64,000 nucleotides of DNA from Acidobacteriota bacterium (GTDB taxonomy: Bacteria; Acidobacteriota; UBA6911): contig JAISUT010000012.1 in NCBI GenBank assembly GCA_031271905.1, positions 113,209 through 177,208 on the forward strand, written 5' to 3'. Positions 1 to 64,000 of the stretch are shown here, in pieces (positions within the stretch are counted from its first letter, which is position 1; every line of letters starts with the position of its first letter). The notes below the pieces were generated by a model that was not told the origin of the DNA, made no database searches, and saw only the letters and a program-made list of their open reading frames with translations. The translations under genes were made by a program, and so were the position numbers.

Positions 1-1217
1 ACGGGCTTGCCTTCGTGGTCGCGTATGGCGATCGCGCGGTCGGAGACGCTCATGACGGTTGCGCCCGCCCCCTCGTCCACGCAAATGCGGTACTCCTCGG
101 AATAGGGGGCGCCCTCCCGCAGGTGCTTCTGCAACGCCGCCCAGACGCGCTCCCTGTCCTCGGGGTGGATGGAGGCGTGGAACTCCTCCAGCGTGCCCGC
201 CAGTTGCCGCACCTCCGCCCACCGCGACTCGTGCCGCGCGCGGAAGAAGCGGGCGGTGTCCGCCACCAGGTCGCGCTCGTAGACCAGGTCGCTGACGCTC
301 TCCGCCGCGATGCGGAAGCGCTCCTCGGAGCGGCGCAGCTCCTCGAGCAGGCGCGCGTTGTTCACCGCGCTGGCGGCGGTGCCGGCGAACAGCGACAGCA
401 GCTTCGCGTCGGCTTCGGTGAACGTCCGCCCCCCGCCCGCCTCCGCCGCCTCCCCGGAGCGCACCTCGTGGACGCCGAGCACGCCGATCAACTCCCCGCC
501 CCTTATCATGGGGACGCAGACGGTGGCGCGGATGGGCAGCTCGCGCAGTCTTCGCGAGCGGTTCGGCCAGTTCGCGTAGTCGTTGGCGATCACCGGGGCG
601 AGGGTCTTCGCCACCTCCCCGCTCAGCCCCTCGTCCAGCGGCAGGTGCGCGCCGATGGGCATCCCCACGCCCTTCTCCACGGCGATCTGGAAGTCGTCGT
701 GCTTGGCGTCATAGAGGAAGATGGCGGCGCCGTCCCCGTGGATCAGGCGCATCGCCCGTTCGAGGATGTTTTGCAGCAAGGGGGTCAGCTCGTGGCGGCC
801 CGAGACGTCCTGCGTCGTGTCGTACAGCGTGGCGATCTCCAACGTCCTTTTCGTCGCGTCCTGGAAGATCTTCTCGTTGTGCAAGGCGTCCAGGCGGGCT
901 TGCCGCGCGATCCTGAACCCGTAGCAGGCCGCGCCGGCCAGAAGCAGCAGCCCCAGCCAGTTCAAAGCGATGCCGAGGTGCCCGAGGCGCGCCATCCCCT
1001 GCGCCGCCTCGCCGGCTGCCGCCCCCGCCGCGCCCGGGCGGACGTCCGGCAGGCGGAGGATGGACCGGGCGTTCAGCCCGACGCAGATCGCGAGCACGAG
1101 CGCCGCGCCGAGCGCCATGCCGGAGAAGCGGTTGCACAGTCGCAACATGGGCGTTTGCAGGCGCTCCCGCGCGCCGGGGAACTCCCGGGGCGTCGCCTCG
1201 TCCGTACCTTGTCCCAT
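1..1217 (-). CDS. GAF/PAS-type membrane sensor protein, C-terminus cut by window edge (not in the ORF track because it has no stop inside the window)
   Basis: Reverse-strand reading from ATG at 1217 is open to position 1: MGQGTDEATPREF..., two hydrophobic segments, a GAF-like region (LYDTTQDVSGRHELTPLLQNILERAMRLIHGDGAAIFLYD...GVLGVHEV...LSLFAGTAASAVNNARLLEEL), then a PAS-like start (RRSEERFRIAAESVSDLVYE). Confidence 0.75.
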   Translation of the reverse strand, partial: MGQGTDEATPREFPGARERLQTPMLRLCNRFSGMALGAALVLAICVGLNARSILRLPDVRPGAAGAAAGEAAQGMARLGHLGIALNWLGLLLLAGAACYGFRIARQARLDALHNEKIFQDATKRTLEIATLYDTTQDVSGRHELTPLLQNILERAMRLIHGDGAAIFLYDAKHDDFQIAVEKGVGMPIGAHLPLDEGLSGEVAKTLAPVIANDYANWPNRSRRLRELPIRATVCVPMIRGGELIGVLGVHEVRSGEAAEAGGGRTFTEADAKLLSLFAGTAASAVNNARLLEELRRSEERFRIAAESVSDLVYERDLVADTARFFRARHESRWAEVRQLAGTLEEFHASIHPEDRERVWAALQKHLREGAPYSEEYRICVDEGAGATVMSVSDRAIAIRDHEGKP

Positions 1218-1253
1218 AACCTCCTCCCGTCCTTGGCGGCGGCCGCCTGCGCG

Positions 1254-2363
1254 TCACACGTTGAAGCGGAACAGGATCACGTCGCCGTCCCGGACTTTGT
1301 ATTCCTTCCCCTCCAGCCGCAACACGCCCTTGCCCTTCGCCGCCGGGAAGGAGCCGAGCGCCACCATGTCGTCGAACGACACGACCTCCGCCTTGATGAA
1401 GCCCTTCTCGATGTCCGAGTGTATCACCCCCGCAGCCTGCGGCGCCGTCGCGCCGAGGGGGATCGTCCAGGCGCGCGCCTCCGGCTCGCCCGCCGTGTAG
1501 AAGGAGAACACGCCCAGGAGGTCGTAGGACTTGTTGATGACCCGCGCCAGGGCGTTGCCCGGCAGGCCGAAGTCCGCCATGAACGCCGACGCCTCCTCCG
1601 CGTCCAGCGCGGCGATCTCCGACTCGATCTTGCCGCAGACCGCCGTGATGCCGACGTTCGGCGCCGCCGCCTGCCTTTGCAGGCCGAACGCCTCCACCAC
1701 CCCCTCGATCTTCGCCGCGTCCCCGTCGCCGACGTTCACCACCACCAGCATCGGTTTGGCGGAGAGGAAGGTGAAGCCGCGCACCCGCTTCTTCTCCTCG
1801 GGGGTCAGCTCGATCTCCCGCAAGGGGCGCTCTTGCTCCAACGCCGCCTTGAAGCGCACGAGCAGGTCATGCTCCTGCTCCAGCTCCGGCGACTTCATCT
1901 TCTTCAGGTCTTTCGCCAACCGCTCCAGCCGCTTCTCGATGATCGCCAGGTCGGAGAAGATCAGCTCCAGCTCGAAGAGCCCGATGTCGCGCGCCGGATC
2001 CACCGAGCCCTCGACGTGCGGCAGGTTCGGGTCGTCGAACGCCCGCACGACGTGCAGCAACGCATCGACGTTCTTCAGGTTGTTGAGGTACGACGACATG
2101 TCCTTCGACTGCCCTTCCAGCGCCGCCTTCCCCTCGCCTGTGGCCAAGCCCGGCAGATCGACGTACTCGACCGTGGCGTAAGTCGTCTTTTCCGGGTGCA
2201 CCACCTCCGCCAGCTTGTCCAGGCGCGGGTCGGGCACGTAGGCGACGCCGATGTGCGCTTCCCGGGCGTTCCCCCACGAGGAGGCGTCCACCCGCCCCTC
2301 GGTCAGCAGGCTGAAGATGGTGGTTTTGCCCACTTGCGGCAATCCTACAATTCCTACTTTCAT
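1254..2363 (-). CDS. ychF: Redox-regulated/ribosome-associated GTPase YchF
   Basis: MKVGIVGLPQVGKTTIFSLLTEG (P-loop), DLPGLATGEGKG-like G3, C-terminal TGS-like end GVIHSDIEKGFIKAEVVSFDD...KGKGVLRLEGKEYKVRDGDVILFRFNV. Confidence 0.95.
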   Translation of the reverse strand: MKVGIVGLPQVGKTTIFSLLTEGRVDASSWGNAREAHIGVAYVPDPRLDKLAEVVHPEKTTYATVEYVDLPGLATGEGKAALEGQSKDMSSYLNNLKNVDALLHVVRAFDDPNLPHVEGSVDPARDIGLFELELIFSDLAIIEKRLERLAKDLKKMKSPELEQEHDLLVRFKAALEQERPLREIELTPEEKKRVRGFTFLSAKPMLVVVNVGDGDAAKIEGVVEAFGLQRQAAAPNVGITAVCGKIESEIAALDAEEASAFMADFGLPGNALARVINKSYDLLGVFSFYTAGEPEARAWTIPLGATAPQAAGVIHSDIEKGFIKAEVVSFDDMVALGSFPAAKGKGVLRLEGKEYKVRDGDVILFRFNV

Positions 2364-2533
2364 GATAATTCCTTTTTTCTCTTTTCCTAAAACACGTAAA
2401 CGTAATGGTACCACAAGTTTTCCACAGGATAACCGTTAAGTAGAGAAAGATTTCCCAGCCGATCCCCGCCTCTTCGCCATGCCATCCCTTTACGAAAAAA
2501 AGCTTTGTCTATCGAATTTTTATCAATGAGAGC

Positions 2534-2562
2534 TTGACATGGACTTTAAAGAAGCTTTAAAT
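2534..2562 (+). promoter_or_regulatory. Putative sigma-70 promoter of the dcw cluster
   Basis: TTGACA (2534-2539), 17-bp spacer, TTAAAT (2557-2562). Confidence 0.6.
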
Positions 2563-2568
2563 TGCTTC

Positions 2569-2608
2569 GTGGTCAGAAGTGGTCGGTGGTGGTCGATGGT
2601 GGTCGCCG
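2569..2608 (+). promoter_or_regulatory. Putative MraZ box: four tandem 10-bp repeats GTGGTCNNNN
   Basis: GTGGTCAGAA GTGGTCGGTG GTGGTCGATG GTGGTCGCCG, directly upstream of mraZ; MraZ is known to bind direct repeats with 10-bp periodicity. Confidence 0.75.
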
Positions 2609-2665
2609 AGGCCGATTTTTGAGAATATTTGCCGACATCGATGATTGGCGCAATGCGAGCCCGAC

Positions 2666-3109
2666 ATGTTTGACGATGGTAGCTACACAGCGAAGATCGA
2701 CGAAAAATCGCGCCTTCGTGTGCCTGCCGAATTCCGCCACAACCTGCCCGAAGACTCGGGCAACGTGTTTTACGTCACCAGCATCGACGGCAAGTGCGCC
2801 CGGGTGTACCCCTGGTCCGTGTGGACGGGCGTATCGCAAAGGCTCCATGAAGGCGCCATGACGCCGCGCAAGCTCGAGTTCCTCCGCCGCACGGGCCTTT
2901 ATGGGCAGAAGTCGGAGATGGATCCGCAGGGGCGCATCCTGATCAAGAAGAACTTGCGGGACAAGGCGGGGATTTCGGGCGAGGTCTTGGTGGTGGGCAT
3001 GGGTCGCTTCCTCGAGGTCTGGAACTCGGAGACGATCCAGTCTGATGTGGACAACGGCTCGCTGTCTCTCGAGGACATGGAAGAGTTGGGCAAGGAAGGG
3101 ATTTTCTAA
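2666..3109 (+). CDS. mraZ: Transcriptional regulator MraZ
   Basis: MFDDGSYTAKIDEKSRLRVPAEFR...DPQGRILIKKNLRDKAGI...VVGMGRFLEVWN; first gene of dcw cluster. Confidence 0.93.
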   Translation: MFDDGSYTAKIDEKSRLRVPAEFRHNLPEDSGNVFYVTSIDGKCARVYPWSVWTGVSQRLHEGAMTPRKLEFLRRTGLYGQKSEMDPQGRILIKKNLRDKAGISGEVLVVGMGRFLEVWNSETIQSDVDNGSLSLEDMEELGKEGIF

Positions 3110-3187
3110 CCGGCGGCCTCCGGCCATCGGCTCTGATGGGAACGGGAAACGGCGACTGGTCGCCGGCAATCGAATCGGGTGGGTGCG

Positions 3188-4177
3188 ATGGGTGCGACGG
3201 CTCTGGAGAAGACGGTCCACGGCGGCGAACCGGGGGAAGCCCTGCACGTCCCGGTGCTGTTGCGCGAGGTGATCTCGCTGGTCGCCCCCCGGCCTGGCGG
3301 CGTGTACGTGGACGGGACGGTGGGGCTGGGCGGACACTCTGCGGCGATCCTCGAACGCATCCAGCCCGGGGGGCTCCTGCTCGGCATCGACCGCGACGGC
3401 GAGGCGCTGGAGAAGGCCTCCGGGCGGTTGAAGGCGTTCGGCGGGAGTTTCCGTCCGGTGCACGACAATTACAAGAACCTGCCGCTCGCGCTCAACCGCC
3501 TGGGGATCGCCGCCGTGGACGGCATCCTGCTGGATATGGGGGTCTCCTCGTGGCAGTTGACCTCGGAGGAGCGCGGTTTCAGCTTCCAGTCCGACGCGCG
3601 CCTGGACATGCGCATGGATCGGACGCAGGCGCGCACGGCGGCGGATGTCGTCAACGAGACGCCGGAGGGGGAGCTTGCCGACATCATCTACAGGTTCGGC
3701 GAGGAGAGGCTCTCGCGGCGCATCGCGGCGGCGATAGCCGAGGCGCGGTGCGAGGCGCCCATCACGCGCTGCTCGCAACTGGCGGGCATCGTCAGCCGCG
3801 CCGTCCCCCGGCACGGGTTCGGGCGCGGACGGCAACGCATCCATCCCGCCACGCGGACGTTCCAGGCGTTGCGCATCGCCGTGAACGGGGAGTTGGACGG
3901 GTTGGAGGACTTCCTCGCGGAGGCTTGCGGCGCCCTGAAGCCGGGCGGGAGGCTCGTGGTCATCGCGTTCCACTCGCTCGAAGACCGCATCGTCAAACGG
4001 GCGTTCCGCCGCTTGGCGGGGCAGTGCGTGTGCGACGCGCCGCCGGAGCTTTGCCAGTGCCCCCGCGAGGCGTCCGCCAAGGTGCTGACCTCCCGCCCCA
4101 GGACGCCGGGGCGGGACGAGCTGGACTCCAACCCGCGGGCGCGGAGCGCGCGGTTGCGGGCGGTGGAGAAATCGTAG
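3188..4177 (+). CDS. rsmH: 16S rRNA (cytosine1402-N4)-methyltransferase RsmH (MraW)
   Basis: HVPVLLREVISLV...YVDGTVGLGGHSAAIL...GIDRDGEAL...GILLDMGVSSWQL; position in dcw cluster. GTG at 3179 is an alternative start. Confidence 0.95.
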   Translation: MGATALEKTVHGGEPGEALHVPVLLREVISLVAPRPGGVYVDGTVGLGGHSAAILERIQPGGLLLGIDRDGEALEKASGRLKAFGGSFRPVHDNYKNLPLALNRLGIAAVDGILLDMGVSSWQLTSEERGFSFQSDARLDMRMDRTQARTAADVVNETPEGELADIIYRFGEERLSRRIAAAIAEARCEAPITRCSQLAGIVSRAVPRHGFGRGRQRIHPATRTFQALRIAVNGELDGLEDFLAEACGALKPGGRLVVIAFHSLEDRIVKRAFRRLAGQCVCDAPPELCQCPREASAKVLTSRPRTPGRDELDSNPRARSARLRAVEKS

Positions 4178-4217
4178 GGGCGTGGGACGGCGTCCCCGCA
4201 TTGGGGAGGATGGTGAG

Positions 4218-4604
4218 ATGAAAGACTGGGTCGGCGGGGTGGAGAGGCGCAATTACGGCATCCGCGGCGGGAATGGCGCCACGCGCGACCTGGTGCGGGG
4301 GATATTGCTGATCCTCCCCGTCGCCGGGGTGCTCCTGCTCCATCTCTGGGTGCGCAACCAGGCGACGCTCATAGGATATGAGATCCGGGAGCTGGCGGAG
4401 CGAAGGGACGAGTTGCAGCGGGAGCAGGTGAAGCTGAAGTTGGAGGCGGAGCGGTTGCAAAGCCCGGGCGTCATCGAGGACCTCGCGCGCAACCAGCTCG
4501 GCATGGTGCCGCTCCGGACCGGGCAGTTGCTGCGCGCCCCCGCCGCCGCCGCGCGGGCGGGCGACGCCGACATGGCGATGGCGGCGGGGCAGGGCGGGCG
4601 TTAG
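4218..4604 (+). CDS. ftsL: FtsL-like cell division protein
   Basis: Small single-TM protein (LVRGILLILPVAGVLLLHLWVRNQ) followed by coiled coil (EIRELAERRDELQREQVKLKLEAERL), between rsmH and ftsI. Confidence 0.75.
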   Translation: MKDWVGGVERRNYGIRGGNGATRDLVRGILLILPVAGVLLLHLWVRNQATLIGYEIRELAERRDELQREQVKLKLEAERLQSPGVIEDLARNQLGMVPLRTGQLLRAPAAAARAGDADMAMAAGQGGR

Positions 4605-4668
4605 CCCTCCGGGGGAGTTTTCGTTTCTTGTTTTGTTCGCGGTTTCTTGGGATGGGCGGGGTCGAACG

Positions 4669-6948
4669 ATGGAGCGCATGAACATCAACGGCACGAGGGT
4701 CGCGATCCTGATCGTCCTGATATCGCTCTGGAGCGTGGCGATCGCCTGGAAGCTGGTCCGGGTGCAGGTCGTCGAGCACGACAACTACGTCAAGATGGCG
4801 AACGAGCGCCAGCAGGGGCGGCGCGTGATCAAGGCGTTCCGCGGCACCATCTGGGACAGCGGCATGAACGTGCTCGCCAGCGACGAGTCCGTGAAGAACG
4901 TCGTCTTGGAGCCCCGGAACGTCACGGACGTCCCCGGGACTGCGAAAAGGCTGGCGTCGATCCTGGGGGGCGACGCCGGGGCGTTGGCGTTGAAGATCGC
5001 GGAATACCGCGCAGACCCCCGCCGCCACGGGTACATGGTGGTCGCCCGCCGCATCGACGACGCGCAGTCGGCCGCCATCGGCGCCTGGATGAAGGAGCTG
5101 AAGGAGAAAGGGCGCAAGGCGAGGGACAAGTCGGGGGCGATGGTCTACTTCGAGGAGGAGGTCGTCCGCTCCTATCCCAACGACGAGCTGGCGTGCCATG
5201 CGCTCGGGTTCGTGAACAGGCAGCCGGAGCCCAGGGTGGACGACAACGGCGACGTCTTGAAGGACGAGTCGGGCAAAATCCTGACGACCGACGTCTTGAA
5301 AGGCGGTGCAGGCGTCGAGCTGCAATACGACCGGGAGCTCCGGGGGCGGGACGGCGTCTCCTACTTCGACCAGGACGCGAAACAGCGGGGATACAAGGTG
5401 AACGTCGCGCGTCCGGCGGTGCAGGGAAACAGCCTGGTGCTGACCATCGACAAGCACATCCAGTACGTCGCGGACCGGGAGCTCGCCGCAGGCGCCGAGT
5501 CCGCCGGGGCGCGCGCGGGGACCGCCATCGTCATGGATGTGGAGACCGGGCGCATCCTCGCCCTCTCCAACTACCCGAGGTTCGACGGCAACCGGCTCGA
5601 CCAGGCCAACGCGGGGAAGTTGCGCAACTCCGCCGTGACCAGCCCCTACGAGCCCGGCTCCACGTTCAAGGTGTCGGTCGTCGCCGCGGCGGTCGAAGCG
5701 GGGGTGGCGCGCCCTGGCGACATGATCGATTGCGAGAACGGCGTCTACACCTATGCCAAACGCACGTTTCACGACGACCACCGGTACGGTCTGTTGAGCG
5801 TCCGCGAGGTCTTGGAGAAGTCCTCCAACATCGGCGCCGCCAAGCTCGGGTTCCGCTTGGGGCCGCAACGCCTCTACGATGCGCTCCACAAGTTCGGCTT
5901 CGGTGCCAAGACCGGCGTCGACCTGCCGGGGGAGGCGTCCGGAAAGATGCTCGACTGGCGCAAGAAGGAGCCGTCCCTGATCGGCACCGTCGCTTTCGGC
6001 CAGGCCGTCAGCGTGACCTCGATGCAGACCGTGACCGCCGTCAACGCCATCGCCAACGGCGGGGTCTTGATGCGCCCCTACGTCGTGGAGCGGGTCATCT
6101 CCGCCGACGGCGGCCTGAAGCGGCACTACGCCCCGCGCCCGGTCCCCGTCGTGAGCCGGGCGACCGCCGACGCCGTCGCCGACATGATGGAGGGGGTGGT
6201 CTTGCGGGGCACCGCCAAGAACGTCGCCATCGGCGGCTACCGTGTCGCGGGTAAGACAGGCACGGCGCAAAAGTTCGAGCGGGGGCGCCTCGCCAGGGGG
6301 AAGTACGTGGCGTCCTTCGTCGGTTTCGCCCCGAGGCCGCAGCCCAAGGTCACCGTGCTGGTGCAACTGGACGAGCCGCGCACCAGCATCTACGGGGGCA
6401 CGGTGAGCGCCCCCATATTCCAGAAGATCGTCCAGGCCGCCTTGATGCGGCTGAACGTGCCTCCGGACGCCTCGGCGCCCCAGTTGCCGCGACAGCCCGT
6501 GGCGGAGAACGACGTCAAGGATTCCATCCCCGCCGCCGTGCCGGATGCGGCATGGGCGGCGTTCGCCGAAGGCGACCTCGACCGGCCGGACGACCGGCTT
6601 GACGGCCCGGCGCTGGCGGACGGCGTGCCGGGGATCGTCATGGTCGGCGTCGATGCCGGCGTCGTCGTCCCCGATTTCCGCGGGATGTCCAAGCGCAAGG
6701 TCTCCGAGGTCTGCATGGACATGGGCGTCGAGGTCAAGTTCTCGGGCACCGGCCTGGCGATGGCGCAGAACCCCGCTCCGGGCGCCCGCGTCGTGAGGGG
6801 GGCGGTCTGGTCGGTCACTTTCGCGAAAGCCGGAGGCGGCCACGCTCCCGCCGCCGCGAAGAGGGATGTGGCGCGCGCCACCGCGGTTGGCGACCGGATC
6901 CACGCCGAGGTGCGTGAACGCCGGGGAAGGGGGGGGGAGTTGCCATGA
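4669..6948 (+). CDS. ftsI: Penicillin-binding protein 2/3 (FtsI) transpeptidase with C-terminal PASTA domain
   Basis: SPYEPGSTFK (SxxK), KSSNIG (SxN), KTGTAQK (KTG) motifs; C-terminal VVPDFRGMSKRKVSEVCMDMGVEV PASTA-like repeat. Confidence 0.93.
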   Translation: MERMNINGTRVAILIVLISLWSVAIAWKLVRVQVVEHDNYVKMANERQQGRRVIKAFRGTIWDSGMNVLASDESVKNVVLEPRNVTDVPGTAKRLASILGGDAGALALKIAEYRADPRRHGYMVVARRIDDAQSAAIGAWMKELKEKGRKARDKSGAMVYFEEEVVRSYPNDELACHALGFVNRQPEPRVDDNGDVLKDESGKILTTDVLKGGAGVELQYDRELRGRDGVSYFDQDAKQRGYKVNVARPAVQGNSLVLTIDKHIQYVADRELAAGAESAGARAGTAIVMDVETGRILALSNYPRFDGNRLDQANAGKLRNSAVTSPYEPGSTFKVSVVAAAVEAGVARPGDMIDCENGVYTYAKRTFHDDHRYGLLSVREVLEKSSNIGAAKLGFRLGPQRLYDALHKFGFGAKTGVDLPGEASGKMLDWRKKEPSLIGTVAFGQAVSVTSMQTVTAVNAIANGGVLMRPYVVERVISADGGLKRHYAPRPVPVVSRATADAVADMMEGVVLRGTAKNVAIGGYRVAGKTGTAQKFERGRLARGKYVASFVGFAPRPQPKVTVLVQLDEPRTSIYGGTVSAPIFQKIVQAALMRLNVPPDASAPQLPRQPVAENDVKDSIPAAVPDAAWAAFAEGDLDRPDDRLDGPALADGVPGIVMVGVDAGVVVPDFRGMSKRKVSEVCMDMGVEVKFSGTGLAMAQNPAPGARVVRGAVWSVTFAKAGGGHAPAAAKRDVARATAVGDRIHAEVRERRGRGGELP

Positions 6949-8405
6949 TCTTGAAAAACGCCATCGAGCGGATCCCCGGCGTCGAATGCTCGGGCAACCT
7001 GGACATCCCCATCCGGGGCATCTCCTACGACTCGCGCAGGGTGCAGAAGGACGACATTTTCATCGCCGTCAAAGGGGAGAAGGCCGACGGGTTCCGCTAC
7101 ATCGACAAGGCGATGGACGCCGGCGCCACGGCGGTGGCGTGCGAGCGCCCCCGCCCCAAGGATTTCCCGGGTGCGTATGTCCGCGTGGAGGACGCCAGGA
7201 AGTTCATGGCGGAGTTCGCCCACGCCTTCTACTACCACCCGTGCGCCGGGATGAAGCTGGTCGCCATCACCGGCACCAAGGGGAAGACCACGACCGCGTG
7301 GCTGATCGATTCGATCTACAGGCGGTCCGGGCTCGCCTCCTGCATCATGGGCACCATCGAGAACCGCATCGGGGACGAGCGCCACGCCAGCAACTACACG
7401 ACGCCGGAGGCGCCCGACGTCGCCAGCTTCTTCCACCAGGCCGTGCAACGCGGGTGTACGCACGGGGTGCTGGAGGTCTCCTCGCACGCCCTGCACCTGC
7501 GGCGCGTCTACGGGGCGAAGTTCACCATCGGCGTGTTCACGAACCTGTCGCACGACCACCTGGACTTCCACCAGGACATGGAGTCGTACTACCAGGCGAA
7601 GAAGATGCTGTTCGGGGCGGAGAACGGCAACGACCTCGACATCGCCTTCGTCAACGCCGACGACCCCTATGGGCGACGGCTCGCGGACGAGATCGACGTG
7701 CCTGTCGTCACCTACGGGTTCCACCCTTCGGCGGACATCCATGTGAAGGAGTGGGAGAGCCGGCTGGACGGGACGGACATCGTGTTGGACACGCCCGAGG
7801 GGGAGATATCCTTCCACGCCCAGTTGGTCGGCAGGCCGAACGCTTACAACATAATGGCTGCCGCCGGGGTGTCGCTCGGGCTGGGCTTGACCCGGGAGCA
7901 CGTCCGCGTCGGCATCGAGGCGCTGGCGGGGGTGCCGGGGCGGATGGAGCGGGTGGACGCCGGGCAGGACTTCCTGGTCATCGTGGACTACGCCCATTCC
8001 CCGGCCTCCCTGGAAAACCTGTTGGAGACGGCGGGGCAGTTGCCGCACCGGCGGATCATCACGGTCTTCGGCTGCGGCGGCGACCGCGACCGCACCAAGC
8101 GCCCGGTCATGGGGGAGATCGCCGCGCGGCTCAGCGACGTGGTCGTCGCGACCTCCGACAACCCCCGCACGGAGGATCCGGCCGCCATCTTGCGGGAGAT
8201 CGAGCCGGGGTTGAAGCAGGGGCGGGCGAGCTACAAGGTCAAGCCCGACCGGCGCATCGCCATCCAGGCGGCGCTGGCGCAGGCGGGGACGGGCGACATC
8301 GTGGTCATCGCCGGCAAAGGGCACGAGCCCTACCAGATCGTCGGCGGCAAGAAGCTCCCCTTTGACGACCGGACGGTCGCCAGGGAGATGATCCGGGCGA
8401 GGTAG
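6945..8405 (+). CDS. murE: UDP-MurNAc-tripeptide ligase MurE
   Basis: ITGTKGKTTT P-loop, NLSHDHLDFH, YAHSPASLENLL, GCGGDRDRTKRP, DNPRTEDP; ATGA overlap with ftsI. Confidence 0.95.
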   Translation: MILKNAIERIPGVECSGNLDIPIRGISYDSRRVQKDDIFIAVKGEKADGFRYIDKAMDAGATAVACERPRPKDFPGAYVRVEDARKFMAEFAHAFYYHPCAGMKLVAITGTKGKTTTAWLIDSIYRRSGLASCIMGTIENRIGDERHASNYTTPEAPDVASFFHQAVQRGCTHGVLEVSSHALHLRRVYGAKFTIGVFTNLSHDHLDFHQDMESYYQAKKMLFGAENGNDLDIAFVNADDPYGRRLADEIDVPVVTYGFHPSADIHVKEWESRLDGTDIVLDTPEGEISFHAQLVGRPNAYNIMAAAGVSLGLGLTREHVRVGIEALAGVPGRMERVDAGQDFLVIVDYAHSPASLENLLETAGQLPHRRIITVFGCGGDRDRTKRPVMGEIAARLSDVVVATSDNPRTEDPAAILREIEPGLKQGRASYKVKPDRRIAIQAALAQAGTGDIVVIAGKGHEPYQIVGGKKLPFDDRTVAREMIRAR

Positions 8406-8430
8406 GGCGCGCGGCGCGCGCAGGACGGAG

Positions 8431-9861
8431 ATGCGGATGGCGAGGTTGGTCGCGGGTGACATCGCAAGCGCAACGGGGGGGGCTCTCGCCCTCGGTGCGC
8501 GCTCCGCCGCCGCCTCCGGCGTCTCCATCGACTCGCGCTCCGTCGCGGCCGGCGAGCTGTTCTTCGCCATCCGGGGCCCGCGGAACGACGGGCATGCGTT
8601 CGTCCCGGACGTGTGGGCGCGCGGCGCCGCAGGCGCCGTCGTCGCCGACGATTACGCCGTACCCGCCGAGGCGCCCGCGGGCTTCTTCGTCGTCCGGGTG
8701 AAGGACACGCACGAGGCGCTCAAGGCGCTGGCGCGCGCCGTGCGCCTCCAGTGGCGGGGGCGGCTCGTGGCGGTCACCGGCAGCATGGGGAAGACGACCA
8801 CGCGGGAGTTCGCCTGCCAGTTGTTGGAAAACCGCTTCCCCGCGTACCAGACGCCGGGGAACTACAACAACCTGTTCGGGCTGCCGCTGTCCCTGCTGGG
8901 CCTCGAGCCCGGACACGAGGTGGGGGTCTTCGAGATGGGGATGAGCGCGCCGGGCGAGATCGCCGAGATGTGCCGCGTCGCGTTGCCGGACATCGGCGTC
9001 CTGACGGGCGTCGCGCCGGTGCATCTGGAGTTCTTCGCGTCCGTGGAGGAGATCGCCGAGGCGAAGGGGGAGCTGGTCTCGGGGCTCGCCCCCGGCGGGA
9101 CGTTGATTTACAACGCGGACGACCCGCTCGTCTGCAAACTCGCCCGCCGGTTCGGCGGCGAGAAGGTCTCCTTCGGCAGTTCGCCGGACGCCGATGTCCG
9201 CGCGGACCAGGTGGAGATGCGGGATTTGGGAACGACTTGTTTCCGGCTTTCCTACGAAGGCCGGCGGGTTAGGGCGGCTCTCCCTTTCACCGGCGCGCAT
9301 TTTGTGCAGAATGCGCTGCCGGGAGCCGCCCTTGGACTCAAGTTCGGCATGTCGCCCGCGCAGGTCGCCGACGCGATGGCGAAGTTGCGCCAGCCCGCCA
9401 TGCGGGGCGAGGTGTCGCGTTTCCAGAAAGGCGCCGGCGGGTTCGCCGTCATCGACGACTCTTACAACTCCAACCCCTGCGCCCTGCGGGGCATGATCGA
9501 CGCGCTCTGCGCGGTGCCGGGCTTCTCCCGGCGGGTGCTGGTCGCCGGTGAGATGCTGGAGTTGGGCGCGGACGCGCCCCGGATGCACTTCGAATGCGGC
9601 GAATATGCGTCCCGGAGCGGCGTCGGCCTCGTCGTCGGCGTGCAGGGGGGCGCCGTGGAGCTGGTCCGCGCCGCGTCAAAGGGCTGCGCGGACGGGGCGC
9701 GTTTTTTCGGGTCTTCCGACGAAGCCGCCGAGTTCGTGGCGGCGAACGTTCGCGAAGGGGACCTCGTGCTGGTCAAGGGGTCGCGCGGCGCGCACACGGA
9801 GAAGGTCGTGGAGGCGTTGGCGGCGAGGTTCGGGAAGGAGCCGCAACGGGGATGGCGATGA
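8431..9861 (+). CDS. murF: UDP-MurNAc-tripeptide:D-Ala-D-Ala ligase MurF
   Basis: VTGSMGKTTTREF, TPGNYNNLFGLPLSLL, DDSYNSNP motifs. Confidence 0.94.
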   Translation: MRMARLVAGDIASATGGALALGARSAAASGVSIDSRSVAAGELFFAIRGPRNDGHAFVPDVWARGAAGAVVADDYAVPAEAPAGFFVVRVKDTHEALKALARAVRLQWRGRLVAVTGSMGKTTTREFACQLLENRFPAYQTPGNYNNLFGLPLSLLGLEPGHEVGVFEMGMSAPGEIAEMCRVALPDIGVLTGVAPVHLEFFASVEEIAEAKGELVSGLAPGGTLIYNADDPLVCKLARRFGGEKVSFGSSPDADVRADQVEMRDLGTTCFRLSYEGRRVRAALPFTGAHFVQNALPGAALGLKFGMSPAQVADAMAKLRQPAMRGEVSRFQKGAGGFAVIDDSYNSNPCALRGMIDALCAVPGFSRRVLVAGEMLELGADAPRMHFECGEYASRSGVGLVVGVQGGAVELVRAASKGCADGARFFGSSDEAAEFVAANVREGDLVLVKGSRGAHTEKVVEALAARFGKEPQRGWR

Positions 9862-11237
9862 CGGACGCGGACTATCTCGGGAGATCGGCGCTGGTCGCCG
9901 GGGCGGCGCGCAGCGGCATCGCCGCCGCACGCTTCCTTCTGGGGCGCGGTGCGCGCGTCATCCTTTCGGACGCGAAGGGGCGGGAGGCGCTGGCGCCGGA
10001 GGTTTCCGCGTTGTCGGAGTTCGCGGCGCAGTCGCCGGGCGAGCTCGTCCTGGAGCTGGGCGGCAACAGGGACGGGAGTTTCGCCGCCGTGGATTTCGTG
10101 GTGGCGAGCCCGGGGATGCCGTTGACGCTCCCCTGCTTCGAGGCGAGCCGCCGGGCGGGGGTGCCGGTCATCGCCGAAGTCGAGCTCGCCTGGCGGCATC
10201 TGAAGGGGGCGGTCGTCGGCGTCACCGGGTCGACCGGCAAGACCACCACCACCATGCTCGCGACGGCGCTCGCCGCCGGCGCGGGGCGGAGGGCGTTCGC
10301 GGCGGGCAACATCGGCGCGCCGCTGATCGACTTCGTGGAACGCTCCGAGCAGGGGGACGTCTACGTCGTAGAGCTGTCGAGCTTCCAGTTGGAGGCTATC
10401 GTGGATTTCAAGCCGCTCGCGGCGGCGGTGCTGAACTTGACGCCGGATCACATGGATCGCTACCCGGGGTTTGGCGACTATGTCGCGGCGAAGGCGCGGA
10501 TACTCATGAACCAGCGCCCGGGGGACGTCGCCGTCCTGAACGCCGACGACCCGCTCGCGGCGGCGCTCGCCGGGGATGCCTGCGGCAAGGTGTGGTTCTT
10601 CAGCCGGACGCGGGAAGTCGCCATGGGCGCGTTCGTCCGCGACGGCATGGTGGTGTTTCGCGACGGGCGGGGGGAGCGGGGGCTGTTCCCCGCCGACGCG
10701 ATGCGCTTGAGGGGCGGGCACAACCTGGAAAACGTCCTCGCCGCCTCTTTGCTGGCGTTGGCGGCGGGTGCGCCGCCGGAAAGCCTGGAGGCCGGGGTGC
10801 GGGGGTTCCGGGGGGTGGAGCACCGCATCGAGCCGGTCGCCGAGATCGGCGGAGTCGCCTATTACAACGATTCCAAGGCGACCAACGTCGATGCGACGGC
10901 GAAGGCGTTGGAGGCGTTCCCCGGCGGCGTCCACCTGATCGCCGGCGGACGGGACAAGGCGGGGGACTTCACGGCGCTCCGGCCGCTGGTGCAAGGGCGG
11001 GTGAAGCAGTTGGTCCTGGTCGGCGAGGCGGCGGGCAAGTTGCGCGCCGCGTTGGCGGGGGCGACGGAGATCCGCGACGCCTCCTCCATGCGGGAGGCGG
11101 TGGCGATCGCCCGGGCGGGCGCGGTCGCGGGCGACGTGGTGTTGCTCGCGCCGGCATGCGCCAGCTTCGACATGTTCGACGACTACGAGCACAGGGGGCG
11201 CGTCTTCAAGGACGCCGTCCGGGCTTTGGAGGCGTGA
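9852..11237 (+). CDS. murD: UDP-MurNAc-L-Ala:D-Glu ligase MurD
   Basis: GAARSGIAAARFL, GVTGSTGKTTTTMLA, LNLTPDHMDRY, EHRIEPVAEIGGVAYYNDSKATN. ATG at 9858 (ATGA overlap with murF) also possible. Confidence 0.94.
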   Translation: MAMTDADYLGRSALVAGAARSGIAAARFLLGRGARVILSDAKGREALAPEVSALSEFAAQSPGELVLELGGNRDGSFAAVDFVVASPGMPLTLPCFEASRRAGVPVIAEVELAWRHLKGAVVGVTGSTGKTTTTMLATALAAGAGRRAFAAGNIGAPLIDFVERSEQGDVYVVELSSFQLEAIVDFKPLAAAVLNLTPDHMDRYPGFGDYVAAKARILMNQRPGDVAVLNADDPLAAALAGDACGKVWFFSRTREVAMGAFVRDGMVVFRDGRGERGLFPADAMRLRGGHNLENVLAASLLALAAGAPPESLEAGVRGFRGVEHRIEPVAEIGGVAYYNDSKATNVDATAKALEAFPGGVHLIAGGRDKAGDFTALRPLVQGRVKQLVLVGEAAGKLRAALAGATEIRDASSMREAVAIARAGAVAGDVVLLAPACASFDMFDDYEHRGRVFKDAVRALEA

Positions 11238-11288
11238 GGAGGCGGCGTTCCTTGCCGGTTCCGGGCGCAAGAGGGGGCGGGTGGCGAA

Positions 11289-11426
11289 GTGTTTATTTTG
11301 AACATCGTCTGGAACAACGTTTGGAACATGGCGTGCGGCGGCGGCGGCGACAAGCTCTTGATGTCCGTCGTGGGCATCCTGACAGTCCTCGGCTTGGCCA
11401 TGGTGGCGTTTTTTCTCATTTTCTAG
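11289..11426 (+). CDS. 45-aa mini-ORF resembling FtsW N-terminus/TM1 (possible partial-duplication relic)
   Basis: GTG start; VFILNIVWNNVWNMACGGGGDKLLMSVVGILTVLGLAMVAFFLIF*. The DKLLMSVVGILTVLGLAMV segment aligns with [19 protein letters not shown] of the adjacent ftsW. Confidence 0.5.
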   Translation: MFILNIVWNNVWNMACGGGGDKLLMSVVGILTVLGLAMVAFFLIF

Positions 11427-11459
11427 GGGGCGCTGGTCAATCAGCTTTGGACGCGAACT

Positions 11460-12575
11460 ATGGCGTATAGGCCCGGCAGTGACAAAATCTTGTTGTCCAT
11501 CGTCGTGTTCCTGACGGTTTTCGGGTTGGTGATGGTGTGCAGCGCCTCGACCATCAGGGCTGCGGAGATGGACAAGATGCCGTACCACTTCTTCGTGCGC
11601 CAACTGGTGTTCGCCGTCGCGGGGGTGTCGGCGCTGGTGGGCCTGATGCGCATGGACTATCACAAACTCCAGCGGCCCAAGGTGTTTTTGACGATCCTGT
11701 CCGTGGTGGGGTTGATGCTCGTCGCCGTCTTTTTCCAGCCGGGGCGGGGGAGCGGCGGGGACATCCACCGCTGGCTCGACCTCGGGCCCATCTCCATCCA
11801 GCCCTCCGAGTTCGCCAAGCTGGCGGTGGTGCTGTTTCTGGCATGGTTCCTGCATGATCCCCGGAACGACATCCGGCAGCCTGTCCAGCTCCTGATGCCC
11901 GGCGTCGTCCTCGGTTTCTTCGCAGGCTTGGTCTTGGTGGGCAAGGATCTGGGGCAGACCGTCATGCTCTGCCTGGTCAGCGGCGTTTTGATGGTCATCG
12001 CAGGCCTCCGCTGGCGGTGGATAGGCGGCATCGCCCTCCTGTCCCTGCCCGCGTTCTATTTTTGGGTTTTCAAGGTGGCGTACCGCTGGGACAGGATAGA
12101 GACGTTCCTCCACCCGGAACGGGATCCGCAGGGCGACGGCTACCAGATAATGCAGTCGCTGATCGCCGTGGGCAGCGGCGGCTTGTCCGGCCTGGGGTTG
12201 GGGGGCAGCAAGCAGAAGTTCCTGTTCCTGCCCGAGGCGCACAACGATTTCATCTTCGCCGTGATCGGCGAGGAATGGGGCATCCTCGGCACCACGGTGG
12301 TGCTCGTCGCGTTCCTGTTCTTTTTCTACCGGGGCATGAAGATCGCCTTGAACGCGCATGACAGGTTCGGCTTCTACCTGGCCGCGGGGATCACGCTCAT
12401 GGTGGTGTTGCAGGGGTTCATCAGCATCTCCATGGTGCTGGCCATGCTGCCGACCAAGGGGATCGCGTTGCCGTTCATAAGCTACGGGGGGAGTTCGCTC
12501 CTGCTGAACCTGGCGGCCGCCGGGATATTGTTGAACCTGTCGTACCAGAACAAGATCGACGAGGCTGCGGCATGA
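11460..12575 (+). CDS. ftsW: SEDS-family lipid II flippase/glycosyltransferase FtsW
   Basis: Polytopic; [74 protein letters not shown]. Confidence 0.95.
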
Positions 12576-13999
12576 CCATGTTCCGGGGCGTCGGGAGGAT
12601 ACATTTCACGGGGATCGGCGGCATCGGCATGAGCGGCATCGCCGAGCTGCTGATCAACCTCGGCTGCCGCGTCTCGGGCTCCGACCTGCGGCAGGGCCCG
12701 GTCATCGACAACCTGCGCCGGCTCGGGGGCGATGTCCGCATCGGCCACGCCGCCGAGAACGTCTGCGGCGCGGAGGTCGTGGTCGTCTCCTCGGCGGTGC
12801 GCGCCGACAACCCCGAGGTCGTCGAGGCGCGGCGCTTGCAGATCCCCGTGATCCCGCGCGCGGAGATGCTGGCGGAGCTGATGCGGCTGAAATACGGCGT
12901 CGCCGTCGCAGGCTCGCACGGCAAGACCACGACCACCTCGATGATCGCCACGGTGCTGGTCGCCGGGGGCTTGGATCCGACGGCGGTCATCGGAGGCAGG
13001 CTGAACGCCTTCGGCAGCAACGCCAAACTGGGCGCGGGCGACTTCCTGGTTGCGGAGGCGGACGAGAGCGACGGGTCTTTCCTGAAGCTGAGCCCGACGG
13101 TCGCCGTCGTCACCAACATCGACCGGGAGCACCTGGACCACTACGCCGACCTTGGCGAGCTCCGCGCCGCCTTCGCGGCGTTCGCCAACAAGGTGCCCTT
13201 CTACGGCGCGGCGGTGCTGTGCCTGGACGATCCCAACGTGCAGTCGATCCTCCCCAAGGTCGAGCGGCGCGTGGTCACCTATGGCTTCGCCGGCCAGGCG
13301 GACGTCTCGGCGTCCCACATGGAGGTGAACGGCTTCGGCTCCTCCTTCCATGTCCGATACAAGGGGGCGCCCCTGGGGACGGTCAGCCTGCGCGTCCCGG
13401 GACGCCACGGCGCGCTGAACGCGCTGGCGGCGGTGGCGACCGCGCTGGAGCTGGGCATCCCCTTCAAGGACACTGCGGCGGCGCTGGCGGGGTTCCAGAA
13501 CGCGGACCGGCGCTTCCAGGTCAAGGGGGAGAGGGGGGGGGCGTTGGTCGTGGACGACTACGGGCACCACCCGACGGAGGTCGTCGCCACGCTCGGCGCG
13601 GCGCGGCGCTCCTGCGAACGGCGCATCGTGGCGGTGTTCCAACCGCACCGCTACTCCCGGACGCAGGCGCTCGAGGAGGAGTTCTCGCACGCCTTCAACG
13701 ACGCCGACGTCCTCATCGTGCTCCCCATCTATGCGGCGGGCGAGGACGCCATCCCCGGCGTCTCGTCCGAGCGGTTGGTGGAGCGCATCAAGCAGTCCGG
13801 TCACCGGGACGTCGCCTTCGCCCCCGGTCACGAGGCGGCGCTGGCCGTCCTGCACGGCCGGGCGAAGGACGGCGACCTCGTGCTGACCCTCGGGGCGGGC
13901 GACGTGTGGAAGGTGGGCGAGGCGTTTTTGAAGGGAACCTCTGAAAACCTCGCAGACAAGGCGTCGCCGCAAGTCGAAAAGCGGAGTTTGCCGGGGTAA
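12572..13999 (+). CDS. murC: UDP-N-acetylmuramate:L-alanine ligase MurC
   Basis: [73 protein letters not shown]. The last ~22 codons lie within a repeat element. Confidence 0.95.
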
Positions 14000-14053
14000 A
14001 TGAGCATTTTCGACCAAGGCGCAACGCAGTATCCGGGGTTTTTAGAGGTTCCC
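13933..14053. repeat. Dispersed palindromic element, copy 1
   Basis: GGGAACCTCTGAAAACCTCGCAGACAAGGCGTCGCCGCAAGTCGAAAAGCGGAG...CATTTTCGACCAAGGCGCAACGCAGTATCCGGGGTTTTTAGAGGTTCCC; flanked by TGAA on both sides. Confidence 0.9.
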
Positions 14054-14123
14054 TGAAGGGATAGGTCGCTGCGGCGCGACCTGGGCGACGAAGTCACAAC
14101 GGAGAAGGTGGGAAGCTGGAGAC

Positions 14124-15038
14124 ATGGAGATAAGCACATCCGGGAACCGGGAAGTCCGTAGCGACAAGGCGGCGCCTCCGTCAGGCAAGGCGAGGGATCG
14201 CGCCCGGAAAAAGGCGTTGCAAGGGCAGGCCGGCAGGGCGTCGGGCAGGAGCCGCGCCTTGGGCGCCGCCCGCGCCGCAGGCAGGGCGGGGGTGTTCGCC
14301 TTGTTCGCGGTGTCCGTGCTGGCTCTGGCGTTGATCGCATTCCGTTCGGATGCGTTCAACCTGGGCGACGTCGCCGTCAACGGCTGCCGCCACCAGGACG
14401 CCGCGAAGCTGGAGGAGATCATCCGCACGGAGTTCCCCGCCAACATCCTGCGCATCGACCTGGACGCGGTGCGCCGCAGGCTGGAGGACGAGACCTGGGT
14501 GAAGCGGGTGGCGTTGCGCCGCGTGCTGCCCTCGACGCTGGTCGTGGACGTGACGGAACGCACGCCGACGGCGATCGTGGAGCTGGGCGGCGTGCAGATG
14601 GTCGCCGACGGCGAAGGCGTCCTGCTGGGGGTGTACGGCGGCGGCTTCGGGAAGCTGGACTCCCCCATATTCAAAGGCTTCGACGGCGACCGCGAGACCT
14701 ATGAGATGTACGAGGTGAACGGGGAGCGGGTCAAACGCGGGGTGCGGATGCTCGCCGGGATAGCCAAGGAGATGCCGGAGGCCGCCCGGAAGATATCCGA
14801 GGTGGACTTGTCGGAGGACGGCTACGCGAAGATATTGATGGACGACAGCCCCGTCGAGATCTGCCTGGGGGGCGAGGATTACATGGCGCGCCTCCGAAGC
14901 CTGGTTTACGACCCCGAACGCAGCTACCGGGCGCTCACGGAGCAGGGGTACGGGCGGGAGCAGGTGGAGCAGATCGACTTGCGCTTCAAATCCGGGATCA
15001 TCTTCCGGCTGAAGCGCGCCAAACCGGCGGTCGGATGA
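14124..15038 (+). CDS. ftsQ: Cell division protein FtsQ (POTRA domain)
   Basis: Single N-terminal TM then FNLGDVAVNGCRHQDAAKLEEII...WVKRVALRRVLPSTLVVDVTERTPTAIVEL (POTRA/FtsQ); between murC and ftsA. Confidence 0.9.
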   Translation: MEISTSGNREVRSDKAAPPSGKARDRARKKALQGQAGRASGRSRALGAARAAGRAGVFALFAVSVLALALIAFRSDAFNLGDVAVNGCRHQDAAKLEEIIRTEFPANILRIDLDAVRRRLEDETWVKRVALRRVLPSTLVVDVTERTPTAIVELGGVQMVADGEGVLLGVYGGGFGKLDSPIFKGFDGDRETYEMYEVNGERVKRGVRMLAGIAKEMPEAARKISEVDLSEDGYAKILMDDSPVEICLGGEDYMARLRSLVYDPERSYRALTEQGYGREQVEQIDLRFKSGIIFRLKRAKPAVG

Positions 15039-15107
15039 GCATGTCGAGGTGAATCACGGGCGGCGGGGGCGTTCCCCGCCGCCATAACTCCAAGGTGGGA
15101 AGGCGCT

Positions 15108-16325
15108 GTGAAGGTGAAGAGCAATCCGATCATCTGCGGACTGGACGTGGGGACGACCAAGATATGCATGATGGTCGCCCGCAGGGATCGTGACGGCGGG
15201 CTGGAGCTGATCAGCTCCGGGTACGCCGAGTCTGCGGGGCTGGTCAAGGGGGCCGTGGTCAACCTCGACGAGATCGCGGCGTCCATCCGCAAGGCGGCGT
15301 CCGAAGCCGAGATGAAGTGCGGCATGCCGGTGGACTGCGTGAAGGTCGGCGTCGGCGGCGACCACTTCCAGAGCTACAACTCGCGCGGGGCGGTCACCAT
15401 CGCGGGGGAGCGGCAGGAGGTGACCGACCAGGCGGTGGATCAGGTCGTCCTCGCGTCCAGGGCGTCGGTGGCGCTCCCCCCCGACAGGGAGATCGTCCAT
15501 GTGCTGCCCCAGGAGTTCTTCCTCGACGGGCGTGGCGACATCCAGAACCCGGTGGGGCTCTTCGGCTCGCAGCTCGATGTCGACGTCCACATAGTGACGT
15601 GCCAGAAGGCGTTGTGCCTGAACTTGATCAACGCCGTCAACCGCGCGGAGATACGTGTGCGGAAAGTCGTGTTCAAGGCGTTGGCGTCGGCGGAGGCCGT
15701 CCTGACCAAGGACGAGAAGGAGCTGGGCGTCGTGTTGGTCGAAATCGGCGGCGGCGGCACCGACATCGTCGTCGTCCGGCAGAACGCAGTCCGTTTCACC
15801 AAGGTCTTGCCGGTCGGCGGCGTCAGCTTCACGCGGGATCTGGCGTTCGGGCTCCAGACCCCGGTCGAGGAGGCCGAGCGGATAAAGAAGGAGTCGGGGA
15901 CGGTGCTGACGGAAAGGCTCTCCGACGGGGACGAGCCGGTGCAAGTCCTGGGCACGGGCGCGCGGGAGCCCCGCGAGGTGTCGCGCCGGGTGGTCTGCGA
16001 GATCCTGCGCGCCCGCGCCATGGAGACTTTGGAGATCGTCGCCGATGAGATCCGCAAGGCGGAAGACGCGGGCCCGCTGGTCGCAGGCGCCGTGGTCAGC
16101 GGCGGCGGCAGCATGCTCGACGGCATGGTGGAGCTTGCGGCGGACGTGCTCGACATGCCTGCGCGGCAGGGGTTGCCCCGGAAGGTCAAGGGCATGAAGG
16201 ACGACCTGATACATCCGGGGTATGCGACCGCCGTCGGCCTGACGATGTTCACGATGGGGGCTGCGCCGCGCGCGCCGTCCCCCCCGGGGTTCCTGGCAAG
16301 GGTTTTGGCGTGGGTTGGTGCTTAG
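15108..16325 (+). CDS. ftsA: Cell division protein FtsA
   Basis: CGLDVGTTKICMMVA, GVGGDHFQSYNSRGAV, VEIGGGGTDIVVV, AGAVVSGGGSMLDGM. Confidence 0.95.
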   Translation: MKVKSNPIICGLDVGTTKICMMVARRDRDGGLELISSGYAESAGLVKGAVVNLDEIAASIRKAASEAEMKCGMPVDCVKVGVGGDHFQSYNSRGAVTIAGERQEVTDQAVDQVVLASRASVALPPDREIVHVLPQEFFLDGRGDIQNPVGLFGSQLDVDVHIVTCQKALCLNLINAVNRAEIRVRKVVFKALASAEAVLTKDEKELGVVLVEIGGGGTDIVVVRQNAVRFTKVLPVGGVSFTRDLAFGLQTPVEEAERIKKESGTVLTERLSDGDEPVQVLGTGAREPREVSRRVVCEILRARAMETLEIVADEIRKAEDAGPLVAGAVVSGGGSMLDGMVELAADVLDMPARQGLPRKVKGMKDDLIHPGYATAVGLTMFTMGAAPRAPSPPGFLARVLAWVGA

Positions 16326-16388
16326 TCGGTGCTTGAAAAATAAAAAATCGAGAGCGTGGGAAGTTTTTCAGAGGAAAGGAGATGTCCG

Positions 16389-17561
16389 ATGCCGGAAAGA
16401 GGATTGTGTTTTGATGAGGCGCCAGTGGTGGAAGGAGCGTTGCATTTCGAGGAGAGTCCGTTGACGTTCAGATTCGACGAAGACGCCAGGCCCCCCGCCT
16501 GCATCAAGGTCGTGGGCGTCGGCGGCGCCGGCGGCAACGCGGTGAACCACATGATCGAGTCCAAGATCAGCGGCGTGGAGTTCGTCGCCGCCAACACCGA
16601 CATCCAGGCGTTGCGCCGCTCCGTGGCGCCCGTCAAGCTGCAGATCGGCGCCAAGTTGACCGGCGGGCTGGGTTGCGGCGCCGTCCCGGAACGGGGGCGC
16701 GCGGCGGCGTTGGAGGACACCGAGCGGATCATCGAGCTGCTCGATGGCGCGGACATGGTGTTCATCACCGCCGGGATGGGCGGCGGCACCGGCACCGGCG
16801 CGGCGCCCATCATCGCCAGCCTCGCCAAGGAGCTGGGCGCGCTGACGGTGGGCGTGGTCACCAAGCCCTTCGCATTTGAACGGAACAAGCGGCAGCGGCA
16901 CGCCGTGGAAGGCATCGACGCCCTTCGCGACGTGGTGGACACGCTGATCACCATCCCCAACGAAAAGCTGCTGGCGGCCATGGGCTCCGACGCATTGCTC
17001 GCGGATGCGTTCCGGTACGCGGACGACGTGCTCTGCCAGGCGGTCCAGGGGATTTCCGACATCATCACCATGCCGGGGAACGTGAACGTGGACTTCGCCG
17101 ACGTGCGCACCATCATGTCGGGCAAGGGCATGGCGATCATGGGCACGGGCATGGCGGAAGGCCCCAACCGCGCGGTCGAGGCGGCGCAACGGGCGATCTC
17201 CAGCCCCTTGCTGGAAGACACCGCGATCCGCGGCGCGAGCGGCATCCTGATCAACATCACGGCGGCGAGCGGGAGCCTGCGCCTGCACGAGGTCTCCGCA
17301 GCCTGCAACCTCATCGACGAGGAGGCCGACGCCGAGGACACCATCTTCGGCACCGTCTACGACGAGACGATGGGCGACAAGATCAAGATCACGGTCATCG
17401 CCACCGGCTTCAACCAGCCGGTCGGCGCCGAGCGGCCCGGCCGGGCGGGCGTCAACGTGATCCCGCTCGCCGCGACCGGCACATCGGGCGGCAACGTGAT
17501 CAACTACGGCCTGGAGTCTATCAGGGAGAACTTGGACGAGCCGTCGTACCTCCGGCGCTGA
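16389..17561 (+). CDS. ftsZ: Cell division GTPase FtsZ
   Basis: [16 protein letters not shown], tubulin signature [13 protein letters not shown]-terminal peptide DEPSYLRR. Confidence 0.97.
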
Positions 17562-17584
17562 CGCCGGGGAGGCGGGGTGAAATG

Positions 17585-17616
17585 AAAAAGGGAGCGGAAG
17601 AAACCGCTCCCCTTTT
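17585..17616. terminator. Rho-independent terminator (probably bidirectional) between ftsZ and tRNA-Asp
   Basis: AAAAAGGGAGCGG-AAGAAA-CCGCTCCCCTTTT hairpin with A/T tracts. Confidence 0.8.
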
Positions 17617-17635
17617 CCCTTGTCACCTTCACAAG

Positions 17636-17712
<77 letters not shown>

Positions 17713-18134
17713 GCAGTCGAAACCTTTGTTTCCAAAGGCCGCCATGTCGGGCGACCCTTTTCAAAGGCGCAGAATGATAGCTCAGAACCCCCGGAAAGCG
17801 CAAGGGCGATTCACGGAATTTTTTCCTCCTTTCTCGACCCGGTACGCGACGTGGCGGGAGGGCGTTCCGGGGGGAAAGGCGCGAGATGAAAAATTTAGAA
17901 AATTCGTTTTGCTTTTTTAGGGTGGTGTGGCGTATGGTGTATCCGTTATGGAAGGTTAGGTTTCATCCGATATAGTATTTGATGTGTGCTGGGGCAGGTG
18001 TTAAGCTTGCAATGGTTTTGGGAATGCAGTATAGTGTGGAGGATTCACTTTACAGTCGCTTGGTCTGCGTTACCGGTGACTTAATTTCAGTGGTTGTTTG
18101 ACTACGGGAACCAGCTTTTAATGGAGAAGCTAAC

Positions 18135-20207
18135 ATGGACACAAGGTGGCTGCGCGTAATCGCGTCTTGCTTTCTATTACTAGTGTTTTCAATTCCTGGC
18201 TTGGCTCAGGATGCGAAAAAGCAGCAGAAATATTATGCTGCGACTCTCGACGGCACGTCCGGTCTGTTCAAAACCTGGGATGCGGAGAACCTTAGACAAG
18301 GGGAGACCAACTTCACCTTCGGTTATGACCAGTTCAATCGGGACCCCGGACAATTGACGATAGGAAGGGCGGTTGCCGGAGCCGCAGTGGGCATTGTCGA
18401 TCGCTTCGAGATCTTCGGGGCGATGGACGTCCAGCGTCACATCACGGCTGACAACATCTCCTATTACAACCAGACGGGGACGACGCTCCATGGTGCGCTC
18501 ACCCCGACTGGCGTTCCGTATTTCACCCAGGATGCGCCGTTCATCGACACGCCGGTCTCCACCGGCCGCGGCGACGTGCAGATCGGCGGCAAGTTGAACC
18601 TGCTGTCCGAGCGCAGGGGGAATCCCTTCAGCTTCGCCCTCGCGGGCTTGGGCACGATCCCCGGTCAGAAGACCTTCACCGGTCTGCGGCGCGGGCTGTC
18701 CGCCGGCTCCTATGACGCCGGCGCCTTCTTCCTGGTCTCCAAGACCGCTTCCGACATCGTCCGTTTCCATGTCAACGCGGGCGTCAACTTCGTCGGCGAT
18801 CCTGAAGGCGCAGATCCGGGCTTCGAGCTGCAGAACGAGTTCATCTACCGCTTCGGCGCCGAGATGCCGGTGTTCTCCAGGGTCCACCTGATCGCGGAAA
18901 TGGTCGGCACGGCGCCCCTTGGCGACGGCGACGCGATCGCGGGCTTGAACCCCTATCGTCCGCTGGAGGTCTTGGGCGGCCTTCGCGTCTACCCCAAGCC
19001 GTGGCTCTCGCTGGGCGCGGCGTACCAGGCTTCGATCCATCACGGCCAGGACGTCGCCGAGTACGGCTCCTATCGTGGCAAGTACAACGGCTTCGTAGTC
19101 CAGGGGACGTTGGGCAACCGCCGCAACGCGCCTCCCACGGTGAGCTGCGCGACTGGCAAGAACTCCATCCTGCAGGGTGACGTGGCGACGATTCGCGCCA
19201 ACGCCGCCGACCCGGATGGCGACACCCTGACCTACTCTTGGTCGGCGACCGGCGGGAAGGTCACCGGCACCGGCGACACCGCCGAGTTCACCGCTGCGGA
19301 TCCGGGAACCTACACCGTGACCTCGACCGTCAGCGACGGCAGCCACACGGTCAGTTGCTCCAGCGAGATCACCGTCGCCAAGCGCAACGCCGCCCCGACG
19401 GTCTCCATCGACCCGGCGACGTTCAACCTGGCGCCCGGCGATAGCGTGAACCTCCGTTGCCTTGCCGAGGATGTCAACAACGACACCCTGACCTACTCCT
19501 GGACCGTCAACGGCCAGAAGATCGCTGCGGAAGGTCCGCAGATCACCTTCGGCTCCGAAGGGCGGAACCCCGGTTCCTACGACGTGACCTGCACCGTCAG
19601 CGACGGCGAGTTCACGGCGAGCGCGACCTCCAAGGGCACGATCAGCGCCAAGGCCAACCAGGCTCCGACCATCAACTGCCAGACCACCACGGTGGATGTG
19701 GCGGCGGGCGGCTCGGTGCAGCTCAGCGCGACCGCTTCCGACCCGGATGGCGACGCCCTGACCTATAGCTGGTCGGCTCCGGCCGGCGCCGTCAGCGGCA
19801 ACAGCGGTACGACGACGTTCAACGCCGCCGGTGTCAAGGCTGGCAGCTACATCGTCACCGTGACCGCCGATGACGGAAAGGGCGGCAAGGCTTCTTGCAA
19901 CATCACGGTCAACGTCTCCGAAGTGCAGTCCCTGAGCCCGTTCGGACGGGGCAGCGCCCGCGTTGACAACATCCAGAAGGCTCAGTTGCAGACGCTGGCC
20001 GACAGGATGCGGAACGACTCCAGCCTGCGTCTGAAGGTCACCTCGTATGTGGACGACTCCGAGAAGTCTCGCAAGGGCTTGGCGGAGCAACGCGCCAAGA
20101 ACGTGGTTGCGTTCCTGAAGACGCTGGGTGTCGACGCTTCGCGCGTGACGACCGCCGACGGCGGCGTGCGCGACCGCGTGACCGACCTGGAGCTTTCGGT
20201 GAAGTAA
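18135..20207 (+). CDS. Outer-membrane protein: N-terminal barrel-like region, three PKD-like domains, C-terminal OmpA-like domain
   Basis: Signal peptide; three repeats with DPDGDxLTYSWSA / NNDTLTYSWTV; C-terminal LQTLADRMRNDSSLRLKVTSYVDD...LAEQRAKNVVAFLKTLGVDASRV. Confidence 0.8.
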   Translation: MDTRWLRVIASCFLLLVFSIPGLAQDAKKQQKYYAATLDGTSGLFKTWDAENLRQGETNFTFGYDQFNRDPGQLTIGRAVAGAAVGIVDRFEIFGAMDVQRHITADNISYYNQTGTTLHGALTPTGVPYFTQDAPFIDTPVSTGRGDVQIGGKLNLLSERRGNPFSFALAGLGTIPGQKTFTGLRRGLSAGSYDAGAFFLVSKTASDIVRFHVNAGVNFVGDPEGADPGFELQNEFIYRFGAEMPVFSRVHLIAEMVGTAPLGDGDAIAGLNPYRPLEVLGGLRVYPKPWLSLGAAYQASIHHGQDVAEYGSYRGKYNGFVVQGTLGNRRNAPPTVSCATGKNSILQGDVATIRANAADPDGDTLTYSWSATGGKVTGTGDTAEFTAADPGTYTVTSTVSDGSHTVSCSSEITVAKRNAAPTVSIDPATFNLAPGDSVNLRCLAEDVNNDTLTYSWTVNGQKIAAEGPQITFGSEGRNPGSYDVTCTVSDGEFTASATSKGTISAKANQAPTINCQTTTVDVAAGGSVQLSATASDPDGDALTYSWSAPAGAVSGNSGTTTFNAAGVKAGSYIVTVTADDGKGGKASCNITVNVSEVQSLSPFGRGSARVDNIQKAQLQTLADRMRNDSSLRLKVTSYVDDSEKSRKGLAEQRAKNVVAFLKTLGVDASRVTTADGGVRDRVTDLELSVK

Positions 20208-20217
20208 GCCACCGTGG

Positions 20218-20240
20218 GGGGGCGAAAGGCCTTCGCCCCC
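20218..20240 (+). terminator. Hairpin terminator-like sequence after the OmpA/PKD gene
   Basis: GGGGGCGAA-AGGCC-TTCGCCCCC perfect 9-bp stem shortly after the stop codon. Confidence 0.6.
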
Positions 20241-20299
20241 TCACATAGATCAACCTCATGGACGCGGGACGGGGCGTTGCCCTGCCCCGCGTTTCTTTA

Positions 20300-20433
20300 G
20301 GGAACCTCTTAGGGGAGCCTCTAAAAAGCTCGCAGGCAAGGCGTCGCCGCAGGTCGAAAAGCGGAGTTTGCTGAGGCGAATGAGCGTTTTCGACCAAGGC
20401 GCAACGCGGCGTCCGGGGGTTTTAGAGGTTTCC
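20300..20433. repeat. Dispersed palindromic element, copy 2 (inner unit 20312-20433; an extra GGGAACCTC terminus precedes it)
   Basis: GGGAACCTCTTAGGGGAGCCTCTAAAAAGCTCGCAGGCAAGGCGTCGCCGCAGGTCGAAAAGCGG...GTTTTCGACCAAGGCGCAACGCGGCGTCCGGGGGTTTTAGAGGTTTCC. Confidence 0.9.
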
Positions 20434-20462
20434 TTAGTTCTTTTGTTTCGCATTGCCACCAC

Positions 20463-22412
20463 ATGCGCATTAAATCCCTTGCAGTCTATCTGGCGGTCTT
20501 GCTCGTCGCCCTGCTTTCCGGCGTGGCGCTTCGTCCTGCCGGGGGGGGCTCCACCCCTCGTTTCGAGCGCCTCGGGCCTTATGGCGGCGACGCCCGTTCG
20601 CTGCTCATAGACGCTGGCGACGACCGCACGGTCTATCTCGGGACTAGCAACGGGAAGATATACAAATCCTCCGACGCCGGGAGGTCGTGGCGCGTCCTCT
20701 CCCCTGGCATCGGGCAGCCGTCTTACGTCATCGACGACCTGATGCAGCACCCCGACGACCCGAAACACCTTTACGTCGGAGCATGGGATTTGAACTCGGA
20801 CGGCGGCGGGCTGTTTGAATCCAGGGACTCCGGCGAATCGTGGACGCGGATGCGCCTGCCGCGCGAGTCCACCGCCATCCGCGACGTCGCCTTCTGCCGC
20901 ACCCGCCCCGACAATATGCTGGTCGGTACTGGCGACGGGGTGTTCCTGACTGCGGACGGCGGCGTCGAATGGCGCGAAGTCGGCAAAGGGTTGCTGTCCA
21001 TGGTCGAATCGGTGGCGATCGACCCCCGCGACCCGGCGACGCTCTATGTCGGGACTTGGCGCCTGGGCTACGTCTCCCGCGACCATGGCGCGACATGGAC
21101 GCGCATAGAACGGGGGATGCCGCTCGACTCCGACGTGTTTTCGATGACCATAAACCCCGCCAACCCTGCGGTGGTGTACGCCAGCGCCTGTTCGGGGGTC
21201 TACCGCTCGGACGACGGCCTGCGCTCTTGGACGCGCTTGCGGGTGAAGCCGGGGCAGTTCACCGTCCGCGCCTATGTGGTCTATCTCGACCCGAGCGACG
21301 CCGGCAAGGTCTACACGGGAACGGCGGAGGGGCTGTTCATGAGCCGCAATTCGGGGCAGTCGTGGACACGCTTGACGTCCGGCGACCTCACCGTCAACGC
21401 CATCCAGGTCTCCCCGTCCGACAGCCGCCGCATCCTGATCGGGACGGAATACCAAGGGGTTTTGGTGAGCGAGGACGGCGGCGCGAGTTGGCGTCCGTCC
21501 AACGACGGCTTCATCAACAAGCAGATCGCCTGGGTGCAGTTCGACCCGACGGCGCGGGACACGCTCCTTGCGGGGATGCACTCCGGCGGCGGCGGCTGGT
21601 ACTCGCGCCGAGGGGGCGACGCCCGTTGGGGTTTGGAGCAGATCGAGCCGGGGATGCGGGCGCTTTCGTTCTTGGCGTTGCCAGGCGGTGCGGGGCGCTT
21701 GGTGGGGACGCCGCAGGGCGTTTATCATCAGAAAGGCGCGTCCGCCCCGTGGAGGAAGCTGACGGGGGGCATAAACCTGCGCACCGTCTACAGCCTGGCG
21801 GTCGATCCCGGCCTGCAGATCGTCTACGCCGGGACTGACCAGGGAATCTACCGCGCCCCTGTGGACACGCTGGATTTCAAGATGCCGCGCGGCAACCGGC
21901 TGGTGCCCAAGGCGTGGCAGATCATCGCGCCCGCCGAGACTCCGGGGATCGTCTTCGCCGGCACCAACATGGGGCTCCTGCGCTCGCAGGATCGCGGCGT
22001 CACCTGGAAGGTGACCTCGGCATACGGCCTGCCGGAGAGGGTGACGATCTACTCGCTGGCGGTGGTGCCGGGGGACAAAGACCGTTTCTTCGCGGGCACC
22101 TCCGCCGGACTCTTCGAATCCTCCAGCGGCGGCGTCTACTGGGAGCGTTCCGGCGGCGGGAATCTGGGCTTCAGCATATCCGCCGTGTTGTTCCCGGGCG
22201 CGAAGGCGTGGGGTGGGCGGCGGATACTGGCTGCGGATCGCGCCGCCGGCGGCCTCTTCCGCTCCGAGGACGGCGGCGCCTCTTGGGATAAGATATCGTC
22301 CCCCGGGTTCGCCTCCCCCGTCTATTGCATGGCGGAAGACCCGGACGACCCGTCTAAGGTCTACGTCGGAACCCGCGACGAAGGGATATACCTCCTGCGT
22401 TTCGGCGATTGA
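20463..22412 (+). CDS. Exported BNR/sortilin-like repeat (beta-propeller) protein
   Basis: Signal-type N-terminus and many DxGxxW repeats (SSDAGRSWRVL, SRDSGESWTRM, SRDHGATWTRI, SEDGGASWRPS, SQDRGVTWKVT, SEDGGASWDKI). Confidence 0.85.
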   Translation: MRIKSLAVYLAVLLVALLSGVALRPAGGGSTPRFERLGPYGGDARSLLIDAGDDRTVYLGTSNGKIYKSSDAGRSWRVLSPGIGQPSYVIDDLMQHPDDPKHLYVGAWDLNSDGGGLFESRDSGESWTRMRLPRESTAIRDVAFCRTRPDNMLVGTGDGVFLTADGGVEWREVGKGLLSMVESVAIDPRDPATLYVGTWRLGYVSRDHGATWTRIERGMPLDSDVFSMTINPANPAVVYASACSGVYRSDDGLRSWTRLRVKPGQFTVRAYVVYLDPSDAGKVYTGTAEGLFMSRNSGQSWTRLTSGDLTVNAIQVSPSDSRRILIGTEYQGVLVSEDGGASWRPSNDGFINKQIAWVQFDPTARDTLLAGMHSGGGGWYSRRGGDARWGLEQIEPGMRALSFLALPGGAGRLVGTPQGVYHQKGASAPWRKLTGGINLRTVYSLAVDPGLQIVYAGTDQGIYRAPVDTLDFKMPRGNRLVPKAWQIIAPAETPGIVFAGTNMGLLRSQDRGVTWKVTSAYGLPERVTIYSLAVVPGDKDRFFAGTSAGLFESSSGGVYWERSGGGNLGFSISAVLFPGAKAWGGRRILAADRAAGGLFRSEDGGASWDKISSPGFASPVYCMAEDPDDPSKVYVGTRDEGIYLLRFGD

Positions 22413-22797
22413 CGCCCGCCCCTCCATTCGGTGGATTCGACAAGCCCGATAAAACGAAGCCGCCGTTCCACCCGCTCCGCCAACTGCTCTGCGGTATTGG
22501 CGCACGGTCGCAACCTTGCCGCCCAAGCGCGTCCGGGATGCAGGCAATCCCATTGCGGCGCCATGCCTTGGTGTCTGCCCTTGCCGGGATCGTGATTGCC
22601 AAAGCCATCGAGCACACGATTCCATACAGGCTTGAAGCGCTCGATCAGCATCGATTCGGCGAGTGGCGTCCATGTGTCGTCCACGACAAGAAAACGGCGG
22701 CGGAAATCGTCCATGTCCACCCCGTCCTTAGTTTTCAATGGCCTCGCCCGTCGATTTGATTTCCTGTCCTGCGCCGTTTCATAGTAATATCGCCCGT
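22361..22797 (-). pseudogene. C-terminal fragment of an Eco29kI-like (GIY-YIG) restriction endonuclease
   Basis: Reverse-strand reading: YYYETAQDRKSNRRARPLKTKDGVDMDDFRRRFLVVDDTWTPLAESMLIERFKPVWNRVLDGFGNHDPGKGRHQGMAPQWDCLHPGRAWAARL... resembles the Eco29kI family C-terminal half; no GIY-YIG N-terminal part upstream. Confidence 0.65.
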
Positions 22798-22834
22798 TCG
22801 TCGGACAACTACTACCAAAAAAGGGGGCGTGGTC

Positions 22835-25177
22835 ATGGCTGATACCGTGGGAGTCAACGGTGAGAGGAAGGAATTCAAGGTGGTCGGGAAGCCCAATCTT
22901 CCCGGCAGGCTGTCGTACGCGCTGGCCGCAGGCATAGCGAAGTTCGGCGCGGATTACGTCTTCGAGGACATGCTCGAAGCCAAGTTCCTGCGCAGCCCTT
23001 ACGCGCGCGCGAAGGTGACCAAGGTCGATGTCGCGGCGGCGAAGAAGATACCAGGCGTCGTGGACGTGCTCACCTGGGAGGACGAGGATCTGAAAAAGTT
23101 CGGGCGAGGTGGCGGCATGATGATGTTCGGCGGCGGGGAGCCCGCCCCCTATGTCGATGCCGAGGCCGACATGGAGGACGACGAGGTGGCGGTCATCGTC
23201 GTCGCCGAGAGCGAGGAGATCTGCGACGAGGCGCTCAAGGCGCTCGACCCGCAGTGGGAGCAGCTCCCCTTCGTCATCGACATCAACCAGGGGCGCAAGC
23301 CCGACGCCCCGGTCATCCGCCCCAACCCGCAGGGGAAGGGGAACGTCACCGTCGCCAGCGCCAACCAGGGCGATGTGGAGGCCGGCTTCAAGCAGGCCGA
23401 CCAGATCATCGAGTACGACTTCAACATGCCCGCCTTCTGCGGCCACATCCCGAACCCGCCCGCGTCGGCGGCCTATTGGTACGACGACCCGTATTACGGC
23501 GCGGAATCGCCGAGCCTGCACATCGAGGGGGCGGTGCAGCGGCGCGACTCCGTCGGCGGCATGTACGGCCTCCCCTCCGAGAAGGTGAAGCAGGAGGGGC
23601 TGTTCCAAGGCGGCAAATATTGCGACTGGGGCCTGCGCAAGACGCAGGAGATCACGCCGCTGCTGGCCAAGCGCGCGGGGCGGCCCGTGCGCATGCGCTG
23701 CCTGCGGCGCGAGATGTACGACTTCAACATGAACCAGCGCTTCACGCACCTGAAGGTCGGCTTCAAGGACGACGGGCTGATCACCGCCATCGACGACTTC
23801 TCCGTCGCCGACGCGGGGGTGCCGCCGGTCTCCACCTTGGGGACGTCGGGCGACCAGGGCTACGGCCCGTACTTCACCACCCGCTGCCTGAACATCAAGC
23901 AGACGATGGAGGTGGTCAACAGCAACCGCGGCAAGATGTACACCAGCGGCCAGCACTGCCCGTTCAACTGGGACGCGCTGACGATGGCCATCCACCTCAT
24001 CGCCGAGAAGCTGGGCAAAGACCCCATCGACATCGCCACGCTCAACCTGCACGGTCCGACCTCGCAGGAGGACACCGCCCCCGTCCCCAGCTACGACGCC
24101 TGCGTCGCCGAGGGGAAGAAGCTGATGGACTGGAACTGGCACGCCACCGGCGCGAAGAAGCTCCCCGACGGGCGGCTCCATGGCGCCAGCTTCCGCTACC
24201 AGATGTGCCCGCGCCACTCCTTCTCCGGCTACAACTGCAAGCTGGAGCTGCGGGGCGGCAAGGTCCACATGCCGACGCAAGGCCCCTGCACCGGCATCTA
24301 CGCGGTGGAGGGGAACGCGATGGTTGTGGCCGAGGAGATCGGCATCAAGTACGAAGACCTCAGCATCGACTTCGACTACCGCGAGACCTTCACCCCCGTG
24401 GGCGGCGGCAGCGACGGCACGACCGCCTCGGCGTGGGCGACCAAGGAGTGCGCCAACATCCTGAAGCAGAAGATACTGGACGCCGCCATCGAGAACGCCA
24501 ACAACCCCCCCGCCCCCGGCGGCTTCGGCGGCGTCGGCGGCGTCGGCGCCAAGCCCCAGCCGACCCCGCTGCAGGGGCTGTCGGCGGCCGACATCGACAT
24601 CGCCGACGGCGAGGTCTTCGTCAAGGCCGACCCGTCCAAGAAGATCGCCTTGGCGCAGGCCGTGGGGAGCGCGCACCTGTTCGCGACCTACTCCGGCAGG
24701 CCGCCGACGGCGCTCTGGGCCGTGGGCATGGGCAAGCTGCTCGACACCATGAACATCGCCATGTGCGAGGTGGCGGTGGACACCGAGACCGGTCTGGTGG
24801 AGATACTGCGCTTCGGCGTGGTCGCCGACCCCGGCAAGGTCATCCGGCTGACATCCTTGGAGAGCCAGATCGACCAGGTGATGGACTTCAGCGCCGGCTG
24901 CCAGTTGCAGGAGGACTACTTCTACGACGCCAAGACGGGGGTGAAGCTCAACGCCGACATGTTCGAGTACAAGAAGGTGTCGATGCTCGACATGCCGCCG
25001 GTGGACAAGAAGATGCTGGAGACCCGCGCGGGCAACGCCGCCTACGGCTCCAACGGCATCAGCCATTCGCTCGCCAACACGCACCTTGTGATCTGCGCCA
25101 TCCAGAACGCCATCGGCGTGTGGGTGGACCCGCCGGCGACGCCGGACAAGGTGCTCAAGGCGCTCGGCAAGGCATAA
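22835..25177 (+). CDS. Xanthine dehydrogenase/aldehyde oxidoreductase family molybdopterin-binding subunit
   Basis: FVFEDM..AKFLRSPYARAKVTKVDVAAAKKIPGVVDVLTWED; QEITPLLAKRAGRPVRMRCLRREM; ETFTPVGGGSDGTTASAWATKEC; LETRAGNAAYGSNGISHSLANTHLVICAIQNAIGVWVDPPATPDKVLKAL. Confidence 0.85.
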   Translation: MADTVGVNGERKEFKVVGKPNLPGRLSYALAAGIAKFGADYVFEDMLEAKFLRSPYARAKVTKVDVAAAKKIPGVVDVLTWEDEDLKKFGRGGGMMMFGGGEPAPYVDAEADMEDDEVAVIVVAESEEICDEALKALDPQWEQLPFVIDINQGRKPDAPVIRPNPQGKGNVTVASANQGDVEAGFKQADQIIEYDFNMPAFCGHIPNPPASAAYWYDDPYYGAESPSLHIEGAVQRRDSVGGMYGLPSEKVKQEGLFQGGKYCDWGLRKTQEITPLLAKRAGRPVRMRCLRREMYDFNMNQRFTHLKVGFKDDGLITAIDDFSVADAGVPPVSTLGTSGDQGYGPYFTTRCLNIKQTMEVVNSNRGKMYTSGQHCPFNWDALTMAIHLIAEKLGKDPIDIATLNLHGPTSQEDTAPVPSYDACVAEGKKLMDWNWHATGAKKLPDGRLHGASFRYQMCPRHSFSGYNCKLELRGGKVHMPTQGPCTGIYAVEGNAMVVAEEIGIKYEDLSIDFDYRETFTPVGGGSDGTTASAWATKECANILKQKILDAAIENANNPPAPGGFGGVGGVGAKPQPTPLQGLSAADIDIADGEVFVKADPSKKIALAQAVGSAHLFATYSGRPPTALWAVGMGKLLDTMNIAMCEVAVDTETGLVEILRFGVVADPGKVIRLTSLESQIDQVMDFSAGCQLQEDYFYDAKTGVKLNADMFEYKKVSMLDMPPVDKKMLETRAGNAAYGSNGISHSLANTHLVICAIQNAIGVWVDPPATPDKVLKALGKA

Positions 25178-25237
25178 GGTTCCCACAAGGATCGTCAAAC
25201 GCATCCTGCCGAAGGCGGGGAAGGGAAGGCGGGGACG

Positions 25238-26518
25238 GTGGTTCGAACAGAATTCTACGGCTGGAAGCTCTTGGGGTTCCTCTGGGCCATCGTCTTCGCC
25301 AACCTCGCCTTCCCGATCTACGGCGCCAGCGTCGTGAATGCGGTCATGGTGCAGGACTTGGACTTCGACAGGGGGACGCTCGGGTCGCTGGTCGGCTTGT
25401 TCACCGTCATGTCCGGCCTGCCGGGGCCGCTGGTGGCGGTCTCCATGAACCGCTTCGGCGTCCGGAACACGCTGGTCGGAGGCAGCCTCCTGGTCGTCGC
25501 CGGGTCGGTGGCGATGGCGACGGTGGTTCGGGGCAGCTTGGGCGCGATGCTGGCCTTCGGGGTTGTCGTCGGCGCCGGGGTCGCGGCAGGCGGCGTCATC
25601 GGCGCGCAGGCGGGGCTGGCGCGCTGGTTCGTGCGCCGCCGCGCCTTGGTGCTGGCGGTCATCAGCACCGCGAGCGGCGTCGGCGGCTTCATGGCGGCGC
25701 CCCTGCTCAACCGCTGGATAGACATGACCGGGGGCGGTTGGCGCATGGGCTGGTGGGCGATGGCGGGGCTGTCCGCGCTGGCCGCCGCCGTCGCGTTCGT
25801 CTTCGTCAAAGAACGGCCGGAAGACCTCGGACAGCAACCGGACGGCGGCGCGCCCGCGAAAGCCGCAGACGGGGACGCGACCGGCGCCAATGCGACCGGG
25901 AAAAAGGCCCGCGTCCACCGCACCGCCGAGGAATGGTCTTCCGGCGAAGCCCTCGCAGGCCACACTTATTGGCTGATGATGTTCTGCCAGATGGGGATGA
26001 GCTGCGGCTACACGGTCTTCCTCGCCCACGGGATCGTACACCTGCAAGACTCGGGGCACACGCGCGAGATCGTCGCATGGGCGCCGAGCCTGATGGCATT
26101 CGCGGGACTGTTCTCCAAAGGGATCATCGGCGCGTGGGGAGACCGCATCGACCCCCGCTACATCTGGGCGGGGCTGGTGGCGTCCTTCGGCGTCGGGATC
26201 TTCCTCCTGGCGGACGCCACCAGCGTCTCCGTGATGATTGCAGCCGCCTCCTGCATGGGGCTGGGCTTCGGCGGCGGCGTGGTCTGCCTGGCGACGGTGG
26301 TGAGCAACTACTACGGCGTCAAGCCTTTCGCGGTTCTGGCGGGGGTGGCGGTCGCCATCAACACCACGCTGGGCTCGGTCGTGCCGCCGGTCACGGGGCT
26401 GCTCTACGACAAAGGCCACGGTTACGAAGGCGTTTTCTACGTCTTGGCGGGATGGTGCGCCGTGGGCGCAATCCTGCTGACAATCATGCGCCCGCCGTTC
26501 AAGAAGCGCCCGGCATAG
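25238..26518 (+). CDS. MFS transporter (OFA/oxalate-formate-antiporter-like)
   Basis: GTG start; 12-TM-like polytopic protein, single long ORF directly downstream of the molybdopterin subunit. Confidence 0.8.
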   Translation: MVRTEFYGWKLLGFLWAIVFANLAFPIYGASVVNAVMVQDLDFDRGTLGSLVGLFTVMSGLPGPLVAVSMNRFGVRNTLVGGSLLVVAGSVAMATVVRGSLGAMLAFGVVVGAGVAAGGVIGAQAGLARWFVRRRALVLAVISTASGVGGFMAAPLLNRWIDMTGGGWRMGWWAMAGLSALAAAVAFVFVKERPEDLGQQPDGGAPAKAADGDATGANATGKKARVHRTAEEWSSGEALAGHTYWLMMFCQMGMSCGYTVFLAHGIVHLQDSGHTREIVAWAPSLMAFAGLFSKGIIGAWGDRIDPRYIWAGLVASFGVGIFLLADATSVSVMIAAASCMGLGFGGGVVCLATVVSNYYGVKPFAVLAGVAVAINTTLGSVVPPVTGLLYDKGHGYEGVFYVLAGWCAVGAILLTIMRPPFKKRPA

Positions 26519-26562
26519 GGGGGGCTCTAAAAAGCTTGCAGACAAGGCGTCGCCGCAGGGAA
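26518..26562. repeat. Dispersed palindromic element, copy 3 (left arm only, truncated)
   Basis: GGGGGGCTCTAAAAAGCTTGCAGACAAGGCGTCGCCGCAGG abutting the MFS stop codon. Confidence 0.75.
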
Positions 26563-26612
26563 AGAAACGGACGGACTGGAGCTGGCACGCCATCGGCGCG
26601 AAGAAGCCGTAG
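26557..26612 (+). pseudogene. Micro-remnant of a second molybdopterin oxidoreductase gene
   Basis: QGKKRTDWSWHAIGAKKP* versus EGKKLMDWNWHATGAKKLP in the intact gene (24111-24166); similarity holds at nucleotide level. Confidence 0.55.
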
Positions 26613-26789
26613 CGGTTGCCGGGGGCGAAGGAATCGCGGTCGGACACTCGCGCCAACGTCGCATCTCCCGACCGTCTCCCGCTCCGGATGACGCGGCTCA
26701 ACCCCGTGGGCGGTCTGCAGGGGCGAGCCGCACGGCGGCGTCATACGCGCCATGCCAGTCGTGGCACCGTTCCCAAAACAAAAACATGT

Positions 26790-26829
26790 CCAAAAACAAG
26801 GGGGGTGCCGCCTTGCCGACGACACCCCC
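26790..26829 (-). terminator. Rho-independent terminator downstream of glnK
   Basis: Reverse strand GGGGGTG...CACCCCC hairpin followed by CCTTGTTTTTGG. Confidence 0.6.
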
Positions 26830-26921
26830 TGCTGGTTTGCTTGGCTGGTTCGCTTGCGACCGCGAATCGCGCCTTGCGCCATCCGGACGCAACCAAAACG
26901 CCGTCAGGCGCAGCCAAGACG

Positions 26922-27263
26922 CTACCCGATGGCGGCGTTTCCCGTCTCCTCGGTGCGGATGCGGATGCACTCCGGCAGGTCGAGGACGAAGATCTTGCCG
27001 TCGCCGATGTTCCCCGTCTTGGCGCCCTCGACGATCGCCTTGACGGTCTTGTCCTTGAAATCGTCGTTGACCGCGATCTCGATGCGGGTCTTCTTGTGCA
27101 GGTTCACCTCTGTCACCACGCCGCGGAACGACTCCGTGAAGCCTTTCTGCTGGCCGCAGCCCAAGGCGGTGGTCACCGACATCTTGAAGACTTCGGCCTT
27201 GAACAGGGCCTGTTTCACGTCGCTCAGTTTGTGCGGCTGAATGTACGCTATGATCAGTTTCAT
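26922..27263 (-). CDS. glnK: PII nitrogen regulatory protein (GlnB/GlnK)
   Basis: [67 protein letters not shown]...[31 protein letters not shown]; adjacent to amt. Confidence 0.93.
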
Positions 27264-27360
27264 GAAAATCACCCTCTGTCTGTAATCGAACCGTTAAATT
27301 CCGTTTCAACCCGTGCCGGGGCGGGCGAGCCGAAGCCGCGCCCGCCCAAGCCTTGCCATG

Positions 27361-28695
27361 TTATTCCGTCGTGAAGATCTGGAAGCCCGAGTAAGCCTCG
27401 TTGCCATGCTCGGTGATGTCCAGCCCCTTGAGCTGCTCTTCGTCGCTGGCGCGCAGGCCGATCGTGTACTTCAGGATGAGGAACAGCACCAAGCCGACGA
27501 TGAACGCCCAGCCGAAGCCTGCCAAGGCGCCGACCGCCTGGATGCCCAACTGCTTGAAGCCGCCGCCGTTGAACAGGCCGAGGGTGCCCTCCTGGAACGA
27601 GAAGAGGCCGTAGGCCAAGGTGCCCCAGACGCCGTTGACGCCGTGGACGCTGACCGCGCCGACCGGGTCGTCGACCTTGAGCTTCTGGTCGATGAACAGC
27701 ACGCTGAGCACCACCAGGACGCCGGCGACCGCGCCGATGATGACGGCGGAGACCGGGGAGACGCCGTCGCAAGGGGCGGTGATCGCCACCAGGCCCGCCA
27801 GCACGCCGTTCAAGGTCATGGAGAGGTCGGGTTTCTTGAAGATGATCCAAGAGGTGATCAGCGCCGTGATGGCGCCAGCCGCCGCCGCCAGGTTCGTGGT
27901 GACGGCGATGAAGCCGATGTCGCCGTTGCCGGCGGTGGTGCTGCCGGGGTTGAACCCGAACCAGCCGAGCCACAGGATGAACACGCCCAGGGCGGCCAGC
28001 GGCAGGTTGTGCCCGGCGATGGCCTTGGCCTTGCCGTTGACATACTTGCCGAGGCGCGGGCCGAGGACGATGGCGCCTGCCAACGCCAGCCAGCCGCCGA
28101 CGGAATGGACGATCGTGGAGCCGGCGAAGTCATGGAAGTTCATGTCGCTGAGCCAGCCTTCGCCCCAAGTCCACTGGCCGAAGACCGGGTAGATGACGAT
28201 GGAGATGACCGCGCTGTAGAGCAGGTACGAGACGAACTTCGTCCGTTCCGCCATCGCGCCCGAGACGATGGTCGCCGCCGTGGCGCAGAACACCGTCTGG
28301 AAGATCAGGAACGTCCAGTTCCAGCTGCTGGTGTCCCCGCCAGCCCACGGGGTGAAGTCGGCGTAGTCGGCGCTCCAGCCCCACATGATGCCGAAGCCGA
28401 CAAGAAAGAACGCGACGCTGCCGATGGAGAAATCCATCAGGTTCTTAAACAGGATGTTGCAAGCGTTCTTGGCCCGCGTGAAGCCGGTCTCCACCAGCGC
28501 GAAACCCGCCTGCATCCAGAACACCAGGAACGCGGCGATGCAAGTCCAGACGATGTCCAGGTTGCCTTGCACGTCGTCGGCGGTCGCCGCCGGCGCCTCG
28601 TCTTGCGCCATCGCGACGACCGCGCAGGCAAACAGCATCATCGTCGCCAGTAACGTCCATTTCAATACTTTTCGCATGTTTGACATGTTTGACAT
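27361..28695 (-). CDS. amt: Ammonium transporter Amt
   Basis: FWMQAGFALVETGFTRAKNACNILFKNLMDF, FHDFAGSTIVHSVGGWLAL, LGWFGFNPGSTT, HGVNGVWGTLAYGLF. A start at 28677 is also possible. Confidence 0.95.
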   Translation of the reverse strand: MSNMSNMRKVLKWTLLATMMLFACAVVAMAQDEAPAATADDVQGNLDIVWTCIAAFLVFWMQAGFALVETGFTRAKNACNILFKNLMDFSIGSVAFFLVGFGIMWGWSADYADFTPWAGGDTSSWNWTFLIFQTVFCATAATIVSGAMAERTKFVSYLLYSAVISIVIYPVFGQWTWGEGWLSDMNFHDFAGSTIVHSVGGWLALAGAIVLGPRLGKYVNGKAKAIAGHNLPLAALGVFILWLGWFGFNPGSTTAGNGDIGFIAVTTNLAAAAGAITALITSWIIFKKPDLSMTLNGVLAGLVAITAPCDGVSPVSAVIIGAVAGVLVVLSVLFIDQKLKVDDPVGAVSVHGVNGVWGTLAYGLFSFQEGTLGLFNGGGFKQLGIQAVGALAGFGWAFIVGLVLFLILKYTIGLRASDEEQLKGLDITEHGNEAYSGFQIFTTE

Positions 28696-28902
28696 GACTA
28701 CATCCTTCCTCCTTGAATTAACACCAACTCAACCAACCGCCACCCCGTGAATTCCAAGGCGAAGCCGGCCCATGCCACCCCGTCCCCGTCGTGGTCGACG
28801 GCACCCGGTCGCATCCGCTCCGCCTCGTCGGCAAACAAAACCTCGGCCGGGCGCGTCCCGCCTTGAGCAAATCCGCGCGCCCCTCGGCTCGCTGTTTCCT
28901 TT

Positions 28903-28918
28903 TGCAAAATGCGTGCCA
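28903..28918 (-). promoter_or_regulatory. Sigma-54 (-24/-12) promoter for amt-glnK
   Basis: Reverse strand TGGCACG-CATT-TTGCA, matching the TGGCACG-N4-TTGCA consensus, ~200 bp upstream of amt. Confidence 0.8.
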
Positions 28919-29459
28919 TAGGAAATGGGTTGGATAATAAAATATGTATTTCATTTGTTTTCTATGTGTTGCGGGATGTGGCGTCCAGGGCGTCGTCCGC
29001 CCCCGTGTGACAATAATGTATTGTTCGCAACTGTATTATTCATTTGTGTATGGTCGGTGGCGCCGGCACCCCGAAGGCGGGGAGCAAGCCGACCCCTGCG
29101 GCGAACCGGGGCGCCCCCCGAGCCGGCTTCGCGGGGAAAACAGGCTAGCCGGCGGAAACGCCGTCGCCGTTGCGCGGACTGGATCGGCGCGTCGCGGGCG
29201 GGGCGCAGAATTGATACATTGTTGTATGATGTTTGATCGGTCGCTACGTTATTGTTGGGGGAGGATGGCGGGGTGGCGCAAAGGGGCGCGGTCTGGGAGG
29301 GGCTCGGGATTTAAGAGGATGCGCGCAGAAAACCATACCATCTTACGTGGTTCCGCAGTAAAATCGACATCCGCACACGTTGGGCGCACGGGGCGGTCGC
29401 ACGTCTGCCGGCGCCCGCCCCGCCTTGGGAGGCATTGGAGTGGTTTTGGAGTTGTGGTG

Positions 29460-29864
29460 ATGGACGATACGCGCAGGGAGGTTCTCCGGCTCAGCGGCGA
29501 CGGTTACTGTTGCAGCCAGATCATGGTCATCATGGGGTTGGACGCCGTCGGCGACGAGAACCCGGAACTGGTGGAGGCGATGGCGGGGTTGTGCGGCGGG
29601 CTGGGCTCGGGGTTGACCTGCGGCGTCCTGACCGGCGCCGCCTGCCTGCTCTCGATGCTCGACCGGCTCAAGGCGAAGGCCGACATGATCCCCCGGCTGG
29701 TGGCGTGGTTCAAGGCGACCTACGAGCCGCGCTACCACGGCATCGCCTGCGCGGAGATCATCGACGGCAACCCCGGCAACAAGATGGACCGCTGTCCCCG
29801 GATGATGGCGGAGACCTACGAGAAGTGCCGCGAGCTGCTGGCGGAGTGCGGCCATTCCATCTGA
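29460..29864 (+). CDS. C_GCAxxG_C_C family (DVU_1555-like) putative redox protein
   Basis: MDDTRREVLRLSGDGYCCSQIMVIMGLD...MAGLCGGLGSGLTCGVLTGAACLLSML...HGIACAEIIDGNPGNKMDRCPRMMAETYEKCRELL; conserved Cys/Gly pattern. Confidence 0.75.
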   Translation: MDDTRREVLRLSGDGYCCSQIMVIMGLDAVGDENPELVEAMAGLCGGLGSGLTCGVLTGAACLLSMLDRLKAKADMIPRLVAWFKATYEPRYHGIACAEIIDGNPGNKMDRCPRMMAETYEKCRELLAECGHSI

Positions 29865-29898
29865 CTGGCGCGTTGGCGAATCGGCAAAGGGAGGCTCC

Positions 29899-31455
29899 AT
29901 GGAACTGATCAAATTTTGCACGTCACTGTTGGTCTTGTCGTTACTTGCCGCATGTGCGGCGCAACCGCCCGCCGGGCAGGCGCCCCAGGCGCCGATCTCG
30001 CAGGCGACCGTCACCGGCGGCGCGGTGGAGGGCGTCGTCGCGGACGGCGTCGCCTCTTTCAAAGGCGTCCCCTTCGCCGCGCCCCCGGTCGGCGACCTGC
30101 GTTGGAAGGCGCCGCAGCCGGTCGTCCCCTGGGAGGGGGTGAGAAAGGCGGCGGCGTTCGCCCCCGGCCCGATGCAGGACACCGAGTTTGGCAAGTCGAT
30201 AAACGGCGATGCGCCCGTGAGCGAGGACTGCCTCTACCTGAACGTCTGGACCGGCGCGGTGAAAACCGACGAGAAGCGCCCGGTCATGGTCTGGATCTAC
30301 GGCGGCGGCTTCGGCATCGGCATGACCAGCTCCGCCGTCTATGACGGGACCAACCTCGCCAAGCAAGGCGTGGTGCTGGTCAGCGTCGCCTACCGCGTCG
30401 GCCCGATGGGCTTCCTCGCGCATCCCGGGCTGAGCGCGGAGAGCGGCCAGGGCTCCGGCGCCTACGGCATCATGGATCAAATCGCGGGGCTCAAGTGGGT
30501 GAAGGAGAACATCGCGCAGTTCGGCGGCGACCCGGACAACGTGACCATCTTCGGCGAGTCGGCGGGCGGAATCTCCGTCAGCATGCTCGCGGCATCCCCG
30601 GCGGCGAAGGGGCTGTTCCACAAGGCCATCTCCGAGAGCGGCGGCAACATGACGCCGCCCCGCGTGACGCTCGAGCAGGCCGAGGCGCAGGGAGCGGCCT
30701 ACCTCGAGCGGCTCGGCGCGGACGACATCGCGGCGGCGCGCGCCCTCAGCGCCGAGGCGGTGCAGAAGGACACCAAGGGGATGGGGGGCTTCTGGCCCGT
30801 CGCGGACGGCGTGACCGTCCTCGCCGACCAGTACGCGGCCTACGAGGCGGGGGCGTTCAACGACACGCCCATCCTGGTCGGGACCAACTCCGACGAAGGG
30901 GGGATGTTCGTGGCGCAAAAGACGTCCCCCGCGGACTTCGAGAAGACGGTGCGCCGCCAGTACGCCGCCGGGGCCGCGGCCATCCTGAAGGCGTATCCGC
31001 ACGCCACGGAAGCCGAGGCGACGCGCTCCAGCAAAGACCTCTTCCGCGAATCCACGTTCGCCTGGCCGACCTGGGCGTGGGCGAAGCTGCAATCGCAGAA
31101 GGGGCGGGGGAAGGTCTACGCCTACTACTTCGACCACCGGACGGCGGCGACGCCGGACGGCGCGGGCCACGCCTCGGAGCTGCCGTTCGTGTTCCACAAC
31201 CTCGGCGGCGCGGGGGGCATGGGCACCGACGCGGGGAATCCCGACGACGTGGCGCTGGCCGACCTGATGAGCGCCTATTGGGTCAACTTCGCCAAGACGG
31301 GCGACCCCAACGGCGCGGGATTGCCGGCGTGGCCGGCGTTCACCGTCGAGGATCAGAAGGCGATGTATTTCGACAAGGCGCCGGGGGCGCGGGAGTACCC
31401 GAACCTGGAGCAGCTCAAGGCGTTCGACGTCCATTTCGGCAAGGCCGCCAAGTAG
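29899..31455 (+). CDS. Type B carboxylesterase, predicted lipoprotein
   Basis: Lipobox LLAACAAQ; EDCLYLNVWTG, VWIYGGGFGIG, FGESAGGISVSMLAASPAAKGLFHKAISESG. Confidence 0.9.
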   Translation: MELIKFCTSLLVLSLLAACAAQPPAGQAPQAPISQATVTGGAVEGVVADGVASFKGVPFAAPPVGDLRWKAPQPVVPWEGVRKAAAFAPGPMQDTEFGKSINGDAPVSEDCLYLNVWTGAVKTDEKRPVMVWIYGGGFGIGMTSSAVYDGTNLAKQGVVLVSVAYRVGPMGFLAHPGLSAESGQGSGAYGIMDQIAGLKWVKENIAQFGGDPDNVTIFGESAGGISVSMLAASPAAKGLFHKAISESGGNMTPPRVTLEQAEAQGAAYLERLGADDIAAARALSAEAVQKDTKGMGGFWPVADGVTVLADQYAAYEAGAFNDTPILVGTNSDEGGMFVAQKTSPADFEKTVRRQYAAGAAAILKAYPHATEAEATRSSKDLFRESTFAWPTWAWAKLQSQKGRGKVYAYYFDHRTAATPDGAGHASELPFVFHNLGGAGGMGTDAGNPDDVALADLMSAYWVNFAKTGDPNGAGLPAWPAFTVEDQKAMYFDKAPGAREYPNLEQLKAFDVHFGKAAK

Positions 31456-31525
31456 CCTCTGCGACAACCCGCCGTTTGCCGCAGGGGGACGCCCGCGTCC
31501 CGCGAAGGCGGCGGCGATCAAAAAA

Positions 31526-31595
31526 ATCCCAACCCCGAAGGGGTTGCGCCAATGACGACCGTTTGATGCAGGGCGCAACCCTTACAGGGTTGGAT
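31526..31595. repeat. REP-like imperfect inverted repeat
   Basis: ATCCCAACCCCGAAGGGGTTGCGCC ... GGGCGCAACCCTTACAGGGTTGGAT: ~25-bp arms, each arm with its own internal dyad. Confidence 0.7.
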
Positions 31596-31677
31596 CATTT
31601 CCCATCCCCCGCATCCTGCGACATCCCCGCGAGCCGCCAGCACCCGCCATCGTCCACGGTTTGGCGGGATGAGGGGC

Positions 31678-32496
31678 TTATTCCTCGCCTTCTCCCTCCA
31701 GGTCGCCGTAGCGGATGGTCGCCTTCGTATCAAATTTCCTATAGTCGTCGTAGGTGATCGTCTCCTCGATGCGCACCGTGCTGTCAACGAAGCGCAACCG
31801 CTCGTCCGCGTGCGTCCAGACCGGGAACCAGTATTTCCCGTCGATCATCTGGCGCAGGGTCTCGAACTCCGGGAACAACTGCCCGCTTGGCGACTGCGGC
31901 ACCGCCTTGCCCACCGTCCGCACCACCTGCAAGTCCAGGTCGTCCACCCAGATCCTCCCCTCGAAGTAGAGCCGCCCCGACTTGATCTTCTTGGGCTTGA
32001 CCGCGAAGACGTGGCAGTTGAGCTCGTCCACCCGCTCCTTCCCCTCGTATTTGAGGTCGTACAGCGGCAGTTCCGCCGTTGTCAAGGCGAACGGGTTGAG
32101 GTTGTTGATGATCTCCTCGTCCTCGCGGGTGAAGCGGAGCGACTTCAACTGCCCCCGGCGTTTGAGCTGCCGGACGTCGCGGCTGCCGTCGTCGTCGAAC
32201 ACCACCTCGGAGACGAGGTCCATCCACTCGTTCGAAGGGCGTCCGTCCTTGGAGCGGATGCGGATGTTGGCGGTCTGCCTGTAGGTGTAGTTCATCCAGG
32301 CTTTGTAGAACTCCGTCTCCTTCTCGGTGAACTGCTTGATGATCTCCTCCGGCGTCGGCTCCTGCGCCACCGCCTTGCCCCCCCCGGCGCCCCTTGCGCC
32401 TGCGGCGGTGGATTGCGCGCGCGCCCACACGCCGGCGGCGCCCGCCAGCAGGAGCGCCGCCAATGCGATCCGGACGGTTTCCTTGACGACTTTCAC
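31678..32496 (-). CDS. Exported hypothetical protein, outer-membrane lipoprotein-sorting-like
   Basis: Signal peptide; FTEKETEFYKAWMNYTYRQTANIRI...EDEEIINNLNPFALTTAELPLYDLKYEGKERVDELNCHVFAVKPKKIKSGRLYFEGRIWVDDLDLQVVRTVGKAVPQ...KYWFPVWTHADERLRF. Confidence 0.7.
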   Translation of the reverse strand: MKVVKETVRIALAALLLAGAAGVWARAQSTAAGARGAGGGKAVAQEPTPEEIIKQFTEKETEFYKAWMNYTYRQTANIRIRSKDGRPSNEWMDLVSEVVFDDDGSRDVRQLKRRGQLKSLRFTREDEEIINNLNPFALTTAELPLYDLKYEGKERVDELNCHVFAVKPKKIKSGRLYFEGRIWVDDLDLQVVRTVGKAVPQSPSGQLFPEFETLRQMIDGKYWFPVWTHADERLRFVDSTVRIEETITYDDYRKFDTKATIRYGDLEGEGEE

Positions 32497-32623
32497 GTTT
32501 GCACCTCCCGAATGGAACGACCGGCGGCGCGCGTGTCCCGCGCCCGCCCCGACCAGCCCTTTAGACCCGGTTCGTGGAAAATTGTCTCACATCCGGCGGA
32601 AATATTTGAGATGATACCTGCCT

Positions 32624-33361
32624 ATGTCGCTCGATAACGTGGTCGTCATCTTGGTCGGGACCAAACACCCCGGCAACATCGGCTCGGCGGCCCGGGCCCT
32701 CGCCAACATGGGCGTCAAGCGGTTGGTGCTGGCAGCCCCCCGCTGCGAGGTCAACGAGGAGTCGCAACGCCTCGCGAAGGCGGGGGCGGACGTGCTCGCC
32801 TCGGCGAAGGCCTACCCCTCCTTGCGGGCGGCGGTCGCGGGGGTGGGCCTGCTGGTCGGGACCACCGGCAAGGAGGGCGGCTACCGCGCCGGGGCGGCGA
32901 CGCCGCGCGCGCTGGCGCCGAGGATCCTCGCCCACGCGGCGGGGCAGGACGTGGGCATCGTTTTCGGCCCGGAGGACACGGGGCTGGTCGATGAAGACCT
33001 GCGGCTCTGCCAGCTCCTCGTCCGCATCCCCACCGACCGGGACGCCCGCAGCCTCAACCTCGCGCAGGCCGTGATGATCGTCGCCTACGAACTGATGCTC
33101 GGGAGCTTGGCGCGCGAGCCGGGGCGTGCGTTGAAGCTCGCGCGGGTGGAGCAGGTCGAGGCCATGTACGCGCAGTTGGAAGCGGCGCTGCTGGAGATAG
33201 GCTTCCTGCAGCCGCAGAACGCGCAGCACATGATGTTCGCCTTGCGCAAGCTGCTGGGGCGCGCCGGGCTGGAGTCCTCCGACGTGGGCGTCCTGCGCGG
33301 CATCGCCCGCCAGATCGGCTGGTGCGCGAAAAAACAGGGGCGAGCCTCTAAAAACCCCTAA
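32624..33361 (+). CDS. trmJ: TrmJ-like SpoU-family tRNA methyltransferase
   Basis: VVILVGTKHPGNIGSAARALANMGVKRLVLAAPR; IVFGPEDTGLVDEDLRLCQLLVRIPTDRDARSLNLAQAVMIVAYEL. C-terminus and stop codon lie in a repeat element. Confidence 0.9.
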   Translation: MSLDNVVVILVGTKHPGNIGSAARALANMGVKRLVLAAPRCEVNEESQRLAKAGADVLASAKAYPSLRAAVAGVGLLVGTTGKEGGYRAGAATPRALAPRILAHAAGQDVGIVFGPEDTGLVDEDLRLCQLLVRIPTDRDARSLNLAQAVMIVAYELMLGSLAREPGRALKLARVEQVEAMYAQLEAALLEIGFLQPQNAQHMMFALRKLLGRAGLESSDVGVLRGIARQIGWCAKKQGRASKNP

Positions 33362-33411
33362 AACCTCGCAGACGGGGCGCGACGCGGCGTCCGGGGTCCT
33401 TAGATGCCCCC
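33337..33411. repeat. Dispersed palindromic element, copy 4 (core-deleted short form)
   Basis: GGGGCGAGCCTCTAAAAACCCCTAAAACCTCGCAGACGGGGCGCGACGCGGCGTCCGGGGTCCTTAGATGCCCCC. Confidence 0.8.
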
Positions 33412-33438
33412 AGGGGCGCCCGTAGGCGCCTCGCCCCG

Positions 33439-34131
33439 CTACCGCCGCAACAGCTTGTCGGCGGGGAGGCGGAAGCCGGGTTGCGCCTTGGCGTCCCTCC
33501 ACGGCACGCCGTAGGAATCGACGAGGAACCGCTCGGTCGGCGCCTGCGCCTCGCCCTTGAGGTCGGTGTATTGGAAGTTCGCCATGCGGTAGCTGGACAT
33601 GGCCACCAGCCCCCCGCTCCGCTCCGAGCCGTAGGCGCCGATGAAGGAGCCCGCCAATTCCCCGTCCTTGAGGTAGACCGGCAGTCCCGCGAGCGACCCC
33701 TCCGGCAGGAATTTCAGCAGCGAGTTGGAGAGCGGCAGGAGCGCCAGCCCCTCGTCCTTCTCCTTCACCAGGAAGACCTGGGCGTAGGGGAGCGCATGGG
33801 CCGTGAGCGCCGCCTCGACCGCCGCCTCCAAGTCCTCCGGCAGCGCCCGCGCCTCTTCGCGTATCTTGAGCAGCTCCGCCGCGTGGCCGTCCCAGTCCAC
33901 CAGGTCGTGCGCGGGGTTCACGCAGTTCTCCACGTCCTTCCACCCCCCCATCTTCGCCTTGCCCGAGGGCTTGAGCTTGCAGGGGAACCGCGCCGACGCC
34001 TCCCCGTAGGCTTTGGCGACGACGGCGTCCACCTTCGCCGTGAGCTCCTCGCGGGCGTTTTGCGCGGAAGAGGGCAGGGCGATGCCGAGCCCGACCGCCA
34101 ACGTTAAAAGGGAAAACATGGACTTCGTCAT
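33439..34131 (-). CDS. Exported protein of unknown function
   Basis: MTKSMFSLLTLAVGLGIALPSSAQNAREELTAKVDAVV...; clear signal peptide, consistent high-GC coding frame. Confidence 0.65.
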   Translation of the reverse strand: MTKSMFSLLTLAVGLGIALPSSAQNAREELTAKVDAVVAKAYGEASARFPCKLKPSGKAKMGGWKDVENCVNPAHDLVDWDGHAAELLKIREEARALPEDLEAAVEAALTAHALPYAQVFLVKEKDEGLALLPLSNSLLKFLPEGSLAGLPVYLKDGELAGSFIGAYGSERSGGLVAMSSYRMANFQYTDLKGEAQAPTERFLVDSYGVPWRDAKAQPGFRLPADKLLRR

Positions 34132-34300
34132 CTCCTGCACCTCCAGGGGCGCGCCCTGCGCCCGCCGCATCGGGGTCGTGTCTTGCGCAACCCGCAACCG
34201 CGCCTTGCGCAACCCGCGCCCATAGGCCAAAATACTTGCACAATTCGGCGACGGGGGCAAGGTTCTGGACGGCGGGGGCGCAGGGCTACAGTCGGTATTC

Positions 34301-34654
34301 GTGATTCACCGGCATCGGACGGGCAGGACGCACTACGACCTGCGCATCCTGTTCCCGGACGGCGCCCTGCGCTCCTGGTCCCTGCTCAAGGATCCGCCCG
34401 CGAGGAAGGGGGAGCGGCGTCTGGCGATCGAGCGGGAGACCTTCGACGAACAGGCGGTGGCGGCGCGCACCATCGAGGAGAAGGCGTTCGGCAGCGGCAG
34501 GGTGTTCGTTTGGGACGGGGGCGAGGCGTCCATCCGACGCCTCGCCCCCGACGCCATCGCCGTCACGTTCCAAGGGCGGAAGGTCTCGGGCGCGCACGAA
34601 CTGCGCCGGATGAAGTGGTATCCGGGCAACCACTGGCTCTTGGAGAAGAAGTGA
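34301..34654 (+). CDS. Stand-alone LigD 3'-phosphoesterase-domain-like protein
   Basis: GTG start; MIHRHRTGRTHYDLRILFPDGALRSWSLLKDPPARKGERRLAIERETF...GSGRVFVWDGGEASIRRL...GAHELRRMKWYPGNHWLLEKK; H-x-H...HYDLR...SW..P hallmarks of the PE domain. Confidence 0.75.
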   Translation: MIHRHRTGRTHYDLRILFPDGALRSWSLLKDPPARKGERRLAIERETFDEQAVAARTIEEKAFGSGRVFVWDGGEASIRRLAPDAIAVTFQGRKVSGAHELRRMKWYPGNHWLLEKK

Positions 34655-34723
34655 CCTGCGTCGCGCGCGCCGCGCAGGCGCAAACCACAGAACACATACT
34701 ACAGGACACAGACCACTTTTGGC

Positions 34724-34751
34724 TTGACAGGGCGGGGCTTTCCATTAGAAC
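34724..34751 (+). promoter_or_regulatory. Putative sigma-70 promoter for the TPR protein
   Basis: TTGACA (34724-34729), 16-bp spacer, TAGAAC (34746-34751). Confidence 0.45.
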
Positions 34752-34916
34752 CTAGTGCCAATCCGGCCCGCATGGTTACACGGGTCGCAAAGGGACGCAG
34801 TGCGCGGGTTTTCCGGGCGCCGTTTGGAAGTTTTGCCGGCTTTCGCCCCCGTCCGCCGGGGTTCGTCGGGCGGAGACGGGACGCGGGTTGTTTGGATTTT
34901 CATTCAGGAGTGTGCC

Positions 34917-36092
34917 ATGACTCGAAGAATCGTCAGCTTAACGATGGGGGTTTTGCTTGTATGCGCGGTCGGCGGTTTCGCCCTGCAGAGCGGAGTCTCC
35001 CCCCTTTCCAACTTTCAACTGAGGAACGACTACAAGAAGTACGAGGAGATCAGGAAAGAAGCGGACGTGCAGAAGCAGGCCGAACTGTTGCTCGCTTTCC
35101 TGAAAGAGCGCCCGATCAACCGGCTGCTCACCGACGCCGACTACAAAGACTACGTCTTTGGCGGCTACCAGGGCGCGATCCAGGCGCATTGGCAGACCAA
35201 GGATTGGGACAAGGCCGTCGCCTTGGCGGAAAGCCTGCTTGCCGCGTTGCCCACGGACGACGCCATCGACAACGACAACGACATCCCGCCCGACCTCCCC
35301 GCCGAGGATCCCGCCAGCGCGCCCTTCTATAAGAAAGGGCTCGCCGAGTTGCGCCAGAAGGTGAACAGCCTCGTCTTCACCACGTACTACACCGCCGAGA
35401 ATTGGCCCAAGGCCACCGAGGTCGCCGAGAAGCTTTACGCCGCGGCCCCCAGCGCCCCGGTCTTGAACGCGCTCGCCGACCTCTACCTGAAGGTGGGGGA
35501 CGTCGAAAAGTACCTGGACGCGGACAAGAAGATCCGCGCGGAAAACGCCGGGACCCCGGTCGGCGTCTTGGCGTTGCAGACGATGAACGCATACGTCCAG
35601 AAGCAAGACCTCCCCGCCGCCGTCGGCCTGTACGCGAAGGTCGTGGACAAGCTGGACAAGGACACTCAAGAGACCAAGGTGTTCCAGGCGACGGCGGTGT
35701 CCCTGTTCACGCCCACGGTGACCGCGAGCGAAGGCACCCCCGCCGGCGTGGACGAGGCGCAGTGGAAGCACGTGCGCGCCCTCTCCTACGAACTGACCGC
35801 GCAGGGCGCGTATGCGCAGAAGGACTATCCGAATGCGCTGGCGGCGTTCGACAAGGTCGTCGCCCTCGACCCGTCCAACGGCGACGCCTGGTACTACATC
35901 GGCTTTTGCAAATGGCAGATGAAGGATCCGGACGGCGCCATCGAGCCTTTCGCCAAGAGCACCGTGCTCGGCAAGGCGACTGCGGAGAGGGCCAAGGGGT
36001 ACCTCGAGCAGATATACAAGACCCGCCACAACGACACGCTCGACGGCTTGGATGAGGTGCTCGCCAAGGCGAAGGCGGACTTGGGGCTTTGA
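34917..36092 (+). CDS. Exported tetratricopeptide-repeat protein
   Basis: Signal peptide; TPR-like KDYPNALAAFDKVVALDPSNGDAWYYIGFCKWQMKDPDGAIEPFAKST. Confidence 0.8.
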   Translation: MTRRIVSLTMGVLLVCAVGGFALQSGVSPLSNFQLRNDYKKYEEIRKEADVQKQAELLLAFLKERPINRLLTDADYKDYVFGGYQGAIQAHWQTKDWDKAVALAESLLAALPTDDAIDNDNDIPPDLPAEDPASAPFYKKGLAELRQKVNSLVFTTYYTAENWPKATEVAEKLYAAAPSAPVLNALADLYLKVGDVEKYLDADKKIRAENAGTPVGVLALQTMNAYVQKQDLPAAVGLYAKVVDKLDKDTQETKVFQATAVSLFTPTVTASEGTPAGVDEAQWKHVRALSYELTAQGAYAQKDYPNALAAFDKVVALDPSNGDAWYYIGFCKWQMKDPDGAIEPFAKSTVLGKATAERAKGYLEQIYKTRHNDTLDGLDEVLAKAKADLGL

Positions 36093-36104
36093 TGGAGCGG
36101 GTGG

Positions 36105-36153
36105 GCGGGCGCATGCCGCCAGCTCCGTTTGCGAGCCGGCGGCATGCGCCCGC
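36105..36153 (+). terminator. Strong hairpin after the TPR gene
   Basis: GCGGGCGCATGCCGCC (36105-36120) and GGCGGCATGCGCCCGC (36138-36153): perfect 16-bp inverted repeat with 17-nt loop, no T tract. Confidence 0.5.
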
Positions 36154-36351
36154 GCCCGCCAAACCTAACCGGGACGGGTGCGCCGGTCGGCTGGAATGCC
36201 GCGCCGCGCCCGCCCCGCCCCCTCCCGGCAAAGGGCGGAGCGCACATAAAGAGCAGGGCGAGGAAAAAAATCTGGCAATTCCGTCCGAGTCGTTTTAGAA
36301 TCCTTTTTTCCACAGGTCGCGATTCGCGCGCAGTACCTGCACCAACATGAA

Positions 36352-36476
36352 GGGCATCTCTTTAAAAGCCCGCAGGCGAGGCGTCACCACCGCTTGAATG
36401 CAGGAGTCCGCCAAAGTGTACGGGCGTTTCCGGGCGAAAGGCGTTGGCGAGGCGTCCCGGGGTTTTAGAGGCGCCC
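36352..36476. repeat. Dispersed palindromic element, copy 5 (degenerate), just upstream of rho
   Basis: GGGCATCTCTTTAAAAGCCCGCAGGCGAGGCGTCACC...GGCGTTTCCGGGCGAAAGGCGTTGGCGAGGCGTCCCGGGGTTTTAGAGGCGCCC. Confidence 0.7.
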
Positions 36477-36506
36477 TTGATCTCATTACGAAACTACAGG
36501 TGTCCG

Positions 36507-37919
36507 ATGGCAGAGAAAGATATTCGTTCAAACAACGTTCCCCCGGCTTCCAACGATGCTTCCCCCGTCGCGCCCGCCGGCGCGCCGCCCACCCCCCCCG
36601 GCGACAAAAAACAGCCGGTTGCGGAGCCCCCCGGCCGGGACGGCAAAGACGCCAAAGAGGACGAGCAGCTCCACATCAGCGAGTTGCAGGCGATGAACAT
36701 CAAGGACTTGGTGCGCATCGCCAAGAAGTACAAGAACGTGGAGACCGGCAACAAGAGCAAGCAAGACCTCATCTTCGCGATCTTGCAGGCGCAGGCGGAA
36801 AAGCACGGCCTGATCTTCTCGGAAGGGGTGTTGGAGGTGTTGCCCGAAGGCTACGGCTTCCTCCGCTCCCCCGATTACAGCTACCTGCCGGGCCCGGACG
36901 ACATCTACATCTCCCCATCGCAGATCCGCAAGTTCGACCTGCGCACGGGCGACATCGTCTCCGGCCAGATACGGATGCCGAACGACGGCGAGCGCTACCT
37001 GGCGCTGGTGAAGGTCGACGCCGTCAACTTCGAGCCGCCCGAGGAGGCGCGCCGGCGCATCTTCTACGACAACCTGACGCCGCTCTACCCGCAGGAGCGG
37101 ATTCGCCTGGAGACCACGCGCGAGAACCTCTCCGCGCGCGTCATGGACATCTTCACCCCCATCGGCAAAGGGCAGCGCGGCCTGATCGTCTCCCCGCCGC
37201 GCACCGGGAAGACGATGCTGTTGCAGAGCATCGCCAACTCCATCAGCACCAACCATCCGGAGATATACCTGATCGTGCTGCTGATCGACGAGCGGCCCGA
37301 GGAGGTCACCGACATGGAGCGCTCCGTCAAGGGCGAGGTCATCAGCTCCACGTTCGACGAGCCCGCCTCGCGCCACGTCCAAGTCGCCGAAATCGTCATG
37401 GAGAAGGCCAAGCGCCTGGTGGAGCACAAGAAGGACGTGGTGATCCTGCTGGACAGCATCACGCGCCTGGCGCGCGCCTACAACACCGTCGTCCCCTCCA
37501 GCGGCAAGGTGCTTTCGGGAGGCGTGGACGCCAACGCCCTGGAGAAGCCCAAGCGCTTTTTCGGCGCGGCGCGCAAGATCGAGGAGGGGGGGAGCCTCAC
37601 CATCATGGCGACCGCCCTGATCGACACCGGCAGCCGCATGGACGACGTGATCTTCGAGGAGTTCAAGGGCACGGGCAACATGGAGATCATCCTCGACCGG
37701 AAGCTGGTGGACAAGCGCATCTTCCCCGCCATCGACATCAACCGCTCCGGCACCCGCAAGGAGGAGTTGCTGGTGGATCCCGTCGACTTGAACAAGATCT
37801 GGGTCTTGCGCAAGGTGCTGAACCCCCTGTCCATCGACGAGGCGATGGATCTGCTCCTGGACAAGCTGAAGAAGTCCGACAGCAACGGCGAGTTCCTGAC
37901 CTCGCTGAACAAGGGCTAG
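36507..37919 (+). CDS. rho: Transcription termination factor Rho
   Basis: [92 protein letters not shown]. Confidence 0.97.
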
Positions 37920-37964
37920 TCCCGGACGGCGCCCCGGCGCCAGGCGGCGACGGTTGCCTCCAAC

Positions 37965-40199
37965 CTACTCCCCCGGAGGCCGCGCCTCCGGCCCCGTCGT
38001 CGTCGGTTCCGTCGGCGGCGCGGCGGCGGGGGGCGTGCTCGCGTCGGAGGCGGCGTCGCCGCGCCCCGCCTCTTCGCGCAACCGCTCCAGCTCCAGCGGA
38101 TGCTCTTCGGCCATCTCCTTCTCGGAGATCTTGCCGGTGATCCACGCCGTGTTCATCGGGTAGATGCTCGGGTTGAAGATGACGTAGTAGAAATGCCACA
38201 CCACGATCGCCAGCGTCGCCAGAAGCGCCTCGTAGAAATGGATCGTCCGCGACACGTCCCACGCCAGCTTGGTGAAGTGGTTGATGAAGAAGTTGTTGAA
38301 CCAGAGGAAGACGCCCGTCGCGAACATGATGACCATCCCCCAGACCAGCGCCCAGTATTCCGCCTTCTCGATGTAGCCGAAGCGGTCGAAGCGCGGCTTG
38401 ACCTGCGACCAGCCCGAGAGGTAGCGCACGTTGATGAAGAAGTCCTTCACGTCGCGCCACTTGGGGAAGAGGTCGACCGCGAGGCGCCGCCCGTGCCGCG
38501 TGAAAACAAGGACTATGACGTGCAGCAGGCTGAACGACATGATCGAGACCGCCGCCGCGCGATGCACAATGCCCCGCACTTCGAAGAACTGCGGCCAATA
38601 CGCGCGGATGGCGTTGACCCACCAGGCGTCCGGGAAGCGGAGCATGAAGCCGGTCATCGCCAGGAGCAGGAAGCTGACGAGCAGCCCGGCGTGTTGCAGG
38701 CGGTCGAGCGCCGTCATGCGCACGTACTGCGCCGGACTGTAGCGGGAAAGCGGCCGGCGGCCCCAGCGCACGTCGAAGCGCCGTTTGGTGCGCTTGAGGA
38801 AGTCGAGCAGGTTGTGGATGAACATCAGCCCGATCACGACGGCGATGAAGGCGAGGTAGCCCGTCCGGATCCAGAACAGCACCCCTTCGCGCGTCTCCCC
38901 CGCCTCCTGCACGTGGACCAGGCCGCGCGCGAAATTCTCGTTCGCCCCCGGATGGCAGTTGCCGCAGGTGGTCGTCAGGTTCTTCGCGCTGATGGTCGAG
39001 TCGGGGTCGGACGACGGTTTGATGTTGTGGACTCCGTGGCAACTGGCGCAGTTGGCGACCTCCAGCGAGCCGCCGCGCGACGCCAGGCCGTGGAAGCTGT
39101 CGGCGAACGAGGCGAAGCGGTCGGCGGCGATGCCGTACTTCTGGCTGAGCTTCACCGAGTTGTGGCAGTTGGCGCAGACCTCCTCGGCGATGTTGGCGCG
39201 CGAGACCGTGGAGCGCGGATCTTGCGGCGAGTAGATGTGGTGGTCGCCGTGGCAGGATGTGCAGGTGGGCGACTCGGCGCTCCCCCGCGCCACCGCCATG
39301 CCGTGCGTGCTGTCCTTGTAGGCGGCGGCCTCCTCCGTGTGGCACTTGCCGCAGGTGTCCGCCAGGTTCCACTTGTTGATCCTGGATGTGGACTCCCGCA
39401 CGTTCTGCTCGTCATGCACCCCGTGGCAGTCGCCGCAGGTCGCCGCACCCAGGTTGCCGGCGGCGAGCGCCTTGCCATGCACGGTGGTGAGGTAGCCGGA
39501 CATGAAACGCTCGGAGAAGCCGACCTGCCCCCGTATGGCGGGGTCGTTCAGATGGCAACCCAGGCAGAACCCCGGCTCGTTCTTCCGGTTGAGGGGCGAC
39601 GCCTCGTCCTGGACGGCGACCACCTTGTGCGAGCCGTGGCAGATCACGCAGTTCGGCGACTGGGGCGCGTCCCGGTCCAGGAAGCGGGCGTGTTCGGAGA
39701 CCTTGAACGCCTCGGCCTCCGCCGCGTGGCATTTGCCGCAGGTGGCGGCGACCGTCATCCGGTTCACTCCCGAGCGCGGGCTTTTCACCGGGACGACGTC
39801 ATGCGCCCCGTGGCAGCTCTTGCAGGTCACGGCGCCGCCCTGCGCGTGGACGCTCCGCCCGAACCCCTTGATTTCGTCCGTGGCGTGGCACGACTCGCAA
39901 CGCACCTTCTGGACGGGCGCGGCGTGGGGGATGGCGCCGGGGTTGAAGCCCTTGTGGCAGGCGGAGCAGGAGAGCGCCCCGTGCGCCGACGCCTGGAGCT
40001 TCGCGCCGTCCACGTAGAGGGGGATTTTGCGCCCTTGCCGGGTGGCTGTGAGCGTCTTGACGCCGTGGCACATCGTGCAGGCGGCGTCGGACGACTGCCC
40101 GTGGAGCGTCGCCACCCCACCTGCGGCGTACACGGACGCGCACACGAGGAGCGAGGACAGGAGAACCGGAAGGAAACCCGCACGCGACCTTGAAGTCAT
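37965..40199 (-). CDS. Multiheme cytochrome c (13 CXXCH) fused to a C-terminal cytochrome b-like membrane domain (CbcL-like architecture)
   Basis: 13 CXXCH motifs counted (CTMCH, CSACH, CESCH, CKSCH, CGKCH, CVICH, CLGCH, CGDCH, CGKCH, CTSCH, CANCH, CASCH, CGNCH), then several TM segments with His residues (LQHAGLLVSFLLLAMTGF; VHRAAAVSIMSFSLLHVIVL; HFYEALLATLAIVVWHFYYVIFNP). Confidence 0.9.
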   Translation of the reverse strand: MTSRSRAGFLPVLLSSLLVCASVYAAGGVATLHGQSSDAACTMCHGVKTLTATRQGRKIPLYVDGAKLQASAHGALSCSACHKGFNPGAIPHAAPVQKVRCESCHATDEIKGFGRSVHAQGGAVTCKSCHGAHDVVPVKSPRSGVNRMTVAATCGKCHAAEAEAFKVSEHARFLDRDAPQSPNCVICHGSHKVVAVQDEASPLNRKNEPGFCLGCHLNDPAIRGQVGFSERFMSGYLTTVHGKALAAGNLGAATCGDCHGVHDEQNVRESTSRINKWNLADTCGKCHTEEAAAYKDSTHGMAVARGSAESPTCTSCHGDHHIYSPQDPRSTVSRANIAEEVCANCHNSVKLSQKYGIAADRFASFADSFHGLASRGGSLEVANCASCHGVHNIKPSSDPDSTISAKNLTTTCGNCHPGANENFARGLVHVQEAGETREGVLFWIRTGYLAFIAVVIGLMFIHNLLDFLKRTKRRFDVRWGRRPLSRYSPAQYVRMTALDRLQHAGLLVSFLLLAMTGFMLRFPDAWWVNAIRAYWPQFFEVRGIVHRAAAVSIMSFSLLHVIVLVFTRHGRRLAVDLFPKWRDVKDFFINVRYLSGWSQVKPRFDRFGYIEKAEYWALVWGMVIMFATGVFLWFNNFFINHFTKLAWDVSRTIHFYEALLATLAIVVWHFYYVIFNPSIYPMNTAWITGKISEKEMAEEHPLELERLREEAGRGDAASDASTPPAAAPPTEPTTTGPEARPPGE

Positions 40200-40316
40200 A
40201 TCCGCAACCATCCCGCCATCGGCAAACGGGTGTGATTCTATCACGAAGGGGGCGTGCCGCAATGTGGAAAAACGTCCGGCGCGCCAGCCTCTCGCGACGC
40301 GCCAGCGGCGGGCGCC

Positions 40317-40925
40317 CTACGCCACCTTCTGCAAGATCGCCCGGCGGATTTCCCGGTAGTCGACGACCTCGCTGATGGTGATCTCGAACGGGCTGGAGTT
40401 GCCCCTGGCGGAGCGCGTCCCGCCCGCCGTGCTGATTCCGATGCTGGCGGTGTCGATCAGTTGGCTGAGCAGCCCGCGCCGCACCTCGGCGTCCGTTATC
40501 CTGCCGTAGGGCACGAACCGGGAATGCTTGAACAGCAGGCCGCCGATCGAATAGACGCCGCTTTGCGTCAGGACGAAATGGAAGCTCCTGAAACTGGCGG
40601 TGAAAAGCGGGACGGCGACCAGGGAGAAGACTAGGAACAGGGGGATCCCCCGGGAGGGCGTGTCCGTCGGGCTGGTGCTCGCGAATTCCTCCGCCGGGCG
40701 GGGGCTGAGGTCGCCCGTCGCCGAATGGTCGAATTCGTTCATCACCGAGGCCGCAGGGAAGATGGCGGCGTGCAGCCCGATCAACTGCACGCATAGGAAC
40801 GCCGCGCACGCCGCGAGGGGCAAAGCCGCCGCAACGGCCTTCACCCAACACATCTTTTCCGCGGTTTGCGTGTGCGCGACGCTCCGGTCTCCAGGCTTCA
40901 GATGGCTTCTCCAGTCGTTGTTCAT
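40317..40925 (-). CDS. Membrane protein with a bacterial PH (YdbS-like) domain
   Basis: Two hydrophobic segments, then FHFVLTQSGVYSIGGLLFKHSRFVPYGRITDAEVRRGLLSQLIDTASIGISTAGG. Confidence 0.65.
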   Translation of the reverse strand: MNNDWRSHLKPGDRSVAHTQTAEKMCWVKAVAAALPLAACAAFLCVQLIGLHAAIFPAASVMNEFDHSATGDLSPRPAEEFASTSPTDTPSRGIPLFLVFSLVAVPLFTASFRSFHFVLTQSGVYSIGGLLFKHSRFVPYGRITDAEVRRGLLSQLIDTASIGISTAGGTRSARGNSSPFEITISEVVDYREIRRAILQKVA

Positions 40926-41209
40926 GAAATCCAGCACAGATCTCCCCCCGTTGCGGCATCTTGTCGAACTTGTCGAAAATCGTCGAAAATCGCGTCGTGG
41001 CGCGCCCCCCGCCCTGCGTCGAAACCCTGTGCGCCGTCGTTCATATCGGCAGCTAAATCGTTCCACATCATCGTTTTCGTCGCCGATGCGTCCCCGCCTG
41101 CGACTGCCCCCTTTCCGCACACCGCGTGTGAAGATTCCTTACGCCTCCGCCCCCGCCGCCGCCCGCAACCCCTTGAAAGGCAACGACGCGTCTTTGGCGC
41201 GGCAATTGC

Positions 41210-42055
41210 ATGGAAAAGATGTTCGCAAATCGTGTGGGGAGGATCATGAAAGAGAGCCTGGCAACCGCAGCACGCAATTCCACCGCGCCCGCCGCCGACC
41301 CGTCGGCGCCCCTGCCGACCGAGCTGTCCGGCGACCCGTCCAGCATGCAGGATCGGACGCTGATCAGCCGGACGAGGGACGGCGACCAGGACGCCTTCGA
41401 GGAGCTGGTGCGCAAGTACCAGCGCCATTTGCTGAACCTCGTCTGCTGGCACGCGGGCCCGGCCGCCGACACCGACGACATCCTGCAACTCATCCTCTGC
41501 AAGGTCTATTTCTCCCTGAAGAAGTTCGACCTCAACCGGCCTTTCTACCCCTGGCTGCGCCGCATCGCCGTCAACCGTTGTTTCGACGAGCGCCGCCGCC
41601 TGCGCCGCCGCAAGGCGCTGACCTTCGCCGAGCTCGATTTGGATGAGGGGGGCGTCGGGATGGAGGCGCCGGCCGCCTCCTCGAACAACCCCTTTGCGGA
41701 GGAGAACCGCAAGGAGCTGGGCGACATGTTGCGGACGGTGCTGCTCCGGCTCCCCGACGACTACCGGGAGATACTCGTCCTGCACCATCTGGAGCAGCTC
41801 CCCTACGAGGAGGTCGCCCCCATGATGCGGTGCACGGCCCAGGCCGCGCGCGTCAAGGCGTGCCGGGCGCGGGCCGCGTTGCGCCGCCTGCTCCTGCGCA
41901 CCTGCGAGGAGTCCGCCATCCCCTTCTCCCCCTCCGACCTGACGCGCATCCTGGACGCCTGTTGCCGGCAGCCCGGCGCGGCGGGGGGGCGCGGCGCACC
42001 GCCGCGGGCGCCGCAAGCGTCGTTGGGCGGGGGCTTGGTGTTCTGCAACGCATAG
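41210..42055 (+). CDS. ECF-type RNA polymerase sigma factor
   Basis: RTLISRTRDGDQDAFEELVRKYQRHLLNLVCWHAG...DDILQLILCKVYFSLKKFD...FYPWLRRIAVNRCFDERRR; LRLPDDYREILVLHHLEQLPYEEVAPMMRCTAQAARVKACRARAALRRLL. Confidence 0.85.
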   Translation: MEKMFANRVGRIMKESLATAARNSTAPAADPSAPLPTELSGDPSSMQDRTLISRTRDGDQDAFEELVRKYQRHLLNLVCWHAGPAADTDDILQLILCKVYFSLKKFDLNRPFYPWLRRIAVNRCFDERRRLRRRKALTFAELDLDEGGVGMEAPAASSNNPFAEENRKELGDMLRTVLLRLPDDYREILVLHHLEQLPYEEVAPMMRCTAQAARVKACRARAALRRLLLRTCEESAIPFSPSDLTRILDACCRQPGAAGGRGAPPRAPQASLGGGLVFCNA

Positions 42056-42176
42056 GGGAACCTCAAAAAAAACCGGACGCTGCGTTGCGCCTTGGGTGAA
42101 AAGCGGAGTTCGCCGAGGCGGATGGGCGTTTTCGACCTGCGGCGACGCCTTTTCCGCGAGGTTTTTAGAGGCTCCC
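42056..42176. repeat. Dispersed palindromic element, copy 6 (reverse arms, forward core)
   Basis: GGGAACCTCAAAAAAAACCGGACGCTGCGTTGCGCCTTGGGTGAAAAGCGGAGTTCGCCGAGGCGGATGGGCGTTTTCGACCTGCGGCGACGCCTTTTCCGCGAGGTTTTTAGAGGCTCCC; CATA on both flanks. Confidence 0.9.
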
Positions 42177-42306
42177 ATAAGGGGGGCGGGGGCGCGTCGA
42201 GGGGCCGAGGTGCGGCGGTCGCCGGCGCCCGCCGGTTCCGGCCGGCGCGACGATTTCGAGGCGGCGGTTGTTTATGCGACGGCTTTTTAATGTTATAAAA
42301 CATGCC

Positions 42307-43059
42307 ATGAAAACGCACCGGTTGCCATTGTCGCTGTCTTTATGCGCTTGCGGGCTCCTGGCGGGGCTCGCCGCCGTCGCTGCGGCGCAGTCGCCTGCGC
42401 AACAGCAGCAGGCCCAGGCCAAGCCGCCCGACCCGTGGCCGGGCGCCAAGATGGCGTGGCCCAAGCCGTCCGACTGGCTGGAGGGCGCGATCAAGCGGTT
42501 GGAGAAGATGCGGGAGCCTCGGCAGGGCGGGGGGCAGGCGCGGCAGGAGGAAGACGCCGACCGGCTGCTGGAGCGGGCGGCGGACGTCTTGGACTTGGCG
42601 CGGGCCGTCGCGAAGAAAGGCGCGGGCTCGACTGGAGCGGGCGTGGCGGGTGCGGACGGCGCGGCCGCCACGGCGGCAGGCGCGAACACCGGCGACCAGT
42701 TCCGCTACGGACGCTACATCGCCGCCGCCGGGTCGTTGATGGACGCCGCCGACCGCGTCCGGTGGGCGCGCCGCGGCGAACCCAAGCCGGAGGAGTTCGA
42801 TTTCTGGGGGGCGGGCTTCATCCTGCAGGGTTGCTATTTCCGCGTGCGGCAGGCAAATTATTTCGCGGACATGAGCGGCGCGAGGAAGTCGGAGCAATAT
42901 GTGGAGCTCGCCAGCAGCCTGTACCAGCAGGGGCGCAGCGCCTATGACGCGAAGGAGTACAGCCGGGCGCGCCTGTACGGGGACGCATCCTCCTCCGTGG
43001 TCTTCGCCCTGGAGTGCCTGGCGCAAGCCGCCACGCCCGATCCGCACATCTACAAATAG
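42307..43059 (+). CDS. Exported hypothetical protein
   Basis: MKTHRLPLSLSLCACGLLAGLAAVAAAQSPAQQQQAQ...; signal peptide and intact frame. Confidence 0.6.
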   Translation: MKTHRLPLSLSLCACGLLAGLAAVAAAQSPAQQQQAQAKPPDPWPGAKMAWPKPSDWLEGAIKRLEKMREPRQGGGQARQEEDADRLLERAADVLDLARAVAKKGAGSTGAGVAGADGAAATAAGANTGDQFRYGRYIAAAGSLMDAADRVRWARRGEPKPEEFDFWGAGFILQGCYFRVRQANYFADMSGARKSEQYVELASSLYQQGRSAYDAKEYSRARLYGDASSSVVFALECLAQAATPDPHIYK

Positions 43060-43104
43060 GCGGAGGCGCCGCCCCGCCGCCGCCGTAGGAGCGTCATAGG
43101 AAAT

Positions 43105-44589
43105 ATGCGTCTGCCGGCCCCCGTGAGTTTCCGATCCCAGGCGTTCATCATCGGCGCCGCCGCGTTGGCGGTGTTCGCGCTGGCGGCGTTGATCGTCCGG
43201 GACGCGGTCTTCACCACCGAGGGGCGGTTGATCGGGGACGCCCGCCGCCGTTGCGCCGCCGCCGCCCTGGAGATCCGCAAGCAGTACCTCGACCGCATCG
43301 CCTACGCCGACGACCCGCTCCACGAGCTGCCGCCGCACGCGCAGGACGTCTCCCTGAAAGGCATCACCTCCACCGTGCTCCTCGCCTATCCCGGCATCAA
43401 GGGGGGGCTGTTCATCCCCGCCGGGGGGGCGGTCCTCGGCTACTCGTTCCCCGCCGAGGCGCAGGGCGGGGCGCAGGACGCGCCGCTCACGGACAAGGAG
43501 TCCGAGGCCGTCCGGCTGCTGGCGGCTCAGGCCGCGGGGGCGGACGGGCCCGTGACCTACTGGACCTGGTGGGACGCCGACCTGATCGTGGGGGCGGCGG
43601 CCGAGGGCGGCGAGGCGGTCGTCTGGACGCTGCACCGCGCCCCGGCGCCGCGCTATCCGATGATCGGCGCGAACCACTGGCTCCTGGCAGCCCTGGTCTT
43701 CTCCAGCCTCCTCGGCGTCGGCGGCATCATCTCCATCTGGTACAGGCTCCATTCCGGCGTCGTGTCGATCCAGAGGGGGTTGCACCGGCTCGAGACCGAC
43801 TTCTCCTTCCGGCTCCCCTCCATCCGCGGCGACCTCGGGCGGGTGGCGCTGGACATCAACGGCATGGCGGAGCGGCGCATGGCGCTGGAGGAGAAGCTCC
43901 GGCAGCAGGACCGGCTGGCTGCGCTCGGGCGGGTGGTCGGCGGCGTCGCCCACGAGGTGCGCAACCCCCTGAACTCCATCAAGCTCACGCTGCAACTGCT
44001 GGAGCGCCGTTTGAAGAAAGGGCTCGCCGCCTCCGGCGAGATCACCGAGTGCATGGAGGAGATCGACCGCCTGGACGCCATCGTCGGCAGGCTCCTGGCG
44101 TTTGGCCGCCCCGCGATGGCGAACCGCAAGCCGCAGGCGATAGCCCCCGTCTTCGACCAGGCGCTGCGCATGGTGCACGAGCCGGCGATGGCGAAGGGGG
44201 TCCGGCTCGAAAACCGCGTCCCCGCCGCAGTGAACGCCGCCGTCGCGGACATCGACGCCCCGCAGGTCGTGCAGGTGCTCATCAACCTGCTCTTGAACGC
44301 CGTCGAGGCGTCGCCCGCCGGCGGCGCGGTCGCCGTGTCGGCGGCGGTCGAGCCTCCGCACCTCCTGGTCAGCATCGCGGACGAGGGGGGGCGCATCCCG
44401 GACGAGGTGCGCCCGCACGTCTTCGACGCCTACTACACGACCAAGCCGGAGGGCAACGGGCTGGGGCTCGCCGTCTCGCGCGAGATCGCGGTGAACCACG
44501 GAGGCAGGCTGGAGTTCGAGTCGGAGGACGCGGGGACCGTGTTCAAACTCACGCTGCCGCTGGAAAGGAGTTCCGCCGATGCCGCCTAA
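43105..44589 (+). CDS. Membrane sensor histidine kinase (NtrB/ZraS-like)
   Basis: LAALGRVVGGVAHEVRNPLNSIKLTLQLLERR (H box), VLINLLLNAVEASP (N box), GNGLGLAVSREIAVNHGG (G box). Confidence 0.92.
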   Translation: MRLPAPVSFRSQAFIIGAAALAVFALAALIVRDAVFTTEGRLIGDARRRCAAAALEIRKQYLDRIAYADDPLHELPPHAQDVSLKGITSTVLLAYPGIKGGLFIPAGGAVLGYSFPAEAQGGAQDAPLTDKESEAVRLLAAQAAGADGPVTYWTWWDADLIVGAAAEGGEAVVWTLHRAPAPRYPMIGANHWLLAALVFSSLLGVGGIISIWYRLHSGVVSIQRGLHRLETDFSFRLPSIRGDLGRVALDINGMAERRMALEEKLRQQDRLAALGRVVGGVAHEVRNPLNSIKLTLQLLERRLKKGLAASGEITECMEEIDRLDAIVGRLLAFGRPAMANRKPQAIAPVFDQALRMVHEPAMAKGVRLENRVPAAVNAAVADIDAPQVVQVLINLLLNAVEASPAGGAVAVSAAVEPPHLLVSIADEGGRIPDEVRPHVFDAYYTTKPEGNGLGLAVSREIAVNHGGRLEFESEDAGTVFKLTLPLERSSADAA

Positions 44590-45940
44590 AGCGTCCGTCC
44601 TGGTCGCCGAAGACGAGGCGCAGGCGCGCGAGGCGTTGCGCGCCCTGCTCGAAGACGAGGGGTACCGCGTCGTCACAGCCGCCGACGGGGCGGAGGCCTC
44701 CGCCCTGCTGGCGCAGTCCGCCGTGGAGGCGGCCATCCTCGACATCAGGATGCCGCGCAAGGACGGGCTTGAGCTGCTGCGCGAGGTCAAGTCGCTCCCC
44801 TCGCCGCCGGCGGTGCTGGTCATGACCGCCTACGGCACCAGCGCCGCCGCCATAGAGGCGATGGCGCTCGGCGCCTTCGACTACCTGACCAAGCCGCTGA
44901 ACTTCGACGAGCTCCTCATCCAGCTCGGGCGCGCCATCGACAACCGCCGCCGCGCGGGCGAGCTGGAGGAGTATCGCAGCGAGGAGGACTCTTGGCAGGG
45001 GGCGGAGATCATCGGTTCGAGCCCCGCGATGCAGCGGCTGTACAAGCTCGTCGGGCAGGTCTCCGCCACCGACTCCACCGTGCTCGTCCGGGGCGAGTCG
45101 GGGACGGGCAAGGAGGTGGTGGCGCGCGCCATCCACAAGCACAGCCTGCGCGGCGGCAGGAAGCTGGTGAAGGTCAACTGCGCCTCGATCCCGGAGACGC
45201 TTTTGGAGGCGGAGATGTTCGGCCACGAGCGGGGCGCGTTCACGGGGGCGGCGGCGCGGCGCATCGGCAAGTTCGAGTACGCCGCCGGGGGCACGCTCTT
45301 CCTCGACGAGATCGGGGAGCTGCCCCCCTCCACGCAGGCGAAGCTCCTGCGCGTCCTGCAAGATCACGCGATCGAGCGGCTCGGCTCGAACATCACCATC
45401 CCTCTCGACGTCCGCATCCTGGCGGCGACCAACTGCGACCTGGAGGCGGCGGTGCGCGAGGGGCGTTTCCGCGAAGACCTCTACTACCGGCTGAACGTGG
45501 TGACGGTCGCCATCCCCCCGCTGCGCGAGCGGCGCGAGGACATCCCCGGCCTGGCGGCGTTCCTCCTGCGGCGCAGCGCGGCGCGGCTCAAGCTGCGGGT
45601 CCCCGCCATCTCCGCAGACGCGATGGCGGCGCTGGAGTCCGGCCCCTGGCCGGGCAACGTGCGCGAGCTGGAGCATTGCCTGGAGCGGGCGCTGATCCTG
45701 AGCCGCACCGGCGTCATCCGGCGCGAGACGGTGGAGACGCTGGAGGGCGCGGGCGCCGGGGATCCGCTGGACGCCGTGCCCCTGGAGGAGGGGTTGCACG
45801 CCGCCGTGGCGCGCCTGGAGCGGCGGATGGTCGAGCGGGCGCTCGCCGCCGCTTCGGGCAACCGCACGCGCACCGCCGAACTCCTCAAGATCAACCGGAG
45901 GCTCCTGTACGACAAGCTCAGGGAATACGGGTTGGAGTAG
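44579..45940 (+). CDS. NtrC-family sigma-54-dependent response regulator
   Basis: Receiver VLVAEDEAQAREAL...AILDIRMPRKDGLELL; GESGTGKEVVARAIH, GAFTGA, Fis-type C-terminal HTH; overlaps the kinase gene. Confidence 0.95.
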   Translation: MPPKASVLVAEDEAQAREALRALLEDEGYRVVTAADGAEASALLAQSAVEAAILDIRMPRKDGLELLREVKSLPSPPAVLVMTAYGTSAAAIEAMALGAFDYLTKPLNFDELLIQLGRAIDNRRRAGELEEYRSEEDSWQGAEIIGSSPAMQRLYKLVGQVSATDSTVLVRGESGTGKEVVARAIHKHSLRGGRKLVKVNCASIPETLLEAEMFGHERGAFTGAAARRIGKFEYAAGGTLFLDEIGELPPSTQAKLLRVLQDHAIERLGSNITIPLDVRILAATNCDLEAAVREGRFREDLYYRLNVVTVAIPPLRERREDIPGLAAFLLRRSAARLKLRVPAISADAMAALESGPWPGNVRELEHCLERALILSRTGVIRRETVETLEGAGAGDPLDAVPLEEGLHAAVARLERRMVERALAAASGNRTRTAELLKINRRLLYDKLREYGLE

Positions 45941-46026
45941 GGTTGGGGTGGCGGACGGTGCCCCGTGTTTGCTATCATGTTCCCCGCTTCGACCACGATC
46001 ACGATTTGCCGGAGGACGCATTACGA

Positions 46027-47565
46027 ATGACCGAGCGCGCTGACGCAACCGTTTCCGCCCCCGTCCCCCCGACGCGGCAGAAGACCTTCCTAGGGCATCC
46101 GCGGGGGCTGTTCGTCCTGTTCTTCACCGAGATGTGGGAGCGGTTCTCGTACTACGGGATGCGCGCCCTGCTCGTCCTTTACATGACAAGCTACCTTGTC
46201 AAAGACCCGGAGAAGGCGGCGACGGTCTTCGGCTTCGAAGCCTTGCGCAAGCTGCTGGAGATGGGCTTCGGCCCCTTGGACGTGCAGCCGCTGGCGTCGC
46301 AGATCTACGGCCTGTACACGGGCTTCGTCTACCTCACGCCGTTTTTCGGCGGCATCCTCGCCGACAAGGTCTGGGGGCAGCGCAAGACCGTCTACATCGG
46401 CGGCATCCTCATGGCGGTCGGCCATTTCCTGATGGCGTTCGAAAGCCTCTTCCTGCCCGCGATGTTCTTCCTCATCCTCGGCAACGGCGCCTTCAAGCCC
46501 AACATCTCCACCCAGGTCGGCACGCTCTATCCGCAGGGGGACTCGCGACGCGACGGTGCCTTCACCCTCTTCTACATGGGCATCAACCTCGGCGCGTTCT
46601 TCTCCCCGCTCGTCTGCGGCACGCTGGGACAGAAGTACGGCTGGCACTGGGGCTTCGGCATGGCGGGCGTCGGGATGATCGCGGGGTTGTGCATCTACCA
46701 CTGCGGCCGTCGGCTGCTCCCGCCCGATCCGCACGAGGCGCTGGAGGCGCAGCAGGCGTCCTCGGTCGGGCAAAAGACCGTGCAGGTCTCGAAGGTGCTG
46801 GGAGGGCTCTTCGGGGTGGTGGTGCTTTTCTTCGCCATCCTCATCCTCCCCGGCGTTTGGAAGGCCGCCATAGGGATTTTGATCGCCGCCGGCGTCGTCT
46901 TCGCCATCTCGCGCGTCCGCGGGGAGGACAGGCACCGGGTGATCATCCTCTGCCTCGTGTGCCTGGGCGCGGTCGCCTTCTGGTCTATCTTCGAGCAGCA
47001 GGGGAACACGCTCCAGCTCTGGGCGGACGAGAAGACCGACTGGCATTTCTTCGGCTTCGACGTCCCCTCCACCTGGTACCAGGCGTTCAACCCGTTTTTC
47101 ATCTTCGCGTTCGCCCCGTTGCTCAACCTGCTCTGGAGCCTGCGCGCCCAAAAGGGGAAGACCTCCAGCTCGGTGCGCAAGATGGGCGTCGGCTGCGTCC
47201 TCTGCGGCCTTGCCTACGTCGTCATGATCTTGGCGGCGCGGGTGGTCGGCGACGGGCCCGAGCGGGGGAGCCTGCTCTGGCTGGCGGGGACGACGTGGGT
47301 GTTCACGATGGGCGAGCTGTACCTGTCCCCCATCGGGCTGTCGTTCTTCTCGAAGATATCGCCGCCCCGGATGCTGTCGATGATGATGGGGGTGTGGCAC
47401 CTGTCCTCGTTCTTCGGCAACTACATGAGCGGCTACGTCGGCTCGTTCTATTCCAGGATGCCCAAGGAGGATTTTTTCCTGATGCTCTGCGTCATCGGCG
47501 TCATCGTGGGCGCGCTCTTCTTCGTCGCGGAGTTCAGGATACGGAAATTCATCGGCGACGTGTGA
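46027..47565 (+). CDS. POT/PTR-family peptide transporter
   Basis: LFFTEMWERFSYYGMRALLVLYMTSYL, GGILADKVWGQRKTVYIGG, GAFKPNISTQVGTLYP, FYMGINLGAFFSPLVCGTLGQ. Confidence 0.93.
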   Translation: MTERADATVSAPVPPTRQKTFLGHPRGLFVLFFTEMWERFSYYGMRALLVLYMTSYLVKDPEKAATVFGFEALRKLLEMGFGPLDVQPLASQIYGLYTGFVYLTPFFGGILADKVWGQRKTVYIGGILMAVGHFLMAFESLFLPAMFFLILGNGAFKPNISTQVGTLYPQGDSRRDGAFTLFYMGINLGAFFSPLVCGTLGQKYGWHWGFGMAGVGMIAGLCIYHCGRRLLPPDPHEALEAQQASSVGQKTVQVSKVLGGLFGVVVLFFAILILPGVWKAAIGILIAAGVVFAISRVRGEDRHRVIILCLVCLGAVAFWSIFEQQGNTLQLWADEKTDWHFFGFDVPSTWYQAFNPFFIFAFAPLLNLLWSLRAQKGKTSSSVRKMGVGCVLCGLAYVVMILAARVVGDGPERGSLLWLAGTTWVFTMGELYLSPIGLSFFSKISPPRMLSMMMGVWHLSSFFGNYMSGYVGSFYSRMPKEDFFLMLCVIGVIVGALFFVAEFRIRKFIGDV

Positions 47566-47623
47566 GGCGTGTGGCGTGTAGAATGTAAAACCGTTGTTTA
47601 CGACAAACCTAACGGAGGGTTTT

Positions 47624-48208
47624 ATGGTATCGATTCGCAGGTCGTTGAAATCTCCCCACCGGCTCCCCCTGTCTGCGGCGGTCGCCGCAGTCGCCCTCGC
47701 GCTGTTCGCCTCGGCGTGTTCCGCGCCGCAAGGGGCGGCTCCCGCGCCGGCGGCGCTGGCGCCGGAGGTGCAGGCGTTGCTCGACAAGGATCAGATCGGA
47801 GACCTTTTGACCGACTACTACACGCAGCTCGGCACGGGCGGCAAAGGGTTCGGCGACTACTACGTCCAGGACAGCGTCCTGGACGTGAACGGGCAGATCG
47901 CCCAGGGGCAGGAGCAGATCGAGGAGCTTTACAAGCGGGCGGGGGAGGATTCCGTGGCGCGCAAAGGCACCTTCCGCATGATGCTCACCAACATCACGAT
48001 CGACGTCAAGGGCGATGCGGCGACCGCCGACATGCTCTGGACGGGGGTCAACTCGGAGACGGTCGAGGCGGCGCCGGTGTTCATCGAGCAAGGGCGCGAG
48101 CATGACGAGTTCGTCAAGCGCGACGGCCGCTGGTATTTCAAGCACCGCATGATCACGAGCGACGGCGGCCTCTCCGGCATCTTCAAGGAGAAGTACCAGC
48201 CCCGCTAG
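47624..48208 (+). CDS. SnoaL/NTF2-like domain lipoprotein
   Basis: Lipobox FASACSAPQ; KDQIGDLLTDYYTQLGTGGKGFGDYYVQDSVLDVNGQIAQGQEQIEELYK...GRWYFKHRMITSDGG. Confidence 0.7.
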   Translation: MVSIRRSLKSPHRLPLSAAVAAVALALFASACSAPQGAAPAPAALAPEVQALLDKDQIGDLLTDYYTQLGTGGKGFGDYYVQDSVLDVNGQIAQGQEQIEELYKRAGEDSVARKGTFRMMLTNITIDVKGDAATADMLWTGVNSETVEAAPVFIEQGREHDEFVKRDGRWYFKHRMITSDGGLSGIFKEKYQPR

Positions 48209-48292
48209 GCGCCGCTTTTGCGCGGGGCGCCTGCGCGCGCGGCGGCAGACGGCTGCCGATGCGGGGATCGGCGGGACATGGGCGGGACGCAG

Positions 48293-49684
48293 ATGGACGC
48301 AAACGACGACATTCGCAAGAGGGAGCACCTCGGTTCCCGGCTGGGCTTCATCCTGCTTTCGGCGGGGTGCGCCATCGGCCTGGGCAACGTCTGGCGCTTC
48401 CCCTACATCACCGGGCAGAACGGCGGCGCGACCTTCGTCTTGGTCTACCTCGTGTTCCTGGTCATGTTCGGCGTCCCGATCATGTCGATGGAGTTCGCGG
48501 TCGGCAGGGCGAGCCAGCGGAGCGCCGCCCGGTCGTTCCAAGTGCTGGCGCCCGCCGGGACGCGGTGGGGGGCGTTCGGCTGGTTCGCCATGGCGGGCAA
48601 CTGCCTGCTGATGATGTTCTACACCACCATCAGCGGCTGGATGCTGGCGTACCTCGTGAAGACGGCGCGCGGGGACTTCGTCGGGGCGACGCCGGGGGAG
48701 ATCGACGCCGCGTTCGGCGCGTTGACGGGGGACGGCGTGCAGTGCGTCTGCTGGATGCTCGTCGTCTGCGCGATAGGTTTTTCGATCTGCCGGTGCGGCT
48801 TGCAGCAAGGGGTCGAGCGCGTCGCCAAAGTCCTCATGGTCGCGCTGCTCCTGGTCATGGTGGCGCTCGCCGTCCGCTCCGTCACGCTTCCGGGGGCGGG
48901 GGCGGGGTTGCGCTTCTACCTGATGCCGAGCCTGGACGGCATCAGGGAGCGCGGGCTCTGGAGCGTCGTCTACGACGCGATGGGGCAGGCGTTCTTCACC
49001 CTCAGCCTCGGCATCGGCTCGATGGCGATCTTCGGCTCCTACCTGAAAAAGGATCGGAGCCTGTTCGGCGAGAGCGTCAGCATCACCGTCCTGGACACGT
49101 TCGTCGCCATCGTCTCGGGGCTCATCATCTTCCCCGCCTGCTTCGCCTATGACACGGCGCCGGGCGCGGGGCCGGGGCTCATCTTCCTGACATTGCCGAA
49201 CATCTTCGCCGGGATGCCGGGCGGGCGGCTCTGGGGGACGCTGTTCTTCGTGTTCATGTTCTTCGCGGCGATCTCCACCGTCATCGCGGTCTTCGAGAAC
49301 ATCGTCGCCTTTGGGATGGATCTGGCGGGCTGGGGCCGGAAGGCGTCGGTGGCTGCGGGCATGGTCGCGGTGCCGTTGCTGTCGCTCCCCTGCGCCCTCG
49401 GTTTCAACCTCTGGTCGGGCGTCCAGCCGATGGGCGCGGGCAGCACCATCCTGGACTTGGAGGACTTCGTCGTCTCCAACAACCTGCTGCCGCTCGGCAG
49501 CCTGGTCTACCTGCTCTTCTGCCTGCACGGGAAAGGCTGGGGGTGGGGGAACTTCCTCGCGGAGGTCGATGCGGGCAGGGGCTTGCGCTTCCCCGCCCGG
49601 TTGCTGCCCTATTACAAGTATGTGCTGCCGCTGTTGATCCTCGCGGTCTTCGTCTTCGGTTACGTCGAGAGGCTCGCGGGCTGA
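48293..49684 (+). CDS. Sodium:neurotransmitter symporter (NSS/SNF) family transporter
   Basis: LGSRLGFILLSAGCAIGLGNVWRFPYITGQNGGATFVLVYLVFLVMFGVPIMSMEFAVG. Confidence 0.94.
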   Translation: MDANDDIRKREHLGSRLGFILLSAGCAIGLGNVWRFPYITGQNGGATFVLVYLVFLVMFGVPIMSMEFAVGRASQRSAARSFQVLAPAGTRWGAFGWFAMAGNCLLMMFYTTISGWMLAYLVKTARGDFVGATPGEIDAAFGALTGDGVQCVCWMLVVCAIGFSICRCGLQQGVERVAKVLMVALLLVMVALAVRSVTLPGAGAGLRFYLMPSLDGIRERGLWSVVYDAMGQAFFTLSLGIGSMAIFGSYLKKDRSLFGESVSITVLDTFVAIVSGLIIFPACFAYDTAPGAGPGLIFLTLPNIFAGMPGGRLWGTLFFVFMFFAAISTVIAVFENIVAFGMDLAGWGRKASVAAGMVAVPLLSLPCALGFNLWSGVQPMGAGSTILDLEDFVVSNNLLPLGSLVYLLFCLHGKGWGWGNFLAEVDAGRGLRFPARLLPYYKYVLPLLILAVFVFGYVERLAG

Positions 49685-49694
49685 GCCGCAGGCT

Positions 49695-50879
49695 CTATTC
49701 GTAAGCCTTCAAGGCGAACTCCATCGACGTGTCGGTCGGCAGGTCCGCAGTCTCGGCGAACTGCTTGATCGCCTCGCGCGCCGATGCCGTCTCCACCACC
49801 AGGCGGATGTTGAGTTGCAGCTTGTTCAGGTGGTTGATGAAGTCGATGAACTTCTGCGCCGTGGCGATGTTGGAGAGGAAGCCCTCGCCGATGTCGATGA
49901 TCAGCCCGGTCTGGCCGTCCTCCGCCATCTCGTCGATCTCCTTGGCGACGGCGCCGTTGAGCGCTCCGACGAACGTGCGGTGCTTCGGGTTGCGGTCGCC
50001 GGGGCAGTGCAGGATGCGGACGTCGCCGCTGGACTCCAGCCACGCGCCCTGCTTCCCGGACGACGCCGCCATGACCCGTCCCAGGGCGGCCGCGGCGTCG
50101 GGGGCGGTGAAGGGCTTGTACAGGACCGCTTGGATGCCGAAGCCGAACGCCTTGTTGATGTCCTCTTCGGCGGTGCGCAACGTCATGACGGCGACTTTCT
50201 TGGGGCTGCCGTCCTCCTTCCTGAGGTTGATGTAGGTGCCGAAGATGTCCGCCCAATTCGCGTCGGGCATGCTCAAGTCCAGGAACAGGTAGTCGAACTG
50301 GTACTGCTTCATGAGCGACTCCGCCTCGGCGGCGGTCATGGCGGGGATCACGTGGACGCCTTCGCCCAAGTGCTCTTGCAGCATCTTCAGGATGTTCTCC
50401 TTGTCATCGACGGCCAGCACCACCGTCTTCCCCTCGCTCCCCGGATGGGGCGCGGGCCCCGCCTGTGCCGCCGCGCCCGCGTTCTGCGGCGCGGGAGGCG
50501 TGTCGCCCTCGTAGAGCGAGAGGATGGGGTTGATCTTCTTGAGCAGCAGCTCGCGGGTGAAGGGCTTGGCGACGAAATCCTTCAGCCCCAGCTTGATGAG
50601 CGCGATCACCGTCTCCTGGACGGTCTCCGTGGTCAGCATGATCACGGGGATGGGCTTGGTCTCGGGGTTGTTCTTCAACTCGATCAGCGTGTGCTGCCCG
50701 TCCATCACGGGCATGTTGTAGTCGAGCAGGATGAGGTCGGGTCGCCCCTCCTTCGCCTGCGCCACGCCTTGCTCGCCGTTCTCCGCCTCGATGACCTCGA
50801 CGCCGAACGGCACCAGGTGCTTCTTGATGATCATGCGCACGGTCTTGCTGTCGTCAACGGTCAGAACCTTCTTGCCCAT
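49695..50879 (-). CDS. Dual-receiver response regulator with C-terminal STAS-like region
   Basis: MGKKVLTVDDSKTVRMII...LDYNMPVMDG; second receiver VVLAVDDKENILKMLQ...LFLDLSMPDANW; C-terminal TGLIIDIGEGFLSNIATAQKFIDFINHLNK. Confidence 0.8.
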   Translation of the reverse strand: MGKKVLTVDDSKTVRMIIKKHLVPFGVEVIEAENGEQGVAQAKEGRPDLILLDYNMPVMDGQHTLIELKNNPETKPIPVIMLTTETVQETVIALIKLGLKDFVAKPFTRELLLKKINPILSLYEGDTPPAPQNAGAAAQAGPAPHPGSEGKTVVLAVDDKENILKMLQEHLGEGVHVIPAMTAAEAESLMKQYQFDYLFLDLSMPDANWADIFGTYINLRKEDGSPKKVAVMTLRTAEEDINKAFGFGIQAVLYKPFTAPDAAAALGRVMAASSGKQGAWLESSGDVRILHCPGDRNPKHRTFVGALNGAVAKEIDEMAEDGQTGLIIDIGEGFLSNIATAQKFIDFINHLNKLQLNIRLVVETASAREAIKQFAETADLPTDTSMEFALKAYE

Positions 50880-50963
50880 ACCAGGAAATCCCCAATCGCG
50901 AAAATTTTTTCAAAGCCGCCAAAGCCGTCCGGGACGACAGCGCCGTCCCCGGCTGCGCCCGCC

Positions 50964-51437
50964 CTAGCGATGCTCGGTGACGACCAGTTGCATCGTGAGG
51001 CGCGAGTCGAGGGCGCTGACCCCCATCAAGAGCTGCTCGGCGTCCTTGGGCGTGTGGGTGGAATAGTCGCGCCCTTGGACGATGGTGGGGACGGAGATGG
51101 TGAACAGCGTGCCGCTCCGCCCGACGTATTTCTTGAGGCTGCCCCCCACCATGTTCGCCATCTCGCCCATCGCGTCGCAGACGATGTCGTCCACCTCCGT
51201 GTAGGCGTCGCCCAGCATGTTGCTGGCGATGGTGCACGCCGCCTTGGGGCTGGCGTGGATCGCCAAGTACCCCGTGATGCTGCCGCTCAGGCTGATGATC
51301 GCCGACAACCCCCGCGACGCCTCGTCCGGGGGGATGAGCTCGGGGCGGACGGCGAAGGTGGTCACGAACACCTCCTCGACCGCTTCCGACAGGCTCCTCT
51401 TCAATTCCGACATCACGGAACTCTGCAAGTCAGGCAT
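50964..51437 (-). CDS. CheX-like chemotaxis phosphatase domain protein
   Basis: VFVTTFAVRPELIPP...GSITGYLAIHASPKAACTIASNMLGD...EVDDIVCDAMGEMANMVGGSLKKYV. Confidence 0.8.
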   Translation of the reverse strand: MPDLQSSVMSELKRSLSEAVEEVFVTTFAVRPELIPPDEASRGLSAIISLSGSITGYLAIHASPKAACTIASNMLGDAYTEVDDIVCDAMGEMANMVGGSLKKYVGRSGTLFTISVPTIVQGRDYSTHTPKDAEQLLMGVSALDSRLTMQLVVTEHR

Positions 51438-51645
51438 GGGACCGCTCCAGGTGGAACAGGCGCGTCCGAACGAAATCCCCGAAGGAGGCGGCGCACCGTC
51501 GCTGCTTGCCGCTTATCGGCATCCACCGGCCGCCGCATTACAGATAATCGATGGTCGCCGCCGGGCGCCATTGCTCCTTGGCGCCCGGGGATTTCGTAGT
51601 AAAATCCATGCTGTTTCCCACTCGTTGGGCGGAGGGGCGTTGGCA

Positions 51646-52488
51646 ATGGACGGCAGGAGAGGCAGGCATGCGGACATCGACAAGCTGATCGCCCTCGTCG
51701 CGCGGCTGCGCGGCGAGGGCGGGTGCCCGTGGGACAGGGAGCAGACCCGCGAGACCTTGAAGCCGATGCTCGTCGAGGAGGCGTTCGAGGTGCTGGACGC
51801 CCTCGACTCGGACGACCCGGCGGACTTGAAGGAGGAGCTGGGCGACCTGCTCTTCCAAGTCGTCTTCCACGCCGAGATCGCCCGGGAGAAGGGGGAGTTC
51901 GACATGGGCGACGTCATCGACCGCTCGCACGAGAAGATGACGCGGCGCCACCCCCACATCTTCGGCGACGCCGACCTGAAGACCTCCGGCGACGTGCTGA
52001 AGAACTGGGAGGACATCAAGGCGGCGGAGAAGGGGGTCGCCTCCCCGTCCCGCCCAGAATCGGAGCGCTCGCTCCTGGATGGCGTGCCCAAGAAGATCCC
52101 CGCCCTCTACCGCGCCTACCAGATGACCGCCAAGGCGTCGCGCGTCGGCTTCGACTGGTCCCGGCTCGAAGACGTCCTCGACAAGTTGCGCGAGGAGTCC
52201 GCCGAACTGCTCGACGCGGCGCGGGATCCTGGCGGCGACCCCGGGCGGGACGACGCCGCGCGCGCGCGGATCGCCGACGAGATGGGCGACCTGCTGTTCG
52301 TGGCGGTCAACGTCGCGCGCTTCCTGGGCGTGGATCCCGAGACGGCGCTGGAGCGCAGCAACGGGAAGTTCGAGCGCCGCTTCCGCCACGTCGAGACCTC
52401 CGTCAAACGCCAAGGGCGCGAGTTGAAGGATGCGTCCATGGCGGAGATGGACGCCCTCTGGGACGACGCCAAGTCCCGCGGCCTCTGA
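51646..52488 (+). CDS. mazG: Nucleoside triphosphate pyrophosphohydrolase MazG
   Basis: LRGEGGCPWDREQTRETLKPMLVEEAFEVLDAL...LKEELGDLLFQVVFHAEIARE; HPHIFGDA; ADEMGDLLFVAVNVARFLGVDPETALERSNGKFERRFR. Confidence 0.95.
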   Translation: MDGRRGRHADIDKLIALVARLRGEGGCPWDREQTRETLKPMLVEEAFEVLDALDSDDPADLKEELGDLLFQVVFHAEIAREKGEFDMGDVIDRSHEKMTRRHPHIFGDADLKTSGDVLKNWEDIKAAEKGVASPSRPESERSLLDGVPKKIPALYRAYQMTAKASRVGFDWSRLEDVLDKLREESAELLDAARDPGGDPGRDDAARARIADEMGDLLFVAVNVARFLGVDPETALERSNGKFERRFRHVETSVKRQGRELKDASMAEMDALWDDAKSRGL

Positions 52489-52560
52489 CCCGCCGCATCC
52501 CCGCCTCCGGCTCGCGCCGGCGCCACCTCGCTTCCGCCCCACCCCCCCCGCCATGTGGAT

Positions 52561-52670
52561 GGGAACCTCTGAAAACCCCGGACGCTGCGTCGCGCCTTGG
52601 TCGAAAACGCCCATTCGCCTTGGCGAACTCCTCTTTTCGACCTGCGCCTGCGAGGTTTTTGGAGGTTCCC
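52561..52670. repeat. Dispersed palindromic element, copy 7 (reverse orientation, small deletion in one arm)
   Basis: GGGAACCTCTGAAAACCCCGGACGCTGCGTCGCGCCTTGGTCGAAAACGCCCATTCGCCTTGGCGAACTCCTCTTTTCGACCTGCGCCTGCGAGGTTTTTGGAGGTTCCC. Confidence 0.9.
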
Positions 52671-52836
52671 AGATGTTAATTCCCACCGGCCTTTTTGACG
52701 ATCTGTAAGTCAGACAAAGGCGAGCCGGGGGGCGCAGCCATGCCGCGCCTCCCCGTCCCCCCGCCAGGGCATGGGGAACGGGCGTCGGCGAAAAGCCCGG
52801 GCACCACCCCCATCCCTCTCTCAAAGGAGGCCTTGC

Positions 52837-54336
52837 ATGAACAAGACCGTGAAGCTCATATTGCCGTTCGCCGTCGGGGTGGCGGTGTTCCTGTCGTATT
52901 TCGTGTTGTCGCCGCAAGGGCTGGGCTTGCCCGCCTGGCTCTTCCTGAGCATCTTCGTCGGCATGGTGGTGGGGCTCATCCTCGAACCCATCCCCCCCGC
53001 CTACATGAGCCTCATCGGCTTGGTGCTGGCGGTGTTCCTCAAGGTCGGCCCGCCGCAGTCGGGCGACGCCGCCGCGACGGTCTCCTCCGGGGCGGCGATC
53101 AACTGGGGGTTGGGAGGCTTCTCCAACAGCACCGTGTGGCTGATCTTCGCCGCGTTCTCGATCGGGCTGGGGTACCAGCAGAGCGGCCTGGGGCGGCGCA
53201 TCGCCCTCGGGTTGGTGCAGGCGCTGGGCAAGAAGACGCTGGGGCTGGGGTACGCCATCGCGCTGACCGACGGGATATTGGCGCCGTTCATCCCCAGCAA
53301 CACGGCGCGCAGCGGCGGCGTCATCTACCCGATCGTCAGCACCATCCCGCCGATGTTCGGCAGCAAGCCCGACGAGAACCCGCGCCGCATCGGCGCCTAC
53401 CTGATGTGGGTGTCCCTGGCCGCCACCTGCGTCACCAGCTCCATGTTCCTGACGGGCCTCGCGCCCAACCTGCTCGCCATCGAGACGGCTGCCAAGTCGG
53501 GCGTGGCGAAGATAGAGTGGGTGCAGTGGTTCGTCGCCTTCGCCCCCTGCGGCCTGATCCTGTTCGTGCTGACGCCGCTCCTGGCGTACTGGCTCTATCC
53601 GCCCGAGGTCAAGGGCGCGGGGGCGGAGATGGAGCGCATCAAGGAGGAGTACGCGAAGCTTGGGCCGCTGCAGGGCCGGGAGCTCGCCATGATCGGCATC
53701 TCCGTGCTGGCGCTCGTCCTGTGGATATTCCCCGACCTGGGCGGGCTGACGGGCGGGCTGGGCGAGGTGAACAGCACGACGGTCGCGCTCGTCGCCATCT
53801 GCCTGATGCTGGCGTTCCGGGTCTTCGCCTGGAGCGACTTCTTGAAGAACACCGCCGCGTGGAACGTGTTGATGTGGTTCGCCACCCTGGTCACGATGGC
53901 GGAGGGGCTGAAGAACGTCGGCTTCCTCGAATGGCTTTCCGGCAGGATGGAGGCGTACCTGCAGGGCATGTCGCCCACGGCCGCGCTCGTCGGCCTGGTG
54001 CTCGCCTTTTACCTGATCCACTACTTCTTCGCCTCGACCACGGCGCACGTCTCGGCGCTGCTGATGCTCTTCATCTCGATCGCGCGGGCCATACCGGGCG
54101 TGGACGTGTACCAGGCGACCGTGCTGATGATGCTGTCGCTCGGCGTCATGGGCGTCCTCACGCCCTACGGCACGGGCCCCTCGCCGGTCTACTTCGGCTC
54201 GGGCTACGTCAAGGGGCCGGAGTTCTGGAGGCTCGGCACGATATTCGGGCTGGTCTACCTGGCGGTGTTCCTGCTGGTGGAGATCCCCTGGGTCACGATG
54301 GTCGCCAAGGACTGGATCCTGCCCGCCGTGAAGTAG
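52837..54336 (+). CDS. DASS/SLC13-family anion (dicarboxylate) transporter
   Basis: Polytopic; DGILAPFIPSNTARSGGVIYPIV; FASTTAHVSALLMLF; LGVMGVLTPYGTGPSPVYFGSGYV. Confidence 0.9.
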   Translation: MNKTVKLILPFAVGVAVFLSYFVLSPQGLGLPAWLFLSIFVGMVVGLILEPIPPAYMSLIGLVLAVFLKVGPPQSGDAAATVSSGAAINWGLGGFSNSTVWLIFAAFSIGLGYQQSGLGRRIALGLVQALGKKTLGLGYAIALTDGILAPFIPSNTARSGGVIYPIVSTIPPMFGSKPDENPRRIGAYLMWVSLAATCVTSSMFLTGLAPNLLAIETAAKSGVAKIEWVQWFVAFAPCGLILFVLTPLLAYWLYPPEVKGAGAEMERIKEEYAKLGPLQGRELAMIGISVLALVLWIFPDLGGLTGGLGEVNSTTVALVAICLMLAFRVFAWSDFLKNTAAWNVLMWFATLVTMAEGLKNVGFLEWLSGRMEAYLQGMSPTAALVGLVLAFYLIHYFFASTTAHVSALLMLFISIARAIPGVDVYQATVLMMLSLGVMGVLTPYGTGPSPVYFGSGYVKGPEFWRLGTIFGLVYLAVFLLVEIPWVTMVAKDWILPAVK

Positions 54337-54354
54337 GGGAGGCTGCGGGGGCGC

Positions 54355-55791
54355 TCACTCGTCGCGGCAGCGCCCCGGCTCGCCGGGCAACTCGCCCGCC
54401 TCCAGCAGCTCCAGGTTCACCTGCGGTTGCGGGTAGCCGGGGTCTCGCCGGACGGCTTCCTCGAACGCCTGCCGCGCCTCGTCGGGGCGGCAGGCCAGCG
54501 CCTCGGCGTAGCCGAGGTTGTTCCACGCCCGCGCGTTGTGCGGCGACTTGGAGACGACATCCCTCCAGAACGACACCTCGGTCGCGTACACGCGGTTGCG
54601 GCTCGCCGTGCCTGCGGCGAGGAGCGCCGCCAACGCCGCCATCGCCGCCAACTCGCCGCGCGACACCCCCCCGGCCGTCCCGGGCGCCGCCTTGCGCCCT
54701 AGGCGCGCGACGGCGTGCCCCAGCAGCCATGCCGGGCCTGCGAGCGCGAGGTAGAGCTGGCGGTCGTTGGCGACGTCGAGCCGCGCGAGCAGGGAGTTTG
54801 TGGGGGCGAGCCAGAGGAAGAACCAGAGGATGGCGAAGGCGGGCACGGGATGGCGGCGCAGGGAGAGCGCCGCGCCGACGCAGACGGCCGCCAACGCCGC
54901 CGCCGCTGCCGCCGTCCCCGCCGTCCACTGCGCGGCGGGCTGCAACATCGGGTCGGCGTTCAGGCGCGACCAGTCGAGCAGTTGCCCCACGAGCCAGGGG
55001 ACGCCTTGCGCCTGCGCCGCCAGGTTGTCCAGCGGACTGCGGACGCCGAGGCTGGTGTCGAGCAGGTGGCCGTAGGGGAGGCGTCGCCACGCCGCCGCCA
55101 GGAGCGCCGCCTCCAAGGCGAGGAGCGCGAGCGGCAGGGCGAAGTCGCGGAGCCTGGGCATGGCCGGCTCCGCAAAGAGGCACAGCGCCATCCCGAGCGG
55201 CAGCACCGCCGCAGTCTCCTTGCCGGCGAGCGCGGCGACGAAAGCCAGCGCCGCCAGCGCCGGCCACCATCGCCCCGCCCCCGCCTCGCGGCCTCGCAGC
55301 CACGCCAGCGACGCCGCCAGCACCCCTAGCGTGGCGAGCGCCCCCGAACGGCCTGCGATGTAGGTGACCGTCTCCGTCTGCACCGGATGGAGCGCGAACG
55401 CCAACGCCGTCACCGCGCCGACGACCCGGGCCGCGCGCTCATCGGCCCGTCCCAGCCGCTGCGCCAGCTTCTGCGCCAGCATGTACAGCAGGGCGGTGTT
55501 CAGGGCGTGTATCAGGATGTTCACCGCCCGGAAGCCCGCCGCGTCGCCGTCCGCCCCGGCGCACGGCTCGCCGCACACCCCGTGGTTCAACGCATAGGTC
55601 AGCTTCAACAGCGCGCGCATGCCGGGCATCGACCGCCACCACGCCGAAAGCGAGAAGACGCGCTCGTCGCCCAACACCGATTGCCAGTCGTCGAATTGGA
55701 AGCTCGCCGGCAGGGATGGCAGGTAGACCGCGACCGCCAGCAGCGCGGCGAGCCAAGGCCAGGTGCGGGGGGGGATGCGTGGCGTAGTCAT
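54355..55791 (-). CDS. Polytopic membrane protein with C-terminal TPR (TMTC/DUF1736-like)
   Basis: YLPSLPASFQFDDWQSVLGDERVF, FRAVNILIHALNTALLYMLAQKL, FALHPVQTETVTYIAGRSGALATLG; C-terminal NARAWNNLGYAEALACRPDEARQAFEEAVRRDPGYPQPQVNL. Confidence 0.8.
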   Translation of the reverse strand: MTTPRIPPRTWPWLAALLAVAVYLPSLPASFQFDDWQSVLGDERVFSLSAWWRSMPGMRALLKLTYALNHGVCGEPCAGADGDAAGFRAVNILIHALNTALLYMLAQKLAQRLGRADERAARVVGAVTALAFALHPVQTETVTYIAGRSGALATLGVLAASLAWLRGREAGAGRWWPALAALAFVAALAGKETAAVLPLGMALCLFAEPAMPRLRDFALPLALLALEAALLAAAWRRLPYGHLLDTSLGVRSPLDNLAAQAQGVPWLVGQLLDWSRLNADPMLQPAAQWTAGTAAAAAALAAVCVGAALSLRRHPVPAFAILWFFLWLAPTNSLLARLDVANDRQLYLALAGPAWLLGHAVARLGRKAAPGTAGGVSRGELAAMAALAALLAAGTASRNRVYATEVSFWRDVVSKSPHNARAWNNLGYAEALACRPDEARQAFEEAVRRDPGYPQPQVNLELLEAGELPGEPGRCRDE

Positions 55792-55806
55792 CGCGGTTCC
55801 TCTGTA

Positions 55807-55926
55807 GGGGGCCTCCAAAAACCCCGGACGCTGCGTTGCGCCTTGGTCGGAAATGCCCATCCGCCTCGGCGAACTCCGTTTTCGACCTGCGGCGACGCCT
55901 TGTCTGCGAGGTTTTTAGAGGCCCCC
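55807..55926. repeat. Dispersed palindromic element, copy 8 (reverse orientation)
   Basis: GGGGGCCTCCAAAAACCCCGGACGCTGCGTTGCGCCTTGGTCGGAAATGCCCATCCGCCTCGGCGAACTCCGTTTTCGACCTGCGGCGACGCCTTGTCTGCGAGGTTTTTAGAGGCCCCC. Confidence 0.92.
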
Positions 55927-55948
55927 TGGATGCGGAGGCGCGGGGCGT

Positions 55949-56824
55949 TCAGTCGCGGGGCGGCGCCACGGGGCCCAGCGCCTCGGCGAGCATGCCGGTC
56001 GCGTCCCACCAGCGGTCGCTCGTGGCGCCGAGCAGCACCACCAGCGCGTAGTGTCCGGAGCGCTCGGCGAGGGCGATCACGCACCGCCCCGCCCCGGAGG
56101 TGTAGCCGCTCTTGAGCCCGGTCGCCTCGGGGGCGCGGCCTATGAGCGCGTTGCTGTTGTCGAAGTCCAGCTTGCGCCCCGCCTCCGTGCGGATCGTGGC
56201 GCTCGTCATGCCCGCCCGCCGCTTGATCTGCGGCTCGGCGCGCGCCGCCTCGGCGAGGCGCAGCAGGTCGCGCGCCGTCGTGTGCTGTCCGGGCGCGTCC
56301 AGGCCGCAGGGGTGGACGAAGTGCGAGCCGCCCATGCCGAGCGCGGCGGCGCGGCGGTTCATGCGGGCGGCGAACGCGGTGCGCGTGCCCGCCGCATGCT
56401 CAACCAGCGCGAGGCAGGCGTCGTTGCCTGAACGCACCAGCATCCCGGTGAGGAGGTCGCCCGCGCGCAACCGCTCGCCGCGCCGCAGGCCGATGCGCGA
56501 GCCTTCGACGGCCGCCGCCGCCGCGCTGACCGTCACCTGCGCCTCGGGGTCCCAGCCGGACTCCAGCAGCACCAGCGCGGCGAGCAGTTTCGACAGGGAC
56601 GCCGGTTGGCGCCGGAGGTCGAGTGCGCCGCCTTGGAGCAGATCTCCGTCCACCGCGACCGCATATGCCGCCGCGACGCCGGGATGGCCGTCGGGTACCG
56701 GCGTCGCGACCTCCGCCGCCGCCGCGCCCGCGAGCGCGAGCGCCAGCGCCAACAACAACGCGCCGAGCGCCCGTGGCGCGGGCGTCGCGACTCCTGCGGA
56801 GGGGTCTTGTGTCTTTCCGGCCAT
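55949..56824 (-). CDS. D-alanyl-D-alanine carboxypeptidase (DacA/PBP5-like)
   Basis: QPASLSKLLAALVLLE (SxxK), LVRSGNDACLALVEH (SxN), ATGLKSGYTSGAGRCV (KSG). Confidence 0.88.
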   Translation of the reverse strand: MAGKTQDPSAGVATPAPRALGALLLALALALAGAAAAEVATPVPDGHPGVAAAYAVAVDGDLLQGGALDLRRQPASLSKLLAALVLLESGWDPEAQVTVSAAAAAVEGSRIGLRRGERLRAGDLLTGMLVRSGNDACLALVEHAAGTRTAFAARMNRRAAALGMGGSHFVHPCGLDAPGQHTTARDLLRLAEAARAEPQIKRRAGMTSATIRTEAGRKLDFDNSNALIGRAPEATGLKSGYTSGAGRCVIALAERSGHYALVVLLGATSDRWWDATGMLAEALGPVAPPRD

Positions 56825-56966
56825 GTCTCTCACAGCGTCCCGCCGCGCGGCTTCCGCCGCGAAAGGACGGGGGGGGAGGGAAGCCGTCGGCGGATGCGGG
56901 TGAAGCCTGGTTTCCACAAGCCGTCCGCGCCCGCCGGGACGCCGCCCCGCCCCGCAAAGTCGCGGC

Positions 56967-58187
56967 TCAACGGCCCAGCAAGCCGCGCAGCCCCTTCTTC
57001 GCCTTGTTGATCGTGTCGTTGACGGGATCTTCGGCGTCCTCGGCCTCGGCATCCTCCTCGACCTCCTCCACCTCGACCGCGCGCCGCTTCGACTTGGCTT
57101 TCGCCTTGGCTTGCGGACGCTCGCCATAGCCGACGCAGAGGTTGCGCTCCGCGACCTCCTCGGTGCACCCCGCCGCCGCCAGCGCGTCACGGCGTCGCCC
57201 GCCCGCCAGCGCCGAGCCGTAGTCGCGGCACAGGCTCGCGTACCGTTTCGCGGCGTTGGTGAAGCTGCGCCCCGAGCATTCCTTCTTGGCGGTGGCCGCA
57301 AGCGCCGTGTAGGCTTCCTCGCCGCCGTAGCGCAACTGGTACCTCCAGAGCCGCTCCTTCTGGGCTTGGCCGAGCAGCTCGTCCTGCAACGCCGCGATCG
57401 ACTCGTCGTCGGAATCCAGCCCGCAGGCGTCCAGCGCGTCGATGAGCGGCCCTTGGCTGGCCCTCCGCTTCGACGTGGGCTCGGCGGTGTCCAGGCTCAT
57501 GAAGCCCGCCGGCGTCTGCACCGCGTCGCAGAACTGGTCGAAGGTCTCGTGCTTCTTACAGCTCACCTTCTTGCCGCCGTTCATGTAATCGACCTGCGGG
57601 GTGAGGAACACCTCGAGCTGGTCGGCAAGGTCCCGGTCCTTCACGCTGTCGTACGCCATCTGGCAGGCGTCCATGTCCGGCATCGCGGGCATCTGCGGCG
57701 TCTGAGGCGTTTGGCGCGCCACCTTCGGCTGGCTCACCTCGCACGCCGTGCCGAGCCGGGTGACCTCGGACTGCATCTTCATCGCGCCGGCGGAGGTCTT
57801 CGCGTCCATCGTGCTGCGCATCGTCTTGCCGACGGTCTCGACTTCCAGGTGGCCCGTCATCGCTTCCTCGCCGGTGCACTTGATGTCGGCGGAGAACTTG
57901 TTGCCGCTGTGCTTGACGTTGCTGATCTTGCAGTTGTCCCCGCCCTGCCCCTGCTGCAGTTGCTGCATGATCGTCGATTCGTCGTCTTGGCCCGCCGGGA
58001 TGCAGATCTCCTGCGTCTGCGACGGTATCGACATGCCCTGCATGTCTATCGAGGATTTCACGCGGATCTTCTCGCCCGCGACCTGCTGCGTCTTGACCTT
58101 CTGTTGCGCCATCGCCGCGCCGCAAGCCAGCGCGACGCAAACCGCGGCGGCCGTGGCGACGCCGGGGAACTTCAAAGTATGTCTCAT
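56967..58187 (-). CDS. Exported protein with DUF3617-like N-terminal domain
   Basis: Signal peptide; RVKSSIDMQGMSIPSQTQEICIPAGQDDES...GGDNCKISNVKHSGNKFSADIKCTGEEAMTGHLEVETVGKTMRSTMDAK. Confidence 0.65.
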   Translation of the reverse strand: MRHTLKFPGVATAAAVCVALACGAAMAQQKVKTQQVAGEKIRVKSSIDMQGMSIPSQTQEICIPAGQDDESTIMQQLQQGQGGDNCKISNVKHSGNKFSADIKCTGEEAMTGHLEVETVGKTMRSTMDAKTSAGAMKMQSEVTRLGTACEVSQPKVARQTPQTPQMPAMPDMDACQMAYDSVKDRDLADQLEVFLTPQVDYMNGGKKVSCKKHETFDQFCDAVQTPAGFMSLDTAEPTSKRRASQGPLIDALDACGLDSDDESIAALQDELLGQAQKERLWRYQLRYGGEEAYTALAATAKKECSGRSFTNAAKRYASLCRDYGSALAGGRRRDALAAAGCTEEVAERNLCVGYGERPQAKAKAKSKRRAVEVEEVEEDAEAEDAEDPVNDTINKAKKGLRGLLGR

Positions 58188-58491
58188 CGCAACTCCCATT
58201 TCGATAGGGTGCGCCAAGGGCGGGCGGTGAGGCTTCGCGCCCCGCCCCGCCGCGTCTTTGGCGACCGACAACCATGTCCGGTGCAATTCCGGTTTCCGGG
58301 GGGCGCCGGAGGCCTCGCCGCGCCCGGAGTCCCGAAATCCTAGACGATAGTACGGCAGGAGCCCATGGGCGCGCAACGGTTTTTAACCGGAAGTTTTCCT
58401 TGAACCCCGCCGCCGTCGCGCGCATCCGAATGTTTTGCGAAATGTGCTATCTTACAAGACGGCGGGGACGCCGGAAGGGGGGCGGGAAGGG

Positions 58492-59334
58492 ATGCTCGAA
58501 AAGACGAGGGGGGTGCCGAACCAGGAGGATGCCTCATGCCGACGCGGCCGGCTCGCGGTCTTTTTAACCGCCCTGTGCCTGCTGACACCCGCCTTGGGCG
58601 TCCTGCGGGACGCCCGGGGGCAGGCCGAACAGGAGGGGGGGGGGACGCGCGAGCTTTTCGAGGCCGCCATCGACGCGATGGGCGGGCAGGCGTACCTCGA
58701 CGTGAAGGACATCACCTCCGACGGGCAGTCGTTCTTCTTCAACAACCGCGGCGAGTCCTCCGGGCTCATCAAGTTCACCGACTACACCAAGCTCCCCGAC
58801 AAGAGCCGCTTCGAGTTGGGCAACAAGAAAAAGGAGCGGGAGGTCACCGTCTTCGACCTTGAGAAGGGCGAGGGGTGGATCCTCGAAGGCGATGGCGAGG
58901 CGAAGCCCGCCACCCCCGACGACATGCGGGACTTCCGCGCCGCCGCCGACCACAGCATCGACAACATATTCCACTTCCGCTGGAAGGATCCGCAGAACAA
59001 GCTGTTCTACCTCGGACCGGGCAAGGGCGCCGACGTCGCCTACGACATGGTGCAGATGCTAGACCCGGTGAACGACGAGGTGGTCGTCTATTTCGACCGG
59101 GCGTCCAAGCTGCCCGCCAAGATCGAGTCGTGGCGCATAAACGAGCGCGGGATCAAGGTGCGCGACACCGATGAGTACAGCCAGTGGCATCGCATCCAAG
59201 GCGTGTTGACGCCCCTGCGCATCGACAGTTACACCAACGGCCGCCGCCGCGCCCAGCAGTTCTTTTTGAAGGTGGCCTACAACAGCGGCATCAAAGACGA
59301 CTTCTTCTCCAAGCCGGTCTACAAGAAGAAATGA
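58492..59334 (+). CDS. Exported hypothetical protein (outer-membrane lipoprotein-sorting-like)
   Basis: LFEAAIDAMGGQAYLDVKDITSDGQSFFFNNRGESSGLIKFTDYTKLPDKSRFELGNKKKEREVTVFDLEKGEGWILE. Confidence 0.65.
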   Translation: MLEKTRGVPNQEDASCRRGRLAVFLTALCLLTPALGVLRDARGQAEQEGGGTRELFEAAIDAMGGQAYLDVKDITSDGQSFFFNNRGESSGLIKFTDYTKLPDKSRFELGNKKKEREVTVFDLEKGEGWILEGDGEAKPATPDDMRDFRAAADHSIDNIFHFRWKDPQNKLFYLGPGKGADVAYDMVQMLDPVNDEVVVYFDRASKLPAKIESWRINERGIKVRDTDEYSQWHRIQGVLTPLRIDSYTNGRRRAQQFFLKVAYNSGIKDDFFSKPVYKKK

Positions 59335-59972
59335 CGACGCTCATCGACATCACCCGGCGCCTGGGCGAAGGGCTGGCCGTCTGGCCCGGCGACCCTGAAT
59401 TCCGCCGCCGCCCCGTCTGGCGGCTGGAGGACGGCGCCCCCGCCAACGTCGAGGAGCTGCGGATGGGGACGCACGCCGGGACGCATCTGGACGCGCCGAG
59501 GCACGTCCTCGCCGACGGCGCGGGGCCGGAGGCGTTCCCCTTGGCTGCGCTCGTCGGCCCGGCGCGCGTCTTCGACCTCGCCGCCACGCTGCCCGGCGCA
59601 AGGCGTGTGCGCGCCGCCGATCTGGGCGCGCTGGATTTCGCAGGCGTGAGGCGGGCGATTTTCAAGACCTCGCCGACCGCCCCGTCCGGAGGCGGCTTCG
59701 AGTCCGACTACGCCTTCCTCGGCCAGGACGCGGCGGAACGCCTGGTCGCGCGGGGGATCCTGCTGGTGGGGACGGATGCGATGTCGGTCGATCCTGCCGG
59801 GGCGCGGGATTTGCGCGCCCACCGCAGGCTGCTGGCGGGCGGCGTGGCGATCTTGGAGGGCCTGGAGCTGGGGGGCGCGCCCCCGGGCGACTACGAGCTG
59901 CTCTGCCTGCCGCTGCGGATAGATGGCGTCGATGGCGTCCCGGCGCGCGCCGTCCTGCGGCGTTTTCCCTAG
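59331..59972 (+). CDS. Cyclase / kynurenine formamidase-like protein
   Basis: LIDITRRLGEGLAVWPGDPEFRRRP; MGTHAGTHLDAPRHVLADG; DYAFLGQDAAERLVARGILLVGTDAMSVD; ATGA overlap with the upstream gene. Confidence 0.88.
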   Translation: MTTLIDITRRLGEGLAVWPGDPEFRRRPVWRLEDGAPANVEELRMGTHAGTHLDAPRHVLADGAGPEAFPLAALVGPARVFDLAATLPGARRVRAADLGALDFAGVRRAIFKTSPTAPSGGGFESDYAFLGQDAAERLVARGILLVGTDAMSVDPAGARDLRAHRRLLAGGVAILEGLELGGAPPGDYELLCLPLRIDGVDGVPARAVLRRFP

Positions 59973-60049
59973 CCGTCGTTTCCGTGTGCTAGAATACGGT
60001 CGTTCGCCGTCGCGTGTTTGGCGGGGGCGCGAGGGGGGGGGAGGGCGAA

Positions 60050-61003
60050 GTGAGCGATGTCCGCGAGAAACTGATAACGAAGGTTGCCGACCGTCTGGCG
60101 GGGAAAGACCGCAAACTCGCCTTCTTTCCCGGCATGACCAAGGACTGCCGGACCGGGTTGCCGTCGCGGGACGTGTGCCTGGACGTCATGCGGCAACTCC
60201 GCTCCATCCTCTTCCCGGGCTACTTCCAACTCGCCGAGTTCAGCGGCGAGGGGATGGTGTTCCACATCGGCGCCATCCTGGATCGCGTCGCCTTCGCCCT
60301 GCAAGACCAGATACACCGGGGCTACTGCTTCGCCTGCGGCGGCGAGGACGGGGCGACGGGCGACGGCGACAAGCAATGCGAGTCTCACGCCGGAGAGCTC
60401 ACCGACGCCTTCCTGGGGAAGATCCCCGAGATCGCCGCGTTGCTGGAGGCGGACGTGCAGGCGGCATACGACGGCGACCCGGCGTTGCAAAGCCCGAGCG
60501 AGGCGATCTTCTGCTGCCCGGGCATCTTCGCCATCACGAACCACCGGGTCGCGCACGAGTTCTACAAGCTGGGCGTGCCGATCATCCCCCGCATCATCAG
60601 CGAGAACGCCCACAGCGTGACCGGCATCGACATCCATCCCGGCGCGCGCATCGGCAAGAGCTTCTTCATCGACCACGGCACGGGCGTGGTGATCGGCGAG
60701 ACCTCCGTGATCGGCGACGGGGTGCGCATCTACCAAGGGGTGACGCTCGGGGCGAAATCCTTCCCCTTGGACGGGAACGGCGTCCCCATCAAGGGCATCG
60801 ACCGCCATCCGATCATCGGGGACGGCGTGGTCATCTACGCGGGCGCGACCATCCTGGGGCGCGTCACCGTCGGCTCGGGCTCGGTCATCGGCGGCAACGT
60901 CTGGTTGACGCGGAGCGTCCCGCCCGGCAGCTTCATCTCGCAGGGGCGGGAGCCCAACGGCAAAGACGTGTTCCAGACGCCGGGGGAGCAGTCTTTCATA
61001 TGA
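60050..61003 (+). CDS. cysE: Serine O-acetyltransferase
   Basis: AHEFYKLGVPIIPRIISENAHSVTGIDIHPGARIGKSFFIDHGTGVVIGETSVIGDGVRIYQGVTLGAKSFP (left-handed beta helix). Confidence 0.9.
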   Translation: MSDVREKLITKVADRLAGKDRKLAFFPGMTKDCRTGLPSRDVCLDVMRQLRSILFPGYFQLAEFSGEGMVFHIGAILDRVAFALQDQIHRGYCFACGGEDGATGDGDKQCESHAGELTDAFLGKIPEIAALLEADVQAAYDGDPALQSPSEAIFCCPGIFAITNHRVAHEFYKLGVPIIPRIISENAHSVTGIDIHPGARIGKSFFIDHGTGVVIGETSVIGDGVRIYQGVTLGAKSFPLDGNGVPIKGIDRHPIIGDGVVIYAGATILGRVTVGSGSVIGGNVWLTRSVPPGSFISQGREPNGKDVFQTPGEQSFI

Positions 61004-61767
61004 GGGGACCTCTAAAAACCTCGCAGACAAGGCGCAACGCCGCGTCCGGGGGAGGCGTCGCCGGGGCTGTCCGCGCCGCGTTGCGGGAGCGCATCGACCC
61101 GGAGAAGGCGGTCGTCCTGCCGCGCTTTTTCAAGACCGGCCCCGGCCAGTACGGCGAGGGCGACAAATTCCTCGGCGTCGCGGTCCCCGGCGTCCGTCAG
61201 GCGGTGAAACCCCACTTGGACGCGCCGGAGGCGGACATCCTCGCGTTGCTCCGCTCGGAATACCACGAGGAGCGGCTGGCGGCGCTCGTGATCCTGGTGG
61301 GGCGATACCGGCTCGCGCGCAGGGAGGGCGATGCGGCGCGGCAAGAGGCGGTCTTCCGCTTCTACCTCGCGAACACGGGGCGCGTCAACAACTGGGATCT
61401 GGTGGACTTGAGCGCGCCCCACATCGTCGGGGCGCACCTTTTCGGGAAAAGCACGGCGCTTTTGACCGAGCTGTCCGCGTCGCCCAGCGTCTGGGAGCGG
61501 CGCATCGCGATCATCGCGACGCACCATTTCATCCGCGAGGGGGACTGCCGCGAGACCTTCCGCATCGCCAGGCGGCTGCTCGGCGACCGGCACGACCTGA
61601 TCCACAAGGCGGTCGGCTGGATGTTGCGCGAGGCGGGGAAGCGCTGCTCGCTCGAAGCGGAGCTGGCGTTCCTCGACCGGCACCGCGCCGAGATGCCGCG
61701 CACCGCGCTCCGCTACGCCATCGAACGCTTCCCCGAAGGGTTGCGCCGCGCCTACCTCGCCCGGTGA
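61000..61767 (+). CDS. AlkD-like DNA alkylation repair protein
   Basis: VVLPRFFKTGPGQYGEGDKFLGVAVPGVRQAVKPH...NNWDLVDLSAPHIVGAHLF...WERRIAIIATHHFIREGD...LIHKAVGWMLREAGKR. First ~17 codons lie in a repeat-element remnant. Confidence 0.88.
   Translation: MRGPLKTSQTRRNAASGGGVAGAVRAALRERIDPEKAVVLPRFFKTGPGQYGEGDKFLGVAVPGVRQAVKPHLDAPEADILALLRSEYHEERLAALVILVGRYRLARREGDAARQEAVFRFYLANTGRVNNWDLVDLSAPHIVGAHLFGKSTALLTELSASPSVWERRIAIIATHHFIREGDCRETFRIARRLLGDRHDLIHKAVGWMLREAGKRCSLEAELAFLDRHRAEMPRTALRYAIERFPEGLRRAYLAR
61004..61052. repeat. Dispersed palindromic element, copy 9 (core-deleted, right terminus lost)
   Basis: GGGGACCTCTAAAAACCTCGCAGACAAGGCGCAACGCCGCGTCCGGGGG. Confidence 0.8.
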
Positions 61768-61810
61768 CCGCGCCGCGCCGACGCCTGAGTCCTTGCGAAT
61801 CCGGACATGG

Positions 61811-62632
61811 TCATCTTCTGCGTCTGAAAGTCTCCACGTTGAACGCCACCTCGATGACCAGCTTCAACTCCCTCGGCGGCTTTGCGAAGGGGGCGCTCGA
61901 ACGCGCCGACTTCACCGCGCGCTCATCCAACGAGGAGTAGCCGCTCCCTTTGCGCACCTCGACGGAGTTGCCCTTGATGCGCCCGTTCTCCGTCACCGTG
62001 AAGGCGATGGTCACGACCGCCTCGATGCCTTTCTTGCGCATGTCCTCCGGGTAGATGAGGTTCGCCTGCAGGCGCCGCGCCACCATCGCCGTGTATGCGG
62101 AGAGCTCGTCGCCGCCCCCGCGCCGCCCGCGCCCCAGCGACGTCGCCTGTTGGTTGACGGCGTCCGCGCCGCCGCCCCCGCCCGTCCCCGTGCCGGTCGC
62201 GCTGGTCACGAGCGGGACGGACGCGCCGCCCCCCGCGCCCGTCCCTGCGGCTGCGTTGGATGCGACGGCGGGCAGCGCCACCTCCGCCACGGCAGGGGCT
62301 GGCGCCGCCACGACCGGTGCCGGCGCAGGCTCCGGCGCCGGTTCCACCGCCGCGCTTTCCGGGAGCGGTTCTTGAGGCTCTTCCGGAGGTGCCGCCGGTT
62401 GCGGCGGCTCGGCTTCCGCCGCCGGTGCCTCCGGCGTCGGGGGGGCGGGGGGCGCGGGCTCCCCCGCCATCACCTTCTCCTCCTGTTGCCGGTCGGACAC
62501 CATCCCGAACAGCTCCATGTCGAGGGGTGCGACCCTCGGAGGCGGCTCCACGCGCAACGTGGTGAGCGCCAGCGGCGCCGCCGCGACCGCGTGAACCAGC
62601 AACGAAATCCCCACCCATTTGTAGAAACGCAT
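61811..62632 (-). CDS. tonB: TonB-family energy transducer
   Basis: N-terminal TM anchor, Pro/Ala/Glu-rich spacer, C-terminal ANLIYPEDMRKKGIEAVVTIAFTVTENGRIKGNSVEVRKGSGYSSLDERAVKSARSSAPFAKPP. Confidence 0.92.
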   Translation of the reverse strand: MRFYKWVGISLLVHAVAAAPLALTTLRVEPPPRVAPLDMELFGMVSDRQQEEKVMAGEPAPPAPPTPEAPAAEAEPPQPAAPPEEPQEPLPESAAVEPAPEPAPAPVVAAPAPAVAEVALPAVASNAAAGTGAGGGASVPLVTSATGTGTGGGGGADAVNQQATSLGRGRRGGGDELSAYTAMVARRLQANLIYPEDMRKKGIEAVVTIAFTVTENGRIKGNSVEVRKGSGYSSLDERAVKSARSSAPFAKPPRELKLVIEVAFNVETFRRRR

Positions 62633-62701
62633 GTCTACGGCGAATCCCCCGTGAAGCCCCGCGAACCTGGCAATCCTGCCGCTGGCGGCGTCCTGCGCCC
62701 C

Positions 62702-63082
62702 TCAGCGCCCGCTTTTCGTCTGCACGGCGACCTTGGCGAACGACATTTGCTTGAGCAGGTCGGCGACGTCCACGAACCGCTGGAGCGTGATGCCCTGGTC
62801 GGCGCGGATGACGAACGACGTGTCCTTCGCCAGGGGCGCGAGCGCCGCCCGCAACTCGTCTTGGGCGACCTTGCGCCCGTTGAAGTACACATCCCCGCCG
62901 AGGTCGATCTCGATCGTCACGTTCTTATCCGCCTCCGTCACGCTCTTGGAGGCTTGCGGCAGGTTTACGGGAATCCTCCCGCTGGCTATGAAGCTCGACG
63001 TCGTCAGCACGATCACCAGCAGCACCATCATGATGTCAACCAGCGGGATCACGTTCATCGTCTCAAACGGCTTCTCGTCCAT
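62702..63082 (-). CDS. exbD: ExbD/TolR-family biopolymer transport protein
   Basis: MNVIPLVDIMMVLLVIVLTTSSFIASGRIPVNLPQA; FVIRADQGITLQRFVDVADLLKQ. Confidence 0.92.
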   Translation of the reverse strand: MDEKPFETMNVIPLVDIMMVLLVIVLTTSSFIASGRIPVNLPQASKSVTEADKNVTIEIDLGGDVYFNGRKVAQDELRAALAPLAKDTSFVIRADQGITLQRFVDVADLLKQMSFAKVAVQTKSGR

Positions 63083-63094
63083 CGGACGCCCCTC

Positions 63095-63559
63095 CTATTC
63101 GCCGCCGGCGGCGGACGGGGCGCCCCCCCCGGCGTTCTTCCGGGCGGCGATCTCCCATGTCAGCATCAGCACCTTCACCTTGCGCAGGAGCGCGTTGTAG
63201 ATCACCACCGACACCAGCGCCACCACCAGCCCCACCGCCGTAGCCTTCAAAGCCAACGCCAGGCCCGTCATGATCGTCCCGGTGTCCAAGGACGCCGACT
63301 GCCCCATGTTGTAGAAGGTCAGCATGATCCCCAGCACCGTCCCCAGGAGGCCGAGGTAGGGCGCGTTGCTCCCCACGGACGCGACGATGGACAGCTTGCC
63401 GGTCAAAACCAGCTCCAGCTCCTTGATGTCGCCGTACTGATCGAGCCGCACCTTGCCGTAGAACGAGCGCCGCTCCAAGCCGACGGCCACGACGACGACG
63501 CTCAACGCCGCCAGAAGCCCGATGATCCCGTAGTCGATGAGTCCAGACAGCCATTCCAT
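63095..63559 (-). CDS. exbB: ExbB/TolQ-family proton channel
   Basis: [65 protein letters not shown]. Confidence 0.93.
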
Positions 63560-63821
63560 GGTTCCCCCGCCCCCCCTTGTCCCGCGACTTCCATCTGTTG
63601 CGCGACGCACCCCAATGCGGCGGGCGGCGGTGAGCCGCCTCGCCCCACAGGCGTCGCAGGAAATCCTTTTTACTAGACCGTGCAATTTAAAAGCGCACAG
63701 GTGCTTTGTCAATAGTTGTTTCTGGAAAATGGCAGACGCGAAAGGCATCGAGCGCGAGGGGACATTTCTATCGAGGCTTGACATCAAGCGCGAAAGTAGC
63801 GAAAGAAAGTAGCGAAAGTAG

Positions 63822-63850
63822 TTGACAAACGAAGCCTTCAATTTTATAGT
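63822..63850 (+). promoter_or_regulatory. Strong sigma-70 promoter with three upstream GCGAAAG(AAAG)TA repeats (63790-63820)
   Basis: TTGACA (63822-63827), 17-bp spacer, TATAGT (63845-63850). Confidence 0.75.
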
Positions 63851-63886
63851 ATTCCCGTGCTGACAACAATCTCATAAATTCAAAAA

Positions 63887-64000
63887 ATGCTTCCCACTTG
63901 GGTGGGGGGCGATTCCCACTGGGCGGAAACGGCGAAGAACGCCCCGCTTGGGAAGACGGACGGTCATGCCAAGGACGTCCCTTGGCATGGCTTTGCGCGA
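63887..64000 (+). CDS. 5' end of an unidentified ORF running off the window
   Basis: ATG at 63887 open to the edge: MLPTWVGGDSHWAETAKNAPLGKTDGHAKDVPWHGFAR; downstream of the 63822-63850 promoter. No clear Shine-Dalgarno. Confidence 0.45.
   Translation, partial: MLPTWVGGDSHWAETAKNAPLGKTDGHAKDVPWHGFAR

Follow-up and report, generated by a model that had tools for sequence, protein, structure and literature searches.

The window analysed here is a 64,000-nt stretch within one contig (C64) of a 3.4-Mb draft genome from an Acidobacteriota bacterium, assembled in 67 contigs. On its plus strand, a sigma-factor-like gene (41210–42055) ends with its stop codon directly adjoining a 121-bp hairpin element, copy 6 of a repeat family, which occupies positions 42056–42176. 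The element is flanked by a 4-bp target-site duplication, a trait of the family as a whole, in which ATAG (42052–42055, overlapping the stop codon) and ATAA (42177–42180) are identical at three of four bases. The best named matches to the sigma-factor protein lie in Acidobacteria MAGs, at 60–68% identity, and the insertion site is empty in relatives: in two related Acidobacteria MAGs (L240 and L241), the sigma gene and the gene that follows it are retained with no element between them.

Copy 6 matches the family profile over positions 1–121 on the minus strand (C64:155264–155384), with both its outer and its inner arms in that orientation. On the minus strand, its arms agree with those of copies 1, 2, 7 and 8 (CCTCGCGGAAAAGGCGTCGCCGCAGGTCGAAAA ... 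CAAGGCGCAACGCAGCGTCCGG), whereas the core has CGCCCATCCGCCTCGGCGAACTCCGC in place of the usual GCGGAGTTCGCCGAGGCGGATGGGCG, of which it is the reverse complement. This 26-nt core (42103–42128) is therefore in plus orientation, inverted relative to the arms, and the inverted segment of the alignment runs through the consensus from position 80 to position 39. The inner inverted repeat of the family, GGTCGAAAA/TTTTCGACC, is intact on one side of the core (42129–42137, TTTTCGACC) and degenerate on the other (42094–42102), where it reads GGGTGAAAA on the plus strand and TTTTCACCC on the arm-forward strand. An earlier sequence-only reading of this DNA, which had the core bounded by exact GTCGAAAA/TTTTCGAC repeats, is thus right for one side and not for the other. 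Within the core, on the plus strand, sits a small hairpin (TTCGCC-GA-GGCGGA, 42109–42122) at a place where the family shows compensatory changes. Folding z-scores were −5.9 and −6.9 for the left-to-right strand of two normal copies, and −2.5 and −3.5 for the two strands of copy 6.

A MITE-like hairpin family

The 121-bp family consensus, GGGAGCCTCTAAAAA CCTCGCAGACAAGGCGTCGCCGCA GGTCGAAAA GCGGAGTTCGCCGAGGCGAATGAGCA TTTTCGACC AAGGCGCAACGCAGCGTCCGGGG TTTTTAGAGGTTCCC, forms one long imperfect hairpin along its whole length, with small internal loops. Genome-wide, the two arm patterns matched 121 and 128 places, and 168 distinct copies were recovered from the fetched loci, 145 of them full length. 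Among 39 relatives searched, the family was present only in G002, a species of the same genus, which carries a homologous family of 70 copies, 68 of them full length when aligned to the profile. Exact arm matches were absent from GTDB contigs, Rfam yielded no match for the element, and a few text searches of the literature, which were not exhaustive, found no description of the family.

Several features of sequence variation accompany this family. The core mini-hairpin (consensus positions 55–68) varies in a compensatory manner, with C-G, U-G and U-A occurring at the same pairs, and the surrounding GCGGAG...TGAGCA is kept between the two species despite diverged arms. Five copies (L034, L082, L072, L085 and L109) represent a subfamily distinguished by its right arm, where GGCGCCGGCGCTG replaces GGCGCAACGCAG.

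The ends of the element are imperfect 15-bp terminal inverted repeats, positions 1–15 of the outer stem mostly pairing with positions 107–121. Exact 4-bp target duplications flank 48 of 139 copies, compared to 3.4 expected when flanks are re-paired, and 23 of 64 copies in G002, compared to 1.6 expected; no other duplication length is prominent to such a degree. These terminal repeats and duplications, together with the insertion at the sigma-factor stop codon and the empty site in relatives, identify the family as MITE-like. A mobilising transposase was not found among PF01797, PF13701 and PF01609: the genome contains no PF01797 (Y1 transposase) match, although control genomes do, no PF13701 transposase, and a single PF01609 gene that lacks matching element ends nearby.

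Core orientation across copies

We aligned each full-length copy to the family profile under three models: a strictly forward alignment, a forward alignment in which forward jumps were free, and one that admitted a single inverted segment. The forward-jump model served as a control that absorbs deletions and duplications, and the gain was taken as the margin by which the inverted model beat the better of the two forward ones. Core and arms agree in orientation in 142 of 145 full-length copies in this genome and in 68 of 68 in G002. The three flipped cores are those of L003 (C63:9619–9738), L002 (C32:20750–20880) and copy 6, with gains of 57.0, 44.7 and 35.8 bits, respectively, against a maximum of 5.3 bits among 2,000 simulated copies in which every column was drawn at random. 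The reverse arms and forward core that the sequence-only reading had described in copy 6 are therefore confirmed, and are not a product of chance. Two further copies fall slightly above the null maximum: L075 (8.8 bits), which may belong to a subfamily whose right arm is variant, and L096 (6.7 bits), whose right inner arm is cleanly converted to the reverse complement of the left, with the core unflipped. No flips are claimed for G002, where the highest gain, 5.7 bits, stayed below the 6.3 bits reached by the simulated null.

A genome-wide search for both possible flipped junctions, allowing up to three mismatches, detected the flipped order at copy 6, L002 and L003 and nowhere else, although strongly decayed copies could hide more flips. 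An initial tally with fixed anchors (115 forward, 1 reverse) missed the two asymmetric flips because the inner arms of both are altered, and is superseded by the junction searches and jump alignment. Flips are rare, although copy 6 is not the only one, and each is a singleton whose junctions no other flip shares. The tabulation of core against arm orientation that the sequence-only reading had proposed thus came close to a core that always tracks its arms, or to a lone copy 6, but stopped short of either. An element whose core flips back and forth is not supported, given these singletons and the many copies in which core and arms agree.

All three flipped copies have flanks that agree at three of four target-duplication bases, so their outer frames look like ordinary insertions. 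Because every full-length copy in the sister family has the normal orientation, the flipped core is the derived state. The case for the flip events, three in all, comes from comparison with paralogs.

Breakpoints and the origin of the flips

The points at which the alignment changes strand are stem partners in all three flips: 42/80 and about 40/82, both in the GGTCGAAAA/TTTTCGACC stem, and about 33/88 in the CGCC/GGCG stem. In copy 6, both points lie at the inner inverted repeat; the first stem was used on both sides, which makes the flip symmetric. L002 enters at the first stem and exits at the second, leaving both inner arms of the left type, while L003 follows the opposite course and has both inner arms of the right type. 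The perfect inner repeat consequently differs in length among copies, reaching 15 bp in L002, 15 bp in L096 and 11 bp in L003. Ordinary copies have at most 9 bp, since an internal loop (GCA against AA) breaks their stem. Arm homogenisation is absent from copy 6 itself. Strict arm conversion without a flip is seen mainly in one copy of this genome, L096, and some G002 copies, such as L164, also have perfect 15-bp inner stems.

We consider it likely that copy 6 inserted in the ordinary way, as one of many copies of a MITE-like hairpin, and that its loop was turned when DNA replication switched template twice. At the inner inverted repeat (GGTCGAAAA), the nascent strand would detach from its template and pair with the corresponding segment of the complementary one (TTTTCGACC); the core would then be copied off the complementary strand before a return on the other side of the stem. 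The template for this step was presumably the element's own opposite strand. Such copying is favored because L002 and L003 each lost one inner arm and doubled the other, whereas an inversion by cutting and rejoining keeps both. The two sister cases suggest that copy 6, too, was made by copying rather than by cutting and rejoining. Arm homogenisation and spacer inversion are both described as products of template switching between inverted repeats (PMC8604942), and loop inversions in rRNA hairpins, bacterial ones included, have been attributed to the same process (PMC8794818). For E. coli quasipalindromes, imperfect inverted repeats are reported to be mutational hotspots at which template switching perfects the arms (PMC7202029).

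A conservative intramolecular inversion, in which recombination between the two 9-bp inner inverted repeats would cut and rejoin the core, is the reading that copy 6 by itself serves as well as a template switch: the copy is symmetric, has an inner repeat at both bounds, and fits the two mechanisms equally well. Such an inversion cannot alone produce the loss of one inner-arm version and doubling of the other in L002 and L003, and 9 bp is short for homologous recombination; we therefore regard it as unlikely. The asymmetric flips fit a double template switch inside the hairpin better than either this inversion or the action of an invertase. The sequence-only reading had offered recombination or template switching at the inner repeats as sources of the flip; the inner repeat is indeed where copy 6 changes strand, and template switching gains from the asymmetric copies that conservative inversion fails to explain. 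A site-specific invertase flipping the core as a genetic switch would suit a segment bounded by inverted repeats, but is highly improbable: 142 of the 145 copies here, and all 68 in the sister species, have the normal orientation, and the three flips have three different junction sets.

Two artifactual or trivial origins also bear on the same data. A draft of 67 contigs with many similar copies invites assembly errors or chimeras, but we think this explanation very unlikely. Every flip has flanks of its own that carry near-matching 4-bp duplications, its outer arms are intact, the correct order resumes to either side of it, and the other 142 copies are normal. Independent point mutations could in principle make an imperfectly palindromic core look inverted, as the core is partly self-complementary and a flip alters fewer bases than it would in random sequence. 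That account is hardly credible when the gains of 36–57 bits are set against the 5.3-bit maximum for column-wise random copies, and when the copy 6 core equals the inverted reference core at 26 of 26 positions.

Orientation relative to genes

Using gene calls from a simple codon model, which include some errors, we found that elements between tandem genes are predominantly co-directional (85 versus 19 antisense, p = 4e-11); the corresponding counts in G002, 21 versus 11, were not significant (p = 0.11). Copy 6 and L002 are antisense copies whose flipped cores lie in the sense direction, while L003 is co-directional. Antisense copies account for two of the three flips, compared to 17 of 142 normal copies (p = 0.045), a post hoc comparison involving three events. 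One reading of this pattern is that the core is an orientation-dependent module, read in sense as RNA or as a single-strand hairpin, and that flips survive preferentially in antisense copies by restoring the core to the sense strand; we think it very unlikely.

Among changes at paired positions, G-U pairs outnumber A-C mismatches overall and in shared variants. Selection on the RNA after insertion was considered and dropped, because rare private changes comprise 67 G-U and 73 A-C, taken as equal, and no difference in broken stem pairs was seen when co-directional copies were compared with antisense ones (p = 0.40).

Relation to known systems

The closest parallels are events in which a segment turns in place within a hairpin. 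In yeast, template switching inverts a spacer in place between inverted repeats, a product that needs two switches, and homogenises the arms in some events; those spacers are short (2–5 substitutions) and lie in coding genes, whereas the flips described here span 40–49 nt in a multicopy intergenic bacterial element (PMC8604942). The rRNA cases likewise involve a loop turned between paired stem positions, in bacteria among others, with interstrand switching invoked, but their loops are typically 4 nt and at most 7–8 nt, whereas here the whole inner stem-loop is turned (PMC8794818). Imperfect inverted repeats whose arms are made perfect are shared with the E. coli quasipalindrome mutations, which are reported to have been assayed at chosen reporter sites, while ours are natural events that include core inversion (PMC7202029). 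The present flips add an example to an established process, and the repeat family that hosts them was not found described in the text searches made.

As an element, the hairpin resembles bacterial MITEs in being short, present in high copy number, and equipped with terminal inverted repeats and target duplications; it differs in being a single long hairpin with a conserved core, and no autonomous partner was found. It shares with REP/REPIN sequences and their RAYT transposases the character of an abundant extragenic palindrome that folds as a hairpin, but here a Y1 transposase was not detected, the target duplication is 4 bp, and the consensus lacks a GTAG or CGTC end tag (PMC3733652).

A different comparison is offered by invertible switches. 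In fim- and Hin-type systems, a segment between inverted repeats occurs in two orientations, as does the core here. Unlike in those switches, however, orientation in this family is nearly fixed, the junctions vary and arms have been converted. The flip of copy 6 belongs to a known class of mutation; it is a rare, isolated event and not a switch, a caution that mixed orientation within a repeat need not imply one. With about 145 parallel full-length copies in one genome and a homologous family in a second species, the element is a natural test bed for the frequency of template-switch loop flips or arm conversions and the stem positions at which they occur. Its flips, carried in a bacterial chromosome, are longer than the loop inversions of the yeast and rRNA studies (PMC8604942, PMC8794818).

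Other copies in the window

Elsewhere in the window, the core follows the arms in two plus-strand copies (13933–14053 and 20313–20433), and two minus-strand copies are also normal, one with a left-arm deletion (52561–52670) and the other being copy 8 (55807–55926). The sequence-only reading had called copy 8 the full reverse complement of copies 1 and 2, a relationship that holds at about 83–86%.

Short forms of the element, with arms joined at a shared AAGGCG, occur at 61001–61051 and 33360–33396 and at four further loci (L193, L080, L114 and L128). They look as if the inner part had been deleted between direct repeats, or as if they formed a separate short subfamily. At 26516–26556, the left arm of a truncated element stands alone and is followed by other sequence, which is itself 88% like the stretch at 24111–24161.
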